Shown here: positions 1 to 64,000 of the stretch, piece after piece | Position numbering within the stretch: the first letter of the stretch is position 1 | Layout of the letters: every line of letters begins with the position of its first letter | Made by a program: the position numbers and the translations under genes | IMG/VR virus record: IMGVR_UViG_3300043803_002473 | Span: 57,471 to 121,470 of that record | From: a virus | Direction: 5' to 3' (one strand) | Length of the DNA stretch: 64,000 nt | Notes under the pieces: model-generated | What the model was told of the DNA's origin: nothing | Seen by the model: the letters and a program-made list of their open reading frames with translations, nothing else | The model's database searches: none

Positions 1-1077
1 GCTGAAGCTTACGGCAATTTTACTTCAGGTGCCCCAGTAGATACAGACAGGCAGCTGATAGCTAAGTTTAAACAAACCTTAGGTAGTTCTAGATTTGAAT
101 CGGCGGCAGGTATAGCCAACAGAATTAAGCAGCAATACCCATCATTTCAGTCACTTTCCGTTGTGGGGGCAAATGATCCTGAAATGCTGAGATCTAAACA
201 AAATGTTTTAGGTATTTCTACTTTTGGTAAGGCGGATGTTTATGTCAGAACTTCAGTAGGACCAGAGTTAAAAACTGCTACAGTCGTAGGTACAAAGATA
301 CAGAATGGAAAATGGCGAATTCAGTTAGACAACAGCTTTTGCTCAGGATTTTATAGACTTTCTTCTATTTTACCCGCTGTAGATGATATATCTATGAGTG
401 GAACTTTACTTACAACAAATATCTCTTACGGTTATAGGCAGTTTTTGGGTGCTAGAAATAATGAAATTAATAACGCTCTAGAAGCTCGTTTTACAAAATA
501 TCAAACAGCCGCCATAGACTTTAGCTATAATGAAACTCCAAATATACCTTTAGTCTCAGGGCAACAACCCCCAACTAAAGAATTTGAAATCACAGCAATT
601 TATCAACCTTACATAGAAGAAATTCAAAATCTACTTCTTTCGGATAGCGAACGATTTGCCTGTGCCGACTATTTGGTTAAAGCTGTTTTACCTTGTTTTG
701 TTTCTTTAGAGATACCTGTTGTAAAAAAACAGAGTACAGACACTTATGACTCGTTACGATTGAATAAATTAAAGCAGGATATATTTACATATATAAACAC
801 TATTCCTTTTGGAGAAGATTTGTACGCATCTAAAATTATAGATCTATGTCATAATTACGACATCGCACGTGTAGATTTACCTGTAGTTTTAAAGGGAGAT
901 ATTTTTTGTAATGATGGAACAATAATTACTATAACAGATACAGATTATTTATCTATACCTACACGAATAGAAAAAGGTGTTTCTAAAATGACTACGCTTT
1001 ATTTTACAGATTATTATAGATTTGACCAAGATGATGAGCTAGAAACCGTAGACAATATAGGAATTAAATTAATCTGA
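1..1077 (+). CDS. Baseplate J-like protein, 5' truncated by the window edge
   Basis: The frame is open from the first base, so the start codon is upstream and 358 residues are visible. The early part, a helical stretch followed by VVGANDPEMLRSKQNVLG and KADVYVRTS, matches the core pattern of Baseplate_J / T4 gp6-type baseplate wedge proteins (a GxxDPEM-like turn followed by a beta strand with D-x-Y-V-R). Such proteins form the wedge ring of contractile tails. The stop overlaps the ATG of the next gene (TGATG), indicating coupled translation in a baseplate operon. The family call comes from pattern recognition, and the missing N-terminus limits confidence. Confidence 0.72.
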   Translation, partial: AEAYGNFTSGAPVDTDRQLIAKFKQTLGSSRFESAAGIANRIKQQYPSFQSLSVVGANDPEMLRSKQNVLGISTFGKADVYVRTSVGPELKTATVVGTKIQNGKWRIQLDNSFCSGFYRLSSILPAVDDISMSGTLLTTNISYGYRQFLGARNNEINNALEARFTKYQTAAIDFSYNETPNIPLVSGQQPPTKEFEITAIYQPYIEEIQNLLLSDSERFACADYLVKAVLPCFVSLEIPVVKKQSTDTYDSLRLNKLKQDIFTYINTIPFGEDLYASKIIDLCHNYDIARVDLPVVLKGDIFCNDGTIITITDTDYLSIPTRIEKGVSKMTTLYFTDYYRFDQDDELETVDNIGIKLI

Positions 1078-2915
1078 TGGACTTCGATTTTATATCTAAA
1101 AAATTTCCTTCAAATGACGCAACCGACGGTAATAAGTTATACAAATCACTTGGATCGTTTTGGACTCAGATTTTTCAAGAGAAGGGAACTCTAAAAGGTT
1201 ATACTTTAGGTATGGCCGAAGAGTTAATTCAAAGTTATTACTCTCTTATCGAAGTTTTAAATTCTTATTCGATTAAAGATACTCCTATTTTTAATTTAAA
1301 GCGTTGGCAGCCTATCACTATAAAAAAATCTGAATTTAATCAGGTTTCTTTAAACTTTCAAAAAAACTCCGCTGTTTTTGGAGCTCAACCAGAAAGCGAT
1401 AGATTTTATGCTGGAAAAGTTTTTCGTTTTGGTTTTCCTAAAAACACTAATAATAATGTTTTTAGCTATAAGCCAAAAATTAAGTTAAAAAAATTTAATT
1501 TGTTAGCTAACCGAATTATAGGTCCTTCTATTTTTTACATAAATGGTGTTGATGTGATTATTGATGATTTTGATGTACTTTATTTTAATAAAAATATTTT
1601 TGAATCAAAAGAATTCCCTAAAGCCTCTATTGTTAGCGAACATGGAGAGCCAGTAACATTTAAAGATGAAAAAGGTAACATTGTTGATGACGAATTTATT
1701 ATTATTTGGGCTTATCATGCTGAATTAGATAATGCTAATTTGTATGATAATTTTGGTCGAATTTTTGAATTAAACTTACCTTCATCTCAAAGCTATAAAG
1801 ATATTTTAAATGGTATAATTAATTTGTTTGTCGCTGGCCCTACTGTTAATGCAATAAAAGCTATAATGTCGGCTTTTGGAGGGGTTGTTCCGGTGATAGA
1901 GCCCGAAGAGACAGTAGAGCAAGTTTATTCAGATAATTTAAATAAGTATGTGGTTACCGATAAAAATATATACACATTTAAACCATATCAAAATATTTTA
2001 AAAAATATAACAGTAGGTTCAACTGTTTATGGTGGAGAGATTTTAATAGACTTGGTGCAATATTATGACCTTTTAACTACGCCCCAATGGTGGCAAAAAG
2101 AGATTACTACACCTAAACTGGCACTTTCGTCGCATATATTTTTAGGAAATTATAAGCACCAGCTTTTTTTACCTAACAATGTAGATTTAATTACTTTAAC
2201 TACTCAAGACAATCTAGTTTTTCCGATTCAGGGTAGAGCAGAGGATGTCAGAGAATTTCATAAACACATAAACAAGCCAGAAAATAAACAAGAGTTAAAA
2301 CAAAAGTTGGGATTAACACCTGACTCTCCATCTACGGTAATAAATCCCGTAGACTTTGTTTTTACAAACATACTAAAAAATAATACTGCGTTATTAAAAT
2401 TTAATTTTAACAATCCTGAAGAATTAGCATACTTTTTTAATTTTTTACCGCTAATTAAAGATTACCTACCTCCACACGTTTATTTACTGTTTTATATTAA
2501 CCTTAATTTGCCTATTGATGTTTTGGATAACTTGAATGAGCGTTACAGTTTAAAGGATTTTCCAAATATTCCTTTAAGTATAGACGGTTCTTTAGGGAAT
2601 GGTCTACGTCCCCAGCTAGCTACAAACGATATCTCATATTACAAAGATTATATAAATAGACTTTTTTGTATTAGTGAAGGACCCTACGCTGAAGACGCTG
2701 CCCATGGAGGCACAATTCCAGCTTCTGAAGAAGATAAAGAGCCATTACACAAAGAACAAAATTTATTAAAAGTAACTATGATGACTGAAGGGCAAGGAGC
2801 GGCTATTCCTGGACAAGCTAGGGTAATTAGTGGTAAAGTTTTTACTAGCATACCTGAAACACCTGTACCGACTACTAGAGAAATTCCTACAGTGTTATTA
2901 ATCGACTTTTCCTAG
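1077..2915 (+). CDS. Putative baseplate/tail structural protein
   Basis: A 612-residue protein translationally coupled (ATGA overlap) to the baseplate J-like gene. No catalytic motif is visible. The sequence is rich in Asn, Phe, Lys and Ile with mixed beta and helix character, and has an acidic/proline-containing C-terminal tail. Position directly after a baseplate wedge gene and before fibre-type genes suggests a baseplate or tail-tip component, comparable in location to gp7/gp8-type wedge proteins. That is inference from synteny; I do not recognise the family. Confidence 0.55.
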   Translation: MDFDFISKKFPSNDATDGNKLYKSLGSFWTQIFQEKGTLKGYTLGMAEELIQSYYSLIEVLNSYSIKDTPIFNLKRWQPITIKKSEFNQVSLNFQKNSAVFGAQPESDRFYAGKVFRFGFPKNTNNNVFSYKPKIKLKKFNLLANRIIGPSIFYINGVDVIIDDFDVLYFNKNIFESKEFPKASIVSEHGEPVTFKDEKGNIVDDEFIIIWAYHAELDNANLYDNFGRIFELNLPSSQSYKDILNGIINLFVAGPTVNAIKAIMSAFGGVVPVIEPEETVEQVYSDNLNKYVVTDKNIYTFKPYQNILKNITVGSTVYGGEILIDLVQYYDLLTTPQWWQKEITTPKLALSSHIFLGNYKHQLFLPNNVDLITLTTQDNLVFPIQGRAEDVREFHKHINKPENKQELKQKLGLTPDSPSTVINPVDFVFTNILKNNTALLKFNFNNPEELAYFFNFLPLIKDYLPPHVYLLFYINLNLPIDVLDNLNERYSLKDFPNIPLSIDGSLGNGLRPQLATNDISYYKDYINRLFCISEGPYAEDAAHGGTIPASEEDKEPLHKEQNLLKVTMMTEGQGAAIPGQARVISGKVFTSIPETPVPTTREIPTVLLIDFS

Positions 2916-2923
2916 CATTAACG

Positions 2924-2929
2924 TATAAT
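2924..2929 (+). promoter_or_regulatory. Possible -10 promoter element (TATAAT)
   Basis: A perfect TATAAT preceded by ACG lies in the short gap between two virion genes, 11 nt before the next ATG. No convincing -35 box is seen. The same G-T-A-T-A-A-T or G-T-T-A-T-A-A-T core recurs at 19391, 20443 and 32590, always near a transcription-unit boundary, which supports a shared promoter class. Confidence 0.4.
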
Positions 2930-2939
2930 TGTAGAAAAT

Positions 2940-3515
2940 ATGATAAACACAGAAAGTACTAATTTGAACAAGTCCATTTCCGGATTCATAAAGGTATGGA
3001 AAACCTCGCCGGAAACAGGTGAGAGCCAGTTGATCGTAGACCAGCCTAATATGATTTTGTACGGCGGGGCTAGACTAATGTCTTACGCTATTTCTGGAAG
3101 AGAAAATGCAAAAATTTGGGGAATGTACATTGGCTTTAATAACAACCCAAATGGCGAATTTACCAGACCCGTCATAGACCCATCTTATTCTCAACCATTT
3201 GCAAATTTAGATCCTGACGATGGATTTGGTTATTTAAGAGAGCCTTTAACATTTACTCCAACTTATCTATCAGACGGCATTTATACAGATAATACCGCAT
3301 TATTTAGCGTTATGGTAACGTCATCTACCTCCATTAATGCTACACCATTTTTGCATGATGTTAGCCGTATTTACGAGGTAGCTCTGGTAGGATCTTTAGA
3401 TCCTTCCAACAGTACGAAGGACATAGTTTTTTCTAGAACAGGTTTTAACCCTGTTAAATATGATACTAATTTTAATTTTACAATAACTTGGGGGATCAAA
3501 TTCCTCGTAGACTAA
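2940..3515 (+). CDS. Putative tail/baseplate structural protein
   Basis: A 191-residue protein with a beta-rich composition (ISGFIKVWKTSPETG, then many Ser/Thr/Asn/Pro turns) and no recognisable catalytic motif. It lies between baseplate-type genes and a long fibre-like protein, with a TATAAT element just upstream. It is most likely a small virion protein such as a tail-tip or fibre-connector subunit, judged by context only. Confidence 0.5.
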   Translation: MINTESTNLNKSISGFIKVWKTSPETGESQLIVDQPNMILYGGARLMSYAISGRENAKIWGMYIGFNNNPNGEFTRPVIDPSYSQPFANLDPDDGFGYLREPLTFTPTYLSDGIYTDNTALFSVMVTSSTSINATPFLHDVSRIYEVALVGSLDPSNSTKDIVFSRTGFNPVKYDTNFNFTITWGIKFLVD

Positions 3516-3523
3516 TTTTAGCC

Positions 3524-5629
3524 ATGCCTATCACACCTTGGGTTCCTACAGTAAGAACGATCAGAGACGGGGAAGAAGTTTCTCAGTCTGTGGTGAACGT
3601 ACCTCTCGAACAATTAATTCAGAGGGAGCAGCACCTGTATGAAAAATTTGAAGAATTGCTCGGTAAATCTGTTCTCATTGCGTTTGGGCAACCAGTTTAT
3701 CCTACAGAGCTGCAAGGGACCAAACCCCTACACCAAGATGAACTAAATATTGTTTATTTTAGAGAAGACTCTGGTGGTCGTGGTGTGGCTAGAGCTTTAA
3801 CAGGGTTTTCTTCCACTAGTACTAAGGGTATGTATGCACCCAATAAGTCTAATTATTCTTTTGGTATTGTTAAAGCTATGTCTCCAGGAACGACTCCGTT
3901 GGTAGACACCTATATTGAGGGACTATGCGAGTTATCAATTGATTTAGACGATCCAGACCGTGGTTTAATTGAAGTCGAAAGAAACCATTTAAATGAGCCT
4001 GTCGTGGAACCTTTTGAAGTAGGTCCTTATTATTTATCCAGAAAATATCCTGGCAAGATAACCAAAGATCCTGCAGGTATCCCAACTTATGTAGGATACG
4101 CTATATCTAAACGTAAATTTTTGTTACATGCCTCAGTTGACGAGTTTTCTCAATTTTTTATTAACTACAGATATAATGTTTTGGATCGACCAGCCGCAAC
4201 ACCATTACTGACAGGAAGTACTTGGACGATACCCACAACCGGTAATCCAAATAGGCTTGGTTGGATAGCAGCTAATTCTAATAATTTACCTGGTTATTCA
4301 ATTCCTTCAGGAGCTAAGTTTTTTTATTATATTCCTGAAGGACTATTGCTGCCTACTTCACCAGACGCAGATTCATTGACAGAAAGTGAAAAAGTTGAGG
4401 CATCAGAATTAAAAGGATTACTTCCTCCTGTACCTTCAAACTTTGTAGAAATCAAAGCAAATGGTATTACACAACGTTTGTTAGATGAGTACACACCGGA
4501 CGGTATATATAAAATAGATAACTATGGTTTATGGTGGTTCGATGACCAGGCGGGATTTCAACCTTGGGCAGATGACATTTTGTCGGAAGGTGTTTGGACT
4601 CCGAACGACTGGCTAGAATATAGGGGTAGTAACTTTAGAAGACCTAGGCTTTTTATATCTTTTTCTAAATTTAACCCAGCTTTGAGAACACAGTTAGTTA
4701 GTTCTCTAACTCCTTATAATGATTTGGAAAACTCTAATGTCCCTGCAGGTGAAAAAAATAATAGTGAGGAATTTATAAAGTTTTATTTAAAGGAAACAAT
4801 TACTTCAGCCGTAGTCAAAGAATCTAAGACAGGTGACTTGGCTGTAAAAGTTACACCTAAGTTTATTCCTAAAGGAGTCACAGGATCAGCTCCAATCCCA
4901 CCGCAAGCACCTACAGCCACCTATACATCTGACAGAGGTGTAGCTGACCTATCTTTCGACCAAGCAGCAGGAAAGTTTGTAAAAGTTTCTACACCGGTAG
5001 TAGCTAAAATAAATGGTCAGGGCGGAATAAATGTAACTCCGGCACAGAATCAACCAGGCGTATTCAACATATCATATATGTCTACAGGTATCTATGGTGC
5101 CATCGATTCAATAGAGCCTGTTAACGCTAGATTGGAGTTTAGAGGATTAAGTTCTTATTTAAAATTTCCATATGCTCAAACGATAACAGTTCCTTATGGT
5201 GTCATAGGTAAAATATTATTAACTAAAAAAGCTATAGCCGCTCCCGCTAATCTCAAAATATATGTTCAAGCCTTCGGCACTGCGAGCTATGCACCAGAAG
5301 CTACCGATAAACAAATAGCTTTTACATTTGAATATGCTGCAACCACAGCTGCCAATAGTGAAGCTCCAACATCGGTCAAGATAGCAAATAAGTCTGTTTT
5401 AACTGCCGCAGTAAGCAGCTCGGTTGTTTTAACCACTCTCACACCAATAGAGGAAGGTTATACTGCGTATGATGTAGTTAATCTTGAAGGTAACCTTGTT
5501 ATCCCAGCTGCTAATATAGCCGAGGACACTGTAGTAAATTTTAAATTAATGCGAAACATCACTGAAACCGGTAATTACTTAGGAGACCTAGGTATACTTG
5601 GTTTATACTGGGGTGTAGAACTAACATAA
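3524..5629 (+). CDS. Putative tail fibre or baseplate-associated protein
   Basis: A 701-residue protein. The frame is open 12 codons further upstream, but that start would lie inside the preceding gene, so the ATG beginning MPITPWVPTVRT is chosen. An N-terminal basic and glutamine-rich helical stretch (residues about 15-45) is followed by a long Pro/Thr/Ser-rich, beta-rich body; the C-terminal third looks like repeated beta-sandwich material. Context in the baseplate-fibre cluster implies a virion surface protein. The exact role is unknown. Confidence 0.55.
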   Translation: MPITPWVPTVRTIRDGEEVSQSVVNVPLEQLIQREQHLYEKFEELLGKSVLIAFGQPVYPTELQGTKPLHQDELNIVYFREDSGGRGVARALTGFSSTSTKGMYAPNKSNYSFGIVKAMSPGTTPLVDTYIEGLCELSIDLDDPDRGLIEVERNHLNEPVVEPFEVGPYYLSRKYPGKITKDPAGIPTYVGYAISKRKFLLHASVDEFSQFFINYRYNVLDRPAATPLLTGSTWTIPTTGNPNRLGWIAANSNNLPGYSIPSGAKFFYYIPEGLLLPTSPDADSLTESEKVEASELKGLLPPVPSNFVEIKANGITQRLLDEYTPDGIYKIDNYGLWWFDDQAGFQPWADDILSEGVWTPNDWLEYRGSNFRRPRLFISFSKFNPALRTQLVSSLTPYNDLENSNVPAGEKNNSEEFIKFYLKETITSAVVKESKTGDLAVKVTPKFIPKGVTGSAPIPPQAPTATYTSDRGVADLSFDQAAGKFVKVSTPVVAKINGQGGINVTPAQNQPGVFNISYMSTGIYGAIDSIEPVNARLEFRGLSSYLKFPYAQTITVPYGVIGKILLTKKAIAAPANLKIYVQAFGTASYAPEATDKQIAFTFEYAATTAANSEAPTSVKIANKSVLTAAVSSSVVLTTLTPIEEGYTAYDVVNLEGNLVIPAANIAEDTVVNFKLMRNITETGNYLGDLGILGLYWGVELT

Positions 5630-5634
5630 CTTAA

Positions 5635-6537
5635 ATGCCTTGGATAGATTCATTAGATTATTTAAACTTAAACTCCTTGAGACGTTATCCTTTGAGAGAA
5701 GGAACGTCTGTTAGGAGCATAGATGAACTATTTGAAATTCCCGATACTTTAATCGTAGAATTTTCTTTGGCAGCGTCTAACGACGTCAGCAAACGTTATT
5801 ATATATCAAAGTTTTTTAACAAGATCTTTTCTGCCACAATAGAGATATCAGAAATTTCTACAATCCCCGACCTCGTTGTTGGCAGCTTCGATATAGATTT
5901 TAATACACATAAAATCAACGATACTTATTATTTAACAGCCACTAACGACTATGTTGGGGCAAGGGGAAGAATTACTTTAGGTAGTATAGAGGATCTTAAA
6001 AATCAGCCAGCCGGTAATTTTATTTTTTCACCAGAAGCCACAGAGCTTGAGCCTAAAACAATAGTGCCGGGATTGGCTGGTGTAACAAGAATTAAATATA
6101 TTGATTCAGAGTCAAATACCAGAAGTTTAACTGGTGATGTGATTATGCAGGCTCGGAACAATATGAGATTTCAATATGAGCTTGATGAAAATCGCGTGGT
6201 TATGGATGTGGGAGATAACCTGGGGTTAAATAAAAATTGTGAAGTAACAAACTGTATCAAGAGAATAAATGGTGTGGGTCCTGATCCTGACACAGGAAAC
6301 ATTAGTTTGTTAGGTATTGATTGTTTAAATATTTCTAGTACATCGCCATATACAATAGAGTTGGATGATAGTTGCTGCACACCTTGCTCTGGTTGTGAAG
6401 ATTTGTCTGAATTAACAACCAGGCTTACAAGTTTAGAAAATAAATTTATTGAACTTAAGAATTTCTATACAACTATAAACGGACAATTAACAAATTATTT
6501 AACAACCGTTAATTCTAATTGTGAATGTCCTGATTAG
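5635..6537 (+). CDS. Virion protein with shared N-terminal anchor-like domain (paralogue 1)
   Basis: A 300-residue protein that begins with the signature L-N-L-N-S-L-R-R-Y-P-L-R-E-G, which recurs in modified form at the N-terminus of four other proteins in this cluster. After about 200 residues of beta-rich sequence there is a cysteine-rich segment with the pattern CCTPCSGC, then a Leu/Thr helical, probably coiled-coil tail of about 45 residues. The shared N-terminus suggests a common docking site on the baseplate; the variable C-terminus suggests a different exposed function. The clustered cysteines may bind metal or form disulfides. The function is inferred. Confidence 0.6.
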   Translation: MPWIDSLDYLNLNSLRRYPLREGTSVRSIDELFEIPDTLIVEFSLAASNDVSKRYYISKFFNKIFSATIEISEISTIPDLVVGSFDIDFNTHKINDTYYLTATNDYVGARGRITLGSIEDLKNQPAGNFIFSPEATELEPKTIVPGLAGVTRIKYIDSESNTRSLTGDVIMQARNNMRFQYELDENRVVMDVGDNLGLNKNCEVTNCIKRINGVGPDPDTGNISLLGIDCLNISSTSPYTIELDDSCCTPCSGCEDLSELTTRLTSLENKFIELKNFYTTINGQLTNYLTTVNSNCECPD

Positions 6538-6546
6538 AATTAAGGT

Positions 6547-9500
6547 ATGTCTGCATACGAATATTTAACAGTAAATAGTTTGACTACTTATCCGTTTAGA
6601 GACGGTAGAGCTGTTAATTCTATTCAACCTATAGATGCGGATGTTTTTTTAGACATTCTTTTTGTTGTTTATGACCCGACGATAAAACGTCCTTACATAA
6701 AACAAATAAAGTCTGAAGACGGAGGAGTGTCTATAGATTTTCATGATGTAGACGGAGATCTTAAAATTTTTACAGTTGAAATACCTTCGGCTGAATTTGT
6801 AAGTCATTATAAAAATTTTGATAAATCTTTTTTTGGATATATACCGAATGAATATAGGCCTAAGGCTGCAGTTAAATTAGTGTTTGGTCAGGGTATTTCT
6901 AAGATAGCAGATGTTCAATCTACCGTCGTATATACTCCCGATGAAACAGAGTTATCGCCATCAGCAGTACAATATTCTGTCCCAGAGGTTTCTACTTTAG
7001 AGTTTGAGTCTTGGTTCCCGGACTTTGATAGTAAGAACTATAATCCTAGCGCAGGGCAGGATATAATTTCTGTAAAAACTTATTTAAGGGAAGAAGAAGT
7101 TAAAATGCGTTATGGGTTTAATAACGTATTTAATTACTTAGCTCCGAGAACAATGTTTTTAGACGTAGCTAGGGGAGCTGGGCTGGGGCTGTACGACCCA
7201 TGCGATAATATCCCACCGCACGATTTAATCACTAGAATAAATCAAGTTGAACCTGACCCATCAGGTAATATTTATTTCAAAGTATCAGATTGTCATTCAT
7301 TAAGATTGTTGACTGACGATGAGCGAAACAGCGCATTGGAAAGAATTTTGGCTGACGGTACTGACTACGTTAATTTTAATGTTAAACATTATTTAAAATT
7401 TTGGGATCAACTACCTTATCAAAACTATAATGAAACTATTTCACCTAACGGAAAAAACGTTAATATTTTGGGGGACGGTCAAAACGGCACAATTAATTCT
7501 ATTAATCATGGATTTGTTTTAGAAAATCACTGTAAACCTAAATGTCCTCATGAAAATTTAAATGCTTTTGCTGAATATTTAAACCGAGTAAAAGATGGAG
7601 TATCTGAACTTTTTAAAGTGGTTGAAAACCCTATTGAGACTTGCGGTTACGCCACTATCAATGGAGCTATTTTAACAGCTACTAGTTTTTGTGACCAAAA
7701 TATAATAAATTCTAATTGGCTCGAAGCTCCTCTGTGTAATCAAGGATTTAAAAAATATTTTCATGAAGGTAGAAAAATTAAAATTCGTTATAATAATGCT
7801 ACTTTTTATAATCCTGAAATAGTGGAAGTAATCGAAGGTCAAAACGGTTTAAACACCCAGATTGTGTTAAACCAAGAACTTCCAGATTTTCTACCAGGAG
7901 AACAGTATTTATTTAAAGTTTTAGACTTTGGTTTAGTTAATAAATTAAATTTTGAAATCATTAAACATAATAATGCATTAATAACCACAAACTCACCATA
8001 TATTGAGTTTAACTATGGTACTGTAGAGGCATTTAATAATGATGATGAATATGTTACATTTATAACAACAGTTACCGTTGTATATAATCCAAGTGAAGAA
8101 GAAATAACTGTCGATTTTACTTCTGCAGTAAACGATATAACTACCTTAATAGATACTTCGGTTAAGGTAAAATATCCCGACGGTGAAATACGTTACGAAG
8201 AAACGGAAGCGGTGGTACCTTGTAAGGGTTATGCTATTTGGGAAGCTATTTTTTATGTTCCTTGTAGTCCTGAGCTTCCCGCACCTCCAAATGAAGGACA
8301 TGTTATAATTTCAGTGGTAAATCGCAGCACGGGAGAAATTTTAGAGAATGCTCCAAAAGAAGTAAAATTAAATAGTGCTAATTGTGTTAACATTGATATC
8401 AAGACAATACGAACCTCAGCTAAAGAAAACGATTTATTTAAATTTAACATAGTAAAAGCTTTAAATTTAAGTGATGTTGCAAACATATCTTTTGCGGGAA
8501 ATATTCCTGCTTGGTTGAATAGAGACACTTCTTCTACTGGTGCAGTTATTCCAGGTATTGAAGATAATGAAGGATACCACCTTTGGGGGACACCAACGGC
8601 AAATAATCAAGGAATTTTAAATGAAGAGTTTTCTATAGATATAACGATAACTGCTTCTGGTGTGTTTAGAACAACATTATTTTTAAGCTATATCGCAAAA
8701 CCTAGAATAATTTCACATACAAATGGACAAATTATAGAAATAAACCCTCCAGATACATTCACTAGAACTTACACACAAGGATCACCGTTAATTAGAATAA
8801 ATGCAACCAACACCCCAATTGATTATAGATTTGAATCTGCGATACCTGGTTTTGGTCAAGCTGGCGCAAATTCTAATAAATTTATAGGTAGATATGGGTA
8901 TAATCCAACATTTGTTTTTCCAATAACTTATCCAGTTAGACTGTTTGCCATAAATAGTGCATCTTCTGAGGAGGATGAACTGTATGTAGATATTTTTGTA
9001 AAAGTTTATAATGTTGGGCAGACAGCTTCAACAGCTTTTCAAGATATTGCATATTGTTTCACTATTCCAAACCCAGATTCAGCAGCACTAACATTAATTT
9101 CTACACTACCTTTATGGTTAAATTTTGATAGAAATGCTGCCGAGTGTAATTTGAGCGGATTAAATAGTTCAAATATTTCTGTTATTGAGCGCGTGGTTAT
9201 TCGATACGATTATGCCAATGGCTTTGAAAATAGAGAGTATTCGATAGGCTACAGGGCACGCCCTGTTATAACTTACCCACCCGAGCAAGTTGGAAACAAT
9301 ATTTTCACATTAGAGTTACGACCCCCAGACTACACAGTTTCAGGGCTTTCTAAAGTTTATAACGAGCAAAATCCTTTAATTAGTGTAAAAATTTTAGATG
9401 CCTCTAGTACCGGATTAGTTTACTCAGCCGAAGGACTACCTACAGGCTTAGAAATAAATGAATCTGGTAAGATTATAGGACAAATAGATGAGTCGGTTAT

Positions 9501-12500
9501 TCCTGGAGATTATCTCATAACCTTAAGAGTGGCTGATCCGGCTTTTTCCGGAACATTAGGAATAGCGGTACGACAGATCAAATTGATTTTAATTGCCGAT
9601 GAAAAATTGTTTATAGCTAGAGAAAACTCTAATTTTTGTTTAAAGTTTACTGAATTAGCTTCTGCATCTAGTTATACAGTAAAAGATTGGTTAGATGGAA
9701 AACCAACTTGGCTGACTGAAGCTAATAGAGTTGGAGCAGCTTGTCATTTAACTAATTCGGATAATTTGAAGCCGAGCGGTGACTTAAGTAAAGACTATAG
9801 ATTTACATTGGCGTACATCACAGCAACTAATCCACCCATACAGTTAGAAGTGAACTATCTTTTAAGGTATATAGCCAAACCAAGAATATTGTATCCACAA
9901 AATGGAGAAGTTTTTCAAATAGCTTCCGAAGATTTATCAGAGGTGGTATTTACTGAAGAAAATCCATTACTGTCTTTTGAAGTAGTCAATGATCCCACTA
10001 ATTATGAAATAACTGGACTGCCATCAGGATTAAGTTTGGTAAATGGAAAAATTGTGGGAGCTGCTACAAACGCTAATCCTGTAGGAGATTATAATGTTAC
10101 TTTGTATGCTAGCAATACAGCAGGTGTTTCTAGTATTAGTATAAAAATTAGCATAAAAAATATCACTATTCAAAGAGCTTTTCAGCTTGATGCATTTTGT
10201 TATAAAATCACCGGAATTTCAAACGCACTATACTATTCTTTAGAGGGCGATAAACCAAATTGGTTAACCTTCAATCCAGCTTCAAATGCTGTTTGCCCTG
10301 TAGGAAATTTATATGGAACACCTCCCATCAGCGCAAATCAAAGTGCATCATATGATTTAATATTGGTAGCACACAGAGGTAGTGGGGAATTAAGACAAAG
10401 CTTTAAACTAGAATATTATGCTAGACCAAATATAACTTATCCTTTACCAGACACCGTTTTTACAATTTCACCACCAGACTATAATAACCTTTTATTCACA
10501 AGCACAAATCCACTATTCAAAATAGAGGCAGATAATAACCCTACTTCTTATAGGGTAAATGGTTTTCCTGAAAGAACTTTTCGCGTAGACGGTAATGGTA
10601 ATATTATAGGCAGTTCTGGTGCCACCATAACAGACACACAAATACCAGTACAGCTTTATGCTCGCAATGAGGCAGGTGAATCTACTCCTGTCAGAATCTT
10701 TATAGTTATTACAAACCAGATTAACACAATTACTTTTAATTATACAGCAGCTACACCTTGTGCTACTGGAGCAAAATATAAATTTGAACTCGAGGATCAA
10801 CCTGAAAGCATCACATTAGTAGGGCATCCAACTTGGATAACATTTAACCCGAGTTTAACAACCGATTGTAATTTAACTTTCGGCAATAATAGACCTGTTT
10901 TAACTACATCACAAACGATACCATTAACTCTTACTAGAAATTATCGTGGAGGCAATACCAAAGAAACATTTAATTTATTAATCACCACAATACCAATTAT
11001 AACTAATCCAATAAACACAACTTTACCGACAAACAGAATACGTTATGTTATATCGCAGCCAGATTTTAATAATAGAATTTATTCTGTACAGTCACCACTT
11101 TTAACAATTACTGCCACAAATTCTCCAACAAACATAACAGCTTCAGGATTACCATCAAGTTTAAGTGTAGTAACTTCTGGGCCTGATATAGGCAAAGTAA
11201 TAAGTGTCAATCAAAGTATTCCAGTATCTGAATTAGGCTTATTCATAGTAACCGCCACAGCTTCTAATGGGGCAGGTAGTTCTATGACAGTTGTTTTTGA
11301 GATCGAGGCTAAAAACGAAATAATAGAAATATCCACACGTCAAGGCGAGGCCATCAATAATGAATTTTGTAAACTTATTACAAGGGACAGAGCAACATCT
11401 TATTCTATTGTAGCCGGAACATTATTGAATGGTTTAAATTTTTCAGGCTCTACAGATGCAGGCTGTAACTTTTTTGGAGTACCTTCGGGAGGTAATGACG
11501 AACTATCTATTTTAGATGTGAGAAGTAATTATGTAGGAGGATTTTCAACTTTTAGAATAAGATTTTCACATATAAATAAACCCAGCATTGTTAGATTTAC
11601 GAGAAACGGCAATACTATTATAGATGACGCTTTATCTGTTTTACCTGGTGTTTACGTGGGCACGACTTTTACGGAAGAACTACCACTATTTTCAATAGAT
11701 ACTACAGGAAATCCTACCAGTTTTTATGCTGAAGGTTTCCCGCAAAATTCAACTTTATCTATAAGCTGTAATGGTAAAGTTATAGGAACTATTAATCAAG
11801 CCGCTGCAGGTAAATATACTGTGATAATAACAGCTGTAAATGAGGCAGGCGAATCAGAAAAAAGAACAATATATTTAGACTTTTCTCAAGCAGTTCCAGT
11901 AATCACGTGGGAAAATCCTGACGATATTACACATCCAACCCCGCTTAATTCTATAGATCATTTAAACGCTACAGCTAATGTTCCTGGGTCATTTGCATAT
12001 TTACCACCAGCAGGCAACATTCTTTCTGCCAGTACGCAGCCAAGGGTGCTTACAGTTACGTTTACACCTACAGATCAAATTACTTACGCTACAGTAGCCA
12101 AATCCGTAACGATACGAGTTTTCAAGGCAACTCCCACAATAACGTGGAACACTCCATCAGCTATAAGTTACTATACCGCATTAACTGCAGCACAATTAAA
12201 CGCAACGGCAAACATAGCAGGTACATTTGTATATAGTCCGGGGTTAGGACACATATTTAATGCTGGGACGCATTCTATAACAGTAACATTTACACCTGTA
12301 GATACTACAAATTATAATTCTGCGACAAGGCAGACGGAATTAGTAGTTAACAAAATTACTGTTACCCCGAGCAATATCTACTGGTCTACTCCATCAAGTA
12401 TTGTCTATGGTGTTGCTTTGAGCGGTACACAATTGAATGCGTTAGCTAGAATCAGTTCTACTGATGCCACATCACCAGCAATACCCAGTAATTCAAGTTC

Positions 12501-15360
12501 TTATGTTTATTCTCCTGTTCTCGGAACAGTTTTGGCGGTGGGAACCCATAATTTAACTGTGACATTTGTTAGCAGCGATTCTACCAATTTTACTGTTACC
12601 CCCGTACAAAAAGTTGTAACAATTTCTGTGGTGGCTCAAGCGCCACCCATCACTTGGAATACACCAGCAGCCATTACCTATGGCACCCTGCTTAGTAGTA
12701 CTCAATTAAACGCAACCAGTACCATAGCAGGATTAACTTATACTTATACTCCTACATTCGGAGCATTATTGAATGCAGGAACACGAACACTATCTCTCAC
12801 GGTTTCAGGAAACCCAAACTACGCTTCAACTACCGTGACGAGAGAAATTTTAGTAAATAAAGCAGCTTCTTCCATTACATTTACATCTCCAACCTCAGGG
12901 AGAGTAGGAGATCACATATTATTAACTACCGAGAAAACAGGTTCAACCAGTCCGGTTGTTTATAGCTCGGCTTCTACAGCTATTATAAATATTATTAATG
13001 TAAATAGGGCTAATTTGTTAACTGCAGGAACGGCTTCGGTAACAGCTCAAGTCGAGGAAGATGCCAACTTTTTAGCCGCAGCAAGATCTCAAAACATCAC
13101 CATCACTCGTGGTCTTAGTACTGTAACTATAACTTCCACAAATTCTACTAAAGTAGGAAATACATTTACTTTAGCTGCTACAGCCACCGGATCTACAGGC
13201 CAAATATCTTTTAGTAGTAGTAACGCTAATTTGTTGAGTATAACTGGAGGTTCTATCGCAACTGCTCTTGGGTCTGGGCAAGTCACACTCACTGCCTCTG
13301 TGGCTGCAACCGCAAATTACGATTCTGGCAGCAGTACACAAACTATAACAATCGCTAAAGGTGATTCAAACATTGCCTCGATAAATATGGTAAATCTTTT
13401 CCAGGGAGAAACCTCAACAATCACAACACAAAGAACAGGCTCCACCGGCGCAATCACATACACCAGCAGCAACCCCGCAGTCATAAGTATTTCTGGTAAC
13501 ATAGCTACATTTAATTCCGGAGGAACAGCTAATATCACAGCAACATTGGCGGAAGATAATAATTATTTGGGCACCACTAGAACACAATCTTTCACAGTTA
13601 CACCCAAATCAACAGTAACAATAACATGGTCAGGTGTAACAACTTTAACTTTAGGGCAAACTGTGCAGGTTATACCTTTTTCAACTACCGCCCCAGCTTT
13701 AGCTGATTCTCTCATAACTGCAACAACCGCAGATTCTACAATTATAAGAGTTATAACTGTAGGTGGTATAGTAGGACCTGTACTAGAAGCAATAAAGCCA
13801 GGAACTACGCAAATAACGCTCAGAGTTCCAGGCACAATAGATAGACAAGAGGCTACTTTAATTGTAGCCATGACAGTTCAAAAAATTTCCAGCACATTAA
13901 CGATAAATAATTTAATTAATAATAATTTAACTGTTCCATTATCTAGCACCAGCTATTTCATAGGATATTCTATTTCCCCAACATCCCACGTTTATGGTGG
14001 TACTGCCCCAGCATTTGATAATTTAACAAGTAGTGTTACCTCGGTTGCCACTCGCGACCCAAATAGTTCTTTTGGTCACGTTAATTTACTTTCTGTTGGA
14101 ACTACCACAATTACATTTAATAGACCAACTAATACATTTTGGGAAGCTGTCTCTAGAAGTTTTACATTAACAGTAACCAAAGGTTCTTCTACGTTAAACA
14201 TTACTGGGCCTACTTCCGCCAAAGTCGGGCAATCTGGAACAATAACGTTTACAAAAACAGGATCTACAGCAACTCCAGTTTTTACAGCTGCCAGCGGAAC
14301 AGGATTAATTATAACAGGCAACGCCGTAAGCTATACAAAAGCAGGTTCCCAAACACTCACAGGAACTTTAGCTGGGGACACTAACTATGATGGGATTACT
14401 TCAACAAGAACATTAAATGTTTCTAAGGGGGATACGTCTTTATCTTTTGAGTATTTTGTAAATAGTGTATGGACTGCGACTAAACCCACCTCTGTCCTTC
14501 CAGGTCAAAGCTTGAGAATTAGACGAGTTGTCTCAGGCTCTACGGGTACAGTTACTTTAACCGCCACACCCAGCGAAAACTTAGGAGCAACATCTGAATG
14601 CGTTGGAAGTAATTCAGGTGTTTGTGAAGCCGTAATCGTATTTAACAACACATCTCTAGGCGTTCAAACTATTACTTTAAGCGTTGCTACAGATACAAAT
14701 TATAATGCAGCAACAGTTACAACAAACATAACAATACAAAAAGGAAGTTCCACATTAACTGTAGGAACTCCCAATAGCTTAACTTATGGCACACCAGTAG
14801 CTCTCAGCAATATTCAATTAACTAGAACAGGTACTACTGGAGCACCAGTATTCAGTACCAATGACAGTAACATACAATTTACACAGCAAGGATTAACTTT
14901 TTCTTCAGTCAATACGTTGAGTAATCCCGCACCGAACCCTGGGTCTGGAACATACAGTGTTACGTTAGCTGCAGATGACCAGTATAATTCTATTACAGCC
15001 AGTAAAACAGTGACATTACTTAAAGGAACACCGACTTTCACTTTTGAGTATAGTGCAGTAATTTCTGGAGGCGCTTCATTCACATGTGCTACGCCTATGA
15101 CTAACGTCAAACCTAATATCCAGGCAGGAGCCCGTAGTGTGCTTGTTAGAATTAATCCGAATATGCAGCCTAATCAATTCGCAACTTTCTCTTTCTCTGC
15201 GACTGGTGGAACAGCTCAACCGATACCTCTAGCTTGTAATTTTTATAACTTCTTGTATACCTCCCCGCAAACAACAGGGCAAGTAACGGTAACGATAAAT
15301 TATTCGGGAGATGGCAACACTAACGCAACTTCAACTACTATAACTTTTAATATCGTTTAA
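6547..15360 (+). CDS. Giant Ig-repeat tail/fibre protein with shared anchor-like N-terminus (paralogue 2)
   Basis: A 2937-residue protein. The N-terminus (L-T-V-N-S-L-T-T-Y-P-F-R-D-G) matches the anchor signature of its neighbours. Residues about 640-1780 contain roughly six He_PIG-like Ig repeats, each opening with A-K/R-P-x-I and containing N-P-L-x-x-I and A-x-N-x-A-G. Residues about 1787-2105 are MBG-type repeats (I-T-W-x-T-P-x-x-I-x-Y-G, QLNAT). The remainder is Thr/Ser-rich Ig-like repeats containing K-x-G-S-T. The protein lacks a signal peptide and lies in a virion cluster, so it is best read as a very long phage fibre or adhesion protein that binds host surface glycans or protein. Many minus-strand reading frames here are shadows. 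Confidence 0.75.
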   Translation: MSAYEYLTVNSLTTYPFRDGRAVNSIQPIDADVFLDILFVVYDPTIKRPYIKQIKSEDGGVSIDFHDVDGDLKIFTVEIPSAEFVSHYKNFDKSFFGYIPNEYRPKAAVKLVFGQGISKIADVQSTVVYTPDETELSPSAVQYSVPEVSTLEFESWFPDFDSKNYNPSAGQDIISVKTYLREEEVKMRYGFNNVFNYLAPRTMFLDVARGAGLGLYDPCDNIPPHDLITRINQVEPDPSGNIYFKVSDCHSLRLLTDDERNSALERILADGTDYVNFNVKHYLKFWDQLPYQNYNETISPNGKNVNILGDGQNGTINSINHGFVLENHCKPKCPHENLNAFAEYLNRVKDGVSELFKVVENPIETCGYATINGAILTATSFCDQNIINSNWLEAPLCNQGFKKYFHEGRKIKIRYNNATFYNPEIVEVIEGQNGLNTQIVLNQELPDFLPGEQYLFKVLDFGLVNKLNFEIIKHNNALITTNSPYIEFNYGTVEAFNNDDEYVTFITTVTVVYNPSEEEITVDFTSAVNDITTLIDTSVKVKYPDGEIRYEETEAVVPCKGYAIWEAIFYVPCSPELPAPPNEGHVIISVVNRSTGEILENAPKEVKLNSANCVNIDIKTIRTSAKENDLFKFNIVKALNLSDVANISFAGNIPAWLNRDTSSTGAVIPGIEDNEGYHLWGTPTANNQGILNEEFSIDITITASGVFRTTLFLSYIAKPRIISHTNGQIIEINPPDTFTRTYTQGSPLIRINATNTPIDYRFESAIPGFGQAGANSNKFIGRYGYNPTFVFPITYPVRLFAINSASSEEDELYVDIFVKVYNVGQTASTAFQDIAYCFTIPNPDSAALTLISTLPLWLNFDRNAAECNLSGLNSSNISVIERVVIRYDYANGFENREYSIGYRARPVITYPPEQVGNNIFTLELRPPDYTVSGLSKVYNEQNPLISVKILDASSTGLVYSAEGLPTGLEINESGKIIGQIDESVIPGDYLITLRVADPAFSGTLGIAVRQIKLILIADEKLFIARENSNFCLKFTELASASSYTVKDWLDGKPTWLTEANRVGAACHLTNSDNLKPSGDLSKDYRFTLAYITATNPPIQLEVNYLLRYIAKPRILYPQNGEVFQIASEDLSEVVFTEENPLLSFEVVNDPTNYEITGLPSGLSLVNGKIVGAATNANPVGDYNVTLYASNTAGVSSISIKISIKNITIQRAFQLDAFCYKITGISNALYYSLEGDKPNWLTFNPASNAVCPVGNLYGTPPISANQSASYDLILVAHRGSGELRQSFKLEYYARPNITYPLPDTVFTISPPDYNNLLFTSTNPLFKIEADNNPTSYRVNGFPERTFRVDGNGNIIGSSGATITDTQIPVQLYARNEAGESTPVRIFIVITNQINTITFNYTAATPCATGAKYKFELEDQPESITLVGHPTWITFNPSLTTDCNLTFGNNRPVLTTSQTIPLTLTRNYRGGNTKETFNLLITTIPIITNPINTTLPTNRIRYVISQPDFNNRIYSVQSPLLTITATNSPTNITASGLPSSLSVVTSGPDIGKVISVNQSIPVSELGLFIVTATASNGAGSSMTVVFEIEAKNEIIEISTRQGEAINNEFCKLITRDRATSYSIVAGTLLNGLNFSGSTDAGCNFFGVPSGGNDELSILDVRSNYVGGFSTFRIRFSHINKPSIVRFTRNGNTIIDDALSVLPGVYVGTTFTEELPLFSIDTTGNPTSFYAEGFPQNSTLSISCNGKVIGTINQAAAGKYTVIITAVNEAGESEKRTIYLDFSQAVPVITWENPDDITHPTPLNSIDHLNATANVPGSFAYLPPAGNILSASTQPRVLTVTFTPTDQITYATVAKSVTIRVFKATPTITWNTPSAISYYTALTAAQLNATANIAGTFVYSPGLGHIFNAGTHSITVTFTPVDTTNYNSATRQTELVVNKITVTPSNIYWSTPSSIVYGVALSGTQLNALARISSTDATSPAIPSNSSSYVYSPVLGTVLAVGTHNLTVTFVSSDSTNFTVTPVQKVVTISVVAQAPPITWNTPAAITYGTLLSSTQLNATSTIAGLTYTYTPTFGALLNAGTRTLSLTVSGNPNYASTTVTREILVNKAASSITFTSPTSGRVGDHILLTTEKTGSTSPVVYSSASTAIINIINVNRANLLTAGTASVTAQVEEDANFLAAARSQNITITRGLSTVTITSTNSTKVGNTFTLAATATGSTGQISFSSSNANLLSITGGSIATALGSGQVTLTASVAATANYDSGSSTQTITIAKGDSNIASINMVNLFQGETSTITTQRTGSTGAITYTSSNPAVISISGNIATFNSGGTANITATLAEDNNYLGTTRTQSFTVTPKSTVTITWSGVTTLTLGQTVQVIPFSTTAPALADSLITATTADSTIIRVITVGGIVGPVLEAIKPGTTQITLRVPGTIDRQEATLIVAMTVQKISSTLTINNLINNNLTVPLSSTSYFIGYSISPTSHVYGGTAPAFDNLTSSVTSVATRDPNSSFGHVNLLSVGTTTITFNRPTNTFWEAVSRSFTLTVTKGSSTLNITGPTSAKVGQSGTITFTKTGSTATPVFTAASGTGLIITGNAVSYTKAGSQTLTGTLAGDTNYDGITSTRTLNVSKGDTSLSFEYFVNSVWTATKPTSVLPGQSLRIRRVVSGSTGTVTLTATPSENLGATSECVGSNSGVCEAVIVFNNTSLGVQTITLSVATDTNYNAATVTTNITIQKGSSTLTVGTPNSLTYGTPVALSNIQLTRTGTTGAPVFSTNDSNIQFTQQGLTFSSVNTLSNPAPNPGSGTYSVTLAADDQYNSITASKTVTLLKGTPTFTFEYSAVISGGASFTCATPMTNVKPNIQAGARSVLVRINPNMQPNQFATFSFSATGGTAQPIPLACNFYNFLYTSPQTTGQVTVTINYSGDGNTNATSTTITFNIV

Positions 15361-15385
15361 GTACTATATTTGATACTATATTTTT

Positions 15386-16708
15386 ATGGCAATTTATACG
15401 TTAGATTTTTTAAATAAAAATAGGTTTAGAAGATTCCCCTTCAAGGCGGAAACCTCATTGACTTCTATTAATGGACAAGTACTAAGCAATGACTTGATGG
15501 TAGGGTTGTCTATAACCACAGCCTCAGGTAGAACTAACATACATATAAGTCAAATATACGTAAAAGATCAGTTTATTTCTGTGGTATTATCCGGGACGAG
15601 CAATGGTAGAAAAATTAGTTTAGGTAGATTTGTTGGAACGATATTAGAAGATTACTCTGTTTTATACTTAGAGCAGTTTGAAAGATTTATTAACGGCATT
15701 TTAATAATCGGTAGTGTTACCGAGATTTTAAAAATGCGTGGTGGGTATTTTTTTAGCCCCCAAGCTACAGCTATAGAAGAATCTACTATTTTTCAATACA
15801 CACCACCACGTGTTAAAAGTATTGTCAACGATTCAACACATTTACGGGGCAGGGTTGAGTTTGGAACTTTAACCAATCTAGTAAAGACAAAAGAAAATCA
15901 AAATATAAAAATAAGTACAACCACAGGCACACAGATAGCTAGTTTGGCGGATAAATCTTCTCAATTTAGAAATTGTGCCACCCCACTTATTTATTCAATA
16001 AATAATGCTGTTCCATTTAAAGATTCTTCTAATGATTACCCTATTTTAGACGGTAACATTTATATGGTTGGAATTAAACCTATTGTTTTTTATGGTGAGT
16101 TCGGTGCTCCAGGAGAAGAATCAAGTGTAGGAGGAACCATATTGGCACAGACTATAGATATAAATAACAATCCATTAACTCTAGATACTTTATGTACTGC
16201 GAGAAATAAAGTTTTGCCTCCGATAAATCCAGTTTATTTAAACAACAGACCTGACAATAAAACTGTTACACCTACATTTGTAGGTAAAGAAAATTATTAC
16301 ACTAAATCTTTTATAAAACCTGTTAATTTTATAAAAGTAGTAGAACCTGAATTTTTGTCATGGCCTCAATTTTTTAAAAATTTTACTGACTATGTTACAG
16401 GATTATCTCAAGGGCAGCAAAAAACCATTGTAACTGTACCTCCAGGAAAATCTGGAGTTATTAAGAGAATAGTGTTGAGAAATTCTCCAACGCAAAATAA
16501 TCTCGCCGGAGCCGGGCTACAGATAATTTTTAGAAAAAATAACGCCACTATTACAGCGTTAGATGCTTTTAATTTAAATCAAGACCAAGCCATAACTATT
16601 AATGGTGTAGAACTACCGTTTGTGGCTGGAGATACTTTCAGTGTATACTTAAATCAAGTAACCGGCTCCAACCCCTACATGTTACAAACAATTCTTTTTT
16701 ATAGATAA
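15386..16708 (+). CDS. Virion protein with shared anchor-like N-terminus (paralogue 3)
   Basis: A 440-residue protein whose first 25 residues (L-N-K-N-R-F-R-R-F-P-F-K-A-E) repeat the anchor signature of the neighbouring genes. The middle is beta-rich. The last ~110 residues (QKTIVTVPPGKSGVIKR onward) look like a compact jelly-roll-like beta domain that might be receptor-binding. It is spaced 2 nt from the next paralogue, consistent with co-translation in one late operon. Assignment as a fibre or spike is inferred from paralogy and location. Confidence 0.6.
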   Translation: MAIYTLDFLNKNRFRRFPFKAETSLTSINGQVLSNDLMVGLSITTASGRTNIHISQIYVKDQFISVVLSGTSNGRKISLGRFVGTILEDYSVLYLEQFERFINGILIIGSVTEILKMRGGYFFSPQATAIEESTIFQYTPPRVKSIVNDSTHLRGRVEFGTLTNLVKTKENQNIKISTTTGTQIASLADKSSQFRNCATPLIYSINNAVPFKDSSNDYPILDGNIYMVGIKPIVFYGEFGAPGEESSVGGTILAQTIDINNNPLTLDTLCTARNKVLPPINPVYLNNRPDNKTVTPTFVGKENYYTKSFIKPVNFIKVVEPEFLSWPQFFKNFTDYVTGLSQGQQKTIVTVPPGKSGVIKRIVLRNSPTQNNLAGAGLQIIFRKNNATITALDAFNLNQDQAITINGVELPFVAGDTFSVYLNQVTGSNPYMLQTILFYR

Positions 16709-16710
16709 TT

Positions 16711-17499
16711 ATGGCTGAATATAACATATTACCTTGGCAAAATGAAAATAGCCTATCTAGCTATCCGTTGGTTTTTCCATTGGATTATGATGGCTTTATT
16801 GTAGATGCTTCCTTTATACAATTTGACTACTTTGTACCGACGTTAAACACAATTTTTGTTGGGCAAGATTATATCGAGATCACTATAACCTTTGATAGCG
16901 GAGAGCTGACCCAAGTTTATTATAATTCTCAATACAATGCTGGTGTAAGAGAGATTAGGTTTATTGAGGATAACGCGCGCTATTTAGGCTGTATTACTGT
17001 TGGTGAAAATACTTCATTTTTGTGGGAAAATTTTGTAGGACAAAAGTTGATAAAAAACATACCTTTTTTGGCTAGCGTAGTTAAAAGCATACCTTCAAAA
17101 GACGCTGTTTATACTCTAGACAGCCTATACGGAGACATTGTTTTTGGTGTAGAGCTAGAGGAGGTTACAAATTTTTCGTCCATAGGCGGATTTAATTTTC
17201 AAAATAACTTAATAGGTGGTTTAGTGTTTCAAAGTACTGGTGGAGGTAGTAATATATTTTATAATTATAATATTGGAAAAAATGCCTTGATTTTTAATGC
17301 TGTAGCTAACCACACTTTCCCAGAAGAATCAATATGGGCTTTAAAAAGAATTAATTTAGTTCCACCTATAAATAACAACATTTATTTAGCCAGCAACGAT
17401 GTGTTAAAATTTAAGTCTATCAATAATCAAAGACTACAAATTTCTTTGGCGGGAGAATCAGCAACCGGAGCATCTATAGTTCCAACTCTTACATCATAA
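16711..17499 (+). CDS. Virion protein with shared anchor-like N-terminus (paralogue 4)
   Basis: A 262-residue protein. The start carries a diverged copy of the anchor signature (W-Q-N-E-N-S-L-S-S-Y-P-L-V), and the next 100 residues show the same hydrophobic beta pattern as its neighbours. The Gly/Asn-rich C-terminal half has no recognised fold. It is separated from its neighbours by one or two bases, in a run of paralogues that probably arose by tandem duplication. Confidence 0.58.
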   Translation: MAEYNILPWQNENSLSSYPLVFPLDYDGFIVDASFIQFDYFVPTLNTIFVGQDYIEITITFDSGELTQVYYNSQYNAGVREIRFIEDNARYLGCITVGENTSFLWENFVGQKLIKNIPFLASVVKSIPSKDAVYTLDSLYGDIVFGVELEEVTNFSSIGGFNFQNNLIGGLVFQSTGGGSNIFYNYNIGKNALIFNAVANHTFPEESIWALKRINLVPPINNNIYLASNDVLKFKSINNQRLQISLAGESATGASIVPTLTS

Positions 17500-17500
17500 T

Positions 17501-18394
17501 ATGGATAATGTAATTGAATGGTTAAATGAAAATGAGCTAAGGGCTTACCCTCTTATCGAGGGCGAGAGATCTGAACTTGTACCTGAAAATTTTCTATTAG
17601 ACTTGATTTTATTGGTTAATGAAAATGTTTCAGATCTGCATTTAGTAAAGTTAATGAATATAGCTACTGAAACAGAGGGAATCTCGGTTCAATTTTCTGG
17701 AGAAGGGAATACTTTTTTTGTACCTCGCAATCAAGCCTACCCATTGTACGTAAGGAATCAAAACGGCAGTTTAGCGGTTTTTGGCCCAGGTGCAGAACAA
17801 TTTATGGATAATTTAAACACTTCGGTAATTCTCTGTGATATACCTGTAGAGCCTTCCAACATTTTTAAGTTTGATATGGCTTGGCTCGGGGTGTCTAGTA
17901 TATCTACGTACAAGAATTATCAGTCTATTGAAGATAGCTATGTACCTTTGACTCCTCTACAATTAAGTAGCGTTGGCAACTATTCTCTCGAGGAAGACGT
18001 TGAATTTTATCCTGGGTATAATTATAAGATAGACTTTAGTGACGGAAAAATAAACATGACTGCTGGGTTTAAATTAGGTATGGCTATGGACTGCACTACT
18101 CAATTTATATCTCCAGAGTTAAAAGATTGTGACAAAGTCATCTCCTACATCAACGGTATTCCTGCAGACTCTGCCGGAGCTTTTAGATTTACTTCCGGAG
18201 AAAATATTTATATGTTCGATGGAACTACTGTAAATGAAGATATACCTGACACTAATCCTAAAATAGAGGAGTTGTATTACTCACAAGGCAAACCACCTAT
18301 TTCAAGAATTAATCCAAATACTCTATTTATCGGGTTGACATTTCTCGAATCTGATTTATGTTCACCTATACAACTTTTACCTACTAATAATTAA
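17501..18394 (+). CDS. Virion protein with shared anchor-like N-terminus (paralogue 5)
   Basis: A 297-residue protein beginning with W-L-N-E-N-E-L-R-A-Y-P-L-I-E-G, another copy of the anchor signature. A later segment (KDCDKVISYINGIPADSAG) resembles NCIKRINGVGPDPDTG in paralogue 1 and LITRINQVEPDPSG in paralogue 2, so the homology extends past the N-terminus to an I-N-x-x-x-P-D motif around residue 210. Virion role by context. Confidence 0.6.
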   Translation: MDNVIEWLNENELRAYPLIEGERSELVPENFLLDLILLVNENVSDLHLVKLMNIATETEGISVQFSGEGNTFFVPRNQAYPLYVRNQNGSLAVFGPGAEQFMDNLNTSVILCDIPVEPSNIFKFDMAWLGVSSISTYKNYQSIEDSYVPLTPLQLSSVGNYSLEEDVEFYPGYNYKIDFSDGKINMTAGFKLGMAMDCTTQFISPELKDCDKVISYINGIPADSAGAFRFTSGENIYMFDGTTVNEDIPDTNPKIEELYYSQGKPPISRINPNTLFIGLTFLESDLCSPIQLLPTNN

Positions 18395-18395
18395 T

Positions 18396-18719
18396 ATGAA
18401 TATAAGACCTGAGAAAAAAAGAATGATTCTCACTAGCGTTAATCAAATTTTAACCCTGATTAAAAGCAACGATAAGCTTCAAAATTTACCTAGATTTAAG
18501 GGTTTAAAAGACAAAGAGCTCAGCACAACACCATCTAAAACATGCAATTGTGCTAGGCCTATAAGAACTCCTGATGTAAACAAGCAAATTTTGGAAGGTG
18601 TTTTATCTTCTTTAACATCTAAAGATTTTCAAGATATAAAAGATGCTTTGGGGTTGGATGAATTGTGTTATTATAATAGAAATACCAAAACCAACAAATT
18701 AGAGATGATTTGTGTTTAA
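18396..18719 (+). CDS. Small hypothetical protein of the virion cluster
   Basis: A 107-residue, lysine-rich, mostly helical protein with a Cys pair (CNCARP) near the middle and two more cysteines at the end (ELCYYN, MICV). It follows the fibre-paralogue run by 1 nt and nearly abuts the next gene, so it probably belongs to the same transcript. I do not recognise a family. The cysteines may bind metal. Confidence 0.5.
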   Translation: MNIRPEKKRMILTSVNQILTLIKSNDKLQNLPRFKGLKDKELSTTPSKTCNCARPIRTPDVNKQILEGVLSSLTSKDFQDIKDALGLDELCYYNRNTKTNKLEMICV

Positions 18720-18721
18720 CA

Positions 18722-19360
18722 ATGTCTGAACAAACCCCATTCTATTCAAATACTGAAGACGGTAAAACTGTTCCTGTGAATTTAACTGCCTTTCACGGGA
18801 TTCAAACCGTTAAAAAAAGTTTATTGGTGGGAAGAAAAGTAGAACCTGCAGATTTTTTTATTTCTTCTACAGCAGGCTTTGGGTTTCCAGGTATACCGTT
18901 TGTTCCCGGGGAAGCAAACCCAGCTAATTTTTGCCAAGGGGAAGATGTGATATTCGATGCGTTTCTGTATTACCAAGGCGAAGCCGTAACTCAAAATGAT
19001 TACGATATATTAGTGCAAGTAAAGTCTTCTTTGCGTAGTCCCACCGCATTTTGGGTAGGAGAAATTCAGAACGGCGTCTACCCTGAAGAAAATCCAGGTT
19101 ATTACACGATATGGCTGCCTGCAGAGAAAACAATGACGTTGTTTGCTGGTTCTTACAATTTAAATGTATTTTTATCTCAACAGGTAGGTAAGGGTTCAGG
19201 ACCTCACGATAGAAAAATTTCTCTAATCGATATTGCTTTTAATATTGAGTATTGTGGCGGAAGTGAAAATCCTGAAAATGTGAGACTGACTGGAGATTTA
19301 CCTCATAGAGCTTCTATAAAAAGAACCTGGCCTAATGCTCCCGACATTATACAGGGTTAA
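18722..19360 (+). CDS. Putative virion protein, last gene of the late cluster
   Basis: A 212-residue protein. The frame is open four codons further upstream, but the ATG of MSEQTPFYSN, just past the previous stop, is the more natural start. It is beta-rich with Pro/Gly turns (FGFPGIPFVPGE) and ends in an Arg/Pro tail. No catalytic motif is visible. It is the last gene before an intergenic promoter region, so likely the end of the structural operon. Structural role inferred from location. Confidence 0.5.
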   Translation: MSEQTPFYSNTEDGKTVPVNLTAFHGIQTVKKSLLVGRKVEPADFFISSTAGFGFPGIPFVPGEANPANFCQGEDVIFDAFLYYQGEAVTQNDYDILVQVKSSLRSPTAFWVGEIQNGVYPEENPGYYTIWLPAEKTMTLFAGSYNLNVFLSQQVGKGSGPHDRKISLIDIAFNIEYCGGSENPENVRLTGDLPHRASIKRTWPNAPDIIQG

Positions 19361-19390
19361 CCCCCAAATATTAATAGTTAATTTTTTTGG

Positions 19391-19396
19391 TATAAT
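19391..19396 (+). promoter_or_regulatory. Possible extended -10 promoter (TTGGTATAAT)
   Basis: A perfect TATAAT preceded by T-run and TGG lies in the 110-bp gap after the virion cluster, about 75 nt before the next ATG. No -35 hexamer stands out; the TGG may act as a partial extended -10. It fits a new transcription unit starting with the 172-residue protein. Confidence 0.45.
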
Positions 19397-19402
19397 TTAT
19401 AA

Positions 19403-19439
19403 GTAAGTATCCTTAGCTATTTTAGTTAATAATACTTGC
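19403..19439 (+). promoter_or_regulatory. Leader hairpin downstream of the promoter
   Basis: GTAAGTAT (19403-19410) can pair with ATACTTGC (19432-19439), 8 bp with one G-U pair and a 21-nt AT-rich loop. It lies at the expected 5' end of the transcript from the upstream TATAAT, so it could stabilise the mRNA or regulate the next gene. The loop contains CTTAGCTATTTTAG, resembling the TTTTTAGCTATT element found at the ends of the large RNA. Confidence 0.3.
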
Positions 19440-19470
19440 CTCAACTTAATTTTAGTGTAGGTTAATAGAA

Positions 19471-19989
19471 ATGAAAGCGGTAATAAATAAATGCCATGGC
19501 GGGTTTAATCTTTCTCCTAAGGCGATAAAAAAATACTGTGAATTAAAAGGCATGCCTTGTTTTTTATTTTCTTATGACTACGCTCAAAATAAACATGTTT
19601 TAATTGATGAAGAAAAAGCAGAGCAACTAGGTTTTTGGGTGGCTTATAAGGTGGAAAATCCTGATGAATTAATAAACTTTGTACATCCAGAAGAGCAACC
19701 ACCGGAAGGTTTATTTGGTGATGGCTTAGAGCAATGGAATGCGTTCCAACTCAGTAAAGCTGTAGAAGCCACTATTCAAAATAATGAAAATTTAAAAAAT
19801 TCTGTAATTGCTCCAGGAAATAATCGAGCAGAGATTGAATTAATACAAACTGTTGAAGAGTTAGGGTTAGAGGCTTCTGGAAACTTCAGTAATTTGGTAG
19901 TTATAGAAATTCCTGACGACATAGAGTGGTTTGTAGTAAGTAGTGGTGGTAAAGAACACATCGCAGAAAAGCATAGAATATGGGAATAA
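19471..19989 (+). CDS. Conserved phage hypothetical protein
   Basis: A 172-residue soluble protein. The start (MKAVINKCHGGFNLSPKAIKKY) and end (GGKEHIAEKHRIWE) match a widespread phage and bacterial family that begins with a K-x-V-I-N-K-C-x-G-G-F-x-L-S motif and ends with a conserved H-R-x-W. Its function is not established. It is the first gene of a short unit downstream of the promoter at 19391, followed 1 nt later by a small membrane protein. Confidence 0.6.
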   Translation: MKAVINKCHGGFNLSPKAIKKYCELKGMPCFLFSYDYAQNKHVLIDEEKAEQLGFWVAYKVENPDELINFVHPEEQPPEGLFGDGLEQWNAFQLSKAVEATIQNNENLKNSVIAPGNNRAEIELIQTVEELGLEASGNFSNLVVIEIPDDIEWFVVSSGGKEHIAEKHRIWE

Positions 19990-19990
19990 G

Positions 19991-20185
19991 ATGATAAAAT
20001 TTATATTTATTTTATTTTTATTTTTTAGTTTTTTAATCTCTATAGTTTCTTTAAACTGTAAAATTAATAAACTTACGTTAGCTACAGAAAAATCGAGAAA
20101 TGAATTAACTGTGTTAAATAATCAATTAAAAGAAAGTAATGTTTTAATTGGTGAAATTGACACTGCTTTAGAGCTGCCAGAATAA
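19991..20185 (+). CDS. Small single-pass membrane protein
   Basis: A 64-residue protein. An N-terminal hydrophobic helix (residues about 3-22, rich in Phe/Ile/Leu) is followed by a charged heptad-like coiled-coil segment. The ATG 1 nt after the previous stop is chosen; a longer in-frame start would lie inside the previous gene. Size and topology resemble i-spanin- or holin-accessory-type proteins, but no lysis gene is recognisable nearby, so the function is open. Confidence 0.5.
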   Translation: MIKFIFILFLFFSFLISIVSLNCKINKLTLATEKSRNELTVLNNQLKESNVLIGEIDTALELPE

Positions 20186-20188
20186 CCG

Positions 20189-20425
20189 ATGCATATGGAA
20201 TTAAATACTCCTATCGACTCTGAAAGTATCAGACAAAAGAACAAGCTTTCGAGAGAAAATGCTCAACTACATATATTAGCTGAGGATATGGCTAGAGTGT
20301 TAAGGAGGTGGCTTGATGACTCCAACATGAAATACTTCTGGACGAGTGAAGATAAAGAAGCTCTAAATGCCTATGATAGATTTAAAGAAGATGTTATTTG
20401 GAAACAATATAACCCCCCCAGTTAA
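20189..20425 (+). CDS. Small hypothetical protein
   Basis: A 78-residue charged protein with a helical central part (QKNKLSRENAQLHILAEDMA, coiled-coil-like) and a Trp-containing C-terminal half. It starts 3 nt after the small membrane protein and may act with it. No family recognised. An alternative start two codons later (MELNTP) is possible. Confidence 0.5.
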   Translation: MHMELNTPIDSESIRQKNKLSRENAQLHILAEDMARVLRRWLDDSNMKYFWTSEDKEALNAYDRFKEDVIWKQYNPPS

Positions 20426-20442
20426 TTGCTCCTATTTTTTGT

Positions 20443-20448
20443 TATAAT
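20443..20448 (+). promoter_or_regulatory. Candidate promoter of the large RNA region
   Basis: A perfect TATAAT (context TTTGTTATAATACTATG) lies just after the last small gene and before 2.1 kb of non-coding, highly structured sequence. A start around 20455 would put a perfect 10-bp hairpin (GGTCTATTAA 20468-20477 with TTAATAGACC 20492-20501) at the very 5' end of the RNA. No good -35 is visible. Confidence 0.5.
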
Positions 20449-20454
20449 ACTATG

Positions 20455-22187
20455 CTGACGGTTTGTCGGTCTATTAATTGAAAATACTTTCTTAATAGAC
20501 CTATTCTTAAATAGCAATATACTTTTTTTAAAATTTATTTTACTGGTTAATTTTTAATAATTTTTAGCTGGCAGCTATTGTTGCGCTCGGGTTATATATA
20601 ACAAAGATCTATTATATATACGCTCAACGGGAATGACTCCCACCACATAAAGGAACAACTTACCTGGTTTAGTTGTATGGCGATAATCTGAAATGGTCCG
20701 CAGCTATTTCAGCAAACCGCTCGCTAGATAGTCGATGTGCGCAAATTGACTATATTAGAACGTGGCGCAACACCCATTGACTTTTAGTGTGTATTTATAT
20801 ATACTAATAATCTGGCCGTGTGCGGCCATAAGATAACCCCAGTAATGGGGACAAAGTGAACTCTCATCACCGTGAGAGTTTGCGGGGATCTTCGATCCCT
20901 CTGAGCACACAAGGAGGTAATCATCTTTTCTGCCTGTTGAGGGTTAGAAAAGTTGCTCGTCGGTTGAGACCCGATGGGTGAGTGCGAAAGTACAATAAGG
21001 AAACCTTTAGCTGATATGCGAGCAACTGGACTGGTAATCCAGCAATCGCGTTTAGCAGCCTAGAAGTTGTCGCTAGAGCAATCTAGAGGCAACTACGAAA
21101 CAGTGACGACCAGTCACAGGACTAGTAGCGCATCGATTCCCTCAAAAGGGGAGTTGGCGGAACCCGCAAGCACTAGTTCGGAAATCTCGGGTGAACATGA
21201 CTTGTCTCGAAAGAGACTCATTAACCAAAAAGGAAAGCCTTGCGGCTTCTGCAGTGAAAGATGACTTCGTCCCAAGTTACGCTTGGGGTTTGCTGGCTCC
21301 CTAAGGCCAGTATGATAGAGGTTAGGATAATCTTTGGATACCGTTGCTGGTATTGGAGGGTGCGTAGCCTTCACAGAGAGGAACTAGCGAACAACTGTGG
21401 TTGAAACCCTGACTCAGGGAAATTGAGTCGTCATTGCTGGGTACGTTGCAAAACAACGTGGATAAAACGGAGAATCAATATACTCCGTCAGAGACCAGTA
21501 CTTATAGCTGTAATCTCAAGCTATATAATTTTCTCGACTTGGCGAGTATAAATAGGATGTAAGCCAAGAGCGTTGCAGGTATGAGTATCTGCAGAATTCG
21601 GAGCGGTAGACCTTCTAGAGGTTACGGCTCCCTGGCCCAGACTTGAGTCACTTCAGGTCAAAAGTGTACTGAGGCACGTGAGTGAACCATACAACAGGTA
21701 CATTGCCAGAACAAAAACGGGGGTGCTTCTTAATTTGTTGCCCGTATACTTTCAGGGAGGTGTGGAGATCAAAATCATTGATTACTCTTGTACGGAAAAA
21801 TCTCGTACACCTCCCAAACTTTTGTAGGATATGCTGAGGGTTCTGGAGGATATGGTGGGGATCATGGGCTCCAGCACGATAGGTTGCTGCCAGTCGTGGC
21901 ATCGGTAAGCATATATAATTGAGAGTGATGCACTCACCTACAACTTACTTTGAATGCGTGACGAAAGTCTCGTTACGAATAGTGCTAAAAAATAACTCGC
22001 CCATAACTATACACCGACAGGATTAGGCGAAAGTCGGGGAAGCAATAATCCACGTTAGCATACGCATTCAAAAATTTGTTTTGGCTTACTGAGCTGCTGT
22101 GGTGAGCTCGGCAAGGAACCTACAAAGTTTCACAACAGTGAGTGCCACAGCACTTGTGAAACTAGGAACCAGCCAAAACAAATTTTT
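20455..22187 (+). ncRNA. Very large structured non-coding RNA (candidate)
   Basis: About 1.7 kb without a credible gene but dense in perfect helices. Examples: TGTTGCGC 20579-20586 with 20765-20772. A multibranch loop closed by GTGTGC 20818-20823/20905-20910, holding hairpins at 20859-20880 and 20885-20899. AGTTGCTCG 20951-20959/21019-21027. GAAA- or GCAA-capped hairpins near 20982, 21073 and 21204. Further stems: 21271-21287, 21467-21488, 21503-21525, GGGAGGTGT 21755-21763/21807-21815, nested 21822-21835/21908-21943, and 21949-21959/22062-22072. A 17-bp helix 22070-22086/22171-22187 closes the end. The architecture resembles ornate phage RNAs such as GOLLD or ROOL but is much longer, and I cannot match it to either. 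The exact ends, and whether it is one or several RNAs, are inferred. Confidence 0.72.
22070..22187 (+). other. Pseudoknot domain clamped by a 17-bp helix
   Basis: A perfect 17-bp stem (22070-22086 with 22171-22187) encloses two crossing helices. TGCTGTGG (22095-22102) pairs with CCACAGCA (22145-22152). AGTTTCACAA (22126-22135), lying inside that helix, pairs with TTGTGAAACT (22154-22163) outside it. This is an H-type pseudoknot with 8 and 10 bp. A competing small hairpin GAGCT/AGCTC at 22091-22109 is possible, suggesting a switch. Confidence 0.65.
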
Positions 22188-22194
22188 AGCTATT
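22183..22194 (+). repeat. 12-nt direct repeat TTTTTAGCTATT, copy 1
   Basis: This 12-mer follows the 17-bp closing helix. An identical copy lies at 22599-22610 at the end of the next structured domain, and a partial copy (TTTTTAGCT) at 20561-20569. The recurrence at domain boundaries suggests a shared 3'-end, processing or termination signal, or a trace of duplication. Confidence 0.55.
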
Positions 22195-22603
22195 TGAGGT
22201 TAGCCTCATAAGGTGCACGATGGCCGACTACCATCTAGTGAGATCCTACTCATGATTGAAGCCAGGTCGTTCTGGTAAAATGGGGCTGGTTACCGCAACC
22301 CGCTGACGGTCAGCGAGAGTCAGAAAGTTTAACTTTCTTCAGGCGAGGCGCGTTTATGTATCTAGGACAGGCAAGATCAGTCGTGTCTGCATGATGGTAC
22401 TGCGTCGTAGACCTTGAGACACGACAGCCGCAAGTTTCGAACGGGTAGCCTCCTCCGTTAATGGGTGACTAGGGAACATGTGCGGCGGCGCATAGGACTC
22501 CAAAAGTAGAATCAATAAACCCGCCAAAAATTTTTGTGGTATCTAATACATACACACATACCACTGACCCAGCAGTGAAGCGACACAATCTGGGCACTTT
22601 TTT
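22195..22603 (+). ncRNA. Second structured RNA domain (candidate)
   Basis: About 410 nt, bounded on both sides by TTTTTAGCTATT repeats. Helices include GAGG/CCTC at 22196-22207, GATGG/CCATC near 22219-22235, CGCTGA/TCAGCG near 22301-22315, GAAAG/CTTTC near 22323-22337, a 9-bp stem GTCGTGTCT 22380-22388/22417-22425 and GTGGTAT 22536-22542/22558-22564. It may be the 3' part of the same transcript as the preceding domain or a separate RNA. No open reading frame or known RNA signature was recognised. Confidence 0.6.
22568..22603 (+). terminator. Candidate terminator of the large RNA region
   Basis: CCCAG (22568-22572) can pair with CTGGG (22590-22594), followed by CAC and six Ts. The stem is short and the loop long, so termination strength is uncertain. 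It lies 15 nt before the next gene, where an RNA end is expected. Confidence 0.4.
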
Positions 22604-22610
22604 AGCTATT
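22599..22610 (+). repeat. 12-nt direct repeat TTTTTAGCTATT, copy 2
   Basis: Exact copy of the element at 22183-22194, overlapping the T-run of the candidate terminator and ending 7 nt before the next ATG. Confidence 0.55.
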
Positions 22611-22617
22611 AAACATT

Positions 22618-22938
22618 ATGGACAACACAATATTCAATTATGGCGGAATTCCTGTAGTCATTGACGTTTCATATGACTACGAGGAAGATTGTACAAAAGC
22701 CTGGCACGATTTGAATCATGCCGAAACAGGCGAAAATATCACAACTATCGATTGGTCACCTTATTCTATTCCTTCTAATGAGGAAGTTGAGTTATGGTTG
22801 GGATTAGGTGCCCCAGGGGGAGTTTATCGACAAGGAGAGCACTACGAGTCTCACCACAACTTCAATTCCGAAGTACTCCAACTCGTTATAGAGGAAGAGG
22901 CTACCGGTAAAGAACCTACCTATATAATTAAAAGATAG
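22618..22938 (+). CDS. Hypothetical protein
   Basis: A 106-residue acidic protein rich in Glu, Tyr, Trp and His, with a Gly-rich segment (WLGLGAPGGVYRQGEHYE) near its middle. It is the first gene after the large RNA region. No family recognised. The ATG follows AAACATT, with no Shine-Dalgarno. Confidence 0.55.
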   Translation: MDNTIFNYGGIPVVIDVSYDYEEDCTKAWHDLNHAETGENITTIDWSPYSIPSNEEVELWLGLGAPGGVYRQGEHYESHHNFNSEVLQLVIEEEATGKEPTYIIKR

Positions 22939-22973
22939 ATCGTGTTGACAAACAACCGACACAACTATATGTT

Positions 22974-23066
22974 TTAGATACTTGGGGTAACCACTAACCC
23001 TCTGGTAATAGGTATTGCAAAGAAAATGGAAAGTTTCTGTGAGTAAATCCTGCCCCAAGTATCTAA
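22974..23066 (+). ncRNA. Small structured RNA closed by a perfect 14-bp stem (candidate)
   Basis: TTAGATACTTGGGG (22974-22987) is the perfect reverse complement of CCCCAAGTATCTAA (23053-23066). The 65-nt interior has further pairing potential, for example ACC/GGT around 22990-23006. The element fills the 131-bp gap between two small genes and ends 3 nt before the next ATG. It could be a small RNA processed from the transcript or a cis-regulator that occludes the start of the 62-residue protein. It is not recognised as a known riboswitch. Confidence 0.55.
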
Positions 23067-23069
23067 TTT

Positions 23070-23258
23070 ATGTATACAGTAGAATTAAAGTTTAAAGGAG
23101 TGGATTATAAAATAGGCATAATCATGACTTCTTGGGATAGTTTTAACTTAGAGCTTAGAACACGAGAACCTCTTTCAGGAGACGATTTCCAAGGATTAAG
23201 GAACTACCTCGAAGAGGAAGGTTATATAGATATGGCCAGAGAACACAAATTTAGTTAA
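23070..23258 (+). CDS. Small hypothetical protein
   Basis: A 62-residue protein with an N-terminal beta-hairpin pattern (VELKFKGVDYKIGI) and an acidic helical C-terminus. The start is immediately downstream of a 14-bp RNA stem, so translation may be structure-controlled. No family recognised. Confidence 0.5.
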   Translation: MYTVELKFKGVDYKIGIIMTSWDSFNLELRTREPLSGDDFQGLRNYLEEEGYIDMAREHKFS

Positions 23259-23263
23259 ATATT

Positions 23264-23509
23264 ATGAATGTTAAAGTAGATTTTGAGTCAATGACTCTTA
23301 AAATTATGGATTGTGATCCGCTTGAAGGTAATATTCTAGAAATGACTGACGGTAAATTGATAGAAATGGTTCTAGTCGATTCATCCACAGAAGAAGACCA
23401 TATTAAAGATTACGAAGAGGCAGAAAAACTTATGGAAGAAGCTATTAAATCTGGAAAAAACTCAGACATTAGCGAATTGTTAGCTATGGCTAAAAAGGAA
23501 AATATATGA
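23264..23509 (+). CDS. Small acidic hypothetical protein
   Basis: An 81-residue, strongly acidic protein (many Glu/Asp, few basic residues). The C-terminal 40 residues are predicted helical. Acidic small phage proteins are often host-takeover or DNA-mimic factors, but nothing here proves that. The stop overlaps the next start (ATGA). Confidence 0.5.
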   Translation: MNVKVDFESMTLKIMDCDPLEGNILEMTDGKLIEMVLVDSSTEEDHIKDYEEAEKLMEEAIKSGKNSDISELLAMAKKENI

Positions 23510-23796
23510 GCACAATTACAGAAAAACATTACACAGTTAAGGGAGAGCATCCCTCCGATAGAATTTATAAAGATAAAGAATATATCAACAGACTACAGAA
23601 ACACATAGATAAAGTTTTTGATAAACTGGCAAGGCACCTAGACCTGAATGAAAAAGGTACACAATGGTTATTTGATTATGTTTTTAATGAAGATCACTCA
23701 AAAGATTTCGAAGAATATATAGACATCTATAATTTAAACTACTCAGATTTAGTTAATGAGGAAGATATCAAATATCCCCCAGAAGGGCATATTTAA
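23506..23796 (+). CDS. Small hypothetical protein
   Basis: A 96-residue helical protein with many charged and aromatic residues (HIDKVFDKLARHLDLNEKGT), overlapping the upstream gene by 4 nt. No family recognised. It is part of a run of small accessory genes. Confidence 0.5.
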   Translation: MSTITEKHYTVKGEHPSDRIYKDKEYINRLQKHIDKVFDKLARHLDLNEKGTQWLFDYVFNEDHSKDFEEYIDIYNLNYSDLVNEEDIKYPPEGHI

Positions 23797-23800
23797 AACT

Positions 23801-24013
23801 ATGAGCAATAAAATTAAAAAGTGTTGGATTGTTGAAGCGGACGATTATCACGCTTTTAAAGAATACAGCTATGCTTATGGTATGGCTGGGTTAAATACGG
23901 ATTATAAAGAAGTAGGTTGCAATGGATCTTATCATGCTGTTTTTTGGTTAGGTAAAAAGACCAAAGAAGTAGATACGATGATACGTAATCTAGAGATAAA
24001 ACTTACATGGTAG
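23801..24013 (+). CDS. Small hypothetical protein
   Basis: A 70-residue protein starting MSNKIKKCWIVEADDYHAF. The frame is open 15 codons further upstream, but that start would lie inside the previous gene. The ATG 4 nt after the previous stop is preferred. Mixed alpha/beta, with two cysteines. The function is unknown. Confidence 0.5.
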   Translation: MSNKIKKCWIVEADDYHAFKEYSYAYGMAGLNTDYKEVGCNGSYHAVFWLGKKTKEVDTMIRNLEIKLTW

Positions 24014-24393
24014 CAATCGACATTAAAAGAGAATCGGTTGTGAAGATGATCACAAAGTACAGTGTTGAAGTCGAAAAAAACGACCTCAAAACCAGACTTA
24101 TAAAAAACTTTATTGATGTGATCAATGACTATGTCGATGCGGACCTAGAAGACCTCAGGTTACAAGTAGACAGCTTTTCAGAATGTCTTGAAAATGTCAG
24201 TAAGGGAGACTGGGAAAAACTTTTTTCCACAGGCTACACACCTATGCTGCTCGACAGGGAGACTATGAATGCTGTTGAACGCTTTTTTTATGACAAGAAA
24301 AACAAAGAACACTGTACCTCTACTGAACTTGAAATCGTTGTCGTTGACGATGATTGGAAACATTACATAAGAGAAGTACATATAGATTATTAA
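24007..24393 (+). CDS. Hypothetical protein
   Basis: A 128-residue acidic, mostly helical protein overlapping the upstream gene by 7 nt. An internal ATG at residue 14 (MITKYSVEVEKN) is a possible alternative start. No motif or family recognised. Confidence 0.5.
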   Translation: MVAIDIKRESVVKMITKYSVEVEKNDLKTRLIKNFIDVINDYVDADLEDLRLQVDSFSECLENVSKGDWEKLFSTGYTPMLLDRETMNAVERFFYDKKNKEHCTSTELEIVVVDDDWKHYIREVHIDY

Positions 24394-24394
24394 T

Positions 24395-24883
24395 ATGAAC
24401 AAAGAATCAGAACTTATATTGTTAGAGAAGTATCCAAAGATCCTAAGAGACTACGGTGGGGACATGAAGCAAACCTGTATGGCTTGGGGAATGGAATGTG
24501 GGGACGGTTGGTATAAACTGTTGGATGAAGGCATGGAAAAAATACAGTATTTCTGCGACCTCTGTCCATCAGGTATACAATTAGTAGCCGACCAAATTAA
24601 AGAAAAATACGGAACATTGCGGTTTTACTATCATCTAGAAAATGCCGAGAACAAAGTCGAATCTTCTATATTGGATGGCATAGTTTCTCAAATGGAAAGT
24701 CAGTCTTCTATTACTTGTGAAATTACAGGAAACCACGGCACCTTGTGTGCCCGAGGTGGATGGCTTTCGACGCGATGCCATGAAGAAGCCAGAAAGTCTG
24801 GCTATATGGCTACCAATGAAGGAGTGGAAGAATACTGGAAAGATTTAGATAAAAAGGCGGAAAAAATTTCTAGCGCAAGCTAG
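24395..24883 (+). CDS. Conserved phage hypothetical protein with a Cys-containing C-terminus
   Basis: A 162-residue protein. The segment CGDGWYKLLDEGMEKIQ followed by VADQIKEKYGTLRFYYH matches a common phage family of unknown function with the pattern G-D-G-W-x-x-L-I and Q-V-K-E-K-F-G-x-L-R-F-Y. A C-terminal Cys/Gly-Trp part (TCEITGNHGTLCARGGW, then C) may bind zinc. A GCAA-capped hairpin (24870-24883) spans its stop codon. Confidence 0.58.
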   Translation: MNKESELILLEKYPKILRDYGGDMKQTCMAWGMECGDGWYKLLDEGMEKIQYFCDLCPSGIQLVADQIKEKYGTLRFYYHLENAENKVESSILDGIVSQMESQSSITCEITGNHGTLCARGGWLSTRCHEEARKSGYMATNEGVEEYWKDLDKKAEKISSAS

Positions 24884-25000
24884 TACGTGAGGGACACGCT
24901 ACACCCCTGTAGTCCCGCAGCAGACGAATTGTGAGGCAATAATCCTCGGCTGTAAATCTTCTTTTGTGACTAGTGCGTAGAGAGAGTCTACGACGAGCCT
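24884..25000 (+). ncRNA. Structured intergenic RNA (candidate)
   Basis: The 199-bp gap before the next gene holds several hairpins: CTACA/TGTAG (24899-24912) nested near GGGA/TCCC (24891-24916), GAGG/CCTC inside CAGC/GCTG (about 24918-24952), and CGTAGA 24976-24981 with TCTACG 24987-24992. The last ~80 nt before the next gene are AT-rich and mostly unstructured. It is GC-richer than the flanking genes, like the large RNA region. Its boundaries and identity are unknown. Confidence 0.42.
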
Positions 25001-25082
25001 AAACCTTAATTAAAAAAGTTAAAGTTGGTTTGTTTGCTACGGCTATATAAACACACATTAGAAGTACCTACACAAAAATATT

Positions 25083-25475
25083 ATGGGACTAGACATGTTT
25101 GCATATAGTGTGTCTCCTGAAGACGCACTCACACCATTTAAAATCAAAAAAGAGGCTAACCGTGAAGAAATCCACTATTGGAGAAAGCATCACGACCTGC
25201 ATGGTTGGATGGAGAACCTTTGGAAAGATAAATTAAGTTTTTCTAAAAATCTACCTAAAAAGCAGTTTAATTGTCAGCCGATAGCTTTGAGCTTAACTGA
25301 CCTGGAAGAGTTGGAAAAGGCTTTGTATGAGGGCGACTTACCAGAGACCACAGGATTTTTCTTCGGGAATAATCCTCCAGATGAAGAAACTAGAAAAGAC
25401 GACATGGAGTTTATACGAAAAGCGCGTGAAGAAATTGAGAAGGGTAGAGTTGTTTATTACGACTCTTGGTGGTAG
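25083..25475 (+). CDS. Conserved phage protein of the MGLDM...YYDSWW family
   Basis: A 130-residue protein beginning MGLDMFAYSV and ending VVYYDSWW, with a YWRKHHDLHGWME block and a TTGFFFG block. These are hallmarks of a family found in many phages, sometimes misannotated as a kinase. Its function is not established. It starts after a 199-bp structured gap. Confidence 0.62.
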   Translation: MGLDMFAYSVSPEDALTPFKIKKEANREEIHYWRKHHDLHGWMENLWKDKLSFSKNLPKKQFNCQPIALSLTDLEELEKALYEGDLPETTGFFFGNNPPDEETRKDDMEFIRKAREEIEKGRVVYYDSWW

Positions 25476-25481
25476 AAAATT

Positions 25482-25706
25482 ATGAATCCGTTACAAATAT
25501 TAAGCAAAGAAGAACGTGTAGCACTTTTTTATGAGAGTCTACAGTTAGTTAGTAATGATGAAGATATTAACGATTTAATATCTGGTGAAAAGATAACCAG
25601 TATTTTGGAAGGACTGGAAAACAAGAAATTAGTTCCTCCTGACTTGGGCGGTTGCTGGAAATTAACCTCTAGAGCCTGCAAAAAACTATCTGTTTTTTAT
25701 AGCTAG
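25482..25706 (+). CDS. Small hypothetical protein
   Basis: A 74-residue helical protein, 6 nt after the preceding gene. The pattern of an acidic helix followed by LVPPDLGG and a basic C-terminus might be a winged-helix fragment. No family recognised. It converges with the minus-strand gene downstream. Confidence 0.48.
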   Translation: MNPLQILSKEERVALFYESLQLVSNDEDINDLISGEKITSILEGLENKKLVPPDLGGCWKLTSRACKKLSVFYS

Positions 25707-25713
25707 ATAGGTT

Positions 25714-27015
25714 TCAGGAGCCTACCTCTTTATCGGGGGTAGGCTCCTCAGGAACTACTTGTACTTTATACGAGGTGAGCTGGATCATGCTTAGGAGCTG
25801 CTTCACATATTTTTCATTGATAAAAGGTATACCTATACCTAACTTCAAAAATTGTGTTCTTACTCCCTTAGCAAATAAATAAGAGCTGGTAAAATATTTA
25901 TCATTCATTTCAAATGGAATGAACGATTCATTGTGGTGTATAAATCCACACCAAAAGAAGTCATCGCCACGCTTACGTATCTCTTTTATGTCTAGGGCAA
26001 AATTAGTGAGTTGTTCTTCTTCACGAGCTTTGATAAGAAAGTAGGAAGTTCCTCTACGAACAAAAGTTTTATTGTGAACAGTAAACTGTTGTTCTTTGGC
26101 TTCTATCCAATACGACATTAACTTTTTATCTGTTCTTTTTTCTAGCTCTTGTATTTGTTGGTGGGTAAGACTGGCTACATGATGCTCTACACTGGCATTT
26201 CCCTCCATACCGATAAGTCTATCTACAGGATCATCTTGAAACTTACTTCTTTTTACTTCGCTCCATATCTGAATAAGCTGATTCGTGTCAACACCTTCAG
26301 ATAACTTGACAGCGTTTTCCAGCCAAAAGTCAGCTTTGTAATTCCAGGTAAAGGCGGGTTTAATTTTTAGCTCATTGAAGTCTCTAGCTACTTCGGTATC
26401 GATTTTTCCATACCAACCCATTTCACCGTTTACGTAAATTTTTTCTCGCTCATTAGGTGCCTGGAATTTAGCTAATTCAAGTGAACAGATATGTTTAGGT
26501 GTGCAAAATGTAGGTATAACTAATACTTTTTTATATTTATGTTTTGCTCCTAGGTTTAGTTTAGGAAAAGCTTTCACGACATTTTCCGTTAGATAACCTA
26601 TTTCATTTTCTAGGAATCCCGGCATTCCAGCAGCCATTAAGATATCTTTAAAATACATTACTTTTTCTCCATGTCTTGCACGATGTTTAGCTACTTCTTG
26701 TTTTGACAGGACCCACGCACTTTGATATTGCATGTGTAAATACTGATTTTTAAATAACGATTTTTCGGCATAGTCAGACCTGGGGAGATTAAAGTCTAGA
26801 CAATCGTCGAATTCGTTGAGAATTTTTGAATACAGAGTTTTCCATTCCTCGGTTTCAAAAAAATCAAAAATGTTTCCTATGAAATTGCCTTTTTTAGCTT
26901 TGGCATACCACCCAAAAATCGGCATTCTTACGAAATTAAAATCATTTACTTTTAACCCCAGTTTTGATACTACTTTAGGAAGGTTAACTTTTGAATTGAA
27001 GTCGTTTATATTCAT
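25714..27015 (-). CDS. Hypothetical protein on the minus strand
   Basis: A 433-residue soluble protein, one of only two minus-strand genes in the window. A middle segment (about residues 140-210: GYLTENVVKAF, then KKVLVIPTFCTPKHICSLEL) is loosely reminiscent of the TOPRIM-adjacent region of phage primases, but the catalytic acidic motifs are not evident, so no function is called. It is divergent from the gene starting at 27041 with only 25 bp between the two starts. Confidence 0.6.
   Translation of the reverse strand: MNINDFNSKVNLPKVVSKLGLKVNDFNFVRMPIFGWYAKAKKGNFIGNIFDFFETEEWKTLYSKILNEFDDCLDFNLPRSDYAEKSLFKNQYLHMQYQSAWVLSKQEVAKHRARHGEKVMYFKDILMAAGMPGFLENEIGYLTENVVKAFPKLNLGAKHKYKKVLVIPTFCTPKHICSLELAKFQAPNEREKIYVNGEMGWYGKIDTEVARDFNELKIKPAFTWNYKADFWLENAVKLSEGVDTNQLIQIWSEVKRSKFQDDPVDRLIGMEGNASVEHHVASLTHQQIQELEKRTDKKLMSYWIEAKEQQFTVHNKTFVRRGTSYFLIKAREEEQLTNFALDIKEIRKRGDDFFWCGFIHHNESFIPFEMNDKYFTSSYLFAKGVRTQFLKLGIGIPFINEKYVKQLLSMIQLTSYKVQVVPEEPTPDKEVGS
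25716..25748. terminator. Hairpin between convergent genes
   Basis: AGGAGCCTACC (25716-25726) pairs perfectly with GGTAGGCTCCT (25738-25748) around an 11-nt loop. It lies just after the plus-strand stop and inside the last codons of the convergent minus-strand gene. No T-run follows on either strand. A bidirectional RNA 3'-end structure is likely. Confidence 0.45.
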
Positions 27016-27040
27016 GGTTAAAATTAGACAAAATACTATT

Positions 27041-28084
27041 ATGAATTCATTTGATCAATCTACAGATTACTCTAAAAAAGAACTTTATACTCTACTACGT
27101 GACGCAGATTTACCAGAGTATGTAAAAACTGCGGAAGTTGATGATTACGATCAACTTGCGAGTTTGCCAAAACAAGCTTTTGCTGACAGCAATCGTAAAA
27201 TTTACCCAATAAATGATCCATCCCGTGTTTATATTTCTAATGCTTATTTCACCAGCAAAAAAGCAGATATACAGAAAATATACGGAGATAAGTACGCCAG
27301 TCAAATAGAAAATCGTATTAAAGAAGCTGCCGAGATATTTGGAATCGCTGAAGATTTAGAAGCTTATTCACAATCTCACGAGAAAAAAGCTTCCGAAGAT
27401 TATGAGCAGCAATATTTAGGTGAGTTTGTTGTGGCGGGAAGTGATGTAAATCTCTATCCAGTTAAAACAGCTCAAGACGTTATTGACAATGCTGAGCACT
27501 TTGTAAAAAATATAAATAATTATCCTTTTGATTGGAGAGCTAAGATAGCTGGCGAGATAGTTAAAATTGCCGGTCAAAAGGGTGTAGATGAGCTTCCTGA
27601 TCTCGTATTGAAATACGCAGGTTATTTCTACCCAGATTTTGAAAATCTCGAAACCGAGGTCTGGCGTCGTAGCACTAAGCTCAAAAAAGAAGCAAGTGTG
27701 GATGCCTATAACAAATTAAAAGAAGACGTTAAAAATATTTCTTCCGTTGATGAAGTGATGAAGTTGGCTGAAACACTCTATCTCATTGAGAATATGGAGG
27801 GACTCTATGATAACGTTAAAGTTGCAGGTGTTTTGGGTGACCCTGTGGATAAAATTTTTACAAAGAGTATTGAGAAGGTCGCCGAAGACCTGAGCTTCAT
27901 CGAAGCCCATGGAGATAAATATGCTGTGGAAGATCTACAAAAAGTCAGCAAGGACAAATACCAAGAAGCTTTTGGATTTGATCTTGATCCTGCCGACTTA
28001 GAGAAGTTTGCTGACGTATTTCCTACAATGCCACGTTCAGACATTAAGCTGTTCGAGGAACTTGCAGGAGTTAAACCCATCTAA
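27041..28084 (+). CDS. Hypothetical phage protein, possibly virion-associated
   Basis: A 347-residue protein starting MNSFDQSTDYSKKEL. The frame extends upstream into the divergent gene, so this ATG is chosen. A central part (ADSNRKIYPINDPSRVYIS, then an AEIFGI helix) resembles a phage family with a Y-P-x-x-x-x-A-x-x-Y/W-x-S-A-x-Y-F pattern. I recall no firm function. Charged helices dominate the rest. It is transcribed alone and followed by a strong terminator, which suggests independent, possibly high, expression. Confidence 0.58.
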   Translation: MNSFDQSTDYSKKELYTLLRDADLPEYVKTAEVDDYDQLASLPKQAFADSNRKIYPINDPSRVYISNAYFTSKKADIQKIYGDKYASQIENRIKEAAEIFGIAEDLEAYSQSHEKKASEDYEQQYLGEFVVAGSDVNLYPVKTAQDVIDNAEHFVKNINNYPFDWRAKIAGEIVKIAGQKGVDELPDLVLKYAGYFYPDFENLETEVWRRSTKLKKEASVDAYNKLKEDVKNISSVDEVMKLAETLYLIENMEGLYDNVKVAGVLGDPVDKIFTKSIEKVAEDLSFIEAHGDKYAVEDLQKVSKDKYQEAFGFDLDPADLEKFADVFPTMPRSDIKLFEELAGVKPI

Positions 28085-28111
28085 CCTTAACTAAAATTAA
28101 TTAAATCACAA

Positions 28112-28143
28112 AACCCGTCTGGAAACAGGCGGGTTCTTTTTTT
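28112..28143 (+). terminator. Strong intrinsic terminator
   Basis: AACCCGTCTG, a GAAA loop and CAGGCGGGTT form a 10-bp stem (one G-U pair), followed by C and seven Ts. It is the clearest Rho-independent terminator in the window and ends the 347-residue protein's unit. Confidence 0.88.
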
Positions 28144-28599
28144 ATGCACATGCCATTATATAAAATGTACTGGAAACGAGTTGGGCACGTTAAACGCTCA
28201 AGACTACCCGAAGCAGTGACTTGTCCTGTAGAATATGATGCCTGGGAACTTTTAAAAGCACAAGCGCTGCACGACGGTTATCAATATGTTGTATTTTGTA
28301 AACCTAGATTGACAGAGCATACTTACTTTAATATTTATTGTAACCTTTATTATAGAAGGGAACAACCTAGAGAGAATTTTGACGGAACCCGTCGATATTG
28401 GGATTATATTTTCTTTAAATTTAAATACCCAAATTTAAAGCCGGAAGCGTTAGCAAATAAATCAGAGTATCAGCAGGAGACAATTTTAGAAAACAGCGTA
28501 CATGATTTCAGTGGAATACCTTACGCACATTTCAACAATATCTCCAAGATAACTGAAGCTATATTTCGTTACGGAAGCGAATATTTTACCATAAGATGA
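28144..28599 (+). CDS. Hypothetical protein
   Basis: A 151-residue basic protein rich in Tyr, Arg and His. The first ATG touches the T-run of the upstream terminator; the ATG two codons later (MPLYKM) may be the real start. It is coupled to the next gene by a 4-nt overlap (ATGA). No family recognised. Confidence 0.52.
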   Translation: MHMPLYKMYWKRVGHVKRSRLPEAVTCPVEYDAWELLKAQALHDGYQYVVFCKPRLTEHTYFNIYCNLYYRREQPRENFDGTRRYWDYIFFKFKYPNLKPEALANKSEYQQETILENSVHDFSGIPYAHFNNISKITEAIFRYGSEYFTIR

Positions 28600-29006
28600 A
28601 TAGATTTGAAAAATTGGTAGAGTTGGCTAAAGCGATTCAGCCGGACGTTATTGTTAATAACTTCCATGTGTCTTTTGTCCTGTATAAAGGCAGAATAGTA
28701 TCTGTAGGTATAAACAGTAAAAAGACACACCCACTCAATTTAAAATATCCAAAAATAAGCAGGGAGGGTGTAAATGTGAGTCCACATAAATTTACATGCT
28801 CTGAATTGAATGCGTTCGTTAAGTTGAAAAATTTAACGAACGTACCATTCAATAAATGCTCTGTTGTAAATGTAAGAATTTTAAAAAATGGAGATCTAGG
28901 TTATTCTGCTCCTTGCCAAAGCTGCAAATCACTGATATCTTATCTAGATATTAAAGAATTATATTACACAGATTTTACTGGAAAATTTATCAAATATAGC
29001 AGATAG
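28596..29006 (+). CDS. Putative cytidine/deoxycytidylate deaminase-like protein
   Basis: A 136-residue protein with a deaminase-fold layout: a beta-hairpin (HVSFVLYKGRIVSVGIN), then a C-S-E motif (residues 68-70) on a helix, then P-C-Q-S-C (106-110). In the zinc deaminase superfamily a C/H-x-E plus P-C-x-x-C set binds zinc and supplies the catalytic Glu; Cys in the first position is usual in cytidine deaminases. The substrate could be a pyrimidine nucleotide or a nucleic acid base. The call is based on motif order and spacing. Confidence 0.6.
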   Translation: MNRFEKLVELAKAIQPDVIVNNFHVSFVLYKGRIVSVGINSKKTHPLNLKYPKISREGVNVSPHKFTCSELNAFVKLKNLTNVPFNKCSVVNVRILKNGDLGYSAPCQSCKSLISYLDIKELYYTDFTGKFIKYSR

Positions 29007-29013
29007 TATTGAT

Positions 29014-29571
29014 ATGAAGACAGATATACAAATCTTAAAAGATGAAGATGCGCCAGTGGCGGCCCTTTTATCTGTTGTGATAAAAAAATATGGGGTAGAG
29101 TGCTTTGAATGGGAATCAGTAATTTTAAGAAATGAAATTGAAACTGATTTTGATTTTGAGTTAACAGATTTACAGTCAGACAAAATACAGGCAGGGATTA
29201 CCGTGTTAACTACCGACATGTATGAAAGCGATATAAGAACTTTCGAGGTTTGTACAAGACTGTTTAATTCCGCTGCACAAGATTTCGAAGACTTTGAACC
29301 TTTAGAGGCGGAAGAGTTGATTTCTGGTATGACTGAAGTTATGTTGCTGAAAATGGAAAACTTAGATTTTACTCCAGATGTGAATGCCTACGCTGGCGAA
29401 GTGTTTTTTAACTACGGTTTCTGTAAAGCTCCTAAACTGTTTCCTACAGCCATAATACCTGATGGAAAACCTGTTACGTGCGACGACTCAGAAAAAAACG
29501 AAGCTCTCCAAGAAATCTTTGACGAGAGAATAAAAACAGTTAAAGATTTCTTGGACAAAATGATAAGCTAA
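29014..29571 (+). CDS. Hypothetical protein
   Basis: A 185-residue very acidic protein (Asp/Glu throughout) with mixed alpha/beta character and no recognised motif. It is 7 nt after the deaminase-like gene and 2 nt before an AAA+ ATPase, so it may be a partner of either. Confidence 0.5.
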   Translation: MKTDIQILKDEDAPVAALLSVVIKKYGVECFEWESVILRNEIETDFDFELTDLQSDKIQAGITVLTTDMYESDIRTFEVCTRLFNSAAQDFEDFEPLEAEELISGMTEVMLLKMENLDFTPDVNAYAGEVFFNYGFCKAPKLFPTAIIPDGKPVTCDDSEKNEALQEIFDERIKTVKDFLDKMIS

Positions 29572-29573
29572 CT

Positions 29574-30737
29574 ATGGATAATTTATTGCCAGCCGAGCGT
29601 AGTTATGTTGGGATGTTTGAAAAACCTTCTGGTCTGGCGCATCTCAAAATAGAGTATTTGTATAATTTAATTTTTGGAAAATTACCGTCTCGTCTATATA
29701 TACAAGATCCATTAGACATATTAAAAACATTGGCGTACATCCAGGAAAATTTTGAAAAATTGTCCGTGGATTACGCTTTTAGAAATAGTAATTTACACGA
29801 AACAGCTTTTTGGAGAGGTTTAGGTAAATACGAAGATGTTGTGCTGGAGGTAACCGAAGCCAAGCATACAAAGTTTGGGGATCATTTATCCGAGCTAGTA
29901 GACGAGATCTATGGAGACGTCGGAGAAACTACCGAGCTGACTAAGAATGAGATTACTACGTGCAAGGTAAATTTAGCTTCATCAAGTCCAGAAAAGTTAA
30001 AAGAGCTATGCTCAGAATTTGCTAAATATACTTCTAAAAAAGCTTCTAAGATACATTTATTAACAAACAGTTATGGTGATGTTGTTTTACAGCCTATAGA
30101 TATAACACCTTCTACTGTCGACCTAGAATTAAATTATGGTAAAAAATTTGTAGAGATACATGACCAAATTATAAACTCTTTGAGTAACAAACTTTCCGGG
30201 TTATATTTGTTTTACGGTGATCCGGGAACTGGTAAATCTTCTTACATTAAATATCTTTTAAACTCGGTAACTTCGCGAAAAATTGTGTATGTTCCGATTA
30301 ATCTTATAGATAGTTTAATTTCTCCGGACTTTCTTCCACTATTAATATCAAATAGAAATTTAATACTTGTGATAGAGGACGCTGAAAAGGCTCTTCTTTC
30401 GCGCGAAGAAAACACAGGCAATTCTTCCATTGTCTCAGCTATACTAAATTTAACAGACAGCTTTATTGGAAATGCGTTGAATGTAACGATTATAGCTACA
30501 TTTAACACTAAAAAAGACAATATCGATAAAGCTCTTTTGAGAAAGGGTAGGCTCAAGTTAAGTCATGAGTTTAAAAAATTAGAAATAGCAGAAGCTCAAA
30601 AATTAATAAATTCATTAAACTTTGAGCATACAGTTGAAGAGCCTATGAGCTTGGCTGAGATTTATTATCTATACGAAGATAACAAATTTAAGGAAGAGCG
30701 CGATAAAGATCGTATTATTGGATTTGGGAAGGCTTAG
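29574..30737 (+). CDS. AAA+ ATPase, BCS1-like class
   Basis: A 387-residue protein. The N-terminal 200 residues are unfamiliar. The AAA+ core has Walker A GDPGTGKS (215-222), Walker B LVIEDAE (265-271), a sensor-1-like IIATFN strand, and an arginine pair in LLRKGRLK. The sequence around the P-loop and the short core resemble BCS1-type AAA+ proteins, found in several large phages. Substrate unknown; likely a remodelling ATPase. Its stop overlaps the convergent terminase stop by 4 nt, and GGGAAG/CTTCCC forms a hairpin across the junction. Confidence 0.72.
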   Translation: MDNLLPAERSYVGMFEKPSGLAHLKIEYLYNLIFGKLPSRLYIQDPLDILKTLAYIQENFEKLSVDYAFRNSNLHETAFWRGLGKYEDVVLEVTEAKHTKFGDHLSELVDEIYGDVGETTELTKNEITTCKVNLASSSPEKLKELCSEFAKYTSKKASKIHLLTNSYGDVVLQPIDITPSTVDLELNYGKKFVEIHDQIINSLSNKLSGLYLFYGDPGTGKSSYIKYLLNSVTSRKIVYVPINLIDSLISPDFLPLLISNRNLILVIEDAEKALLSREENTGNSSIVSAILNLTDSFIGNALNVTIIATFNTKKDNIDKALLRKGRLKLSHEFKKLEIAEAQKLINSLNFEHTVEEPMSLAEIYYLYEDNKFKEERDKDRIIGFGKA

Positions 30738-32434
30738 TCTTCCCTGGCACTTGAGCTAGGTCCCAATAAACCGACGTCTCCTATAGCCATATAGGCTGAA
30801 CAAGCGGCATATACAAGGCTGTGCATGGCGTCATCGGGTTGATTGTCGTTATGTGTATAGAACATTTCTTGACCGTAAAGACCATCTTTCACTTCGATAT
30901 ATACATTTAAAAGATCTTGCATATAGTCAGAAACATCTTCCCAGGCAGGAAAGTGGATCTTTCCTTCTTTAATTTGACGAATAATGAGAGATATTACATC
31001 TGAGCGATGCAGAATCCACCTATTCTGTCTCCAGTCGTAATCTCCTTGATCGTAGTATTGTATAACTTTAGATCTGCGATAAGCAGCTAATTGTGATCTT
31101 GTAGGACTTGTGAGTTCGCACAGCTTAATTCCACGTATAGGATCAGGACCAGAGTCACAAACACAGTAGGCATTTAAACCGTTAGCAATGTCAGCTATTT
31201 GGCGTATATGCGCTTCGTGGTCAAATCCACGAAATATTTTTGTATAAACCACATCAAAAGTTCCGTCGTTTTTTATACCTCCAACCGTCATCACGGTTCG
31301 GCTTTGAACCATTGACACACCCCAGTCAACACCTACAGTATAAATTTTATATTTTAATTTATTATCATCCACTATACGCATTTTACTTGAAGCATTTTCC
31401 ATTCTACCTAATGTGCAGACTTTACGTAATTCTTCTTCGGTGATTGGTTTTGTTCCTATATCAAAACTTAAACCAAAAACCTCATTCATTATTTTTTTCT
31501 GGTCATATTTACCACTAGTACATTTTATATAAATTTCTTTCCATTCTTTTTCAGTCTCGTTAAAAAACGGTAATATGGGTTGAGCTAAATGATACCCAGC
31601 CATTAAATAGTTTTTTGGATTACCTGCCGCCCATTCTCCAGAACGAGCATTTAACTTTTTAGAGCATTTAGAACAACTTAAACCATGAGACATGATCATT
31701 TTCATAGGCTCGTTGCCTTCGGTCAAGCTGTTCCAATGCCCACATCCACACCTCATCATCCATTCCAACTGACTACTCGTTTTCCACAGACTGTGTATAG
31801 TATTAGTGCTGTCTAATGGAGTTCCTGCAAATATTTCACGTTTATACGGAGACAATGCCATTGTTTCTTGGATAATCGGTATTTGATCATAATTGATATC
31901 TTGAACTTCATCGTAAACAATACAATCAACCGCAGGTCCACGAACACGTGTAGCATCATCTTTTACATATCTAAACAATATACTACTTCTTGTGTCGCCC
32001 ATTATTTTCTCAAATACATCATTCTTAGCCCAGCCTTTCACCAACATTTTTTTAACCTTAGGGCTATCAAATCTAGGTGGAAGATAATTACTCGAAAAAT
32101 ATTTTACCGTTAATTCCTGAGGGCCGACATAGAGCATCTTATAATAGTTCCAACGAATCAAATTCAAACACACAAAGTTACTGAGCAGCGTACTCTTTAA
32201 AGTTTTACGGCTGCATTTTAACAGTAATTTTTGAGGCATGTGGTCATACACATGTTTCAGCATCGGGAAGTCAGTTAAAACCTGAAGCCGCCCCTCATTA
32301 TCAAACAAATAGTTCTCGACAAAATGAGAGGGAGGAAGTACCGAAAACATCAATTGTCGGGCTCGAAAAGCTGACTCCTTATTTCCGGAGTTCAAAAGCT
32401 TTTCAACAGTATCTTTGATTTCTATATGGGACAT
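30734..32434 (-). CDS. terL: Terminase large subunit
   Basis: A 566-residue packaging ATPase-nuclease that translocates DNA into the procapsid and cuts it. A P-loop-like KCSRKTLKST (73-82) is followed by Walker B CIVYDE (171-176) and a coupling-type motif AGTPLD (203-208). A Zn-binding-like insert has Cys at 229, 231, 254 and 257. The RNase H-fold nuclease region shows TVGVDWG (Asp370), a VCDSG Asp (427) and a late DDAMH Asp pair (534-535). It is encoded against the direction of all neighbouring genes but one, so it is expressed from its own unit. Confidence 0.85.
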   Translation of the reverse strand: MSHIEIKDTVEKLLNSGNKESAFRARQLMFSVLPPSHFVENYLFDNEGRLQVLTDFPMLKHVYDHMPQKLLLKCSRKTLKSTLLSNFVCLNLIRWNYYKMLYVGPQELTVKYFSSNYLPPRFDSPKVKKMLVKGWAKNDVFEKIMGDTRSSILFRYVKDDATRVRGPAVDCIVYDEVQDINYDQIPIIQETMALSPYKREIFAGTPLDSTNTIHSLWKTSSQLEWMMRCGCGHWNSLTEGNEPMKMIMSHGLSCSKCSKKLNARSGEWAAGNPKNYLMAGYHLAQPILPFFNETEKEWKEIYIKCTSGKYDQKKIMNEVFGLSFDIGTKPITEEELRKVCTLGRMENASSKMRIVDDNKLKYKIYTVGVDWGVSMVQSRTVMTVGGIKNDGTFDVVYTKIFRGFDHEAHIRQIADIANGLNAYCVCDSGPDPIRGIKLCELTSPTRSQLAAYRRSKVIQYYDQGDYDWRQNRWILHRSDVISLIIRQIKEGKIHFPAWEDVSDYMQDLLNVYIEVKDGLYGQEMFYTHNDNQPDDAMHSLVYAACSAYMAIGDVGLLGPSSSARED

Positions 32435-32587
32435 CGCTCGAAAAAAAGAGTAAAGAAAAAATTAAAGTATGGTAATAACTTAGTATATATGTATGATTAT
32501 GCAAATAATTCTTTAGGTGTATTATTTGATACCATATATAAAAACTTACCTAATTGCAAAAAGTATTATCGCGTTTATAAGTCTTAA
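32426..32587 (+). CDS. Small basic protein (candidate, short ORF)
   Basis: A 53-residue ORF that begins MGHRSKKRVKKKLKYGNNLV and overlaps the terL start by 9 nt on the other strand. It is very basic (Lys/Arg-rich N-terminus) and ends just before the TATAAT at 32590. No family is recognised and no ribosome binding site is visible. It could be a real small nucleic-acid-binding protein or a chance ORF in the divergent intergenic space. Confidence 0.35.
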   Translation: MGHRSKKRVKKKLKYGNNLVYMYDYANNSLGVLFDTIYKNLPNCKKYYRVYKS

Positions 32588-32589
32588 TG

Positions 32590-32595
32590 TATAAT
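32590..32595 (+). promoter_or_regulatory. Possible -10 promoter element (TATAAT)
   Basis: A TATAAT with G-T immediately before it (TGTATAATAGATG) lies 6 nt upstream of the ATG at 32602. A transcript from it would be almost leaderless. It could drive the AT-hook and AAA+ block. Confidence 0.38.
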
Positions 32596-32601
32596 AGATG
32601 C

Positions 32602-32862
32602 ATGAGTAAAACAACAAGGTTTTATAGCGTTCGAGACAGACTTAATCGTTACAGAAAAACAATTAAGGATATCTTTCGCAGCAGTTATTATACGGAAAGC
32701 AGTAGATCACACAAACGTAAAATTATAGCCGAAGATCGAATCAATACTATTGATGCTATACAAAAAAAAGATGATAAATTGCAAGGAGCAGGAAATGTTG
32801 TCCTTCCCTTATCGTCTGAAGCTAAAATGCATGTACATCACCGGTTAGATCGTCCAAGCTAA
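32602..32862 (+). CDS. Small basic hypothetical protein
   Basis: An 86-residue Arg/Lys-rich protein (MSKTTRFYSVRDRLNRYRKT). The frame is open five codons further upstream, but that start overlaps the TATAAT element, so the ATG at 32602 is preferred. Its basic helices suggest nucleic-acid binding. It precedes the AT-hook protein by 7 nt. Confidence 0.5.
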   Translation: MSKTTRFYSVRDRLNRYRKTIKDIFRSSYYTESSRSHKRKIIAEDRINTIDAIQKKDDKLQGAGNVVLPLSSEAKMHVHHRLDRPS

Positions 32863-32869
32863 AGTTAAA

Positions 32870-33283
32870 ATGCCTAGACATTTATCTGTAAAAAAATCAC
32901 ATATTATATCGGCACCTAAGAAAAGAAGAGGAAGACCTCCTAAAATAAATAAAACAACTTCTTTTGCACCTGAAGTTAGTTCTGTGGTAAAAAGACGAGG
33001 TAGACCTCCTAAGATTAAAACCACAGATCTTCCTAAGAAAAAAGAAGTCGTTGTAGAACAAAAAACTCCTCAAGAAAAATTGATGGAGGGACATTGTTTT
33101 TATCCAGCTGCACAGTGGATAGAAAATAACATAGATCATATGGAGGAAGCCTACCTCCGTAAGATAGCAAGAAAACACGGATTGACCATGATGCAGGCCA
33201 TAATGGACCACATGCTTGGTTATTTTTCTATCAGAGGTTCTGAATTAGGAAAAGCAATCAGAGAATCTAGAAAACACACATAA
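32870..33283 (+). CDS. AT-hook DNA-binding protein
   Basis: A 137-residue protein with two copies of the AT-hook core R-R-G-R-P-P-K (residues 19-25 and 42-48), which binds the minor groove of AT-rich DNA. A charged linker leads to a C-terminal helical domain (about 70-137). It is divergently placed next to terL, so a small-terminase-like or nucleoid-type role is possible but unproven. The stop overlaps the start of the AAA+ gene (TAATGG). Confidence 0.72.
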   Translation: MPRHLSVKKSHIISAPKKRRGRPPKINKTTSFAPEVSSVVKRRGRPPKIKTTDLPKKKEVVVEQKTPQEKLMEGHCFYPAAQWIENNIDHMEEAYLRKIARKHGLTMMQAIMDHMLGYFSIRGSELGKAIRESRKHT

Positions 33284-34848
33284 TGGAGTTTTTAACAAAA
33301 TTTAAAAATTATTATGCTTCTGGTTATTCAAGTTTATTTATTTTGACACACGAAGAACAGCGTGTAGTTAAAGATATTATAACTTTAACCGAGGAGCACG
33401 AAGATATAACAATACATGAATGGGATGCCCAAACAGGGCTTGTACGTTCAAAAGACCGAGAAGTCTTAGGAGAAAATCTACAAAACAGTACAGAATTACT
33501 TCGGTTTATTCAAAATGTAAAGTCTCAAGGAAATATCTTTATTCTAAAAGACTTCCATCTTCACTTTGACAAAGTGATCAATATTCGCATGCTGCGCAAC
33601 GCATGGAATTTGATGAAGAGCCGTGGAAACATGATTGTGTTTGTAGGGCACAAATTCGCCATACCGGCAGAATTAGAAAAAGAAATACAGTTGATTGACT
33701 ATGATTTACCTGATGAAAAAAGCATCGGCGAAAGACTTCAATATATAATTGATTCTGTCAACAAACTCAGAGTCGAAAAAGATAAAGAAGCCTTGGTTGT
33801 AGATAAACACATAGCAGATGGAGCTATCGAAGCCGCTAAGGGAATGACCTACGGCGAGATAGAAAATGCTTTCGCTATGGCGTACACAACCAATAAAAAC
33901 TTCGATCAAAGCTTCGTCTCAACTGTATTTGACGAAAAGATAGCTCAGCTAAAAAAGAATGGTTTATTGACCTATATTCCAGCCGACATATCTTTTGATA
34001 ATGTTGGCGGGCTAGGTGGATTAAAGCGTTGGTTACGCTCTCGTAAAAAGGCCTATACCCAGGAAGCCAGGGATTACAAACTACCTTTACCTAAGGGATG
34101 TATGTTCTGCTCTGTTCCTGGTGTAGGTAAAACAATGCTGGCCAAAGCCACTGCCAACGAATTTGATTGTCCACTATTCTTATTCGACATGGGTAATGTT
34201 TTTGGTTCACATGTTGGTGATAGCGAACGTAACATGAGAGAAGCCATCAAAATCATTGAGAGCATTGGAAAATGCGTTATCTTGATTGATGAAATAGAAA
34301 AAGCTATGAGCAAAGATGCTGTGAGTGGTCGTGGAGATACTGGTGTGAGTTCACGTATATACGGAACTTTTCTAACCTGGCTCAATGACCGTAAAAATCC
34401 AGCCTTTATCATTGCTACCTCTAACGATCACACCATTCTACCTTCTCCCTTGATTCGCAAAGGCAGATTTGATCAACTGTTTTGGATAGACCTTCCTTCT
34501 GAAACCGAGAGAGAAGAAATATTCAATGTAGTGATTAAGAAGTACGGTAGAAATCCCGAAGACTTCGTGGTTTCTAGATTTGTAGCAGCTACCGAAGAGT
34601 TCACGGGCGCTGAAATAGAAGATGTTGTTAAATCTGCACTATTCAGAGCATTTGACAACGGTGGAGAAATATCCGATAAAGACATTATGGAGGAGATCAC
34701 TGAGTTTATTCCTTTTGCTAAATCGCACGAGGACGAACTTCATCAAATGCGCCTCCAAGCCAGAGGAAAATTGGTTGTTCTTTCGGAAGAAGGAGAAACA
34801 CAAACAGTAGATAACGCTCTTCGTAAGTTGAGCATAGGACTTAACTAA
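33283..34848 (+). CDS. Ycf46-like AAA+ ATPase
   Basis: A 521-residue protein. The N-terminal ~200 residues have the pattern FILKDFHLHF...MIVFVGHKFAIPAELEKEI typical of Ycf46-family proteins. The AAA+ core follows: Walker A VPGVGKT (278-284), the pore-like loop GNVFGSHVG (304-312), Walker B ILIDEIE (333-339), a sensor-1 region IIATSND and an arginine-finger region RKGRFD. Ycf46 is known from cyanobacteria and plastids; its exact substrate is unclear. DUF3150-like, DUF1257 and DUF2997 genes follow, as in bacterial loci of this class, suggesting one complex. Confidence 0.8.
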   Translation: MEFLTKFKNYYASGYSSLFILTHEEQRVVKDIITLTEEHEDITIHEWDAQTGLVRSKDREVLGENLQNSTELLRFIQNVKSQGNIFILKDFHLHFDKVINIRMLRNAWNLMKSRGNMIVFVGHKFAIPAELEKEIQLIDYDLPDEKSIGERLQYIIDSVNKLRVEKDKEALVVDKHIADGAIEAAKGMTYGEIENAFAMAYTTNKNFDQSFVSTVFDEKIAQLKKNGLLTYIPADISFDNVGGLGGLKRWLRSRKKAYTQEARDYKLPLPKGCMFCSVPGVGKTMLAKATANEFDCPLFLFDMGNVFGSHVGDSERNMREAIKIIESIGKCVILIDEIEKAMSKDAVSGRGDTGVSSRIYGTFLTWLNDRKNPAFIIATSNDHTILPSPLIRKGRFDQLFWIDLPSETEREEIFNVVIKKYGRNPEDFVVSRFVAATEEFTGAEIEDVVKSALFRAFDNGGEISDKDIMEEITEFIPFAKSHEDELHQMRLQARGKLVVLSEEGETQTVDNALRKLSIGLN

Positions 34849-34868
34849 AACCTTAACAAATTAATATT

Positions 34869-35129
34869 ATGGAAAAATATACAAAAATTATTAGCAGAGA
34901 ACAAATTACCGAACTTCTTAACGGTAAAAATATCGAAAACGTAGAAACTAAAAGATTCAAAGGTGTACTCACGCAGTATGCAGATATCATCAATACTCTA
35001 CGCGAAACACACAAACTGAGCTATTTGCAAATTCATAAATTTTTGCAAGCTGAGTGCAATTTAAAATGCACTTATCTTACGTTGCTCAACTTCATCAAAA
35101 AAAATCAAAATAACAAAATCCAAGACTAA
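34869..35129 (+). CDS. Small HTH-like protein
   Basis: An 86-residue helical protein. The C-terminal part (LSYLQIHKFLQAECNLKCTY, then LLNFIKKNQ) has the spacing of a helix-turn-helix with a recognition helix. It may regulate this operon. Its stop touches the start of the DUF3150-like gene (TAATGG). Confidence 0.5.
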   Translation: MEKYTKIISREQITELLNGKNIENVETKRFKGVLTQYADIINTLRETHKLSYLQIHKFLQAECNLKCTYLTLLNFIKKNQNNKIQD

Positions 35130-36127
35130 TGGACTACAAAATAACAGAAACACTGCAAAAGTACTACGACCAGGTTTTCCAAGACGGCAAACTCGTCAAT
35201 CTACATATTGCAATGTGGGGCATGAGCTATAGTCTCACTGAAGACGATATCAAATTGGATAAACGCCTTCCGGAGATTATTAAGCTAGGTAAGAAAATGC
35301 TTATCAGACCCTCGGTCTATAATGCTTTTCGTAATCTACAAAGCCGTGCCCGTAATTATCTGTACGGTCATTCGTTCTCATTCCCACTTGTTCCGCAGGC
35401 ACATTTCGTGCCTCGGACCAAGTACTTGGAAGTGAACAATAAATTGAATGAATATAGGACGGAATTCCTAAACTTAAAGCAGGAGTTTATAGAAAATTAT
35501 AATAGATATAAAGAACAGGCTTTAGAATACTATGCTCAACACGCAGATCAATTAAACATTGAGAGCTTAGAAGCCTTGTATCCTGATATCGATTATGTTG
35601 CTAGTAAATTCTCATTCGAGGTTGTTTCATTTGAAGTGAAGCTCCCTACAGAATTTGCCAATATTGATATTCATACTGAAGTTGCTCGTGAACTTGCTGC
35701 GGATGCAGCTAAACAAGAAAAGTCTCAAGAGTTTCAGCAGGAATATCAAAATCAATTAAGTACACACATGAGTAAAATCAATGAATTTGTGGGTGAGGTA
35801 ATTGATACCTTACGCTCAAAAGTCATCGAACATTGCTCTATAGTACTTAAAAAGATTAAGAAAAAAGACGTTGTAACTGATGCTAGCATTAAAATGTTGA
35901 TGACTCACATCAACGAATTCAGGAGCCTTAACTTTATTGAAGACAAGGCTATTGAGACAGAGCTACTGAAAGTTGAAAAATTGCTTGTGAGTGGTAACGA
36001 CTTTGCAAAAGACAAAGACGCAGTTCAAGAATTGCAAAATTGCCTTAATGGTGTTATCGACGAAGCAAAAAATATGTCAGATGTGGCAAATATTTCAGGT
36101 GAATATTTCCGTAAATTAGAGGTATAA
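35129..36127 (+). CDS. DUF3150-like protein
   Basis: A 332-residue, mainly helical protein. The N-terminal pattern (a W-G-x-x-Y-S-L-T-E-D-D segment, LPEIIKLGKKMLIRPSVYNAFRN, then a short loop and FSFPLVPQAHFVP) matches the DUF3150 layout, in which a conserved L-x-x-L-G-x-K-x-L-I-x-P motif precedes a glycine/proline loop. DUF3150 genes often sit beside AAA+ ATPases, as here. The molecular role is unknown. Long coiled-coil helices occupy residues 105-220. Confidence 0.6.
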   Translation: MDYKITETLQKYYDQVFQDGKLVNLHIAMWGMSYSLTEDDIKLDKRLPEIIKLGKKMLIRPSVYNAFRNLQSRARNYLYGHSFSFPLVPQAHFVPRTKYLEVNNKLNEYRTEFLNLKQEFIENYNRYKEQALEYYAQHADQLNIESLEALYPDIDYVASKFSFEVVSFEVKLPTEFANIDIHTEVARELAADAAKQEKSQEFQQEYQNQLSTHMSKINEFVGEVIDTLRSKVIEHCSIVLKKIKKKDVVTDASIKMLMTHINEFRSLNFIEDKAIETELLKVEKLLVSGNDFAKDKDAVQELQNCLNGVIDEAKNMSDVANISGEYFRKLEV

Positions 36128-36128
36128 T

Positions 36129-36443
36129 ATGAGCACATTCGGAGACGATAGTGCCACCATGAAATTACCTTCCTACGATATGCTTTGGATATCTTACGAT
36201 AAACCAGAAGCAGATACGCCTCCACAATTCGCAGTAGTCCTACCCTACTGCGAAGTTGCGGATGGTGATATCGTGGAGTTGAATCCTGGTGGTATTGTTA
36301 TAAATAAAAAAGAAGAACTTATAAATTTAGACTATCCTCAATTTGTAAAATTAATTGAAAAGGGTATGCAAAATGGAAAAATTACTTATCTTATGGTGCA
36401 GATGAAAGAGTCTCCTAAGGTAATACAAATTCCCGTCAAATGA
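36129..36443 (+). CDS. Hypothetical protein of the Ycf46/DUF1257 block
   Basis: A 104-residue protein, beta-rich, with a D-G-D-I-V-E-L-N-P-G-G-I-V segment. The start ATG lies inside the TATAATATG that follows the upstream stop. It overlaps the DUF1257 gene by 4 nt, so it is translationally coupled to it. No family recognised. Confidence 0.5.
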   Translation: MSTFGDDSATMKLPSYDMLWISYDKPEADTPPQFAVVLPYCEVADGDIVELNPGGIVINKKEELINLDYPQFVKLIEKGMQNGKITYLMVQMKESPKVIQIPVK

Positions 36444-36829
36444 GTCATTCAGTAAATGTTTTAACTCAATTTAAAGATATTAAATTATTGCAGTCTGTTT
36501 TTGAATCGTTTGACTGGAATATCAAGACAGATACAAAATGTAGAACTTATCCAACCGATCCCAGCAAGGACGTGGTGCACCAATATGTTGCTGTAAACCC
36601 ACTTTCTCATGGATACGATGTAGGTATCGATGTAGACTCTGATGGAAATGCCGTATTTACATGCGACTTTTTCGACAGATCTATTGAAGAAAAGTTAGGA
36701 AAAAACCTTAAAAATATTAAACAAGGTTATTCTCTCTCTAAATTGAAAAAATTTATGAGTGAGGAAGATCTAGATTACAAGGTAGAAACCTTAAACACCG
36801 GTGAACTTAAAATCATTGCCACTAAATAA
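36440..36829 (+). CDS. DUF1257 (Ycf35-like) protein
   Basis: A 129-residue protein starting MSHSVNVLTQFKDIKLLQSV. The family start M-S-H-x-x-x-I/V-x-T-x-x-K/R-D, a central GYDVGIDVDSDG and a later Y/F-rich helix are the DUF1257/Ycf35 pattern, found in cyanobacteria, plastids and phages. Its function is unknown. In bacteria this gene commonly accompanies a Ycf46 ATPase and DUF2997, both present here. Confidence 0.75.
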   Translation: MSHSVNVLTQFKDIKLLQSVFESFDWNIKTDTKCRTYPTDPSKDVVHQYVAVNPLSHGYDVGIDVDSDGNAVFTCDFFDRSIEEKLGKNLKNIKQGYSLSKLKKFMSEEDLDYKVETLNTGELKIIATK

Positions 36830-36830
36830 T

Positions 36831-37097
36831 ATGTCCGAAACTAAAGACTTCAATCAATATAAATCACGCCTGGCTAAATCGTTACACGAAACGCTACTGA
36901 GGGATTGTGATCCTCAACCAGATGAGCTACACATTCCATATAACCTAATCGTAGAAGATAAGGACGAGCCTTGGCATGCCTATGCCAAAGTGACATACAT
37001 TGTGTTTTGCCCCACAAAAAAAGTGCATACTGTTACCATTCGTTTTCAATACGATAAGTTTGGTAAGTTTATGCTAGAGACGATGAAATATGTCTAA
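36831..37097 (+). CDS. Hypothetical protein between DUF1257 and DUF2997
   Basis: An 88-residue mixed alpha/beta protein. The frame is open ten codons upstream inside the previous gene; the ATG right after its stop is chosen. It is beta-rich at the C-terminal half (YAKVTYIVFCPTKKVHTVT). Location inside a conserved module suggests it works with the same complex. Confidence 0.5.
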   Translation: MSETKDFNQYKSRLAKSLHETLLRDCDPQPDELHIPYNLIVEDKDEPWHAYAKVTYIVFCPTKKVHTVTIRFQYDKFGKFMLETMKYV

Positions 37098-37287
37098 GCA
37101 TATAGAATTTTCTATAGATGTAGAAGGCAATGTAAAAATCCAGAAATTAGAAGGTTATGGATCTGGTTGTGTAGAGGCTACAAAATTTCTGGAAAGATCT
37201 CTCGGTAATGCCGACGAAAGCTCCAGAGAATACACCGAAGAAATAACCAAGTCTGCGAGCAGCGCAGATGACTACATCACATTATGA
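37090..37287 (+). CDS. DUF2997 protein
   Basis: A 65-residue protein. HIEFSIDVEGNVKIQKLEG then SGCVEATKFLERSLG is the full DUF2997 pattern: two beta strands with a D-x-x-G turn, a G-x-x-C, and a helix ending L-E-x-x-L-G. It is of unknown function. Overlaps with its neighbours (8 and 4 nt) place it in the same transcript as DUF1257. Confidence 0.78.
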   Translation: MSKHIEFSIDVEGNVKIQKLEGYGSGCVEATKFLERSLGNADESSREYTEEITKSASSADDYITL

Positions 37288-37577
37288 CCGAAACCGTGTA
37301 TATAGATGCTGATGGCTCTATACACGGTTTAAATGGTTTTATACTAGACAATGTAGAAATGGGACCAAAGAAGGTATCTAGAGTTTCTAACATCGAATTC
37401 AATCATTTCATTCAGCTATGGGAAGCCATTGACGCTGAGGGAAATCTTATCGGTAGAAGCAGCTCTAGAGCCTCCTTGGTCGATCTAGAAAAAGATTATT
37501 TAAACAATAAAATAGAAGCAAACTATGCGTCGAATAAGAACGGCTTTTTTCAAAAAGATAAACAAACGAGTAACTAG
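37284..37577 (+). CDS. Hypothetical protein
   Basis: A 97-residue protein with an N-terminal beta-hairpin pattern (VYIDADGSIHGLNG). It overlaps DUF2997 by 4 nt and the next frame by about 50 nt, so the end of this gene or the start of the next is read in two frames. No family recognised. Confidence 0.48.
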   Translation: MTETVYIDADGSIHGLNGFILDNVEMGPKKVSRVSNIEFNHFIQLWEAIDAEGNLIGRSSSRASLVDLEKDYLNNKIEANYASNKNGFFQKDKQTSN

Positions 37578-37890
37578 AGACTATGTTCTTGAGTTGGTAG
37601 AAAGTTCTTCTGGAAGTTATTATCTTCTAGAAAATGAGCTAGATTATGATAACGGAGAGTTTAAAAAAACTGAACTTTTTAAAAGTCACACCGACTTGGA
37701 AGAAATTGAAGATTACTTTAGAGCACAGTGCAGTAAGAAGTTAAAAGAGAAATATTCGCTAGCTGAAAATGGCGATACGTTTAATCATGTAAAGTTTTTA
37801 CTGGATTATTCTGAACAGCACATTAATAAAGCTGAACAACAAACAGCACTTGAAACTACCGAAGAAATGCCTAGATTAATTAGACTATGA
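37525..37890 (+). CDS. Hypothetical protein
   Basis: A 121-residue protein, basic N-terminus (MRRIRTAFFKKINKRV) and acidic helical remainder. The start lies 53 nt inside the previous gene; a shorter start is possible but no other ATG near the junction is visible. It overlaps the SbcD-like gene by 4 nt. Function unknown. Confidence 0.48.
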   Translation: MRRIRTAFFKKINKRVTRDYVLELVESSSGSYYLLENELDYDNGEFKKTELFKSHTDLEEIEDYFRAQCSKKLKEKYSLAENGDTFNHVKFLLDYSEQHINKAEQQTALETTEEMPRLIRL

Positions 37891-38981
37891 AATTTCTAGT
37901 CATATCAGATCAGCATTTAGGACATAAGCTATATAATTTCCCTGAGCTTGAAAACGATTCCAGGCAATTATTTTCTTCGGTTGTGGACCTGGCGCAGAGC
38001 TTAAAAGTAGATTATTTGGTCTCTGTCGGAGACCTTTTTGACAATAACCGTCCTACATCAGAACTAATCGACTTTGTGTCATTTGAGCTGGATCGATTGA
38101 AGGAAGCTGGTATAGGCGCTGTAGCCATTGCTGGAGATCATAGCAAACCATTGGATGGCGTTACTTGGGAAAAGATCTGTGGATTTAAACCCATTAACTC
38201 TGTTCCTGAGTTTGTTGGAATTGACTACAATGATAATCCCAAACAAACACTGGAGTTACTTAACAAGGAATTAAACAACCGGCCTGAAAATAGCGTTAAG
38301 TTTATTTTTATGCATCAACAAATTCCCGAGCTTTGGCCGTTTTGTGACGAGAAGAAAATAATACCTTTAAAAGACATAGATTTTTCTAATCATTGCCACT
38401 CATTAAAGGCTGTGTTTTTGGGCGATATTCACAAACGCAAAGAAATGTGGTATAAAGATCCTGTCTGTAACTCGAAAATATTCATAGGTTATTGTGGAAG
38501 TTTAGGTGTTACTGCCTCGGATGAAACTGAAAAAGAAGGTTTGTATCTTTGGGCCGACGATTCTTTGAACTTGGTGGAATATTCATTGCCTAGACAGTTT
38601 ATCAGCATTACGATCAATAAGGACAACATCGATACATTAGTAAAATCTCAGTTTGATAAATATCAAAATTCAGACAGTAGACCTGTATTTATATGTAAAT
38701 ATTCTCCAGATGTTTCTGAGCAGCTGAATAAGCTAAATTTCTTGTATGAGTTAGGAATAGTTAAATTCACGAGAGTTAGGATAGATAAAACAGAGGCAGA
38801 AGAATACATAAACATACGTTCTGAATTAAAGACAAACGACAGAATTTCTATTGTTTTAAAAAATTTGATTAATGGTCGAAAAGATGGAAATGTATTGTAC
38901 GATTATGGATATCGTTTACTGCTGGATGAAGATCCAGCTAACGTTCTAGATGAATTAAAATTAAATTATATAACAAACTAA
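37887..38981 (+). CDS. SbcD/Mre11-like nuclease (T4 gp47-like)
   Basis: A 364-residue calcineurin-like phosphoesterase. The metal-binding motifs appear in order: SDQHLG (residues 7-12), VGDLFDN (about 47-53), GDHSKP in place of the usual G-N-H-D, a MHQQ, and GDIHK (about 178). It is the nuclease half of an SbcCD/gp46-gp47 complex that processes DNA ends for recombination and helps degrade host DNA. The ATPase partner is encoded just downstream, separated by a small AbrB-like gene. Confidence 0.8.
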   Translation: MKFLVISDQHLGHKLYNFPELENDSRQLFSSVVDLAQSLKVDYLVSVGDLFDNNRPTSELIDFVSFELDRLKEAGIGAVAIAGDHSKPLDGVTWEKICGFKPINSVPEFVGIDYNDNPKQTLELLNKELNNRPENSVKFIFMHQQIPELWPFCDEKKIIPLKDIDFSNHCHSLKAVFLGDIHKRKEMWYKDPVCNSKIFIGYCGSLGVTASDETEKEGLYLWADDSLNLVEYSLPRQFISITINKDNIDTLVKSQFDKYQNSDSRPVFICKYSPDVSEQLNKLNFLYELGIVKFTRVRIDKTEAEEYINIRSELKTNDRISIVLKNLINGRKDGNVLYDYGYRLLLDEDPANVLDELKLNYITN

Positions 38982-38982
38982 T

Positions 38983-39309
38983 ATGAGTAAAAACATAGTT
39001 AAAAAAGTCGAACCTACCGGAGATGTTTGCGTTAAATTCACTGAAGAAGAAATGCAGCAATTAAATATCGCCCCTGGAGACAAGTTCTCAATGGACATTG
39101 TCGATGGCGGTATCATGCTCAAAAAATTCGTCAAAGTAGAAATAGATATATCAGATTGGTCCAGAGAACTGTTGGAAAGCTTGATAGATGTTTCTTGCAC
39201 GGAAGATATCAGCGTAAATGAAGTTATATCAAACATCATTAAAAAAAGAATATCTAAAGATGGCGTTATTTCTGGTGACGTAGAGCCACACGAAATACCG
39301 GAATGGTGA
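38983..39309 (+). CDS. Small AbrB/SpoVT-like protein
   Basis: A 108-residue protein. The N-terminal 45 residues (CVKFTEEEMQQLNIAPGDKF, then a beta strand with IMLKKF) fit the AbrB/SpoVT swapped-hairpin DNA-binding pattern, as in MazE-like antitoxins. The C-terminal half is helical. It is inserted between sbcD and sbcC and overlaps the latter, so it may regulate or bind the complex. No toxin partner is evident. Confidence 0.45.
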   Translation: MSKNIVKKVEPTGDVCVKFTEEEMQQLNIAPGDKFSMDIVDGGIMLKKFVKVEIDISDWSRELLESLIDVSCTEDISVNEVISNIIKKRISKDGVISGDVEPHEIPEW

Positions 39310-41363
39310 TGGAATTAATCCAATTAAATCTTAAAAACTTTAGAACTCACAAAAAACTAGAGCTATCCTTCAAGGAAGGAATTACCGGCATCATTGGAAA
39401 TAATGGTGCCGGTAAGTCTAGTGTGATTGAGGCTATATCCTTCTTGTTAACTGGTGAAGGCTATGGAGCTAAGGCAGACATGTTGTCTGTAGGAGAAACA
39501 TCTGGGTATGTACTAGGTCATCTAAAAATAGATGGGAAAGAAGCTGTCCTGGAAAGACATTTAGATACTTCTAAAGTTGCTTTTAAATATGACGGAATTA
39601 TTTATAAAAAAGCCGGAGAAGTATCTGCCATATGGGAACAATTGTTTCAAATAGATAAGAATATATTTAAAAATATAATTATTTCCAAGCAGGGTGAAAC
39701 AGCCTTATTGTTTTCTGGTGATAATAGTATAAAAGAAAAAATATTTCAAAAGATTTTCTTAGTACCTAACACCACAAAAATACGTGACACCATCTGGAAT
39801 AAGTATATTAAAAGTGCTCCACCAGAATATCCGGTTCTAGATGAAGAACAAACTTTAAAAGACCTGATTAATTTGGAAAGCCAGATTATCGCCAAGAAAG
39901 AAAAGCTTAGCCGATTTCCAGTTAATATCGACTCAGAACATATCAGTTTATCTAGCCGACAAACTTATTTGATAAATTGTAAAAATTCTGAAGCATATAA
40001 AGATTCTATTTTATCTAAAATAGCTGCATTAACTCAGGAGCAAGAACAGGTTAAAGCTGAGATAGAAACTAGCAAAACTAAGTTATCTTTAATAGATTAC
40101 AATCAAATTAACGCAGCTTTACAGCAATTAACACTGAGTAAGCCAAAACATGATCAAAAAATAAAGATTGAAAAAGATTTACACGAGATTAAAGAAAGCT
40201 TAAATAGTCTAGACTCTAAAGATTTTTCTAAATTAGAGGGGCTAGCCAGCCGTAAAGCTGAAATAAGTGCTGAATATGTTTTGTTCGATAAAGAGTATAA
40301 CAGCATTAAGTCTAAGATAGATAAATTTAAGTCTAATGATTTAACTGAGGCTGAAGCTTGTCCTTACTGTGGTTCTGAGTTGAAAGACTTGGCAGCCTAC
40401 TTAACGCATTTAGAAGCTAAGCTTCCAGAGCTGATTAATAAGATAGACAGCTACAGCCAAACACTCGAACAACTCAAAACCGAATACACTGATTTATCTA
40501 AAAAGAAATTAGCGTACGAAAGTTTAAATAATGAGTTTTTACAGTTAAGTAATTCTTTAGATGCGCTTAAAGATATTCGTTTTGATGAGGGGGAGTATAA
40601 TTTATATAACAGCGTCATCAACCAGTACAACGAACTCAGCGCTAAAAAAGACGAACTAAATGCCAGAGTTCAAGACTTGTCAGCCAGTATCATAGATCAA
40701 AATGTAAAACTTATATCTGTGGCTATTTACGATAATGCTACTAAGTCTCTAGATGAAGAGCTTTCTCAGGTTGTAAAAGACCTAGAAAAAATTAAAACAG
40801 ACTTAGCCTCTAAAAAAGAGCTTGAGCTGGGTTTAGCCAAAGATGAGCAAGTTTTGGCTATTACTCAAAAAACATTTGAAAATAACAAAGAAATTAAAGC
40901 TAAGAATGAGCAACGTAATAAGTATCTTTATATACTGAATGAATTGTATGAATTATTTCATACTTCTCAATTTCCTAGAAAATTGATACAGACCTATGCT
41001 GGCACAGTGTCTGAATATCTCAACGAGCATCTTCAATTATTTAATTTTCCATACAACGCCAAGGTTAATGATAATTTTGGAATAGATGTGACTCACACTA
41101 ATGGACATAAACTTCCATCAGTTTCAGGTGGTCAAGAAATTATGATTGGTGTTGCCCTGAGATTAGCTTTACATAATATGTTCGGTTCGGCTTTTCCCAT
41201 GATGATACTTGATGAAGGTTCAGTACATTTATCTGCAGAATCTAAAAAAAGCTATTTTGAAATTATTAAAAATTTAAAGAAGATTAGCAATTTTAAACAA
41301 ATAATAATTGTAGACCACGACGATGACTTATCTTCTGTGGTCGACAACACTATAAAACTATGA
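39303..41363 (+). CDS. SbcC/Rad50-like ATPase (T4 gp46-like)
   Basis: A 686-residue SMC-type ATPase. Walker A GNNGAGKS (32-39), a zinc hook C-P-Y-C (353-356) in the middle of a long coiled coil, the ABC signature VSGGQE near residue 610, and Walker B MMILDEGS near 645. It pairs with the SbcD-like nuclease upstream. A second ATG (M3) is a possible start; the first overlaps the previous gene by 7 nt. Confidence 0.87.
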   Translation: MVMELIQLNLKNFRTHKKLELSFKEGITGIIGNNGAGKSSVIEAISFLLTGEGYGAKADMLSVGETSGYVLGHLKIDGKEAVLERHLDTSKVAFKYDGIIYKKAGEVSAIWEQLFQIDKNIFKNIIISKQGETALLFSGDNSIKEKIFQKIFLVPNTTKIRDTIWNKYIKSAPPEYPVLDEEQTLKDLINLESQIIAKKEKLSRFPVNIDSEHISLSSRQTYLINCKNSEAYKDSILSKIAALTQEQEQVKAEIETSKTKLSLIDYNQINAALQQLTLSKPKHDQKIKIEKDLHEIKESLNSLDSKDFSKLEGLASRKAEISAEYVLFDKEYNSIKSKIDKFKSNDLTEAEACPYCGSELKDLAAYLTHLEAKLPELINKIDSYSQTLEQLKTEYTDLSKKKLAYESLNNEFLQLSNSLDALKDIRFDEGEYNLYNSVINQYNELSAKKDELNARVQDLSASIIDQNVKLISVAIYDNATKSLDEELSQVVKDLEKIKTDLASKKELELGLAKDEQVLAITQKTFENNKEIKAKNEQRNKYLYILNELYELFHTSQFPRKLIQTYAGTVSEYLNEHLQLFNFPYNAKVNDNFGIDVTHTNGHKLPSVSGGQEIMIGVALRLALHNMFGSAFPMMILDEGSVHLSAESKKSYFEIIKNLKKISNFKQIIIVDHDDDLSSVVDNTIKL

Positions 41364-41566
41364 GCAATAAATACGACGACATAATACCTGCCATTTTGAC
41401 TGCTGCTTCAGCAGTTTATCTAGGTATGAACAGGCAGGGTAAGAAATTAAAAAATGTGGCAAAAGACTCTATACATTGCCTCTTAGACGACGGTCATAAA
41501 AAACCCAACAGGTTCAGAAAAAAATCTCGTGCTAAATTTAGAAGAAAAGAAGAGACAACTGTATAA
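41360..41566 (+). CDS. Small basic protein
   Basis: A 68-residue protein with a helical, Ala/Ile-rich N-terminal half (a hydrophobic patch around residues 8-20) and a Lys/Arg-rich C-terminus. It overlaps the SbcC stop by 4 nt. A membrane-associated or DNA-binding role is possible; no family recognised. Confidence 0.45.
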   Translation: MSNKYDDIIPAILTAASAVYLGMNRQGKKLKNVAKDSIHCLLDDGHKKPNRFRKKSRAKFRRKEETTV

Positions 41567-41723
41567 CTTGCCTACAGGATACAGAATAACTATGGCTGTA
41601 GCCATATTTGTTTCTTTTCTGTTAGATAAACCTTACAGTAATTTTATCATGGGGGGTATAGCAGGAATACTGCTATACCCTCTTGTGGAATATTTTATCT
41701 ACGTAACTTCCGATAAATCTTAG
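41529..41723 (+). CDS. Small membrane protein
   Basis: A 64-residue frame with a GTG start at 41529 overlapping the previous gene by 38 nt. TTG at 41568 or ATG at 41592 are likely alternatives. Two hydrophobic segments (MAVAIFVSFLL and FIMGGIAGILLYPLVEYFIY) give a small two-pass membrane protein. An 11-bp perfect hairpin lies in its coding sequence. Confidence 0.45.
   Translation: MLNLEEKKRQLYNLPTGYRITMAVAIFVSFLLDKPYSNFIMGGIAGILLYPLVEYFIYVTSDKS
41654..41680 (+). other. Perfect 11-bp hairpin inside a coding sequence
   Basis: GGGTATAGCAG (41654-41664), loop GAATA, and CTGCTATACCC (41670-41680) form an uninterrupted stem in the small membrane protein gene. It could attenuate read-through into the helicase gene or limit translation. 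No T-run follows. Confidence 0.5.
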
Positions 41724-41725
41724 CT

Positions 41726-43195
41726 ATGCATATAGAAATAACCAGGTTTGATGGTGGGTTGAGGTTTAAGCCTTTTCCTCCGTATTTAACAAAATATTTA
41801 AAATATCACCATCGAGAAATGCAAACCATACAATACAAACGCGAATGTGTGTTTGTGGAAAAACTTCTCTATTCTGTAGATGCTTCTGGGTATGCATTCA
41901 CTCTTCCTGGATTTTTTAAATCTGTAGTTGAATTAATACATAAGCATCATGACACGTATAATGTAGATGATTTGAGAACAGTTCTTCCTCCTACAGACTG
42001 GGACAGAATTAAAAAGTTTAAATTAAGGGATTATCAAATCCCGTTAGTGGCTGAACTCATACTTAAAGGTGAAAACGATAGTGGGGTTATTAATGCTGCT
42101 GGCGGTATCGGCAAAACTCATTTAGCTGCCGTTACGTATGCCGCATGGAATAACTTAAACACCATACTAGCCATACCTCTAAAAGAAGTGGTTCGACAGA
42201 CTTATCAAAAGTTTAAGACTTTTTTTCCTGAAAAACATGTTGGAATAATGGGGGATGGAATGAATGATCTCAGTAACGACATAACTATAACTACGTTCAA
42301 AAGTCTAAAAAATTGTGCATTGGAAAAATGTGAATTGTTGTTGGTGGATGAGATGCAGTCTGCTGGTAGTCCTACCTTTAGAAATTGCATGAATCTAATG
42401 AAACCTGTACGTATGTTCGGGTTCAGCGCAACAACGGACGGCTTATTTAACAATACCGATAAGTTATTAATAGGTCTTTTTGGTGAAGATTTAATTTATT
42501 TTCCTTATACAGAAGCTGAAGATGTGGCTGCAGTTGTTCCAGGAGTTGTCTACATGATTAAAATGCCTGAAAATTACTACATGTCTGATTACTCGAGTAT
42601 AGAAAACAAAATTAAACACGGCATCAAAAAATGTGATGCTAGACATGAAATAATAGGTGAAGTCTGCAAAAACGTACCTGCAGATTGGCAAACTATTATA
42701 TTTGTCGATCACGTTAAAGATCATTTAGTGCCGCTATATAAATATCTTCCCACAGGGACAAAATATTTGCATAGGGAATCTAGTAAAAAAGCTGTAGGCT
42801 CTTTTGCGCTCACTAATAAAGAACAGAAAACTACCGCAGAAAGTTTTTCCAACAACGAATTTCAATTCTTGGTAGCTACAGACGCTTTCAGAGCGGGTGT
42901 AGATATACCTAATTGCAGAGTTGTTATACAGGCTTCTGGAGGATCTTCTAAAGTTGAAGTACTTCAGGAGGCGCTACGTGGAAGCCGTATTCTTCCTGAA
43001 GAACAGCGAGCTAAATTTGATTTAACAGAAAAAACACACTTCATACTGATTGATATGATGGATAACCATGACGATGTATTAAACGGAATGGCTAAAAAAA
43101 GAATTCAGTATTATAAAGAGCAGGGCTGGACAGTCAATATCATAGACTCCATTAAAGATATTGATTGGTTACAGATTAACACAAAATCGATTTGA
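41726..43195 (+). CDS. UvsW-like SF2 DNA helicase
   Basis: A 489-residue superfamily 2 helicase. Q-type motif RDYQIPLVAE (101-110), Walker A AAGGIGKT (124-131), Walker B VDEMQ (207-211; DExx with M-Q) and motif III SATTDG (about 233). Helicase domain 2 is in the C-terminal half (DAFRAGVDIPN and QEALRGSRI near the end). UvsW proteins unwind branched DNA and remodel forks during recombination-dependent replication. The neighbouring SbcCD and downstream primase support this role. Confidence 0.78.
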   Translation: MHIEITRFDGGLRFKPFPPYLTKYLKYHHREMQTIQYKRECVFVEKLLYSVDASGYAFTLPGFFKSVVELIHKHHDTYNVDDLRTVLPPTDWDRIKKFKLRDYQIPLVAELILKGENDSGVINAAGGIGKTHLAAVTYAAWNNLNTILAIPLKEVVRQTYQKFKTFFPEKHVGIMGDGMNDLSNDITITTFKSLKNCALEKCELLLVDEMQSAGSPTFRNCMNLMKPVRMFGFSATTDGLFNNTDKLLIGLFGEDLIYFPYTEAEDVAAVVPGVVYMIKMPENYYMSDYSSIENKIKHGIKKCDARHEIIGEVCKNVPADWQTIIFVDHVKDHLVPLYKYLPTGTKYLHRESSKKAVGSFALTNKEQKTTAESFSNNEFQFLVATDAFRAGVDIPNCRVVIQASGGSSKVEVLQEALRGSRILPEEQRAKFDLTEKTHFILIDMMDNHDDVLNGMAKKRIQYYKEQGWTVNIIDSIKDIDWLQINTKSI

Positions 43196-43197
43196 CA

Positions 43198-43234
43198 TGT
43201 GGGTGTAGTGAGATAACTTCAAGCTACACCCACA
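43198..43234 (+). terminator. Hairpin after the UvsW-like gene
   Basis: TGTGGGTGTAG (43198-43208) pairs with CTACACCCACA (43224-43234), 11 bp with a 15-nt loop, starting right at the stop codon. Only CCATTT follows, so it is a weak intrinsic terminator or an mRNA 3'-protecting hairpin. Confidence 0.5.
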
Positions 43235-43240
43235 CCATTT

Positions 43241-43354
43241 ATGAAAAAACTATTTTTAATATCGTTGTTTTTGTTTAGCTATTCATTGTTTATAGCTTTA
43301 AATACTTTCGTTATCACGTCGACAATTCATTACACACTCAAGTTACTTTCTTGA
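43241..43354 (+). CDS. Very small hydrophobic protein
   Basis: A 37-residue ORF (MKKLFLISLFLFSYSLFIAL at the start) made of a Lys-Lys head and a long Leu/Phe/Ile segment, followed by a short polar tail. It could be a signal-anchored or membrane peptide. It lies between a hairpin and the primase start, with 1 nt spacing to the latter. No ribosome binding site is seen; a chance ORF is possible. Confidence 0.4.
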   Translation: MKKLFLISLFLFSYSLFIALNTFVITSTIHYTLKLLS

Positions 43355-43355
43355 T

Positions 43356-44282
43356 ATGGCTAATGCCGCAATTTTAAAATTACTAAAAAATAAGTTTGGT
43401 AAAGCCAAAGGGGTTTCAGGTGGGAATTACCGTGTAAAATGTCCCACCTGCGAATCTAAAAACAGCGGCAAAATGAAACGCTATATTTCACCGGCGTGGC
43501 CTATGAGCAATTGCTTTATTTGTGAAAAGCTTTTAAAAGTAAGCGATCTTTTAACTACTGAAAGTTTTGCCTTTGTTGCTAATTATGACGTTGGTTCCGA
43601 GGAGATAGATGAATACCCTAAAGCAAAAATTTATCCTTTTGAAAAGGTAAACTTTTTGCATGCTATGTCGGAAAACGAGCCAGTGATTCAATTCATGAAA
43701 AAAGATCATCTGACTGACTTTGCCTACTACTCTTCATTAGGTATAGCCTATATTCCTATTGATGGTGGAATGAATTTAGAGTTTGACTCTGGCTATAAAA
43801 TTAACACAGCGGACAGCCTGTTTTTCCCTGTACGCCATAATGGCAGGTATGTCGGTTGGCAATTACGTTTCATTCCAGGAACAATCAATGGCGATCGTTT
43901 GCAGTATATGCGCTATCTCCACATGTTCCCGAAAGGAAATTTTTTGTACAACTACGACAACGCTAAAAAACATGACAACGTTATTGTGGTTGAGGGAGTT
44001 AAGAAAGCTTTAAAGCTGCCAAATTCCGTAGCAACCTTTGGAAAAGGTATTTCTTCCGCACAAAAACAGTTGATTCAAGAATGGAAGCGTATTACATTGA
44101 TTCTCGACGGAGAAAACCAAACTCAGGAATTAGCACAAGAACTAACCGCCGAGTTTAAATACAATGGTAGGCAGGTAGTGAACGTCGATCTCAGAGATTA
44201 TGGTTTAACTTCTCCCGACGAAGCCACAACAGGACAACTAAACGAAATAGTCACCAAGTTATGGACACCGCTAACTCAGTAG
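43356..44282 (+). CDS. DNA primase, zinc-binding plus TOPRIM
   Basis: A 308-residue protein. An N-terminal zinc-binding domain (VKCPTCE, then NCFICEK; four Cys) is followed, after a ~110-residue linker, by a TOPRIM-like domain with NVIVVEGVKKALKL and an ILDGEN motif (E-G and D-G-E acidic residues). This is the layout of T7 gp4-type and DnaG-type phage primases. It makes RNA primers for lagging-strand synthesis. The helicase gene follows after one intervening gene. Confidence 0.75.
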   Translation: MANAAILKLLKNKFGKAKGVSGGNYRVKCPTCESKNSGKMKRYISPAWPMSNCFICEKLLKVSDLLTTESFAFVANYDVGSEEIDEYPKAKIYPFEKVNFLHAMSENEPVIQFMKKDHLTDFAYYSSLGIAYIPIDGGMNLEFDSGYKINTADSLFFPVRHNGRYVGWQLRFIPGTINGDRLQYMRYLHMFPKGNFLYNYDNAKKHDNVIVVEGVKKALKLPNSVATFGKGISSAQKQLIQEWKRITLILDGENQTQELAQELTAEFKYNGRQVVNVDLRDYGLTSPDEATTGQLNEIVTKLWTPLTQ

Positions 44283-44806
44283 AATTAGAGCAAATTAAAG
44301 CACGCTTAGAAGAAAATTATTCTTATATCAGAAGCGTCATTCAACCAGGTTATGAATATCACCCTTCACCAAAATTTGATAAAGCTTTTATTAAAGCAAG
44401 CAAGTTTTGCAAAGACAACAATTTGTCACCGGAAGAATATGCCTATGGTTTGATGTATAGTTTGGAACTCGGAAGAAAAGAATGCTTTTATCCTTCCTAC
44501 TTTGGGTCTGCCACAGCCAATCAAGCTGTGCTCCAATACAAGAAAGAAAAAGCTATTGCTTACGAAGACTTACTAGAACATCAAAAAGACTTATTGTATA
44601 TACAGATCAATAAGTTGGGGCGTGATTACAAAGCTGTTCTAATGGATCCCAGGTTAAAATTCCATGCCTGGTTCAGGATATTGGCTACTGCCAACCCCGA
44701 ACCAGACATTATCAACAAGTATAGCGATACAGCCAGAGCTGAAATGACGCCTGAATTGTTGGCTTTTTTGAAACAAAACAACCTAGATCTAGATAGAATA
44801 TTATGA
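44261..44806 (+). CDS. Hypothetical protein between primase and helicase
   Basis: A 181-residue helical protein. Its start overlaps the primase by 22 nt and its stop overlaps the helicase start by 4 nt. The location between primase and helicase, and a charged helical composition, suggest a helicase-loader or primosome component, but no signature (such as a DnaC or T4 gp59 motif) was recognised. Confidence 0.52.
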   Translation: MDTANSVELEQIKARLEENYSYIRSVIQPGYEYHPSPKFDKAFIKASKFCKDNNLSPEEYAYGLMYSLELGRKECFYPSYFGSATANQAVLQYKKEKAIAYEDLLEHQKDLLYIQINKLGRDYKAVLMDPRLKFHAWFRILATANPEPDIINKYSDTARAEMTPELLAFLKQNNLDLDRIL

Positions 44807-46203
44807 ATAAAAACTTATACGAAGATTCCGATTTCATTGAATTAGTCATTAAGCATATTGTTAGAGATAACAATATCTACAATTTGGCTAAAGCTTATGA
44901 CTTCGGTATGGATGATGTTGGAAGTATAGATATATACAGGGCGTTCATCAAAATTGTTTTTGATGTAGGTGAAGTGCCTATCAGCATTAACTTGTTCCTG
45001 CTAAAGATCAAGGAGGCTTACTTACACGGACTACTAAATCAAACACAGGAAAATCAAATACTCCAATTTCTTTACTGGATCTATGATGAACAACCACTCG
45101 ATTCAAAATATATCGAGGAGCATATTCCTAAAATGCTGAAGCATAGAAGAATGGGAGCCATCTTAAACTCAAAGGAAAAAGATTTCGACAAGATTGCACA
45201 AAATCTCAGTTCGTTGGCTTTTCAATTTGAGTCGGCTAAAGATTCTGAAGACGACACAGTGTTTTACCCATTCCTGAACCCAGTGTTCAAAACAAAGCAA
45301 GAAGCCTATGGAACAGGATTTATGGAAATTGACGCAGTGGCAGCAGGCCTAACACGTCAGGAATTTGGCTTGATTATTGGATATTCTGGTTCGGGTAAAA
45401 CTGCTGTGGCGGTACATTCAGCACTACAAAACGCACTCAACGGAGTTAAAGTGCTCTATATATCTCTTGAGGAGTCTTCTCCCAATATCTCAAATCGTCT
45501 CTATGCAAATTATTTTAATATAAATTATAGCGACCTTCACCACGTTAGAAACGGTGCCAATGCCGAACTGCAGAGCAAAATTTCAGAAATGAAACCTGAA
45601 GAGCTTGATGTTCTGAAAAATATCAGAATTGCCCCACTAAAAGACAAGGCTCCTGTTACTGTGAGGTTTATAAAAGATTATCTAGACAACCTATATAAAA
45701 CCGAAGGTTATGCGCCTGAGCTAGTATATATAGATCAGATGGATTATCTCGAACCTTCTGAAGATTGTGATGCTTCATGGGAAAAATACTCCAAAGTTGC
45801 TTTCGAGGTAGACGATTTATCTAACCACCTCATTGGTGGGGAGAAGCCCTTCTCGTTATGGTTACTTCATCAAGCCTCTGGAAAAATGAAACGTTACTTC
45901 ACCAATGCCGACATTTCGGGGTTTAAAGGAATTATTAAACCGGCTGACTTTGTTTTGGGTATTGGTAAAGATAAACCTGAAGATGAGACTGTTTCGCTGT
46001 TCTCCTTAAAATGCCGACATTCTAAAAATTTCACTTTTGATTACTTTGCTGACTTGGCCCATATGCGTTTTGGAGCCATGAATAAGGGAGGCGAAGCAAG
46101 AATCAAAAAAGAAAAAGAAATGTTGGGGAAATCTACGAGACGCTCACACTTCAATACACCTAAACAACAAACATTACCATCACCCGACGGTGCTTTTGAT
46201 TAA
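44803..46203 (+). CDS. DnaB-like replicative helicase
   Basis: A 466-residue RecA-fold hexameric helicase. An N-terminal helical domain (residues 1-150) is followed by Walker A GYSGSGKT (193-200), the VLYISLEES strand (about 217-225) and Walker B VYIDQ (308-312). It unwinds the fork and works with the adjacent primase. Overlapping start and stop with flanking genes show operon organisation. Subfamily (DnaB versus T4 gp41) is not resolved. Confidence 0.8.
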   Translation: MNKNLYEDSDFIELVIKHIVRDNNIYNLAKAYDFGMDDVGSIDIYRAFIKIVFDVGEVPISINLFLLKIKEAYLHGLLNQTQENQILQFLYWIYDEQPLDSKYIEEHIPKMLKHRRMGAILNSKEKDFDKIAQNLSSLAFQFESAKDSEDDTVFYPFLNPVFKTKQEAYGTGFMEIDAVAAGLTRQEFGLIIGYSGSGKTAVAVHSALQNALNGVKVLYISLEESSPNISNRLYANYFNINYSDLHHVRNGANAELQSKISEMKPEELDVLKNIRIAPLKDKAPVTVRFIKDYLDNLYKTEGYAPELVYIDQMDYLEPSEDCDASWEKYSKVAFEVDDLSNHLIGGEKPFSLWLLHQASGKMKRYFTNADISGFKGIIKPADFVLGIGKDKPEDETVSLFSLKCRHSKNFTFDYFADLAHMRFGAMNKGGEARIKKEKEMLGKSTRRSHFNTPKQQTLPSPDGAFD

Positions 46204-46754
46204 TGCTATTTACTGACGACATACATTACTGTGCTAGCTACGTTCCAGAAAATTTTGAGTTTGTTGTTTTGGGTACCACCCAAATACTCAGAGATATTCC
46301 AGAGCTAGCTTATCCTGTGGTAAAAGAAACTATCATTGGAGATAATAAATTCATATCACGTAGTTATGATGACGTTTATTTAATACCCATAGCCTCTAGG
46401 TTGGAATACACCAAAGAGGCTATGGAAATCCCCCTAGAACTTAAATATGACGAATACAAGAAGCTCAAAGAGATAGATTTAAAAGATTTTAAATTAGACG
46501 ATGAGACTGAAACGTTATTAGTAAGATACCCGCTTTCATTCACTCCGGACGTTGATAAAGAAATAAAGCTTAAACTGCACGAAGGCAAGTTATATAAACG
46601 AATTAAATTATCCGAAGATGGAACTATAATGAGCGATGATTGGGAATTAATACATCCCAACCACCCATTCATAAACTCATTCATGAATGACATGGTGGAG
46701 GATATATTAAAAGAATTATCGCTCGGAGAACCACAAGACGAAAATGAATACTAA
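46203..46754 (+). CDS. Hypothetical protein
   Basis: A 183-residue acidic protein with alternating strand and helix pattern and no recognised motif. It overlaps the helicase stop by one base (TAATG) and the next gene by 11 nt. It is possibly a replication accessory factor by location. Confidence 0.5.
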   Translation: MLFTDDIHYCASYVPENFEFVVLGTTQILRDIPELAYPVVKETIIGDNKFISRSYDDVYLIPIASRLEYTKEAMEIPLELKYDEYKKLKEIDLKDFKLDDETETLLVRYPLSFTPDVDKEIKLKLHEGKLYKRIKLSEDGTIMSDDWELIHPNHPFINSFMNDMVEDILKELSLGEPQDENEY

Positions 46755-47178
46755 AGAACAAACATTTACAATTAAACAATTTGACACCTGCTCGAAGAGC
46801 TTTCCTACCGTTAAATTTGAAATGCCTGAATCTTCATCATTAGATGATGTCATCGAAGCATTTGAAGCATTCTTAATAGGTGTGACTTTCGAGCTGCCTA
46901 AAGGAGCCAGGCTAGGATTGGTATACGATGAGGAAACAGAAAGACAGAAGTTGGAAGAAAAATATGGTAAAGACGAAGATAAAATTGACTCTGGAAAAGA
47001 ATATCAAACATTAGCAGGAACTACACCTGATGGTGGAGGTTGGTCGATTTCTCATCCTGTGTGGTCGGAGTCTTTTACTTATCCAACAACTCAAACACTC
47101 ACCACTTCTACTCCAATAACACCAGCACCGGCAAAGACCGCTAAAAAAAAGAAGAGTAAAAAGAAGAAAAATAAATGA
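46744..47178 (+). CDS. Hypothetical protein with a Lys-rich tail
   Basis: A 144-residue protein with a globular N-terminal half, a Thr/Pro-rich linker (TTSTPITPAPAKT) and a terminal run of lysines (KKKKSKKKKNK). A disordered basic tail could bind DNA or the polymerase. The ATG of the polymerase gene overlaps its stop (ATGA). Confidence 0.5.
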   Translation: MNTKEQTFTIKQFDTCSKSFPTVKFEMPESSSLDDVIEAFEAFLIGVTFELPKGARLGLVYDEETERQKLEEKYGKDEDKIDSGKEYQTLAGTTPDGGGWSISHPVWSESFTYPTTQTLTTSTPITPAPAKTAKKKKSKKKKNK

Positions 47179-50100
47179 AAGCTAAATTAGCTATAGGACG
47201 TCGACTCACGGCGAGTGAAGATATTTTAAAATGCGAGATAGCTGAACTTCGCCATGAAACTGCAAAAAAACTTGGTTTGAAGGATCAGCATGGTCTGACT
47301 GGTTCAGATGAGTCTAGACTCGAGAAACATAAAGTTGGTGTTGGTGGAGAAATAGCTGCAGCTGCTTGTTTAAAAATTGAAAATTTTATTCCTGGCGAAG
47401 GAGGGTTCAAGAGAATTCCAGATATAAATCTTGTTTGGCGTGACGGTAAGTATGTTTATGACCCAAAACAAGACCACGGAGGTTTAGAAATCGAAGTCAG
47501 GACTTCTACCACACACGACGGAGCTCTTATTATAAGAGATAGCGATAGGAAATATGGAACTTCTAGACCCTTTATTCTCGAGACTTTTGAAAATGGTCAA
47601 TATGTTATGCGGGGTTGGATTCCAGAAGGAAGGTTAGCTTTTCAAGATAAATATTATACAGACAACAACAATAATCGTACTAAGGCATATTTTATGCCTC
47701 AAGAAGATTTATACCCCCTTGAATCGTTATATGAATTAGTAGGAATAAACGTTGAGGATGTATTATCTACACCAGGTATAACAACCGGAGATACTGAAAT
47801 AAAAGAAAAAGTACGTGTAGCTCCTCGTGGTAAGCGTGGAGCAAAGTACATGCTTATCTATTCGCATCCCGGCAAGGACGATCTGCAATCTAAGATGTTT
47901 GGTTATGCTGGTTACGCTGCCGAAGAAACTATCGCAGCGTTAAAGTCTGTGGGAATTGACCCACAAGAATGTTATTTCACTGGAATGGTTAAGGAGGGTA
48001 TTGGTAACAAGCCCAAGCCCACAGCAGAGCAAATTGAAAAATGGGCGGCTGAACTTGACCAGGAGATAGAGATAATTAAACCTAAAATAATCATCAGCTT
48101 GGGTGCCGAAGTATTTAAGCGGGTGATGAAAACAAATATCAAGGTAGGAGACTACATTGGAGAAATTATAGATTCTCCGTATGGAAAGCTTCTAGCTAAT
48201 TATTCTCCTGCTATGGTGGTTGTTCAAGACCCAACCAAACGACCCGAATTCCAAGATATATTTGAATTGGCTAAAAAAGCCGTAGAGAATAACTTGGAAT
48301 ACGACAAATATACTTACAAGGTAATTTCAGATCCTGCTGAAAATATAGCGGTATTGCAGAGTTACATCGACAGAGGTATGTTTAGTATTGGTTATGACGC
48401 TGAGTGGTTCGGGGCTAAATTCACCGATGATGAGGTGATGTACGAATTTCAATATAGCTGCGAAAAAGACGTAGCCATTATATTGAATATATCTCCTGAT
48501 GGTAAAACAGAAAATCGTGAGCTGCTCAACACAATGAAGCTCATACTGGAGCATCCCAAAGCTGATAGGCTAGGATGGAACATCAGGGCTGATGACATTA
48601 GACTGGTTTATCGTGGGTTTAATCTCGCAGATGAAACTTTGGGGTTTGATGGAATGAAAGCTGTGGCTTTCTATGACTCTAGACTCGGTAAGGGATTAGA
48701 AACTGGGATTAAAAAATTTACAAATTATCCACCATATTATGTCCCATTTAATCGCAAGATGAAGGAGCATAAGCTGGCTAAAAATGAATTGGCAAAACTC
48801 AAGTTTTTTGAACCCGATGTTTATTATAATTATTGTGCTGGTGACGCCGTGGCTCATCGTGAAGCATGTTTAAATATGCGTGACGGGTTTCCACAGGAAG
48901 TCTGGCCATATTATAAAAACGTATACTTACCATTGACTAATTACTTCTTGGATATGGAGCTTACCGGTATTCCAATAGATATGGATGTGTTGGAAGATAT
49001 CACTGGAAAGTATATGTCTAAGTATGAAGAAATTAAGCTGGAGTTGGGGAATTTTCTAGAACAGAGCTATGGAATAAAGGAATTTAATCCTAACTCAGCT
49101 CTACAGAAAAAAGAGTTCTTGTTTAAAACTTTAGGGTTGAATCCTGCTTATTATACAAAAGCAGGTAAATCACCTAAGTCTAGGACATGGTGGGAGAGAC
49201 AAAAGCCACAAACTCAAAAGTTATTCTCTCCTTCCACCAACGGTAAATCTCTATCCACAATTAAATTTGAATTGGAGGAAGAGATGGCTAAAAACAATTC
49301 CCAAGATCTAAAAAACGCACATCAGGCAATTAGTTTATTGTTAAACTTGAACAGAGTTAGTGTTTTTGCCAATAAGTTCTTGTCCAAGAAAGGTATAGTT
49401 GTGACTGAGGATGATGACGATGAACCACTGAAACAGAGTTATTGGGCGGCTATTTCTAAGGATGGGAGAATACATCCCAGCTTTTTTGAGTTGCTTAAAA
49501 ACTTCAGATCTTCGAGTTCACCAAACGTACAGAATCCAGCTTCCAAGGTGTTGACTTACATTCCGGATATTTTTATCCCGGGATATAACAAACTAACTAA
49601 GGAGGAGCAATCACAACATGACTCCAAACTACCGGCAAACTTACGCAATATATTCTATCCAGGACATAAAGATTTTAACTGGGTAGAGTTGGACATTGCT
49701 GGTGCTGACCTGGCTATTATGGCCTTCTTGAGTCAAGATCCTAACTTTATTGGTGACATTCGAGCAGGAAACTTCCACCAGACTAAAATGAGGGAATACT
49801 TCCAGGATGAAACATTGAGCAAAAAGGACACGGCAAAGTATGTTATATCGAAAGGTATTACTTTCCGAGTATCGTATACTGCAGGTCTTGATTTTGCTGC
49901 GATACCTATTCAGGCAGACATCTATGCTGAAAATGGACTACACGTTCCATTGCAGCTAATTGAGTTTGCGTTGGAAACTTGGAAGCGTTATGAAACCTAT
50001 ATGCGCTATAGACAGCTCTGCAACCTTGAAGTACAAGAAAATAAAAGTATAACTTGTGCCAGAGGAATGCGACTCAACTTTGAAGAAACAGATAATTTTG

Positions 50101-50468
50101 GAATTCTTGCCGGATGGATGAATGAAAGTTTAGCCTTTCCGGTAGCCTCAGAATTAGCTCTCTTCATGTGGGAAGCGTCTGTTAATGTAAGAAACTTGTT
50201 GAAACGCGAAGGCTTATGGATGCGCTGGATTTACCCTGTGAATGTGGTGCATGATGCCAATTACTGGATAGCTCACAAAGACTTGCTCAAGGGCAATTAT
50301 CTTCCTGAGCTACTGAGAACAGTGTTTTGTAAAAGCACAAAAATTGCCACCGGCGATAACTTAGGCTGTGAATTAGTCGTGAGTGATCGTTGGAAAGGCA
50401 AAGAAAAAATATTCGAAAAAGAAACCGTTTGGAATAACGAACTTAATGAATGGGTTTGGAGTTCTTAA
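47175..50468 (+). CDS. Family A DNA polymerase fused to nuclease-like and UDG-like domains
   Basis: A 1097-residue multidomain protein. Residues about 50-155 resemble a PD-(D/E)XK-type fold (VGGEIAAAACL, LEIEVRTS, MRGWIP). Residues 224-375 match a uracil-DNA glycosylase-like fold (LIYSHPGKDD, PKIIISLGAEVFKRV, LLANYSPAMV). The 3'-5' exonuclease has DAE (408-410), a later GWNIRADD and a YxxxD. The polymerase core has motif A ELDIAGADLA (Asp about 840) and motif C VVHDANY (about 1025), with the Glu of motif A and the E of H-D-E replaced. An N-terminal UDG-like domain is known in SPO1-type phage polymerases; the extra nuclease-like domain is unusual. Confidence 0.82.
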   Translation: MKAKLAIGRRLTASEDILKCEIAELRHETAKKLGLKDQHGLTGSDESRLEKHKVGVGGEIAAAACLKIENFIPGEGGFKRIPDINLVWRDGKYVYDPKQDHGGLEIEVRTSTTHDGALIIRDSDRKYGTSRPFILETFENGQYVMRGWIPEGRLAFQDKYYTDNNNNRTKAYFMPQEDLYPLESLYELVGINVEDVLSTPGITTGDTEIKEKVRVAPRGKRGAKYMLIYSHPGKDDLQSKMFGYAGYAAEETIAALKSVGIDPQECYFTGMVKEGIGNKPKPTAEQIEKWAAELDQEIEIIKPKIIISLGAEVFKRVMKTNIKVGDYIGEIIDSPYGKLLANYSPAMVVVQDPTKRPEFQDIFELAKKAVENNLEYDKYTYKVISDPAENIAVLQSYIDRGMFSIGYDAEWFGAKFTDDEVMYEFQYSCEKDVAIILNISPDGKTENRELLNTMKLILEHPKADRLGWNIRADDIRLVYRGFNLADETLGFDGMKAVAFYDSRLGKGLETGIKKFTNYPPYYVPFNRKMKEHKLAKNELAKLKFFEPDVYYNYCAGDAVAHREACLNMRDGFPQEVWPYYKNVYLPLTNYFLDMELTGIPIDMDVLEDITGKYMSKYEEIKLELGNFLEQSYGIKEFNPNSALQKKEFLFKTLGLNPAYYTKAGKSPKSRTWWERQKPQTQKLFSPSTNGKSLSTIKFELEEEMAKNNSQDLKNAHQAISLLLNLNRVSVFANKFLSKKGIVVTEDDDDEPLKQSYWAAISKDGRIHPSFFELLKNFRSSSSPNVQNPASKVLTYIPDIFIPGYNKLTKEEQSQHDSKLPANLRNIFYPGHKDFNWVELDIAGADLAIMAFLSQDPNFIGDIRAGNFHQTKMREYFQDETLSKKDTAKYVISKGITFRVSYTAGLDFAAIPIQADIYAENGLHVPLQLIEFALETWKRYETYMRYRQLCNLEVQENKSITCARGMRLNFEETDNFGILAGWMNESLAFPVASELALFMWEASVNVRNLLKREGLWMRWIYPVNVVHDANYWIAHKDLLKGNYLPELLRTVFCKSTKIATGDNLGCELVVSDRWKGKEKIFEKETVWNNELNEWVWSS

Positions 50469-50747
50469 ATGTATAAAAAACACACACTATACACCTTTCA
50501 AAGCAACGAACCATGTCCACACTGTAATTCGACAAAAATTTTGAGCTTTGAAATCGAAGAAAACTTAAAAGAAATACATGTTGCTCGTTGCCAAGATTGC
50601 GGTATCGAAGATGTTGCGATATATGATCTCAGTAACGAGTACATGTACACAGACTATGGTGACACATACCACGAACCTGGCTATACCAGGGTTAAACAAA
50701 TTAAGCGGCCTAGAAAGCTTGAATCTGTCCGACAACAGGAAGACTAA
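50469..50747 (+). CDS. Small zinc-ribbon protein
   Basis: A 92-residue protein with two C-x-x-C pairs (CPHC near residue 17, CQDC near residue 43) separated by a beta segment, the classic zinc-ribbon layout. It starts right after the polymerase stop. The C-terminal tail is acidic and polar. It may bind DNA or a protein of the replication complex. Confidence 0.65.
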   Translation: MYKKHTLYTFQSNEPCPHCNSTKILSFEIEENLKEIHVARCQDCGIEDVAIYDLSNEYMYTDYGDTYHEPGYTRVKQIKRPRKLESVRQQED

Positions 50748-51456
50748 GTTTTTCTCCGGTCATAAAAACACATTTGGACTGCGGACAGGTTTACCTAAAT
50801 ATGGTGGAACCTGTCCCAGTGCAACCTTTGGCGAAGGCGGATGTCTATGTGGTAGGGGAGCTAAAGGCGAACCTACTTGCTATGCTGCCAAGCTGCGTAG
50901 AATATACCCTAATTATGGTAAAACCGAAGACTATAATACGGATCTACTTCTAAACGCCTCGTACGAGGATATGGTGGTCATTATTAGAAATACTGTTATG
51001 AAATGGCTCCTTAATGGTGGTCATAAAAAGCAGTACTTCCGCCTACATATGGGTGGAGATTTCTTTAATGAAACCTATACTCGTGCCTGGAAGCATGTCA
51101 TTGACGAATGGCCCCTGGTTAAGTTTTGGACTTACACCAGATCCATGTTCGCTCTACCTATTTTGGCAGATTGTAAAAACCTGTCATTATATCTGAGCTG
51201 CGATCCTGCCAATGCCGAAGAAGTTCGTAAGGCCTACGAACCATATAAAAGCTACAGTAATGTAGCCGTTGCTTGGATGGGGAATAGCTTTCCTGAAGCT
51301 GTTCTCAACGACAGGAAATATTTAAAATGTCCTGAAGTAGCCAAGAAGCTAAAAAGTACTAAAGTCGAAGGTGCATGCTCTAGGTGTAGAGCGTGCATTG
51401 ACAGACCGTTGAAAGATGGTAAATTGAGGCATATTCAATTTCCTATCCATAAATGA
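50719..51456 (+). CDS. Gp88-like phage protein
   Basis: A 245-residue protein from a TTG start (M-N-L-S-D-N-R-K-T-K-F-F). The longer upstream frame would overlap the zinc-ribbon gene across a low-complexity stretch. YGGTCPSATFGEGGCLCG then CYAAKL gives the T-C-P and C-Y-A cysteine motifs of the phage gene-product-88 family. A C-terminal CSRCRACIDR adds more cysteines. The family's function is unknown; a radical-type or metal-dependent enzyme is only a guess. Confidence 0.55.
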   Translation: MNLSDNRKTKFFSGHKNTFGLRTGLPKYGGTCPSATFGEGGCLCGRGAKGEPTCYAAKLRRIYPNYGKTEDYNTDLLLNASYEDMVVIIRNTVMKWLLNGGHKKQYFRLHMGGDFFNETYTRAWKHVIDEWPLVKFWTYTRSMFALPILADCKNLSLYLSCDPANAEEVRKAYEPYKSYSNVAVAWMGNSFPEAVLNDRKYLKCPEVAKKLKSTKVEGACSRCRACIDRPLKDGKLRHIQFPIHK

Positions 51457-51857
51457 ACGTGAATATTCATCAATACAACACTCCTCTTCTAGAGCTAGAT
51501 AACAATACGGAAGTTGAAAAACTTTTGTTACCTAGCCTAGAATACGCCATGACGATAGCTTATCCACTACACAAACCCGAAACATTCAGAGTTATATCTG
51601 GGTCTAGCGGCGTTAGAAAAAGTGAGTTAGGAAAAATAATCATGGATGTATATAAGCAGATCTATAGAGAAGAAGTCGAAGACTCGGGTCCTCCGATGTA
51701 TCATCCGACAGAGCCCAGACGAATAGAGTCTAGTGGACGTCATGGTATCTGGGGGCATGACCTAGAAGATCTCTGGTTGAGCTGGGTTGAAATAGATAAT
51801 AACTTAAACAAAATAACACCTATTGTTACTACAAAAATAAAAACTTATGAACATTGA
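51453..51857 (+). CDS. Hypothetical protein
   Basis: A 134-residue protein with a Pro/His-rich middle and a GHDLEDLWLSW segment. It overlaps its neighbours by 4 and 11 nt. No family recognised. Confidence 0.5.
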   Translation: MNVNIHQYNTPLLELDNNTEVEKLLLPSLEYAMTIAYPLHKPETFRVISGSSGVRKSELGKIIMDVYKQIYREEVEDSGPPMYHPTEPRRIESSGRHGIWGHDLEDLWLSWVEIDNNLNKITPIVTTKIKTYEH

Positions 51858-52545
51858 TACAAATAAAATTAGAAGTACTTATTTTAAGGGAAAGAAAGCC
51901 TACTTTGTGAGCGATATTGCTGCACAGTTGGGAGAACGTCCTGTAAATCGACTTACAAAAAATAAAGCTATCTTCAAAGCTAGGGTTAAGGACGAAGGTA
52001 ATAGTCAAAATCGTCGTCTGGTATTCCATAAAGATCTACAAAATCTTTCTATGGAAAATATTGAAAAGGGAACAGAGAAACTTTCTATGTTTACACGCAT
52101 TAAAAAATACTATCAAAAAAATAAAGAAAACTTCAAAGGCGCTGAAAAAAAGCAGACTCCTGTTTTAGTAGATATTTCACTAGATAAAATTCGCAAAACC
52201 TCTATTTCTTTGGAAAAAGAGCGCAATAATATGATGAAAGATCGTATTAAGCAGCTCTGTCAGAATGAGGGTAAGCGTACAGTCGCCGCCAAGAAAAAAG
52301 CTGGCGAGACTGTAGATGCTGAGCGTATGGAATATCGTGAGCCGTACCTAGTCATGTATTCGGCATTTGATCGCTATATGCGTATCGAGCTTAACAAGCT
52401 TAACATGACTTTGGAAGACATCGGTTTGGGTCGTGCCCGTAACGAGGGCAAGAAACCCTATATCGACAGAATTGCTGAAGCAGGTCAGCTCCATAACTTG
52501 CTCGTCGTGGCTGAGGCGTTATTTCAGCCAAAAATCAACAACTAA
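51847..52545 (+). CDS. Hypothetical basic protein
   Basis: A 232-residue strongly basic protein with long charged helices (KEKERNN..., KKAGETVD) and many Lys/Arg/Glu. It could bind nucleic acid. A nearby T-rich -10 element is not obvious. It sits two codons upstream of the small Gly-Gly protein gene. Function unknown. Confidence 0.5.
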   Translation: MNIDTNKIRSTYFKGKKAYFVSDIAAQLGERPVNRLTKNKAIFKARVKDEGNSQNRRLVFHKDLQNLSMENIEKGTEKLSMFTRIKKYYQKNKENFKGAEKKQTPVLVDISLDKIRKTSISLEKERNNMMKDRIKQLCQNEGKRTVAAKKKAGETVDAERMEYREPYLVMYSAFDRYMRIELNKLNMTLEDIGLGRARNEGKKPYIDRIAEAGQLHNLLVVAEALFQPKINN

Positions 52546-52557
52546 CACATACCATAT

Positions 52558-52815
52558 ATGGACAGAAAATACACAATCAAAATCTCGGATAACACCGGAC
52601 ATACAGAGCTCTTGGAGCAAACGACAAAACAAACCGTTGATGCTGTGATGGAGAAAGTTTCGAGCCATGCCCACTGGGTCTGGATCGATGGTCAACTGTT
52701 CGAGTTCGAGCAGGGAGATATCAACTCCAAAGCCAACGCCGATAAATTGGCTGCTCGTCTCGAAACTGCCAATGACCCCACAGTGGTCTTGTCAGGTACC
52801 CTCATCGGGGGTTAA
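52558..52815 (+). CDS. Putative ubiquitin-like modifier with a C-terminal Gly-Gly
   Basis: An 85-residue protein ending in L-I-G-G-stop. The predicted order strand, turn, strand (YTIKISDNTGHTELLEQ), helix (TVDAVMEKVSS), strand (HWVWIDG), strand (LFEFEQ), short helix, last strand (TVVLSGT) then GG matches the beta-grasp fold of ubiquitin, MoaD and ThiS. A C-terminal Gly-Gly is the attachment point in such modifiers. Codons are C-ending and the gene is followed by a very stable UUCG hairpin, suggesting high expression. A JAB peptidase and an E1-like gene lie about 3 kb downstream. The fold is inferred, not tested. Confidence 0.5.
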   Translation: MDRKYTIKISDNTGHTELLEQTTKQTVDAVMEKVSSHAHWVWIDGQLFEFEQGDINSKANADKLAARLETANDPTVVLSGTLIGG

Positions 52816-52837
52816 TCGAGTCTAGAAGACTTAATCA

Positions 52838-52865
52838 AGAAGGGGGAGCTTCGGCTCCCCCTTCT
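52838..52865 (+). terminator. GC-rich UUCG-capped hairpin
   Basis: AGAAGGGGGAGC pairs perfectly with GCTCCCCCTTCT around a TTCG loop with a C-G closing pair, an extra-stable tetraloop. It follows the Gly-Gly protein gene. Only ATTTATTG follows, so it may act as an mRNA 3' stabiliser or a terminator that does not need a T-run. Confidence 0.7.
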
Positions 52866-52888
52866 ATTTATTGCTAACCCATACACTT

Positions 52889-54952
52889 ATGAATATATCT
52901 ACCAAAAAATTCAATTCCTTTGTAGACGAGTATAGTAAAGTTAAAAAATTCGTTACCGAAGGCAATGTAGTGATACGCGAAGATTGGAGCAAGCGTAATT
53001 ACAACAAGCCAAACAACAACGAAGATGAAGTATATTCTATACACTACGAGAACTTAAAATTTAAAAATCTATCTAACGCACATAAATTTACTCAAGTTAG
53101 CAGAATCAATGGAAACCCAAAAATACTAACCGTAGAAAATAAAAAAGATCCTAACTCTCCAGAAGTTAAGATAAAAGAGTCTATCGCTGGCAATCTCTCA
53201 GCGGGGTCGTTACTGATGGTTACTACTGCAACCGCACAAAATTTAGCCAAAGATTATAAATCTATGCGGTTTATTCCCAAAACTGATCTAGATAATAAGC
53301 TCAAGTTTCCAAAAATTATTTCAAAGCCACCGTACGAGATAATGGAGGGAAATAACACCTATCGTGTGCTTTGTCGTTCTGGTTACGGTATTTATTTTAT
53401 CGGTTGCGACACTGACGACATTTATGATTACCTCGATGAAGGATTCTTCATTTTAGGTATAACCGGAGTAACGCCTTCAGGTAAAAAGAATCGACACATG
53501 GTTGTAACGAACCAGTTGGATATCAATACCATGCATATTTTTATCCTGTGCCAGTTCCAGCCGAAGTTTTGTGAAATGTTACATAAAGGATGTTTTGTCC
53601 ACACTAATGATGCACAAATGATGCGTCTTAAAATGGAAAAGAAACTTCCGGAAAAATACAAAACTAAGTACGAGCATGCCCGTGAAGCCATTGAGAAAGA
53701 CTATCAAAACAACACCTCACTGATTCTTATTAATAACCTAAATAATAAAGAAATCGCCAAGGTGGCATTGAATGATATCGAGCTCACCAGTAACTCGGCC
53801 TCTTACGACAGAATCAAAATAGAGGCAGACGACCTCCTGAATGTAATCTATTCAAAGGTTAACTTTGGTGGCGAGTTTGATATTTATTCTGTGGTAGAAA
53901 CTTATGCCGACCACATTCAAGAAAAAGTGGACGGAGCTCAATTGCCTGAAGAAGGGCAATTTAGAACTCTACCTACCATAAAGATCAATGGTTTTAACAT
54001 TAATATAACCACATCACATACCGGTGTACGTAGAATTAATGGAAAGCGTATCAATAAAGCAGAAATTAAGGATGCCGTCTACCGAGCTAGTTGTCATCAT
54101 ACTCAAGAAGATTACGACTTATTCTTAAATCGTATCTCGAGAATGAGCTTATTGTGGCACGATATTCTGGCAAATGGCTTACCTGTTAAAATTCACGACA
54201 ACATGACGTGGGATGAGTATAGGGAGCCAGAACCATCTGCCGCCGCTCCGGCAATTAAGTTCTTTATCGATAAAGAAGATCGTTGCATCAAGATTAAAAC
54301 CGAGGATCCTAAAGGTTGCCGTGTTCGTTTAGGGCAACTAATTAAGAAAATCGATACAATCAATCGTAAAACAAATAATCGCTGGACGCGTGGTGGTATG
54401 GAGAGCCGTAACAGTAGGTGGGCCAGAAAAGAGCTAGCTAAAGCCTTGAAAGAGGCCACCACGTTTGATGTTAAAACCAAGCGGGAAGACGGAACTGTAG
54501 AGACTCGTTCTGTTACAGGTATAACTGCAGCAGACATCACAAAGCTGATTCAAATAGCAGATGAATACAAGAAGGCAGCTATCGAGAGAAGCAAAAACTT
54601 CCTCGCTACAGCTGTTCAATTCACGGGTGCAAAAGAAATTGAATTTATGGGTAAGCAAGCCTATAAAGTTGATGGAACGTTGCGTTCGTATGCTGTAGTT
54701 ATAGAAACTGCCAAGGTGTATGACTATCAGACAAAACAGTATCGTTGTATCGTAAACGACAACCATTTCCGTGGTGCAGGTTACGACGACATTGCCGCTA
54801 GACTATATGCACTGAAGAATGACTCAGTTATGCAGAAAGTGATTGGAACATTGAAGGGTGCCGCTCAGCCAGGAGCTGAGAATGCACACAATGACTATGT
54901 TCCTGACCGTGCAGTAGATGACGCCGTTCTAGAAGGATTAAATCTAGATTAA
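52889..54952 (+). CDS. Large hypothetical early protein
   Basis: A 687-residue protein; the ATG of MNISTKKFNSF is chosen over a start six codons upstream, nearer the hairpin. It has mixed alpha/beta domains, an Asn-rich N-terminal segment (YNKPNNNEDEVYS), a Thr/Pro-containing middle and a C-terminal half with Lys/Arg-rich helices. No catalytic motif is recognised. It is flanked by stable hairpins on both sides, so it is probably a monocistronic and well-expressed gene. Confidence 0.6.
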   Translation: MNISTKKFNSFVDEYSKVKKFVTEGNVVIREDWSKRNYNKPNNNEDEVYSIHYENLKFKNLSNAHKFTQVSRINGNPKILTVENKKDPNSPEVKIKESIAGNLSAGSLLMVTTATAQNLAKDYKSMRFIPKTDLDNKLKFPKIISKPPYEIMEGNNTYRVLCRSGYGIYFIGCDTDDIYDYLDEGFFILGITGVTPSGKKNRHMVVTNQLDINTMHIFILCQFQPKFCEMLHKGCFVHTNDAQMMRLKMEKKLPEKYKTKYEHAREAIEKDYQNNTSLILINNLNNKEIAKVALNDIELTSNSASYDRIKIEADDLLNVIYSKVNFGGEFDIYSVVETYADHIQEKVDGAQLPEEGQFRTLPTIKINGFNINITTSHTGVRRINGKRINKAEIKDAVYRASCHHTQEDYDLFLNRISRMSLLWHDILANGLPVKIHDNMTWDEYREPEPSAAAPAIKFFIDKEDRCIKIKTEDPKGCRVRLGQLIKKIDTINRKTNNRWTRGGMESRNSRWARKELAKALKEATTFDVKTKREDGTVETRSVTGITAADITKLIQIADEYKKAAIERSKNFLATAVQFTGAKEIEFMGKQAYKVDGTLRSYAVVIETAKVYDYQTKQYRCIVNDNHFRGAGYDDIAARLYALKNDSVMQKVIGTLKGAAQPGAENAHNDYVPDRAVDDAVLEGLNLD

Positions 54953-54957
54953 CTTAT

Positions 54958-54990
54958 AGAGCCCCTGTAGGCAAATCCTACAGGGGCTCT
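54958..54990 (+). terminator. Strong hairpin without a T-run
   Basis: AGAGCCCCTGTAGG (54958-54971) pairs with CCTACAGGGGCTCT (54977-54990), 14 perfect base pairs, and can extend one more pair. AATACATAA follows, so it lacks the T-run of an intrinsic terminator. It separates the large early protein from the exonuclease-JAB-E1 operon. Confidence 0.65.
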
Positions 54991-55017
54991 AATACATAAA
55001 CTTAAACAAATAATTAA

Positions 55018-55668
55018 ATGAAAACATATATTATAGACATTGAAACTGCTCCATTACCTCAAAACCAAATAGAGGCATTTCAGCCAGAATTTAAAGCCGA
55101 TACTCGTTTGAAAGACCCTATAAAAATAGCGGAAGATATTAAAAATAAAAAAGAAAAGTTTATAGCTAACGCTGCTTTAAATCCTCTTACTTCGTATATT
55201 TGTGCTTTGGGTGTTTGGGAAACTTCTCAAAAAGAACCTGAGTTATATATCTCTAATAGCGAAAAAAATATCATTGAAGCATTTTTAGAGTTAATCAAAG
55301 AAGAAAATTTAACCAGAACAAGAATAGTGACATTTAATGGAATGAACTTCGATATTCCGTTTTTATGTCGAAGAGGTTTACTCTATGGTCACGATATATT
55401 CCCAACATTCTATAGAATAGATGGATGCTTTAAAATTTTAGATAAAGCTCCGGTATTTATAGACTTGGCTGCTATATGGGATTGCCGTAGAAAAGACTAT
55501 ATTAGTTTGAATGACTTAGCTATCTATATGGGGGTAGGTAAAAAAAATAAGAATGAAGATCTTTTTTATCAATTGCTAGAAAAAAATAAAGATGTCGCTA
55601 AGGATTATTTAATTAATGATTTAAAATTAACTAAAGATATAGCAGAAAAATGGGGATTAATTAAATGA
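55018..55668 (+). CDS. 3'-5' exonuclease, PolB-exonuclease-like
   Basis: A 216-residue DEDD-type exonuclease. YIIDIETAP near the N-terminus (DxE), VTFNGMNFDIPFLC in the middle, and a late LTKDIAEKWG region fit the RNase H-fold predicted 3'-5' exonuclease related to the PolB proofreading domain. The stop overlaps the JAB gene start (ATGA). It is the first gene of an operon with JAB and E1-like proteins, so it may be linked to that system or just share the transcript. Confidence 0.7.
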   Translation: MKTYIIDIETAPLPQNQIEAFQPEFKADTRLKDPIKIAEDIKNKKEKFIANAALNPLTSYICALGVWETSQKEPELYISNSEKNIIEAFLELIKEENLTRTRIVTFNGMNFDIPFLCRRGLLYGHDIFPTFYRIDGCFKILDKAPVFIDLAAIWDCRRKDYISLNDLAIYMGVGKKNKNEDLFYQLLEKNKDVAKDYLINDLKLTKDIAEKWGLIK

Positions 55669-56126
55669 GATTAATAGAAAAAATAAATAAGGGGTTAGCT
55701 AGAGCTGTAGCTACGGCTACAGTGGAATGCGGTGACTCTAAAGAAGAAGAAGGAGGGATTATTCTCACTAATAATCAATCTTCAGGAGCTAGAGATTATA
55801 AATTTATAAAAGTTATAAACGACCGACGTGGAACACTCTCTGCTCGAGGACTATATGTGGCAAACCCTGAAGATTTTGGAAAGCATGTATTTCCATCAAT
55901 TTCTGAAGGTTGGAATATGTATGCAAGTTTTCATACTCATCCCACCTTTTCAGCTACACCTAGTTCTCTAGACGAAGATAAATTATTCAGAGGATTTAAA
56001 TATAATTTTATATTTTCTAACTCTGAAAGGACTGTATCGTGTTCGGAGTGGTCTCCGCAAAACGATTTGCATACTGTGTATTTAAACATTATAACCTTAC
56101 TATACTTAGCTAATGAGCAAGATTAA
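55665..56126 (+). CDS. JAB/JAMM metallopeptidase
   Basis: A 153-residue protein with a complete JAMM motif: an upstream acidic cluster (Glu about 28-29 followed by GGI), H-T-H-P (90-93), then S-x-x-D (S100 to D103). JAMM peptidases cleave after ubiquitin-like C-termini. In CBASS (Cap3) and bacterial Bil operons they pair with E1 enzymes; in phage tails they pair with NlpC. Here the E1-like gene overlaps it by 14 nt. Confidence 0.78.
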   Translation: MRLIEKINKGLARAVATATVECGDSKEEEGGIILTNNQSSGARDYKFIKVINDRRGTLSARGLYVANPEDFGKHVFPSISEGWNMYASFHTHPTFSATPSSLDEDKLFRGFKYNFIFSNSERTVSCSEWSPQNDLHTVYLNIITLLYLANEQD

Positions 56127-56709
56127 AAAAATTGGTATTGCCGGTGCCGGTGGCATTGGATCAAATTTACTGGCTATATTATTTGATTACGGTTTTAATC
56201 GTAAGCAATTTGACTATTCTTCTGTGGATGTTGATATATACGATGATGATGTGGTAGATCTAAAAAATCTACTACATCAAAACTTCAAGATGGAAGATAT
56301 CAGCAAGTACAAAGTAAAAGTTCTTGAAGATAAATACGTTGTGAAGGGCATCACTAAATTCATGGATGAAAAAGACTTTAAGAAATATGACGTTATTTTC
56401 AGCTGTGTAGACAGTATGGAATTTAGACGTAAGCTCTATAACTATGGCTTTGAAAATAAAACCAAGCCGTTTTGGATTGATGGTCGTTGCACTAGTCGTC
56501 AAGGGGCTATCTTCAACTCTGATGTTGCTGAAACTGAACTAAAAAAATATATTACCGAAGACGATATTCGTGGAGGCTGCCTCCTAAATTACGAGAAAGA
56601 ACAAAACATAAGCCATACTATCCCGCTTGTAGTGGCAGGAATGATGGTACAAACATTCTTGAATTTCTTGCGTGGTGAAAAGACCGACAAGAAATTATTT
56701 ATGGTGTGA
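56113..56709 (+). CDS. E1/ThiF-like ubiquitin-activating enzyme homologue
   Basis: A 198-residue Rossmann-type adenylating enzyme. The nucleotide-binding loop GAGGIGSN (11-18) leads to the acidic strand DIYDDDVVDLKNLLHQ (41-56), which has the spacing of the E1 motif D-x-(V)-x-x-x-N-x-x-R-Q, but with His in place of Arg. Cys156 (RGGCLLN) could be the catalytic or thiol-transfer Cys; no Cys-x-x-Cys zinc knuckle is visible. It is short for an E1 and more like ThiF/MoeB. Co-translated with the JAB gene. Confidence 0.75.
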   Translation: MSKIKKIGIAGAGGIGSNLLAILFDYGFNRKQFDYSSVDVDIYDDDVVDLKNLLHQNFKMEDISKYKVKVLEDKYVVKGITKFMDEKDFKKYDVIFSCVDSMEFRRKLYNYGFENKTKPFWIDGRCTSRQGAIFNSDVAETELKKYITEDDIRGGCLLNYEKEQNISHTIPLVVAGMMVQTFLNFLRGEKTDKKLFMV

Positions 56710-57014
56710 TGATTGCTTATAAATTACTCAAAAAAAGAAAAAATGGAACCATAGGTTCCCTGTTTATAAACAAGAGAGCTGTTTTGGAAACTGGTAAATG
56801 GTTGGTGGCTGAAGACCATAAAACAAATGGCTTCTCCCACCGACCAGGATGGCACTGTACAGTTGCTGCTAAGGCACCTCACTTAAAAGAAGAAGGACGT
56901 GTGTGGTATAAGGTAGAAGTATCTGGTTATCGCACCTTCAATCGCCCCAAGAGTCAGGGAGGAAAATGGCTCATTGCAAATAAATTAAGAATATTAACAC
57001 CATTAGAAAATTAA
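56706..57014 (+). CDS. Conserved phage hypothetical protein
   Basis: A 102-residue protein with GTIGSLFINKRAVLETGKWL, HRPGWHC and APHLKEEGRVWYKVE, the hallmarks of a common phage/bacterial family of unknown function. It overlaps the E1-like stop by 4 nt and closes the exonuclease-JAB-E1 unit. It might be a substrate or an accessory, which is speculation. Confidence 0.6.
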   Translation: MMIAYKLLKKRKNGTIGSLFINKRAVLETGKWLVAEDHKTNGFSHRPGWHCTVAAKAPHLKEEGRVWYKVEVSGYRTFNRPKSQGGKWLIANKLRILTPLEN

Positions 57015-57015
57015 T

Positions 57016-57759
57016 ATGGGATACACACATTACTGGGAAACTTTAAGAAGTTTTACCGACGAAGAATGGGACAGTTTAACAAAAGAAGCCAACCGTATTA
57101 TAGGGTTGGCTAAAAGTTTAAATATATCATTAGGAGATGCTCTTGGTGATTTTGAGCCTGTAGTGACTAAGAAAAGAATAGCCTTAAATGGCTATGGTAA
57201 CGCAGGATGCGAGTCCTTTATTTTAATGAAAAATAAAAGAGAAGCTGCAGACTGGGAAAGAAAACGTGAAAACGACGCAGTTTTTGATTTCTGCAAAACT
57301 CGTCAATTACCGTATGATGCTGTGGTAGTTTCTATATTATTTGCAGCCAATAAAATAGCTCCGGACGCACTACGTCCAAGTAGCGATGGTGGTGATATAT
57401 TTGAATCTGCTATAGACATAATGGCAGCTAAAATGTTGAGCGCTGCACCGGTAGAAAAAAATTATCACGAAACAAATTGCGAGATTGTGGAAAAAAAGAT
57501 GCGTGAGACGCTTGACAATATCTGCAATCAACTCGATATTAACTTCATGAAGTTTGGTGTTTCAGAAGACTTACACAAAGCAATATTGTTAAGATTTAAT
57601 GATATTTATGAACGTGTAGATTCTTTAACAAGTCTCTTCAAAACATATGACTCGTTTTTCGAGGTGGCCGATGCGCTGAATACTGAAATTAAAAAAGAAT
57701 ACAAATTATTCAAAAATCTAAATGAACTTACTTTAATAACACAATATGCCAATAATTAA
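57016..57759 (+). CDS. Conserved phage hypothetical protein (MGYTHYW family)
   Basis: A 247-residue protein beginning MGYTHYWETLRSF, with GDFEPV, LNGYGNAGCESF and FDFCKTRQLPYD, the pattern of a family widespread in phages. Function unknown. A helical C-terminal half (about 160-247) follows. Starts 1 nt after the preceding stop. Confidence 0.62.
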   Translation: MGYTHYWETLRSFTDEEWDSLTKEANRIIGLAKSLNISLGDALGDFEPVVTKKRIALNGYGNAGCESFILMKNKREAADWERKRENDAVFDFCKTRQLPYDAVVVSILFAANKIAPDALRPSSDGGDIFESAIDIMAAKMLSAAPVEKNYHETNCEIVEKKMRETLDNICNQLDINFMKFGVSEDLHKAILLRFNDIYERVDSLTSLFKTYDSFFEVADALNTEIKKEYKLFKNLNELTLITQYANN

Positions 57760-58822
57760 ACCTAGCCTTAAATTCGAGGGTGCTGAAACAGGTACTACTC
57801 AAAATACAACACCATATCTACGTGAAGATGTACGCAAAGTTATCTTTAATAAAAATAACAATCAAAACGGAGTTTATCTATACTTTCTCCCACCTTATCG
57901 AGCGGATAGCTTGGGTAATGGTGTATGGTACAAAAGCATAGAAATACGCGACAATTTTGGCGATAAGTACAAAGAAAAATATCTGGTTGTCTCTCGTGAA
58001 AATGATCCTGCCGAATATTTTGGAAGAAATTTTAAATTACTCTATCCAGAAGAATCCAAACCAGGCACAATTGTAAATAACGGAAAAACATTCAAGAAAT
58101 ATCCGAATTACGGCCGTGTCACTAAGCGTGTGCTTTTCAATGTGGCATATGCTAACAAGCTCGAAGCAGGCCCACATATCTTGGACCTGCCTCTAGCTAA
58201 CGGTGCCAGCCAGCTATTTGACTGGCTAAGCAAGACCGATATTGCTGGTAACCCTCGTCCACTGGTAAATAATCCAGAGGCAGCGTTCCCAGTATTTCTT
58301 CAATTAAAAGATTCTGGTACAAATCCTTGGCAATTGAATGTGGAAGCTAGCCAACCAGCTATACTTCCTGAGGCAATCGCCACATCAGATAATCTCTACA
58401 ACTTAGATGAGATTCTAGTGATTCGTTCCAAAGAAGAAATTATCGGAAAACTCCGTGAAATGTATCCTCAACATGTATTCGATGACTGCATGAACGGATA
58501 TCCTGGGTTAAAAACAGCTAAATCTGCTGGTTTTGGTCCTGGGCCTGTTCAGCCGCAATTCTCTGCCGCAACTGTTAGTCAGTCTAATACTCCTACATTT
58601 TCCGCAGCTACGCCCGTAGCGAAACCAGTTCCAGCAGGAAATATTAATCTTCCTATTCCTGGCACTGCTCCTGGCGTTGTTCAGGCAGATGTACCGGTTA
58701 AAACTTCACTACCTAGCGTTACAACCACAGCACCAATAGACCCTTCGGAACTTCCTCCGAATCCTATGGCTGCTATGTCGTCCATGACACGCGAACAAGC
58801 TGAGAAGTTCTTGGCATCCTAA
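57746..58822 (+). CDS. Probable single-stranded-DNA-binding protein
   Basis: A 358-residue protein immediately upstream of the RecA-like gene. The N-terminal 220 residues are beta-rich with basic and aromatic patches (GVYLYFLPPYRADS, GVWYKSIEIR), as in OB-fold SSBs of large phages (T4 gp32-like position). The rest is a Pro/Ala/Thr-rich disordered linker ending in acidic/polar residues (TREQAEKF), typical of SSB tails that bind partners. The call rests on location and architecture. Confidence 0.55.
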   Translation: MPIIKPSLKFEGAETGTTQNTTPYLREDVRKVIFNKNNNQNGVYLYFLPPYRADSLGNGVWYKSIEIRDNFGDKYKEKYLVVSRENDPAEYFGRNFKLLYPEESKPGTIVNNGKTFKKYPNYGRVTKRVLFNVAYANKLEAGPHILDLPLANGASQLFDWLSKTDIAGNPRPLVNNPEAAFPVFLQLKDSGTNPWQLNVEASQPAILPEAIATSDNLYNLDEILVIRSKEEIIGKLREMYPQHVFDDCMNGYPGLKTAKSAGFGPGPVQPQFSAATVSQSNTPTFSAATPVAKPVPAGNINLPIPGTAPGVVQADVPVKTSLPSVTTTAPIDPSELPPNPMAAMSSMTREQAEKFLAS

Positions 58823-58826
58823 TCCT

Positions 58827-60020
58827 ATGGATTTTGACGCTTATTTAAACAGTATCAAGAAGGACTTTAATAAAGCCTTCAAAGGTTCTGAGGCATCTCT
58901 AGAATTAAACTCTGTAGACAAGGAACTTCCTCCTACAGGTATTACTCTAGATAATCCGCTCTTGGAATATGCATTTGACCGTAGGTTCATAGCCTACGGT
59001 AGGTGCTACCTAATCTATGGTAAAAAGGGTTGTTCAAAAACCACATTGCTGTTTGAATTGGGCAAAATCTTCCAGAGAGCCGGAGGCAAGATGATCTGGG
59101 TGGAGACGGAGAATGCTCCTGACTTTGACTATATGAAACGTCAAGGACTGGACCCTGCTAACGTCATTTATCATAATCCCAAATCTTTGGAAGAAGCTCT
59201 AACACTGATCAAAACCATGATCGAGAATATACCCAAACACGATCCTGAAGGTAAAACACCTATCATGATTGCCTTGGACTCGATCGCTGGGGCGGCTTCA
59301 GAGTATGAGCGCGACCAAGACATTATCGGCCAAACCAAAGTCGGTGAGCACGCTAAACTTATGAGTGGGTTTTATCGCCATATCATTCCATACTTAGAAT
59401 CCGAAAGAGCTATTCTGGTTGTAACAAATCAACTAAAAGAACAAATCGGAGGCATGATGGGCTTTGGAACTGAAAAACCCGAAGCTCTGATCGGCGGAGA
59501 AGCTCAAAAGTTCAACTCTACATATCAATTCAAAGTAGCCAGAATCACTGACCTACTTGAAGAAGATCATATGGGAGTTAAGCGTAAATGTGGATCAACG
59601 CACTCCCTCACTGTGAAGCGTAACAAGCTGGGCCGTGAGGGTAATAGTCAAAAAATCACCTTTGATATCTATATTAATGGTGGTATTGATTGGTATTCTC
59701 CGTTGGTAAAACATTTAGGTGAAAGCTATACTGCTATAGTCGGAAAGACTGGTGGATGGTACACATGGAAAACACCTGACTGTAAAGCCACAATCTTGAT
59801 TGATGGTGAACCAACAGAAGTCGATATCGATACTTCTAAAAAGTATAGAGACAAAGAATTAGGATTCTTGATTGCAAATAGCCAAGACGCTAAAGAAGTC
59901 TGCCGTAAAGCCTTCGGTATACCTGATATGCCGGATGCTCAAACCACCCAAGCTATTGAAGCCAAGAACAAGAGTAGGAGAAAGAAAAAATCAGACCTAG
60001 AATCGGATCTTGAAGAATAA
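58827..60020 (+). CDS. RecA/UvsX-like recombinase
   Basis: A 397-residue RecA-fold protein. Walker A GKKGCSKT (65-72) has Ser instead of the usual final Gly, like UvsX variants. The strand VETENAPDFDYM follows, then Walker B IALDSIAGA (about 148-156), the LVVTNQ sensor and an L2-like loop (IGGMMGFGTEKPEALIGG). It pairs strands for recombination-dependent replication. The C-terminal tail is Lys/Ser/Glu-rich. It follows the probable SSB by 4 nt and overlaps the next small gene. Confidence 0.83.
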   Translation: MDFDAYLNSIKKDFNKAFKGSEASLELNSVDKELPPTGITLDNPLLEYAFDRRFIAYGRCYLIYGKKGCSKTTLLFELGKIFQRAGGKMIWVETENAPDFDYMKRQGLDPANVIYHNPKSLEEALTLIKTMIENIPKHDPEGKTPIMIALDSIAGAASEYERDQDIIGQTKVGEHAKLMSGFYRHIIPYLESERAILVVTNQLKEQIGGMMGFGTEKPEALIGGEAQKFNSTYQFKVARITDLLEEDHMGVKRKCGSTHSLTVKRNKLGREGNSQKITFDIYINGGIDWYSPLVKHLGESYTAIVGKTGGWYTWKTPDCKATILIDGEPTEVDIDTSKKYRDKELGFLIANSQDAKEVCRKAFGIPDMPDAQTTQAIEAKNKSRRKKKSDLESDLEE

Positions 60021-60211
60021 TGACTGACTATATGCAAAAACTGGCCGATGTAGCCCAGCTAATCAAAAAAATGGATTTGCCGGAATACAGAAAATCAGTT
60101 AAACATAACACAGACTTAAGATGGTTGAAAAATAACTTACATGTAAAAAATGGTAAGCACAAAAACTATCAAAAAGTCATAGACATTATAGATACACTAA
60201 GTGTAGGTTAA
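60020..60211 (+). CDS. Small basic hypothetical protein
   Basis: A 63-residue helical protein, Lys/Asp-rich. Its start overlaps the recombinase stop (TAATG), so the two are coupled. A UvsY-like recombination mediator role is possible by position, but the family is not recognised. It is followed by a strong hairpin. Confidence 0.48.
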   Translation: MTDYMQKLADVAQLIKKMDLPEYRKSVKHNTDLRWLKNNLHVKNGKHKNYQKVIDIIDTLSVG

Positions 60212-60221
60212 TATTATTACA

Positions 60222-60247
60222 GGGGCGGAGCAATAGGGCTCCGCCCC
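60222..60247 (+). terminator. Strong GC-rich hairpin
   Basis: GGGGCGGAGC (60222-60231) pairs perfectly with GCTCCGCCCC (60238-60247), 10 bp with loop AATAGG. No T-run follows (ATAGAACTAAATTTT). It separates the recombinase unit from the RuvC-like gene. Confidence 0.65.
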
Positions 60248-60262
60248 ATAGAACTAAATTTT

Positions 60263-60763
60263 ATGATATATGTAGGAGTAGACAACGGAACATCTTCAAA
60301 TGGTATAGGTGTAGTTTCAGACAGCGGTAAAAGCTGGCTGTTTAAAACACCTATTAAAAAAGAATTGAGCTACACAAAAGTAGCCAAGAAAATATCTCGC
60401 ATCGATTTTCCAAAGATGCTGGAGACATTTGAAGAAATACAGGACTTGGCAATGGACGAAGAGATGATTGTGGGTCTTGAACGACCTATGGTGAATCCTG
60501 GAAGGTTCTTTGCTTCTATGAGTGCCATGAGAGCCTTGGAGTCTACGTTGATAGTCCTGGAGTTGAACAGTATTCCATACATATATCTCGATAGTAAAGA
60601 ATGGCAGCATGTCCTGCTACCAAAAGATTTAAAGAAAGATGACCTTAAAAAAGCCAGCTTAGATATCGGCAAAAGACTATTTCCTAAGCTCACTTTTAAG
60701 GGTGACGCAGACGGAATACTCATTGCTGAATATCTGAGAAGGAAAAATAACAAAAAGTTATAA
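60263..60763 (+). CDS. RuvC-like Holliday-junction resolvase
   Basis: A 166-residue RNase H-fold nuclease. GVDNGTSSNGIG gives the first acidic residue (D7), VGLERP the second (E73), and KGDADGILIAEYL the final pair (D148, D150). The gap between motifs and the size fit RuvC-type phage resolvases that cut recombination and replication junctions before packaging. Its stop overlaps the next small ORF (TAATGG). Confidence 0.75.
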   Translation: MIYVGVDNGTSSNGIGVVSDSGKSWLFKTPIKKELSYTKVAKKISRIDFPKMLETFEEIQDLAMDEEMIVGLERPMVNPGRFFASMSAMRALESTLIVLELNSIPYIYLDSKEWQHVLLPKDLKKDDLKKASLDIGKRLFPKLTFKGDADGILIAEYLRRKNNKKL

Positions 60764-60915
60764 TGGATAACACAGAAGAAGCAGATTTGCAGTATAAAAA
60801 AGAAATACAGAATGTATTAAATTATTTTGTAAAAGAGGGGATGGCTAAGGAAATTTCTCCAGGAGAATATGTCCTAACTGAGGAAGGTAAAAAAGTATCG
60901 GCAATTTCTCTATGA
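60763..60915 (+). CDS. Very small winged-helix-like protein
   Basis: A 50-residue ORF translationally coupled on both sides (start overlaps the RuvC stop, stop overlaps the next start). MAKEISPGEYVLTEEGKKVS resembles the wing and last helix of a winged-helix domain. The tight overlaps make it likely to be real despite its size. Confidence 0.55.
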   Translation: MDNTEEADLQYKKEIQNVLNYFVKEGMAKEISPGEYVLTEEGKKVSAISL

Positions 60916-61664
60916 GTTCATCTAGCCTACTACAACTTGATTTTATAGGAAATTATATAAACCATGGAGATCAGACAGAGTTATTCAACGAAAGTCTAGA
61001 ACCTAACCGCAGAATTAGAAATCCACAATACAGTACAGTAGAAAAGTTTTTCAATGGATTATCCCGAGACAAAATTGATAGATACTGTGAATATTGGGAT
61101 AGTATAAAACCCAGGACAGCATCAGAGATATTCCGACGTTGGCTATTCGCCTTCATGTCGGTACACACAAGCTGGAAATCTAATGTCGAAGGTTACAACG
61201 CCATCAAAGATTGGTGGGAATGGTGCGGAAATTATAAAGCTTTATTAAAAGCAATCGATGGGAGCCGTGTGGGAATGCAGAATAATCGTGCACGTTATAT
61301 ATCACAATTTGCACAGGAGTTCTGGAAAAACGGCGAGTTTTATGAAAAAGGCGACAGTGAGACTTGGACAGAGTATCGCAACCGCCTGGAAGAGAAAACA
61401 TTGGGTCTTGGTCCTGCCAAAACCAGTTTCTCTCTCGAGATGTGCTTTCCTACAGAAGCACATGTAACTTGTCTCGATACTCACCTATTTCAGGTTTACG
61501 GACTGGATCAATCTCGTGATCTCAGACGTTATGAGGAAATCGAGGCACACTGGCTCGACATGAGCCGCATGTGGAATGTCCCTGCCTACGTAGCCCGATG
61601 TATCTATTGGGACGAAAAGCAACGTAAAGAGGATAGCCGCTACTGGTCATACGTATTGGAATGA
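60912..61664 (+). CDS. HhH-GPD DNA glycosylase-like protein
   Basis: A 250-residue protein. The helix-hairpin-helix region LGLGPAKTSFSL (165-176) carries a Lys170 at the catalytic-Lys position, and CLDTHLF supplies Asp189, the catalytic Asp of HhH-GPD base excision enzymes. It is most like OGG/AGOG or MutY/Nth-type glycosylases. With the UDG-like domain of the polymerase and the deaminase-like protein, it suggests the phage handles damaged or modified bases. The stop is followed by a 37-bp gap. Confidence 0.6.
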   Translation: MSSSSLLQLDFIGNYINHGDQTELFNESLEPNRRIRNPQYSTVEKFFNGLSRDKIDRYCEYWDSIKPRTASEIFRRWLFAFMSVHTSWKSNVEGYNAIKDWWEWCGNYKALLKAIDGSRVGMQNNRARYISQFAQEFWKNGEFYEKGDSETWTEYRNRLEEKTLGLGPAKTSFSLEMCFPTEAHVTCLDTHLFQVYGLDQSRDLRRYEEIEAHWLDMSRMWNVPAYVARCIYWDEKQRKEDSRYWSYVLE

Positions 61665-61701
61665 CCTAGGACGAACCAAGGTTCGGCAACACAAATTTTC
61701 T

Positions 61702-61977
61702 ATGAATAACACAATTATACACGAGGTGGCAGGCCTGATCATGACTCTATGTTTCATGTTCTGCTATATACCTCAAATCATCAAAATATTTAAAAACAAA
61801 TCTTCTCATGACGTGTCCCTGGGACTGATATTAATGTCGATAGGTGGTTACATCTCCGGCATGGTATATCTATTCACTGGGACTTTTGGCCTCTGGTGGT
61901 TCATGAACTATTGCGTGGGACTGGTGATGTGCAGTATACTAGTCTGGCAATGGTTTCGTTACCGGAGGGATAACTAA
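61702..61977 (+). CDS. SemiSWEET/PQ-loop membrane protein
   Basis: A 91-residue protein with three predicted transmembrane helices (about 5-25, 39-58, 65-84) and a Pro-Gln pair (24-25) in CYIPQIIKIFKNKSSHDVSLG, the hallmark of SemiSWEET/PQ-loop transporters. SemiSWEETs dimerise into a sugar channel. A phage copy could alter host sugar flow, or be a hitchhiking host gene. Followed by a structured RNA and a tRNA. Confidence 0.72.
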   Translation: MNNTIIHEVAGLIMTLCFMFCYIPQIIKIFKNKSSHDVSLGLILMSIGGYISGMVYLFTGTFGLWWFMNYCVGLVMCSILVWQWFRYRRDN

Positions 61978-61982
61978 AAACT

Positions 61983-62084
61983 TTGTGGTATTGGGGCTAT
62001 GGCTGCTCGGGGGGAAACCTAACCGAAAGGCTTACCGAGTGAACCCGCCCCGAAATGACCCGCTTCCCTCCACAAGAAGAGCCA
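61983..62084 (+). ncRNA. Structured RNA leader before the tRNA (candidate)
   Basis: TTGTGG (61983-61988) pairs with CCACAA (62070-62075); inside it GGGGC 61993-61997 pairs with GCCCC 62047-62051, and CTCGG 62006-62010 with CCGAG 62035-62039, capped by CCGAAAGG. TGGCT 62000-62004 can pair with AGCCA 62080-62084, which would cross the other helices and form a pseudoknot. The topology loosely recalls HDV-like ribozymes, but P1 is short and no P4 hairpin is seen, so none is called. It ends 9 nt before the tRNA. Confidence 0.45.
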
Positions 62085-62093
62085 CACTAACCA

Positions 62094-62165
62094 GGGATGG
62101 TAGCTCAATGGTAGAGCAGTACCCTTTTAAGGTATTGGTTCTGGGTTCGAGCCCCAGCCATCCCA
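62094..62165 (+). tRNA. tRNA-Lys (UUU anticodon)
   Basis: A complete cloverleaf: acceptor GGGATGG/CCATCCC with discriminator A, D-stem GCTC/GAGC, anticodon stem GTACC/GGTAT with loop CTTTTAA giving anticodon TTT, variable loop TGGTT, and T-arm CTGGG-TTCGAGC-CCCAG. The CCA end is not encoded. It is the only tRNA in the window and fits an AT-rich phage that uses many AAA codons. Confidence 0.93.
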
Positions 62166-62180
62166 AACTAAAAAATAACA

Positions 62181-63473
62181 ATGAACATTATATCTGAAAA
62201 TACACAAGAATTATTCTGCTATCACAAGACACGCTGTAATGCATTAAAAGAAATAGGTGAAGAAGGCAGAGACCTTTTTATATATTTAGCACATAACGTA
62301 TTAGAACATCATTCTGATTTTTTAAATTATACTGAAGAGCCTATATTTATAGGTGGTTTATTAGATGGATTTAGTGGCAAAGATCAATCAAATATGTGTA
62401 AAGCTTTATTAATGGCGTTGCATCAACACGGTTTTTGCGTAGAAAATATGGTTTTAGAAGAATTTTTATATAGATTACTTTATGCTGACTTTACTTTTGT
62501 GTTGGATACCGTATCTCACGCTGAAGATGAAGACAGATTAGAACTTGTTAAACCTTGGGCTAGATTGTTAGCAATTATAGAAAATAAGCCTGGTTTAATG
62601 ATTCCGACTGAAGAAGATTGGGATTCGTGTTTTGAACCTGCGTTATTTTGGGATGACGATTTTCACTTTTTTAATAGTCTCTATGATTCTGGTTGTTTGG
62701 GGTTAAAGGCTATACAAACAATTAAAAAAGAGTTAGAAATTTTTGAAAATTTAGATGTAGCTAGAATGATAGTCGAACCGGAAGATTTATGGAACGACTA
62801 TAAATTTGATAAAAAAGACATCAAAGAAGCTAAACTTAATAGTTTGATAAAAAAGAAAAAACTAGAATTAACTGAAAATCAAACATCTAAAAATGCTGAA
62901 AAAGGATTAAAATATATTTCTCCTTCTTTATACCAAGATAGAGACGACTGGTTTTTTGCTATAGTGGCTAAAGGTAAATCTCAAGTTAAAAAAGATTTGA
63001 ATACACGAGATTTAAAAACAGCTCAAACAAATTTGTTAAAATATGTTGCGTCTTTAGGTAATAAATGTAGATCTGAAAAAGAGGAAATTCCTGCAACTAG
63101 CTCGCCGCCTAAAATAAAGAAACCTAAAATCTACGAAGGACTGGTTTATTGTATTAAAGATCAGTCAGGTAGACTTAAAATAGGTGAAACTTCTAGACAC
63201 ATAGTGAAGCGTTTAAAAGCATTACAAACAAGCAATCCAGATAAATTAGAAATTTGTTTTACTATATACGTAGCTAATAGACTAAACGCAGAAAGACAAA
63301 TTCACCACGAACTTAAAGCATTTAAATTAACTGGCGAATGGTTTAATTGTTCTTTAAATGAAGCTTTCTGTGCTTTTAAAAAAATAGAAAATGCCAAATG
63401 GATTCAAAATGACACCGAATATAAAACAACAACTGAAGAAACAAATAAGGAAGTTGAAGATTGGGCGGCGTAA
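62181..63473 (+). CDS. T5orf172/GIY-YIG-like domain protein
   Basis: A 430-residue protein. The first ~300 residues are acidic and helical and unfamiliar. The C-terminal ~100 residues (YEGLVYCIKDQSGRLKIGETSR, then RLKALQTSNPDKL, and AERQIHHELKAFK with GEWFNC) match the T5orf172 (MUG113) domain, which has a GIY-YIG-type fold. Nuclease activity is plausible but not shown. Starts 15 nt after the tRNA. Genes next to phage tRNAs are often mobile. The next frame overlaps its end by 83 nt. Confidence 0.62.
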   Translation: MNIISENTQELFCYHKTRCNALKEIGEEGRDLFIYLAHNVLEHHSDFLNYTEEPIFIGGLLDGFSGKDQSNMCKALLMALHQHGFCVENMVLEEFLYRLLYADFTFVLDTVSHAEDEDRLELVKPWARLLAIIENKPGLMIPTEEDWDSCFEPALFWDDDFHFFNSLYDSGCLGLKAIQTIKKELEIFENLDVARMIVEPEDLWNDYKFDKKDIKEAKLNSLIKKKKLELTENQTSKNAEKGLKYISPSLYQDRDDWFFAIVAKGKSQVKKDLNTRDLKTAQTNLLKYVASLGNKCRSEKEEIPATSSPPKIKKPKIYEGLVYCIKDQSGRLKIGETSRHIVKRLKALQTSNPDKLEICFTIYVANRLNAERQIHHELKAFKLTGEWFNCSLNEAFCAFKKIENAKWIQNDTEYKTTTEETNKEVEDWAA

Positions 63474-63828
63474 CGACTACCCTGGCGGTGCCAGCGTATT
63501 TGCCTATGTCCAGCTTACCCCCAGATACGGTGTTAAGTTTTATAAACGACGTAAGCTTTGTGAAGATGCTTTCCTGAGGCAGAAGGCGTCCCACAGTATA
63601 GGTTTGGCACCTGAAGCTTACTTCATTGTGAGAAAGGGGTTTAAACTTGGTTACGTAACACGCCATGCCGAGACAGAGACTCGTGCAAAGCGAGAAGATG
63701 TCCGAGAGATACAGCGTACCTGTGTTTCCATGGGCTGGTGTGCCTCGGATATAGATACCGACCAGAACGTAGGATACGTCGACGGACGTTTGGTCCTGAT
63801 CGACTTTGATGACGCAACCTTAACCTAG
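63391..63828 (+). CDS. Putative kinase-fold-like protein
   Basis: A 145-residue frame; the true start is uncertain (ATG at 63391 or 63409, or TTG at 63454) because it overlaps the preceding gene. The region VKFYKRRKLCEDAFLRQKAS then SDIDTDQNVGYVDGRLVLIDFDDA has the K...E and D-x-x-x-x-N-V-G / I-D-F-D spacing of a minimal protein-kinase-like fold. It may be a degenerate kinase or a nucleotide-binding protein. Base composition is GC-richer than the upstream gene. Confidence 0.5.
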   Translation: MPNGFKMTPNIKQQLKKQIRKLKIGRRNDYPGGASVFAYVQLTPRYGVKFYKRRKLCEDAFLRQKASHSIGLAPEAYFIVRKGFKLGYVTRHAETETRAKREDVREIQRTCVSMGWCASDIDTDQNVGYVDGRLVLIDFDDATLT

Positions 63829-63834
63829 AAATAT

Positions 63835-64000
63835 ATGGAAGAAAATTACTTCGAAGAACCCAAACCTTTTGTAGATATAAAGAATCAACCTGTCGTGCCT
63901 GGTGATTTTATTATGTATCCCGTCATGACTTTTCTGCGCTGTGCTGTGGTGCAGAATGTTTTGAGCGACAGTTCACTTACCGTGAAATATGTAAAAGGGA
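63835..64000 (+). CDS. Hypothetical protein, 3' truncated by the window edge
   Basis: An open frame from an ATG (MEENYFEEPKPFVDIKNQPV) to the end of the window, 55 visible codons. The segment PVVPGDFIMYPVM followed by LRCAVVQNVLS looks like a small beta-barrel (Sm- or SH3-like) start. Function unknown. Confidence 0.5.
   Translation, partial: MEENYFEEPKPFVDIKNQPVVPGDFIMYPVMTFLRCAVVQNVLSDSSLTVKYVKG

Follow-up and report, generated by a model that had tools for sequence, protein, structure and literature searches.

The interval 20443-22603 of the window, the 64,000-nucleotide stretch of DNA analysed here, lies on a 121-kb virus contig and raises the question of whether its 2.15 kb of non-coding sequence specify a single giant RNA, as the initial annotation proposed, or several smaller ones. 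The best reading is that several phage RNAs are strung together here and that the region does not encode one new giant RNA. The claim that it holds no credible open reading frame (ORF) was borne out, as none lies between 20425 and 22618, and a protein-coding reading was dropped because of this absence. The G+C content is 0.42-0.49 in the RNA segments versus approximately 0.33 in the surroundings. A single new RNA of 2.15 kb is contradicted by the central third, which holds a full-length GOLLD RNA (E 8e-39) together with a Pistol ribozyme that exceeds its Rfam cutoff; the excess length of the region arises because several RNAs stand in a row. The following features were delineated:

20443-20448, plus strand: TATAAT -10 box, presumed promoter of the RNA island (from sequence)
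20580-20771, plus strand: 5' module closed by GTTGCGC/GCGCAAC (minimum free energy (MFE) z -3.8 for 20580-20790)
20777-20805, plus strand: possible second promoter TTGACT-17-TATACT directly 5' of GOLLD (10 of 12 consensus positions)
20800-21522, plus strand: full-length GOLLD RNA of about 720 nt (Rfam RF02032, 5' profile and comparison with related contig G062)
21532-21599, plus strand: Pistol self-cleaving ribozyme (Rfam RF02679, 47.4 bits, cutoff 34.5)
21600-22560, plus strand: non-coding segment downstream of Pistol, without a family (no ORF on the plus strand)
21748-21823, plus strand: GGGAGGTGT/ACACCTCCC hairpin, resembling AGGAGGTAC/GTACCTCCG at an equal distance behind Pistol in related contig G051
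22070-22187, plus strand: perfect 17-bp stem (22070-22086 with 22171-22187) with an 84-nt loop, then the T-run ATTTTTAGCTATTT (inverted repeat)
22562-22603, plus strand: terminal H-type pseudoknot CACTG/CAGTG and CCCAG/CTGGG, then a T-run (covariation in 6 sequences)

GOLLD and Pistol in the window

GOLLD and Pistol are both known families. GOLLD comprises a universally conserved 3' domain and a less conserved 5' domain upstream of it; to our knowledge, it ranks among the largest structured RNAs and forms RNA-only cages, and we know of neither an assigned function nor a description of how its ends are made. When the window was scanned with Rfam at default settings, Pistol was the sole match within 20443-22603, and a permissive scan of the interval was needed for GOLLD. 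There the 3' domain (21118-21522) aligned with positions 1-416 of RF02032 at 141.2 bits (E 7.9e-39); this falls slightly short of the curated threshold of 150 bits, which the 81%-identical GOLLD of G062 reaches (150.0 bits). Thus, the annotation was right that a phage carries a large, ornate non-coding RNA region here, and the likeness to GOLLD that it saw was sound, but its statement that the sequence could not be matched to that family fails, as all 416 model positions are covered; its own Rfam check returned significant matches for the central third. The 5' domain (20800-21045) was recognized by a profile HMM built from 37 other GOLLDs (E 5.4e-9), and its presence upstream of the complete 3' model makes this GOLLD full length, though divergent. 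Like GOLLDs at other loci, it has both domains in order and lies in non-coding phage DNA; it differs in its low score (141 bits, compared with 184-333 bits for 18 other GOLLDs that were checked), and in having Pistol and approximately 1 kb of RNA behind it where others carry a T-run or tRNA-Met.

The GOLLD part folds far beyond chance (MFE z -10.2 over 710 nt). Between the window and G062 sequences, 21-22 pairs show compensatory changes and 26-29 are broken, as counted on the fold of either sequence alone. An equal number of random substitutions broke no fewer than 46 pairs and produced about 3.5 compensatory pairs on average (maximum 11). The dozens of helices reported earlier were not confirmed throughout the region: the second half (21600-22610) has an MFE z of -4.35 versus -4.86 for a coding control of equal length, so that thermodynamics does not single it out.

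Pistol begins 9 nt past the GOLLD end and displays P1, P2, P3, the pseudoknot, the AUAAAUA and GAGCG core, and a phage context. Its P1-loop pseudoknot covaries, with CTTGGC/GCCAAG in the window corresponding to CTATGC/GCATAG in G051. The usual scissile dinucleotide of the family is GU, against which GA in the window and CA in G062 are atypical. The 2-nt scissile junction is strictly conserved in Pistol ribozymes, and cleavage leaves cyclic-phosphate and 5'-OH ends (PMC4604425). In the window, preserving this junction requires that the outer U-G pair of P3 be open; the Rfam alignment is one base short. From the known site of the family, the cut is predicted between 21594 and 21595 (PMC4604425). 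Compared with described members (RF02679, PMC4604425), the window copy thus differs in its scissile GA, its probably open outer P3 pair, and its place right behind GOLLD. Several Pistol-like cores occur in tandem in the viral contigs L062 (at least four to six at 3361-6921) and L038 (three at 680-4285).

Flanking segments and terminal pseudoknot

The TATAAT promoter proposed earlier does exist as a box at 20443-20448, and a similar sequence, GGTATAATA, precedes the unit in G062 and G065; however, it has no good -35 box, consensus matches being not above chance. In a promoter scan, the number of sites of the TTGACT-17-TATACT type was likewise not above chance. Between these two putative promoters lies the 5' module, which may tentatively be viewed as a divergent copy of X-RNA, a conserved element of about 150 nt in the clade, closed by GGGCGC/GCGCCC and located 5' of tmRNA in G051, G052, G053, G065 and G054/G055. 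X-RNA copies (L274 1141-1290, L275 851-1000, L276, L277, and L288 5282-5109 on the minus strand) score 83-174 bits with their own model; no match to X-RNA was found in Rfam, and none lies near other GOLLDs in 100 loci. The model scores 15.2 bits against the 5' module (E 0.002 in 2.3 kb), and a chance-like match of 15.3 bits occurs elsewhere in the window. The identification of X-RNA in the 5' module is suggestive, yet not significant over the whole window.

The second kilobase is less distinctive. No Rfam family was matched in 21600-22610 at E<10, and for this segment the earlier exclusion of tmRNA, RNase P RNA, group I/II introns and ROOL holds, whereas GOLLD itself does match in the region. 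Specifically, tmRNA was rejected in the second half as Rfam, ARAGORN and a search of the 121-kb contig gave no match. Except for the terminal 50 nt, no homologues were detected by blastn against phages and plasmids, in the compared loci, or with six back-translated patterns over IMG/VR. The hairpin at 21748-21823 resembles its G051 counterpart (Smith-Waterman z 4.8 against shuffles), a likeness to be regarded as moderate because it is the best of several dozen comparisons. Only the 17-bp stem and the terminal pseudoknot stand out in this half. The stem region (22066-22190) has an MFE z of -5.6 and shares an 18-nt match with the end of the G062 unit; together with its T-run at about 22190, it may be an internal terminator dividing the second half.

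At the 3' border, the T-run of the earlier description is present, but the structure before it is an H-type pseudoknot rather than a simple hairpin. This pseudoknot is common to the window, G062 and the tmRNA-type units of the clade, with the pattern CACTG-n-YCCRG-CAGTG...CYGGR. Its stem 2 covaries (CCCAG/CTGGG, TCCAG/CTGGA and TCCGG/CCGGA), and over 6 sequences 96.7% of cells pair, compared with 25-46% when the partner is slid. The strict pattern was found in IMG/VR in G062 and G065 only.

Related phages and other GOLLD loci

A DNA-polymerase search yielded 21 related contigs. G062 carries GOLLD (150 bits) directly after its first TATAAT, Pistol 11 nt later, and then only about 300 nt and a 3' end of the window type; these 300 nt stand in place of approximately 1 kb in the window, so that neither length nor sequence is kept. 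At the syntenic site of G051, G052, G053 and G065, Pistol (60-62 bits) heads a tmRNA unit composed of X-RNA, tmRNA (which in G053 scores under the cutoff) and additional non-coding sequence, and no match to GOLLD was found in these four islands. The sister islands thus resemble the window in genomic site, Pistol type and terminal pseudoknot, and differ in holding X-RNA and tmRNA without GOLLD, while the window phage has no tmRNA in its 121-kb contig; tmRNA scores above cutoff in 13 of the 21 relatives. Since modules and the 3' pseudoknot recur at the syntenic site, the window unit is a variant of a clade-typical island of exchangeable modules.

Several further RNA elements were observed in these phages. 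The T-loop of the G065 tmRNA (L274, about 1939-2592) is interrupted by approximately 650 nt, probably an intron, for which Rfam gave no confirmation, and in G061 (L282) a match to a group I intron (68.7 bits) lies 16 nt past the tmRNA. An abiF RNA (RF03085) lies near the tmRNA locus in the relatives G067 and G066 (L279 124-88 and L286 1714-1677, both minus strand). The window itself carries a single tRNA-Lys(UUU) gene at 62094-62165, separated from the RNA island by about 40 kb.

A pattern for the GOLLD 3' domain detected at least 118 loci in IMG/VR, and 119 GOLLD loci enter the counts given here; all 18 pattern loci submitted to Rfam were GOLLD (184-333 bits). Among the matches listed, most GOLLDs end in a T-run without a processing element: 86 of 119 have a T-run behind the GOLLD end by a simple pattern, which includes some T-rich spacers before tRNA. 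Among the same matches, the GOLLD end is followed by tRNA-Met at a spacing of 14-28 nt in 13 of 119 (ARAGORN) or 15 of 119 (anticodon motif), and Pistol only in the window and G062. By eye, L292, L328 and perhaps L366 have a minimal acceptor and T-arm-like helix behind GOLLD. L302 bears a strong Pistol (69 bits) on the same strand, on the 5' side of GOLLD. Given the rarity of Pistol in viral contigs (77 stretches by a strict pattern), three Pistols at GOLLD borders would be unlikely to arise by chance; GOLLD was found in none of 50 Pistol-bearing viral contigs at large, and the link therefore appears specific but uncommon. A loose pattern (GOLLD end plus AUAAAUA) gave, among the matches listed, apparently chance ones, and the sole bacterial match to a GOLLD end with a Pistol core, in Paenibacillus oceani, is not a Pistol.

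In relatives, GOLLD lies near tRNA or tmRNA loci, and many GOLLD-bearing phage contigs, among them L298, L305, L313, L318, L327, L364 and L294, have a tmRNA within a few kb, often on the opposite strand. Additionally, L305, L309, L318, L364, L366 and L313 have a further non-coding region of about 400 nt behind GOLLD and tRNA-Met or a tRNA-like element, at roughly 90-540 nt past the end of GOLLD, which is possibly an unassigned RNA class. Several of these regions end before a T-run in interleaved stems (e.g., GGCTA..GGGAGAT..TAGCC..ATCTCCC) that recall the window's terminal pseudoknot.

Proposed processing of the GOLLD 3' end and alternative explanations

The region is probably a polycistronic non-coding RNA of an uncultivated dsDNA phage, in which Pistol would cut GOLLD free and thereby mature its 3' end, taking the role of a tRNA or terminator. 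We infer a single transcript, running from the TATAAT at 20443 to the pseudoknot and T-run at about 22603, in which GOLLD and Pistol would fold and Pistol would cut between 21594 and 21595. Cleavage would yield two products, the downstream RNA and a GOLLD monomer that keeps a short ribozyme tail and could assemble into a GOLLD cage. Pistol would thus do the 3'-end job apparently performed elsewhere by a terminator, a tRNA-Met (an RNase P substrate) or a tRNA-like helix; that an RNase P substrate holds its spot in other loci supports such a role. GOLLD is a closed 14-mer nanocage by cryo-EM (PMC12286853), with which a 1-kb tail on each chain would be hard to reconcile. A precedent is provided by theta ribozymes, small ribozymes that likewise sit at a phage-RNA border, the 3' trailers of phage tRNAs, and serve end processing; they differ in their HDV-like fold and tRNA partner, and kinship with Pistol is not claimed (PMC10879173). 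Against the processing reading may be set the atypical scissile GA/CA, a 2-nt junction that depends on an open outer P3 pair, the GOLLD-Pistol order found in two phages only, the T-run without a processing element in most GOLLDs, and the lack of a -35 box at the first promoter.

Independent transcripts are an unlikely arrangement, in which GOLLD would start from the promoter at 20777-20805, each RNA would have ends of its own, and the role of Pistol would be limited to trimming or tuning the downstream RNA, for example through a 5'-OH altering its stability. The TTGACT-17-TATACT site just 5' of GOLLD and the GOLLD-less units headed by Pistol in four relatives favor it, but the G062 GOLLD directly follows the first TATAAT, no terminator separates GOLLD from Pistol, and the promoter scan showed no second promoter behind Pistol. 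Quite improbable is a new class of structured RNA spanning all 2.15 kb without a break, which would have absorbed a GOLLD core and a now inactive Pistol as internal domains. Although the unusual cleavage site, the absence of a strong terminator directly behind Pistol and the raised G+C along the whole region agree with it, the second half folds no better than coding sequence and is not preserved in G062; moreover, Pistol and the 3' pseudoknot are also found without GOLLD and are therefore modules. It is highly improbable that the cut serves circularization or ligation, in which an RtcB-type ligase would join the cyclic-phosphate and 5'-OH ends. Pistol yields ligase-type ends (PMC4604425) and RtcB is common in the control genomes of hosts, but the unit has a single ribozyme, so that a GOLLD circle cannot form directly, and no RtcB or RNA_ligase family was found in the 121-kb contig, which is possibly incomplete.

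Returning to Pistol-mediated release of GOLLD, it is conceivable, though doubtful, that the approximately 1 kb of RNA past Pistol represents a large phage RNA of a new kind, made together with GOLLD, freed by the ribozyme, and working with the cage, for example as cargo or partner; the GOLLD loci L305, L318, L364 and L366 likewise have about 400 nt of additional non-coding sequence behind a tRNA-Met or tRNA-like element. In the literature searched, whose coverage was partial, no report was found of a GOLLD-Pistol fusion, of the swap of elements behind GOLLD, of the clade-specific X-RNA, or of the terminal pseudoknot. The presence of a ribozyme, tRNA-Met, tRNA-like helix or T-run at one spot behind GOLLD points to the importance of a defined 3' end, and the fact that GOLLD shares RNA islands with tmRNA, tRNAs and further unassigned RNAs hints at a link to translation.
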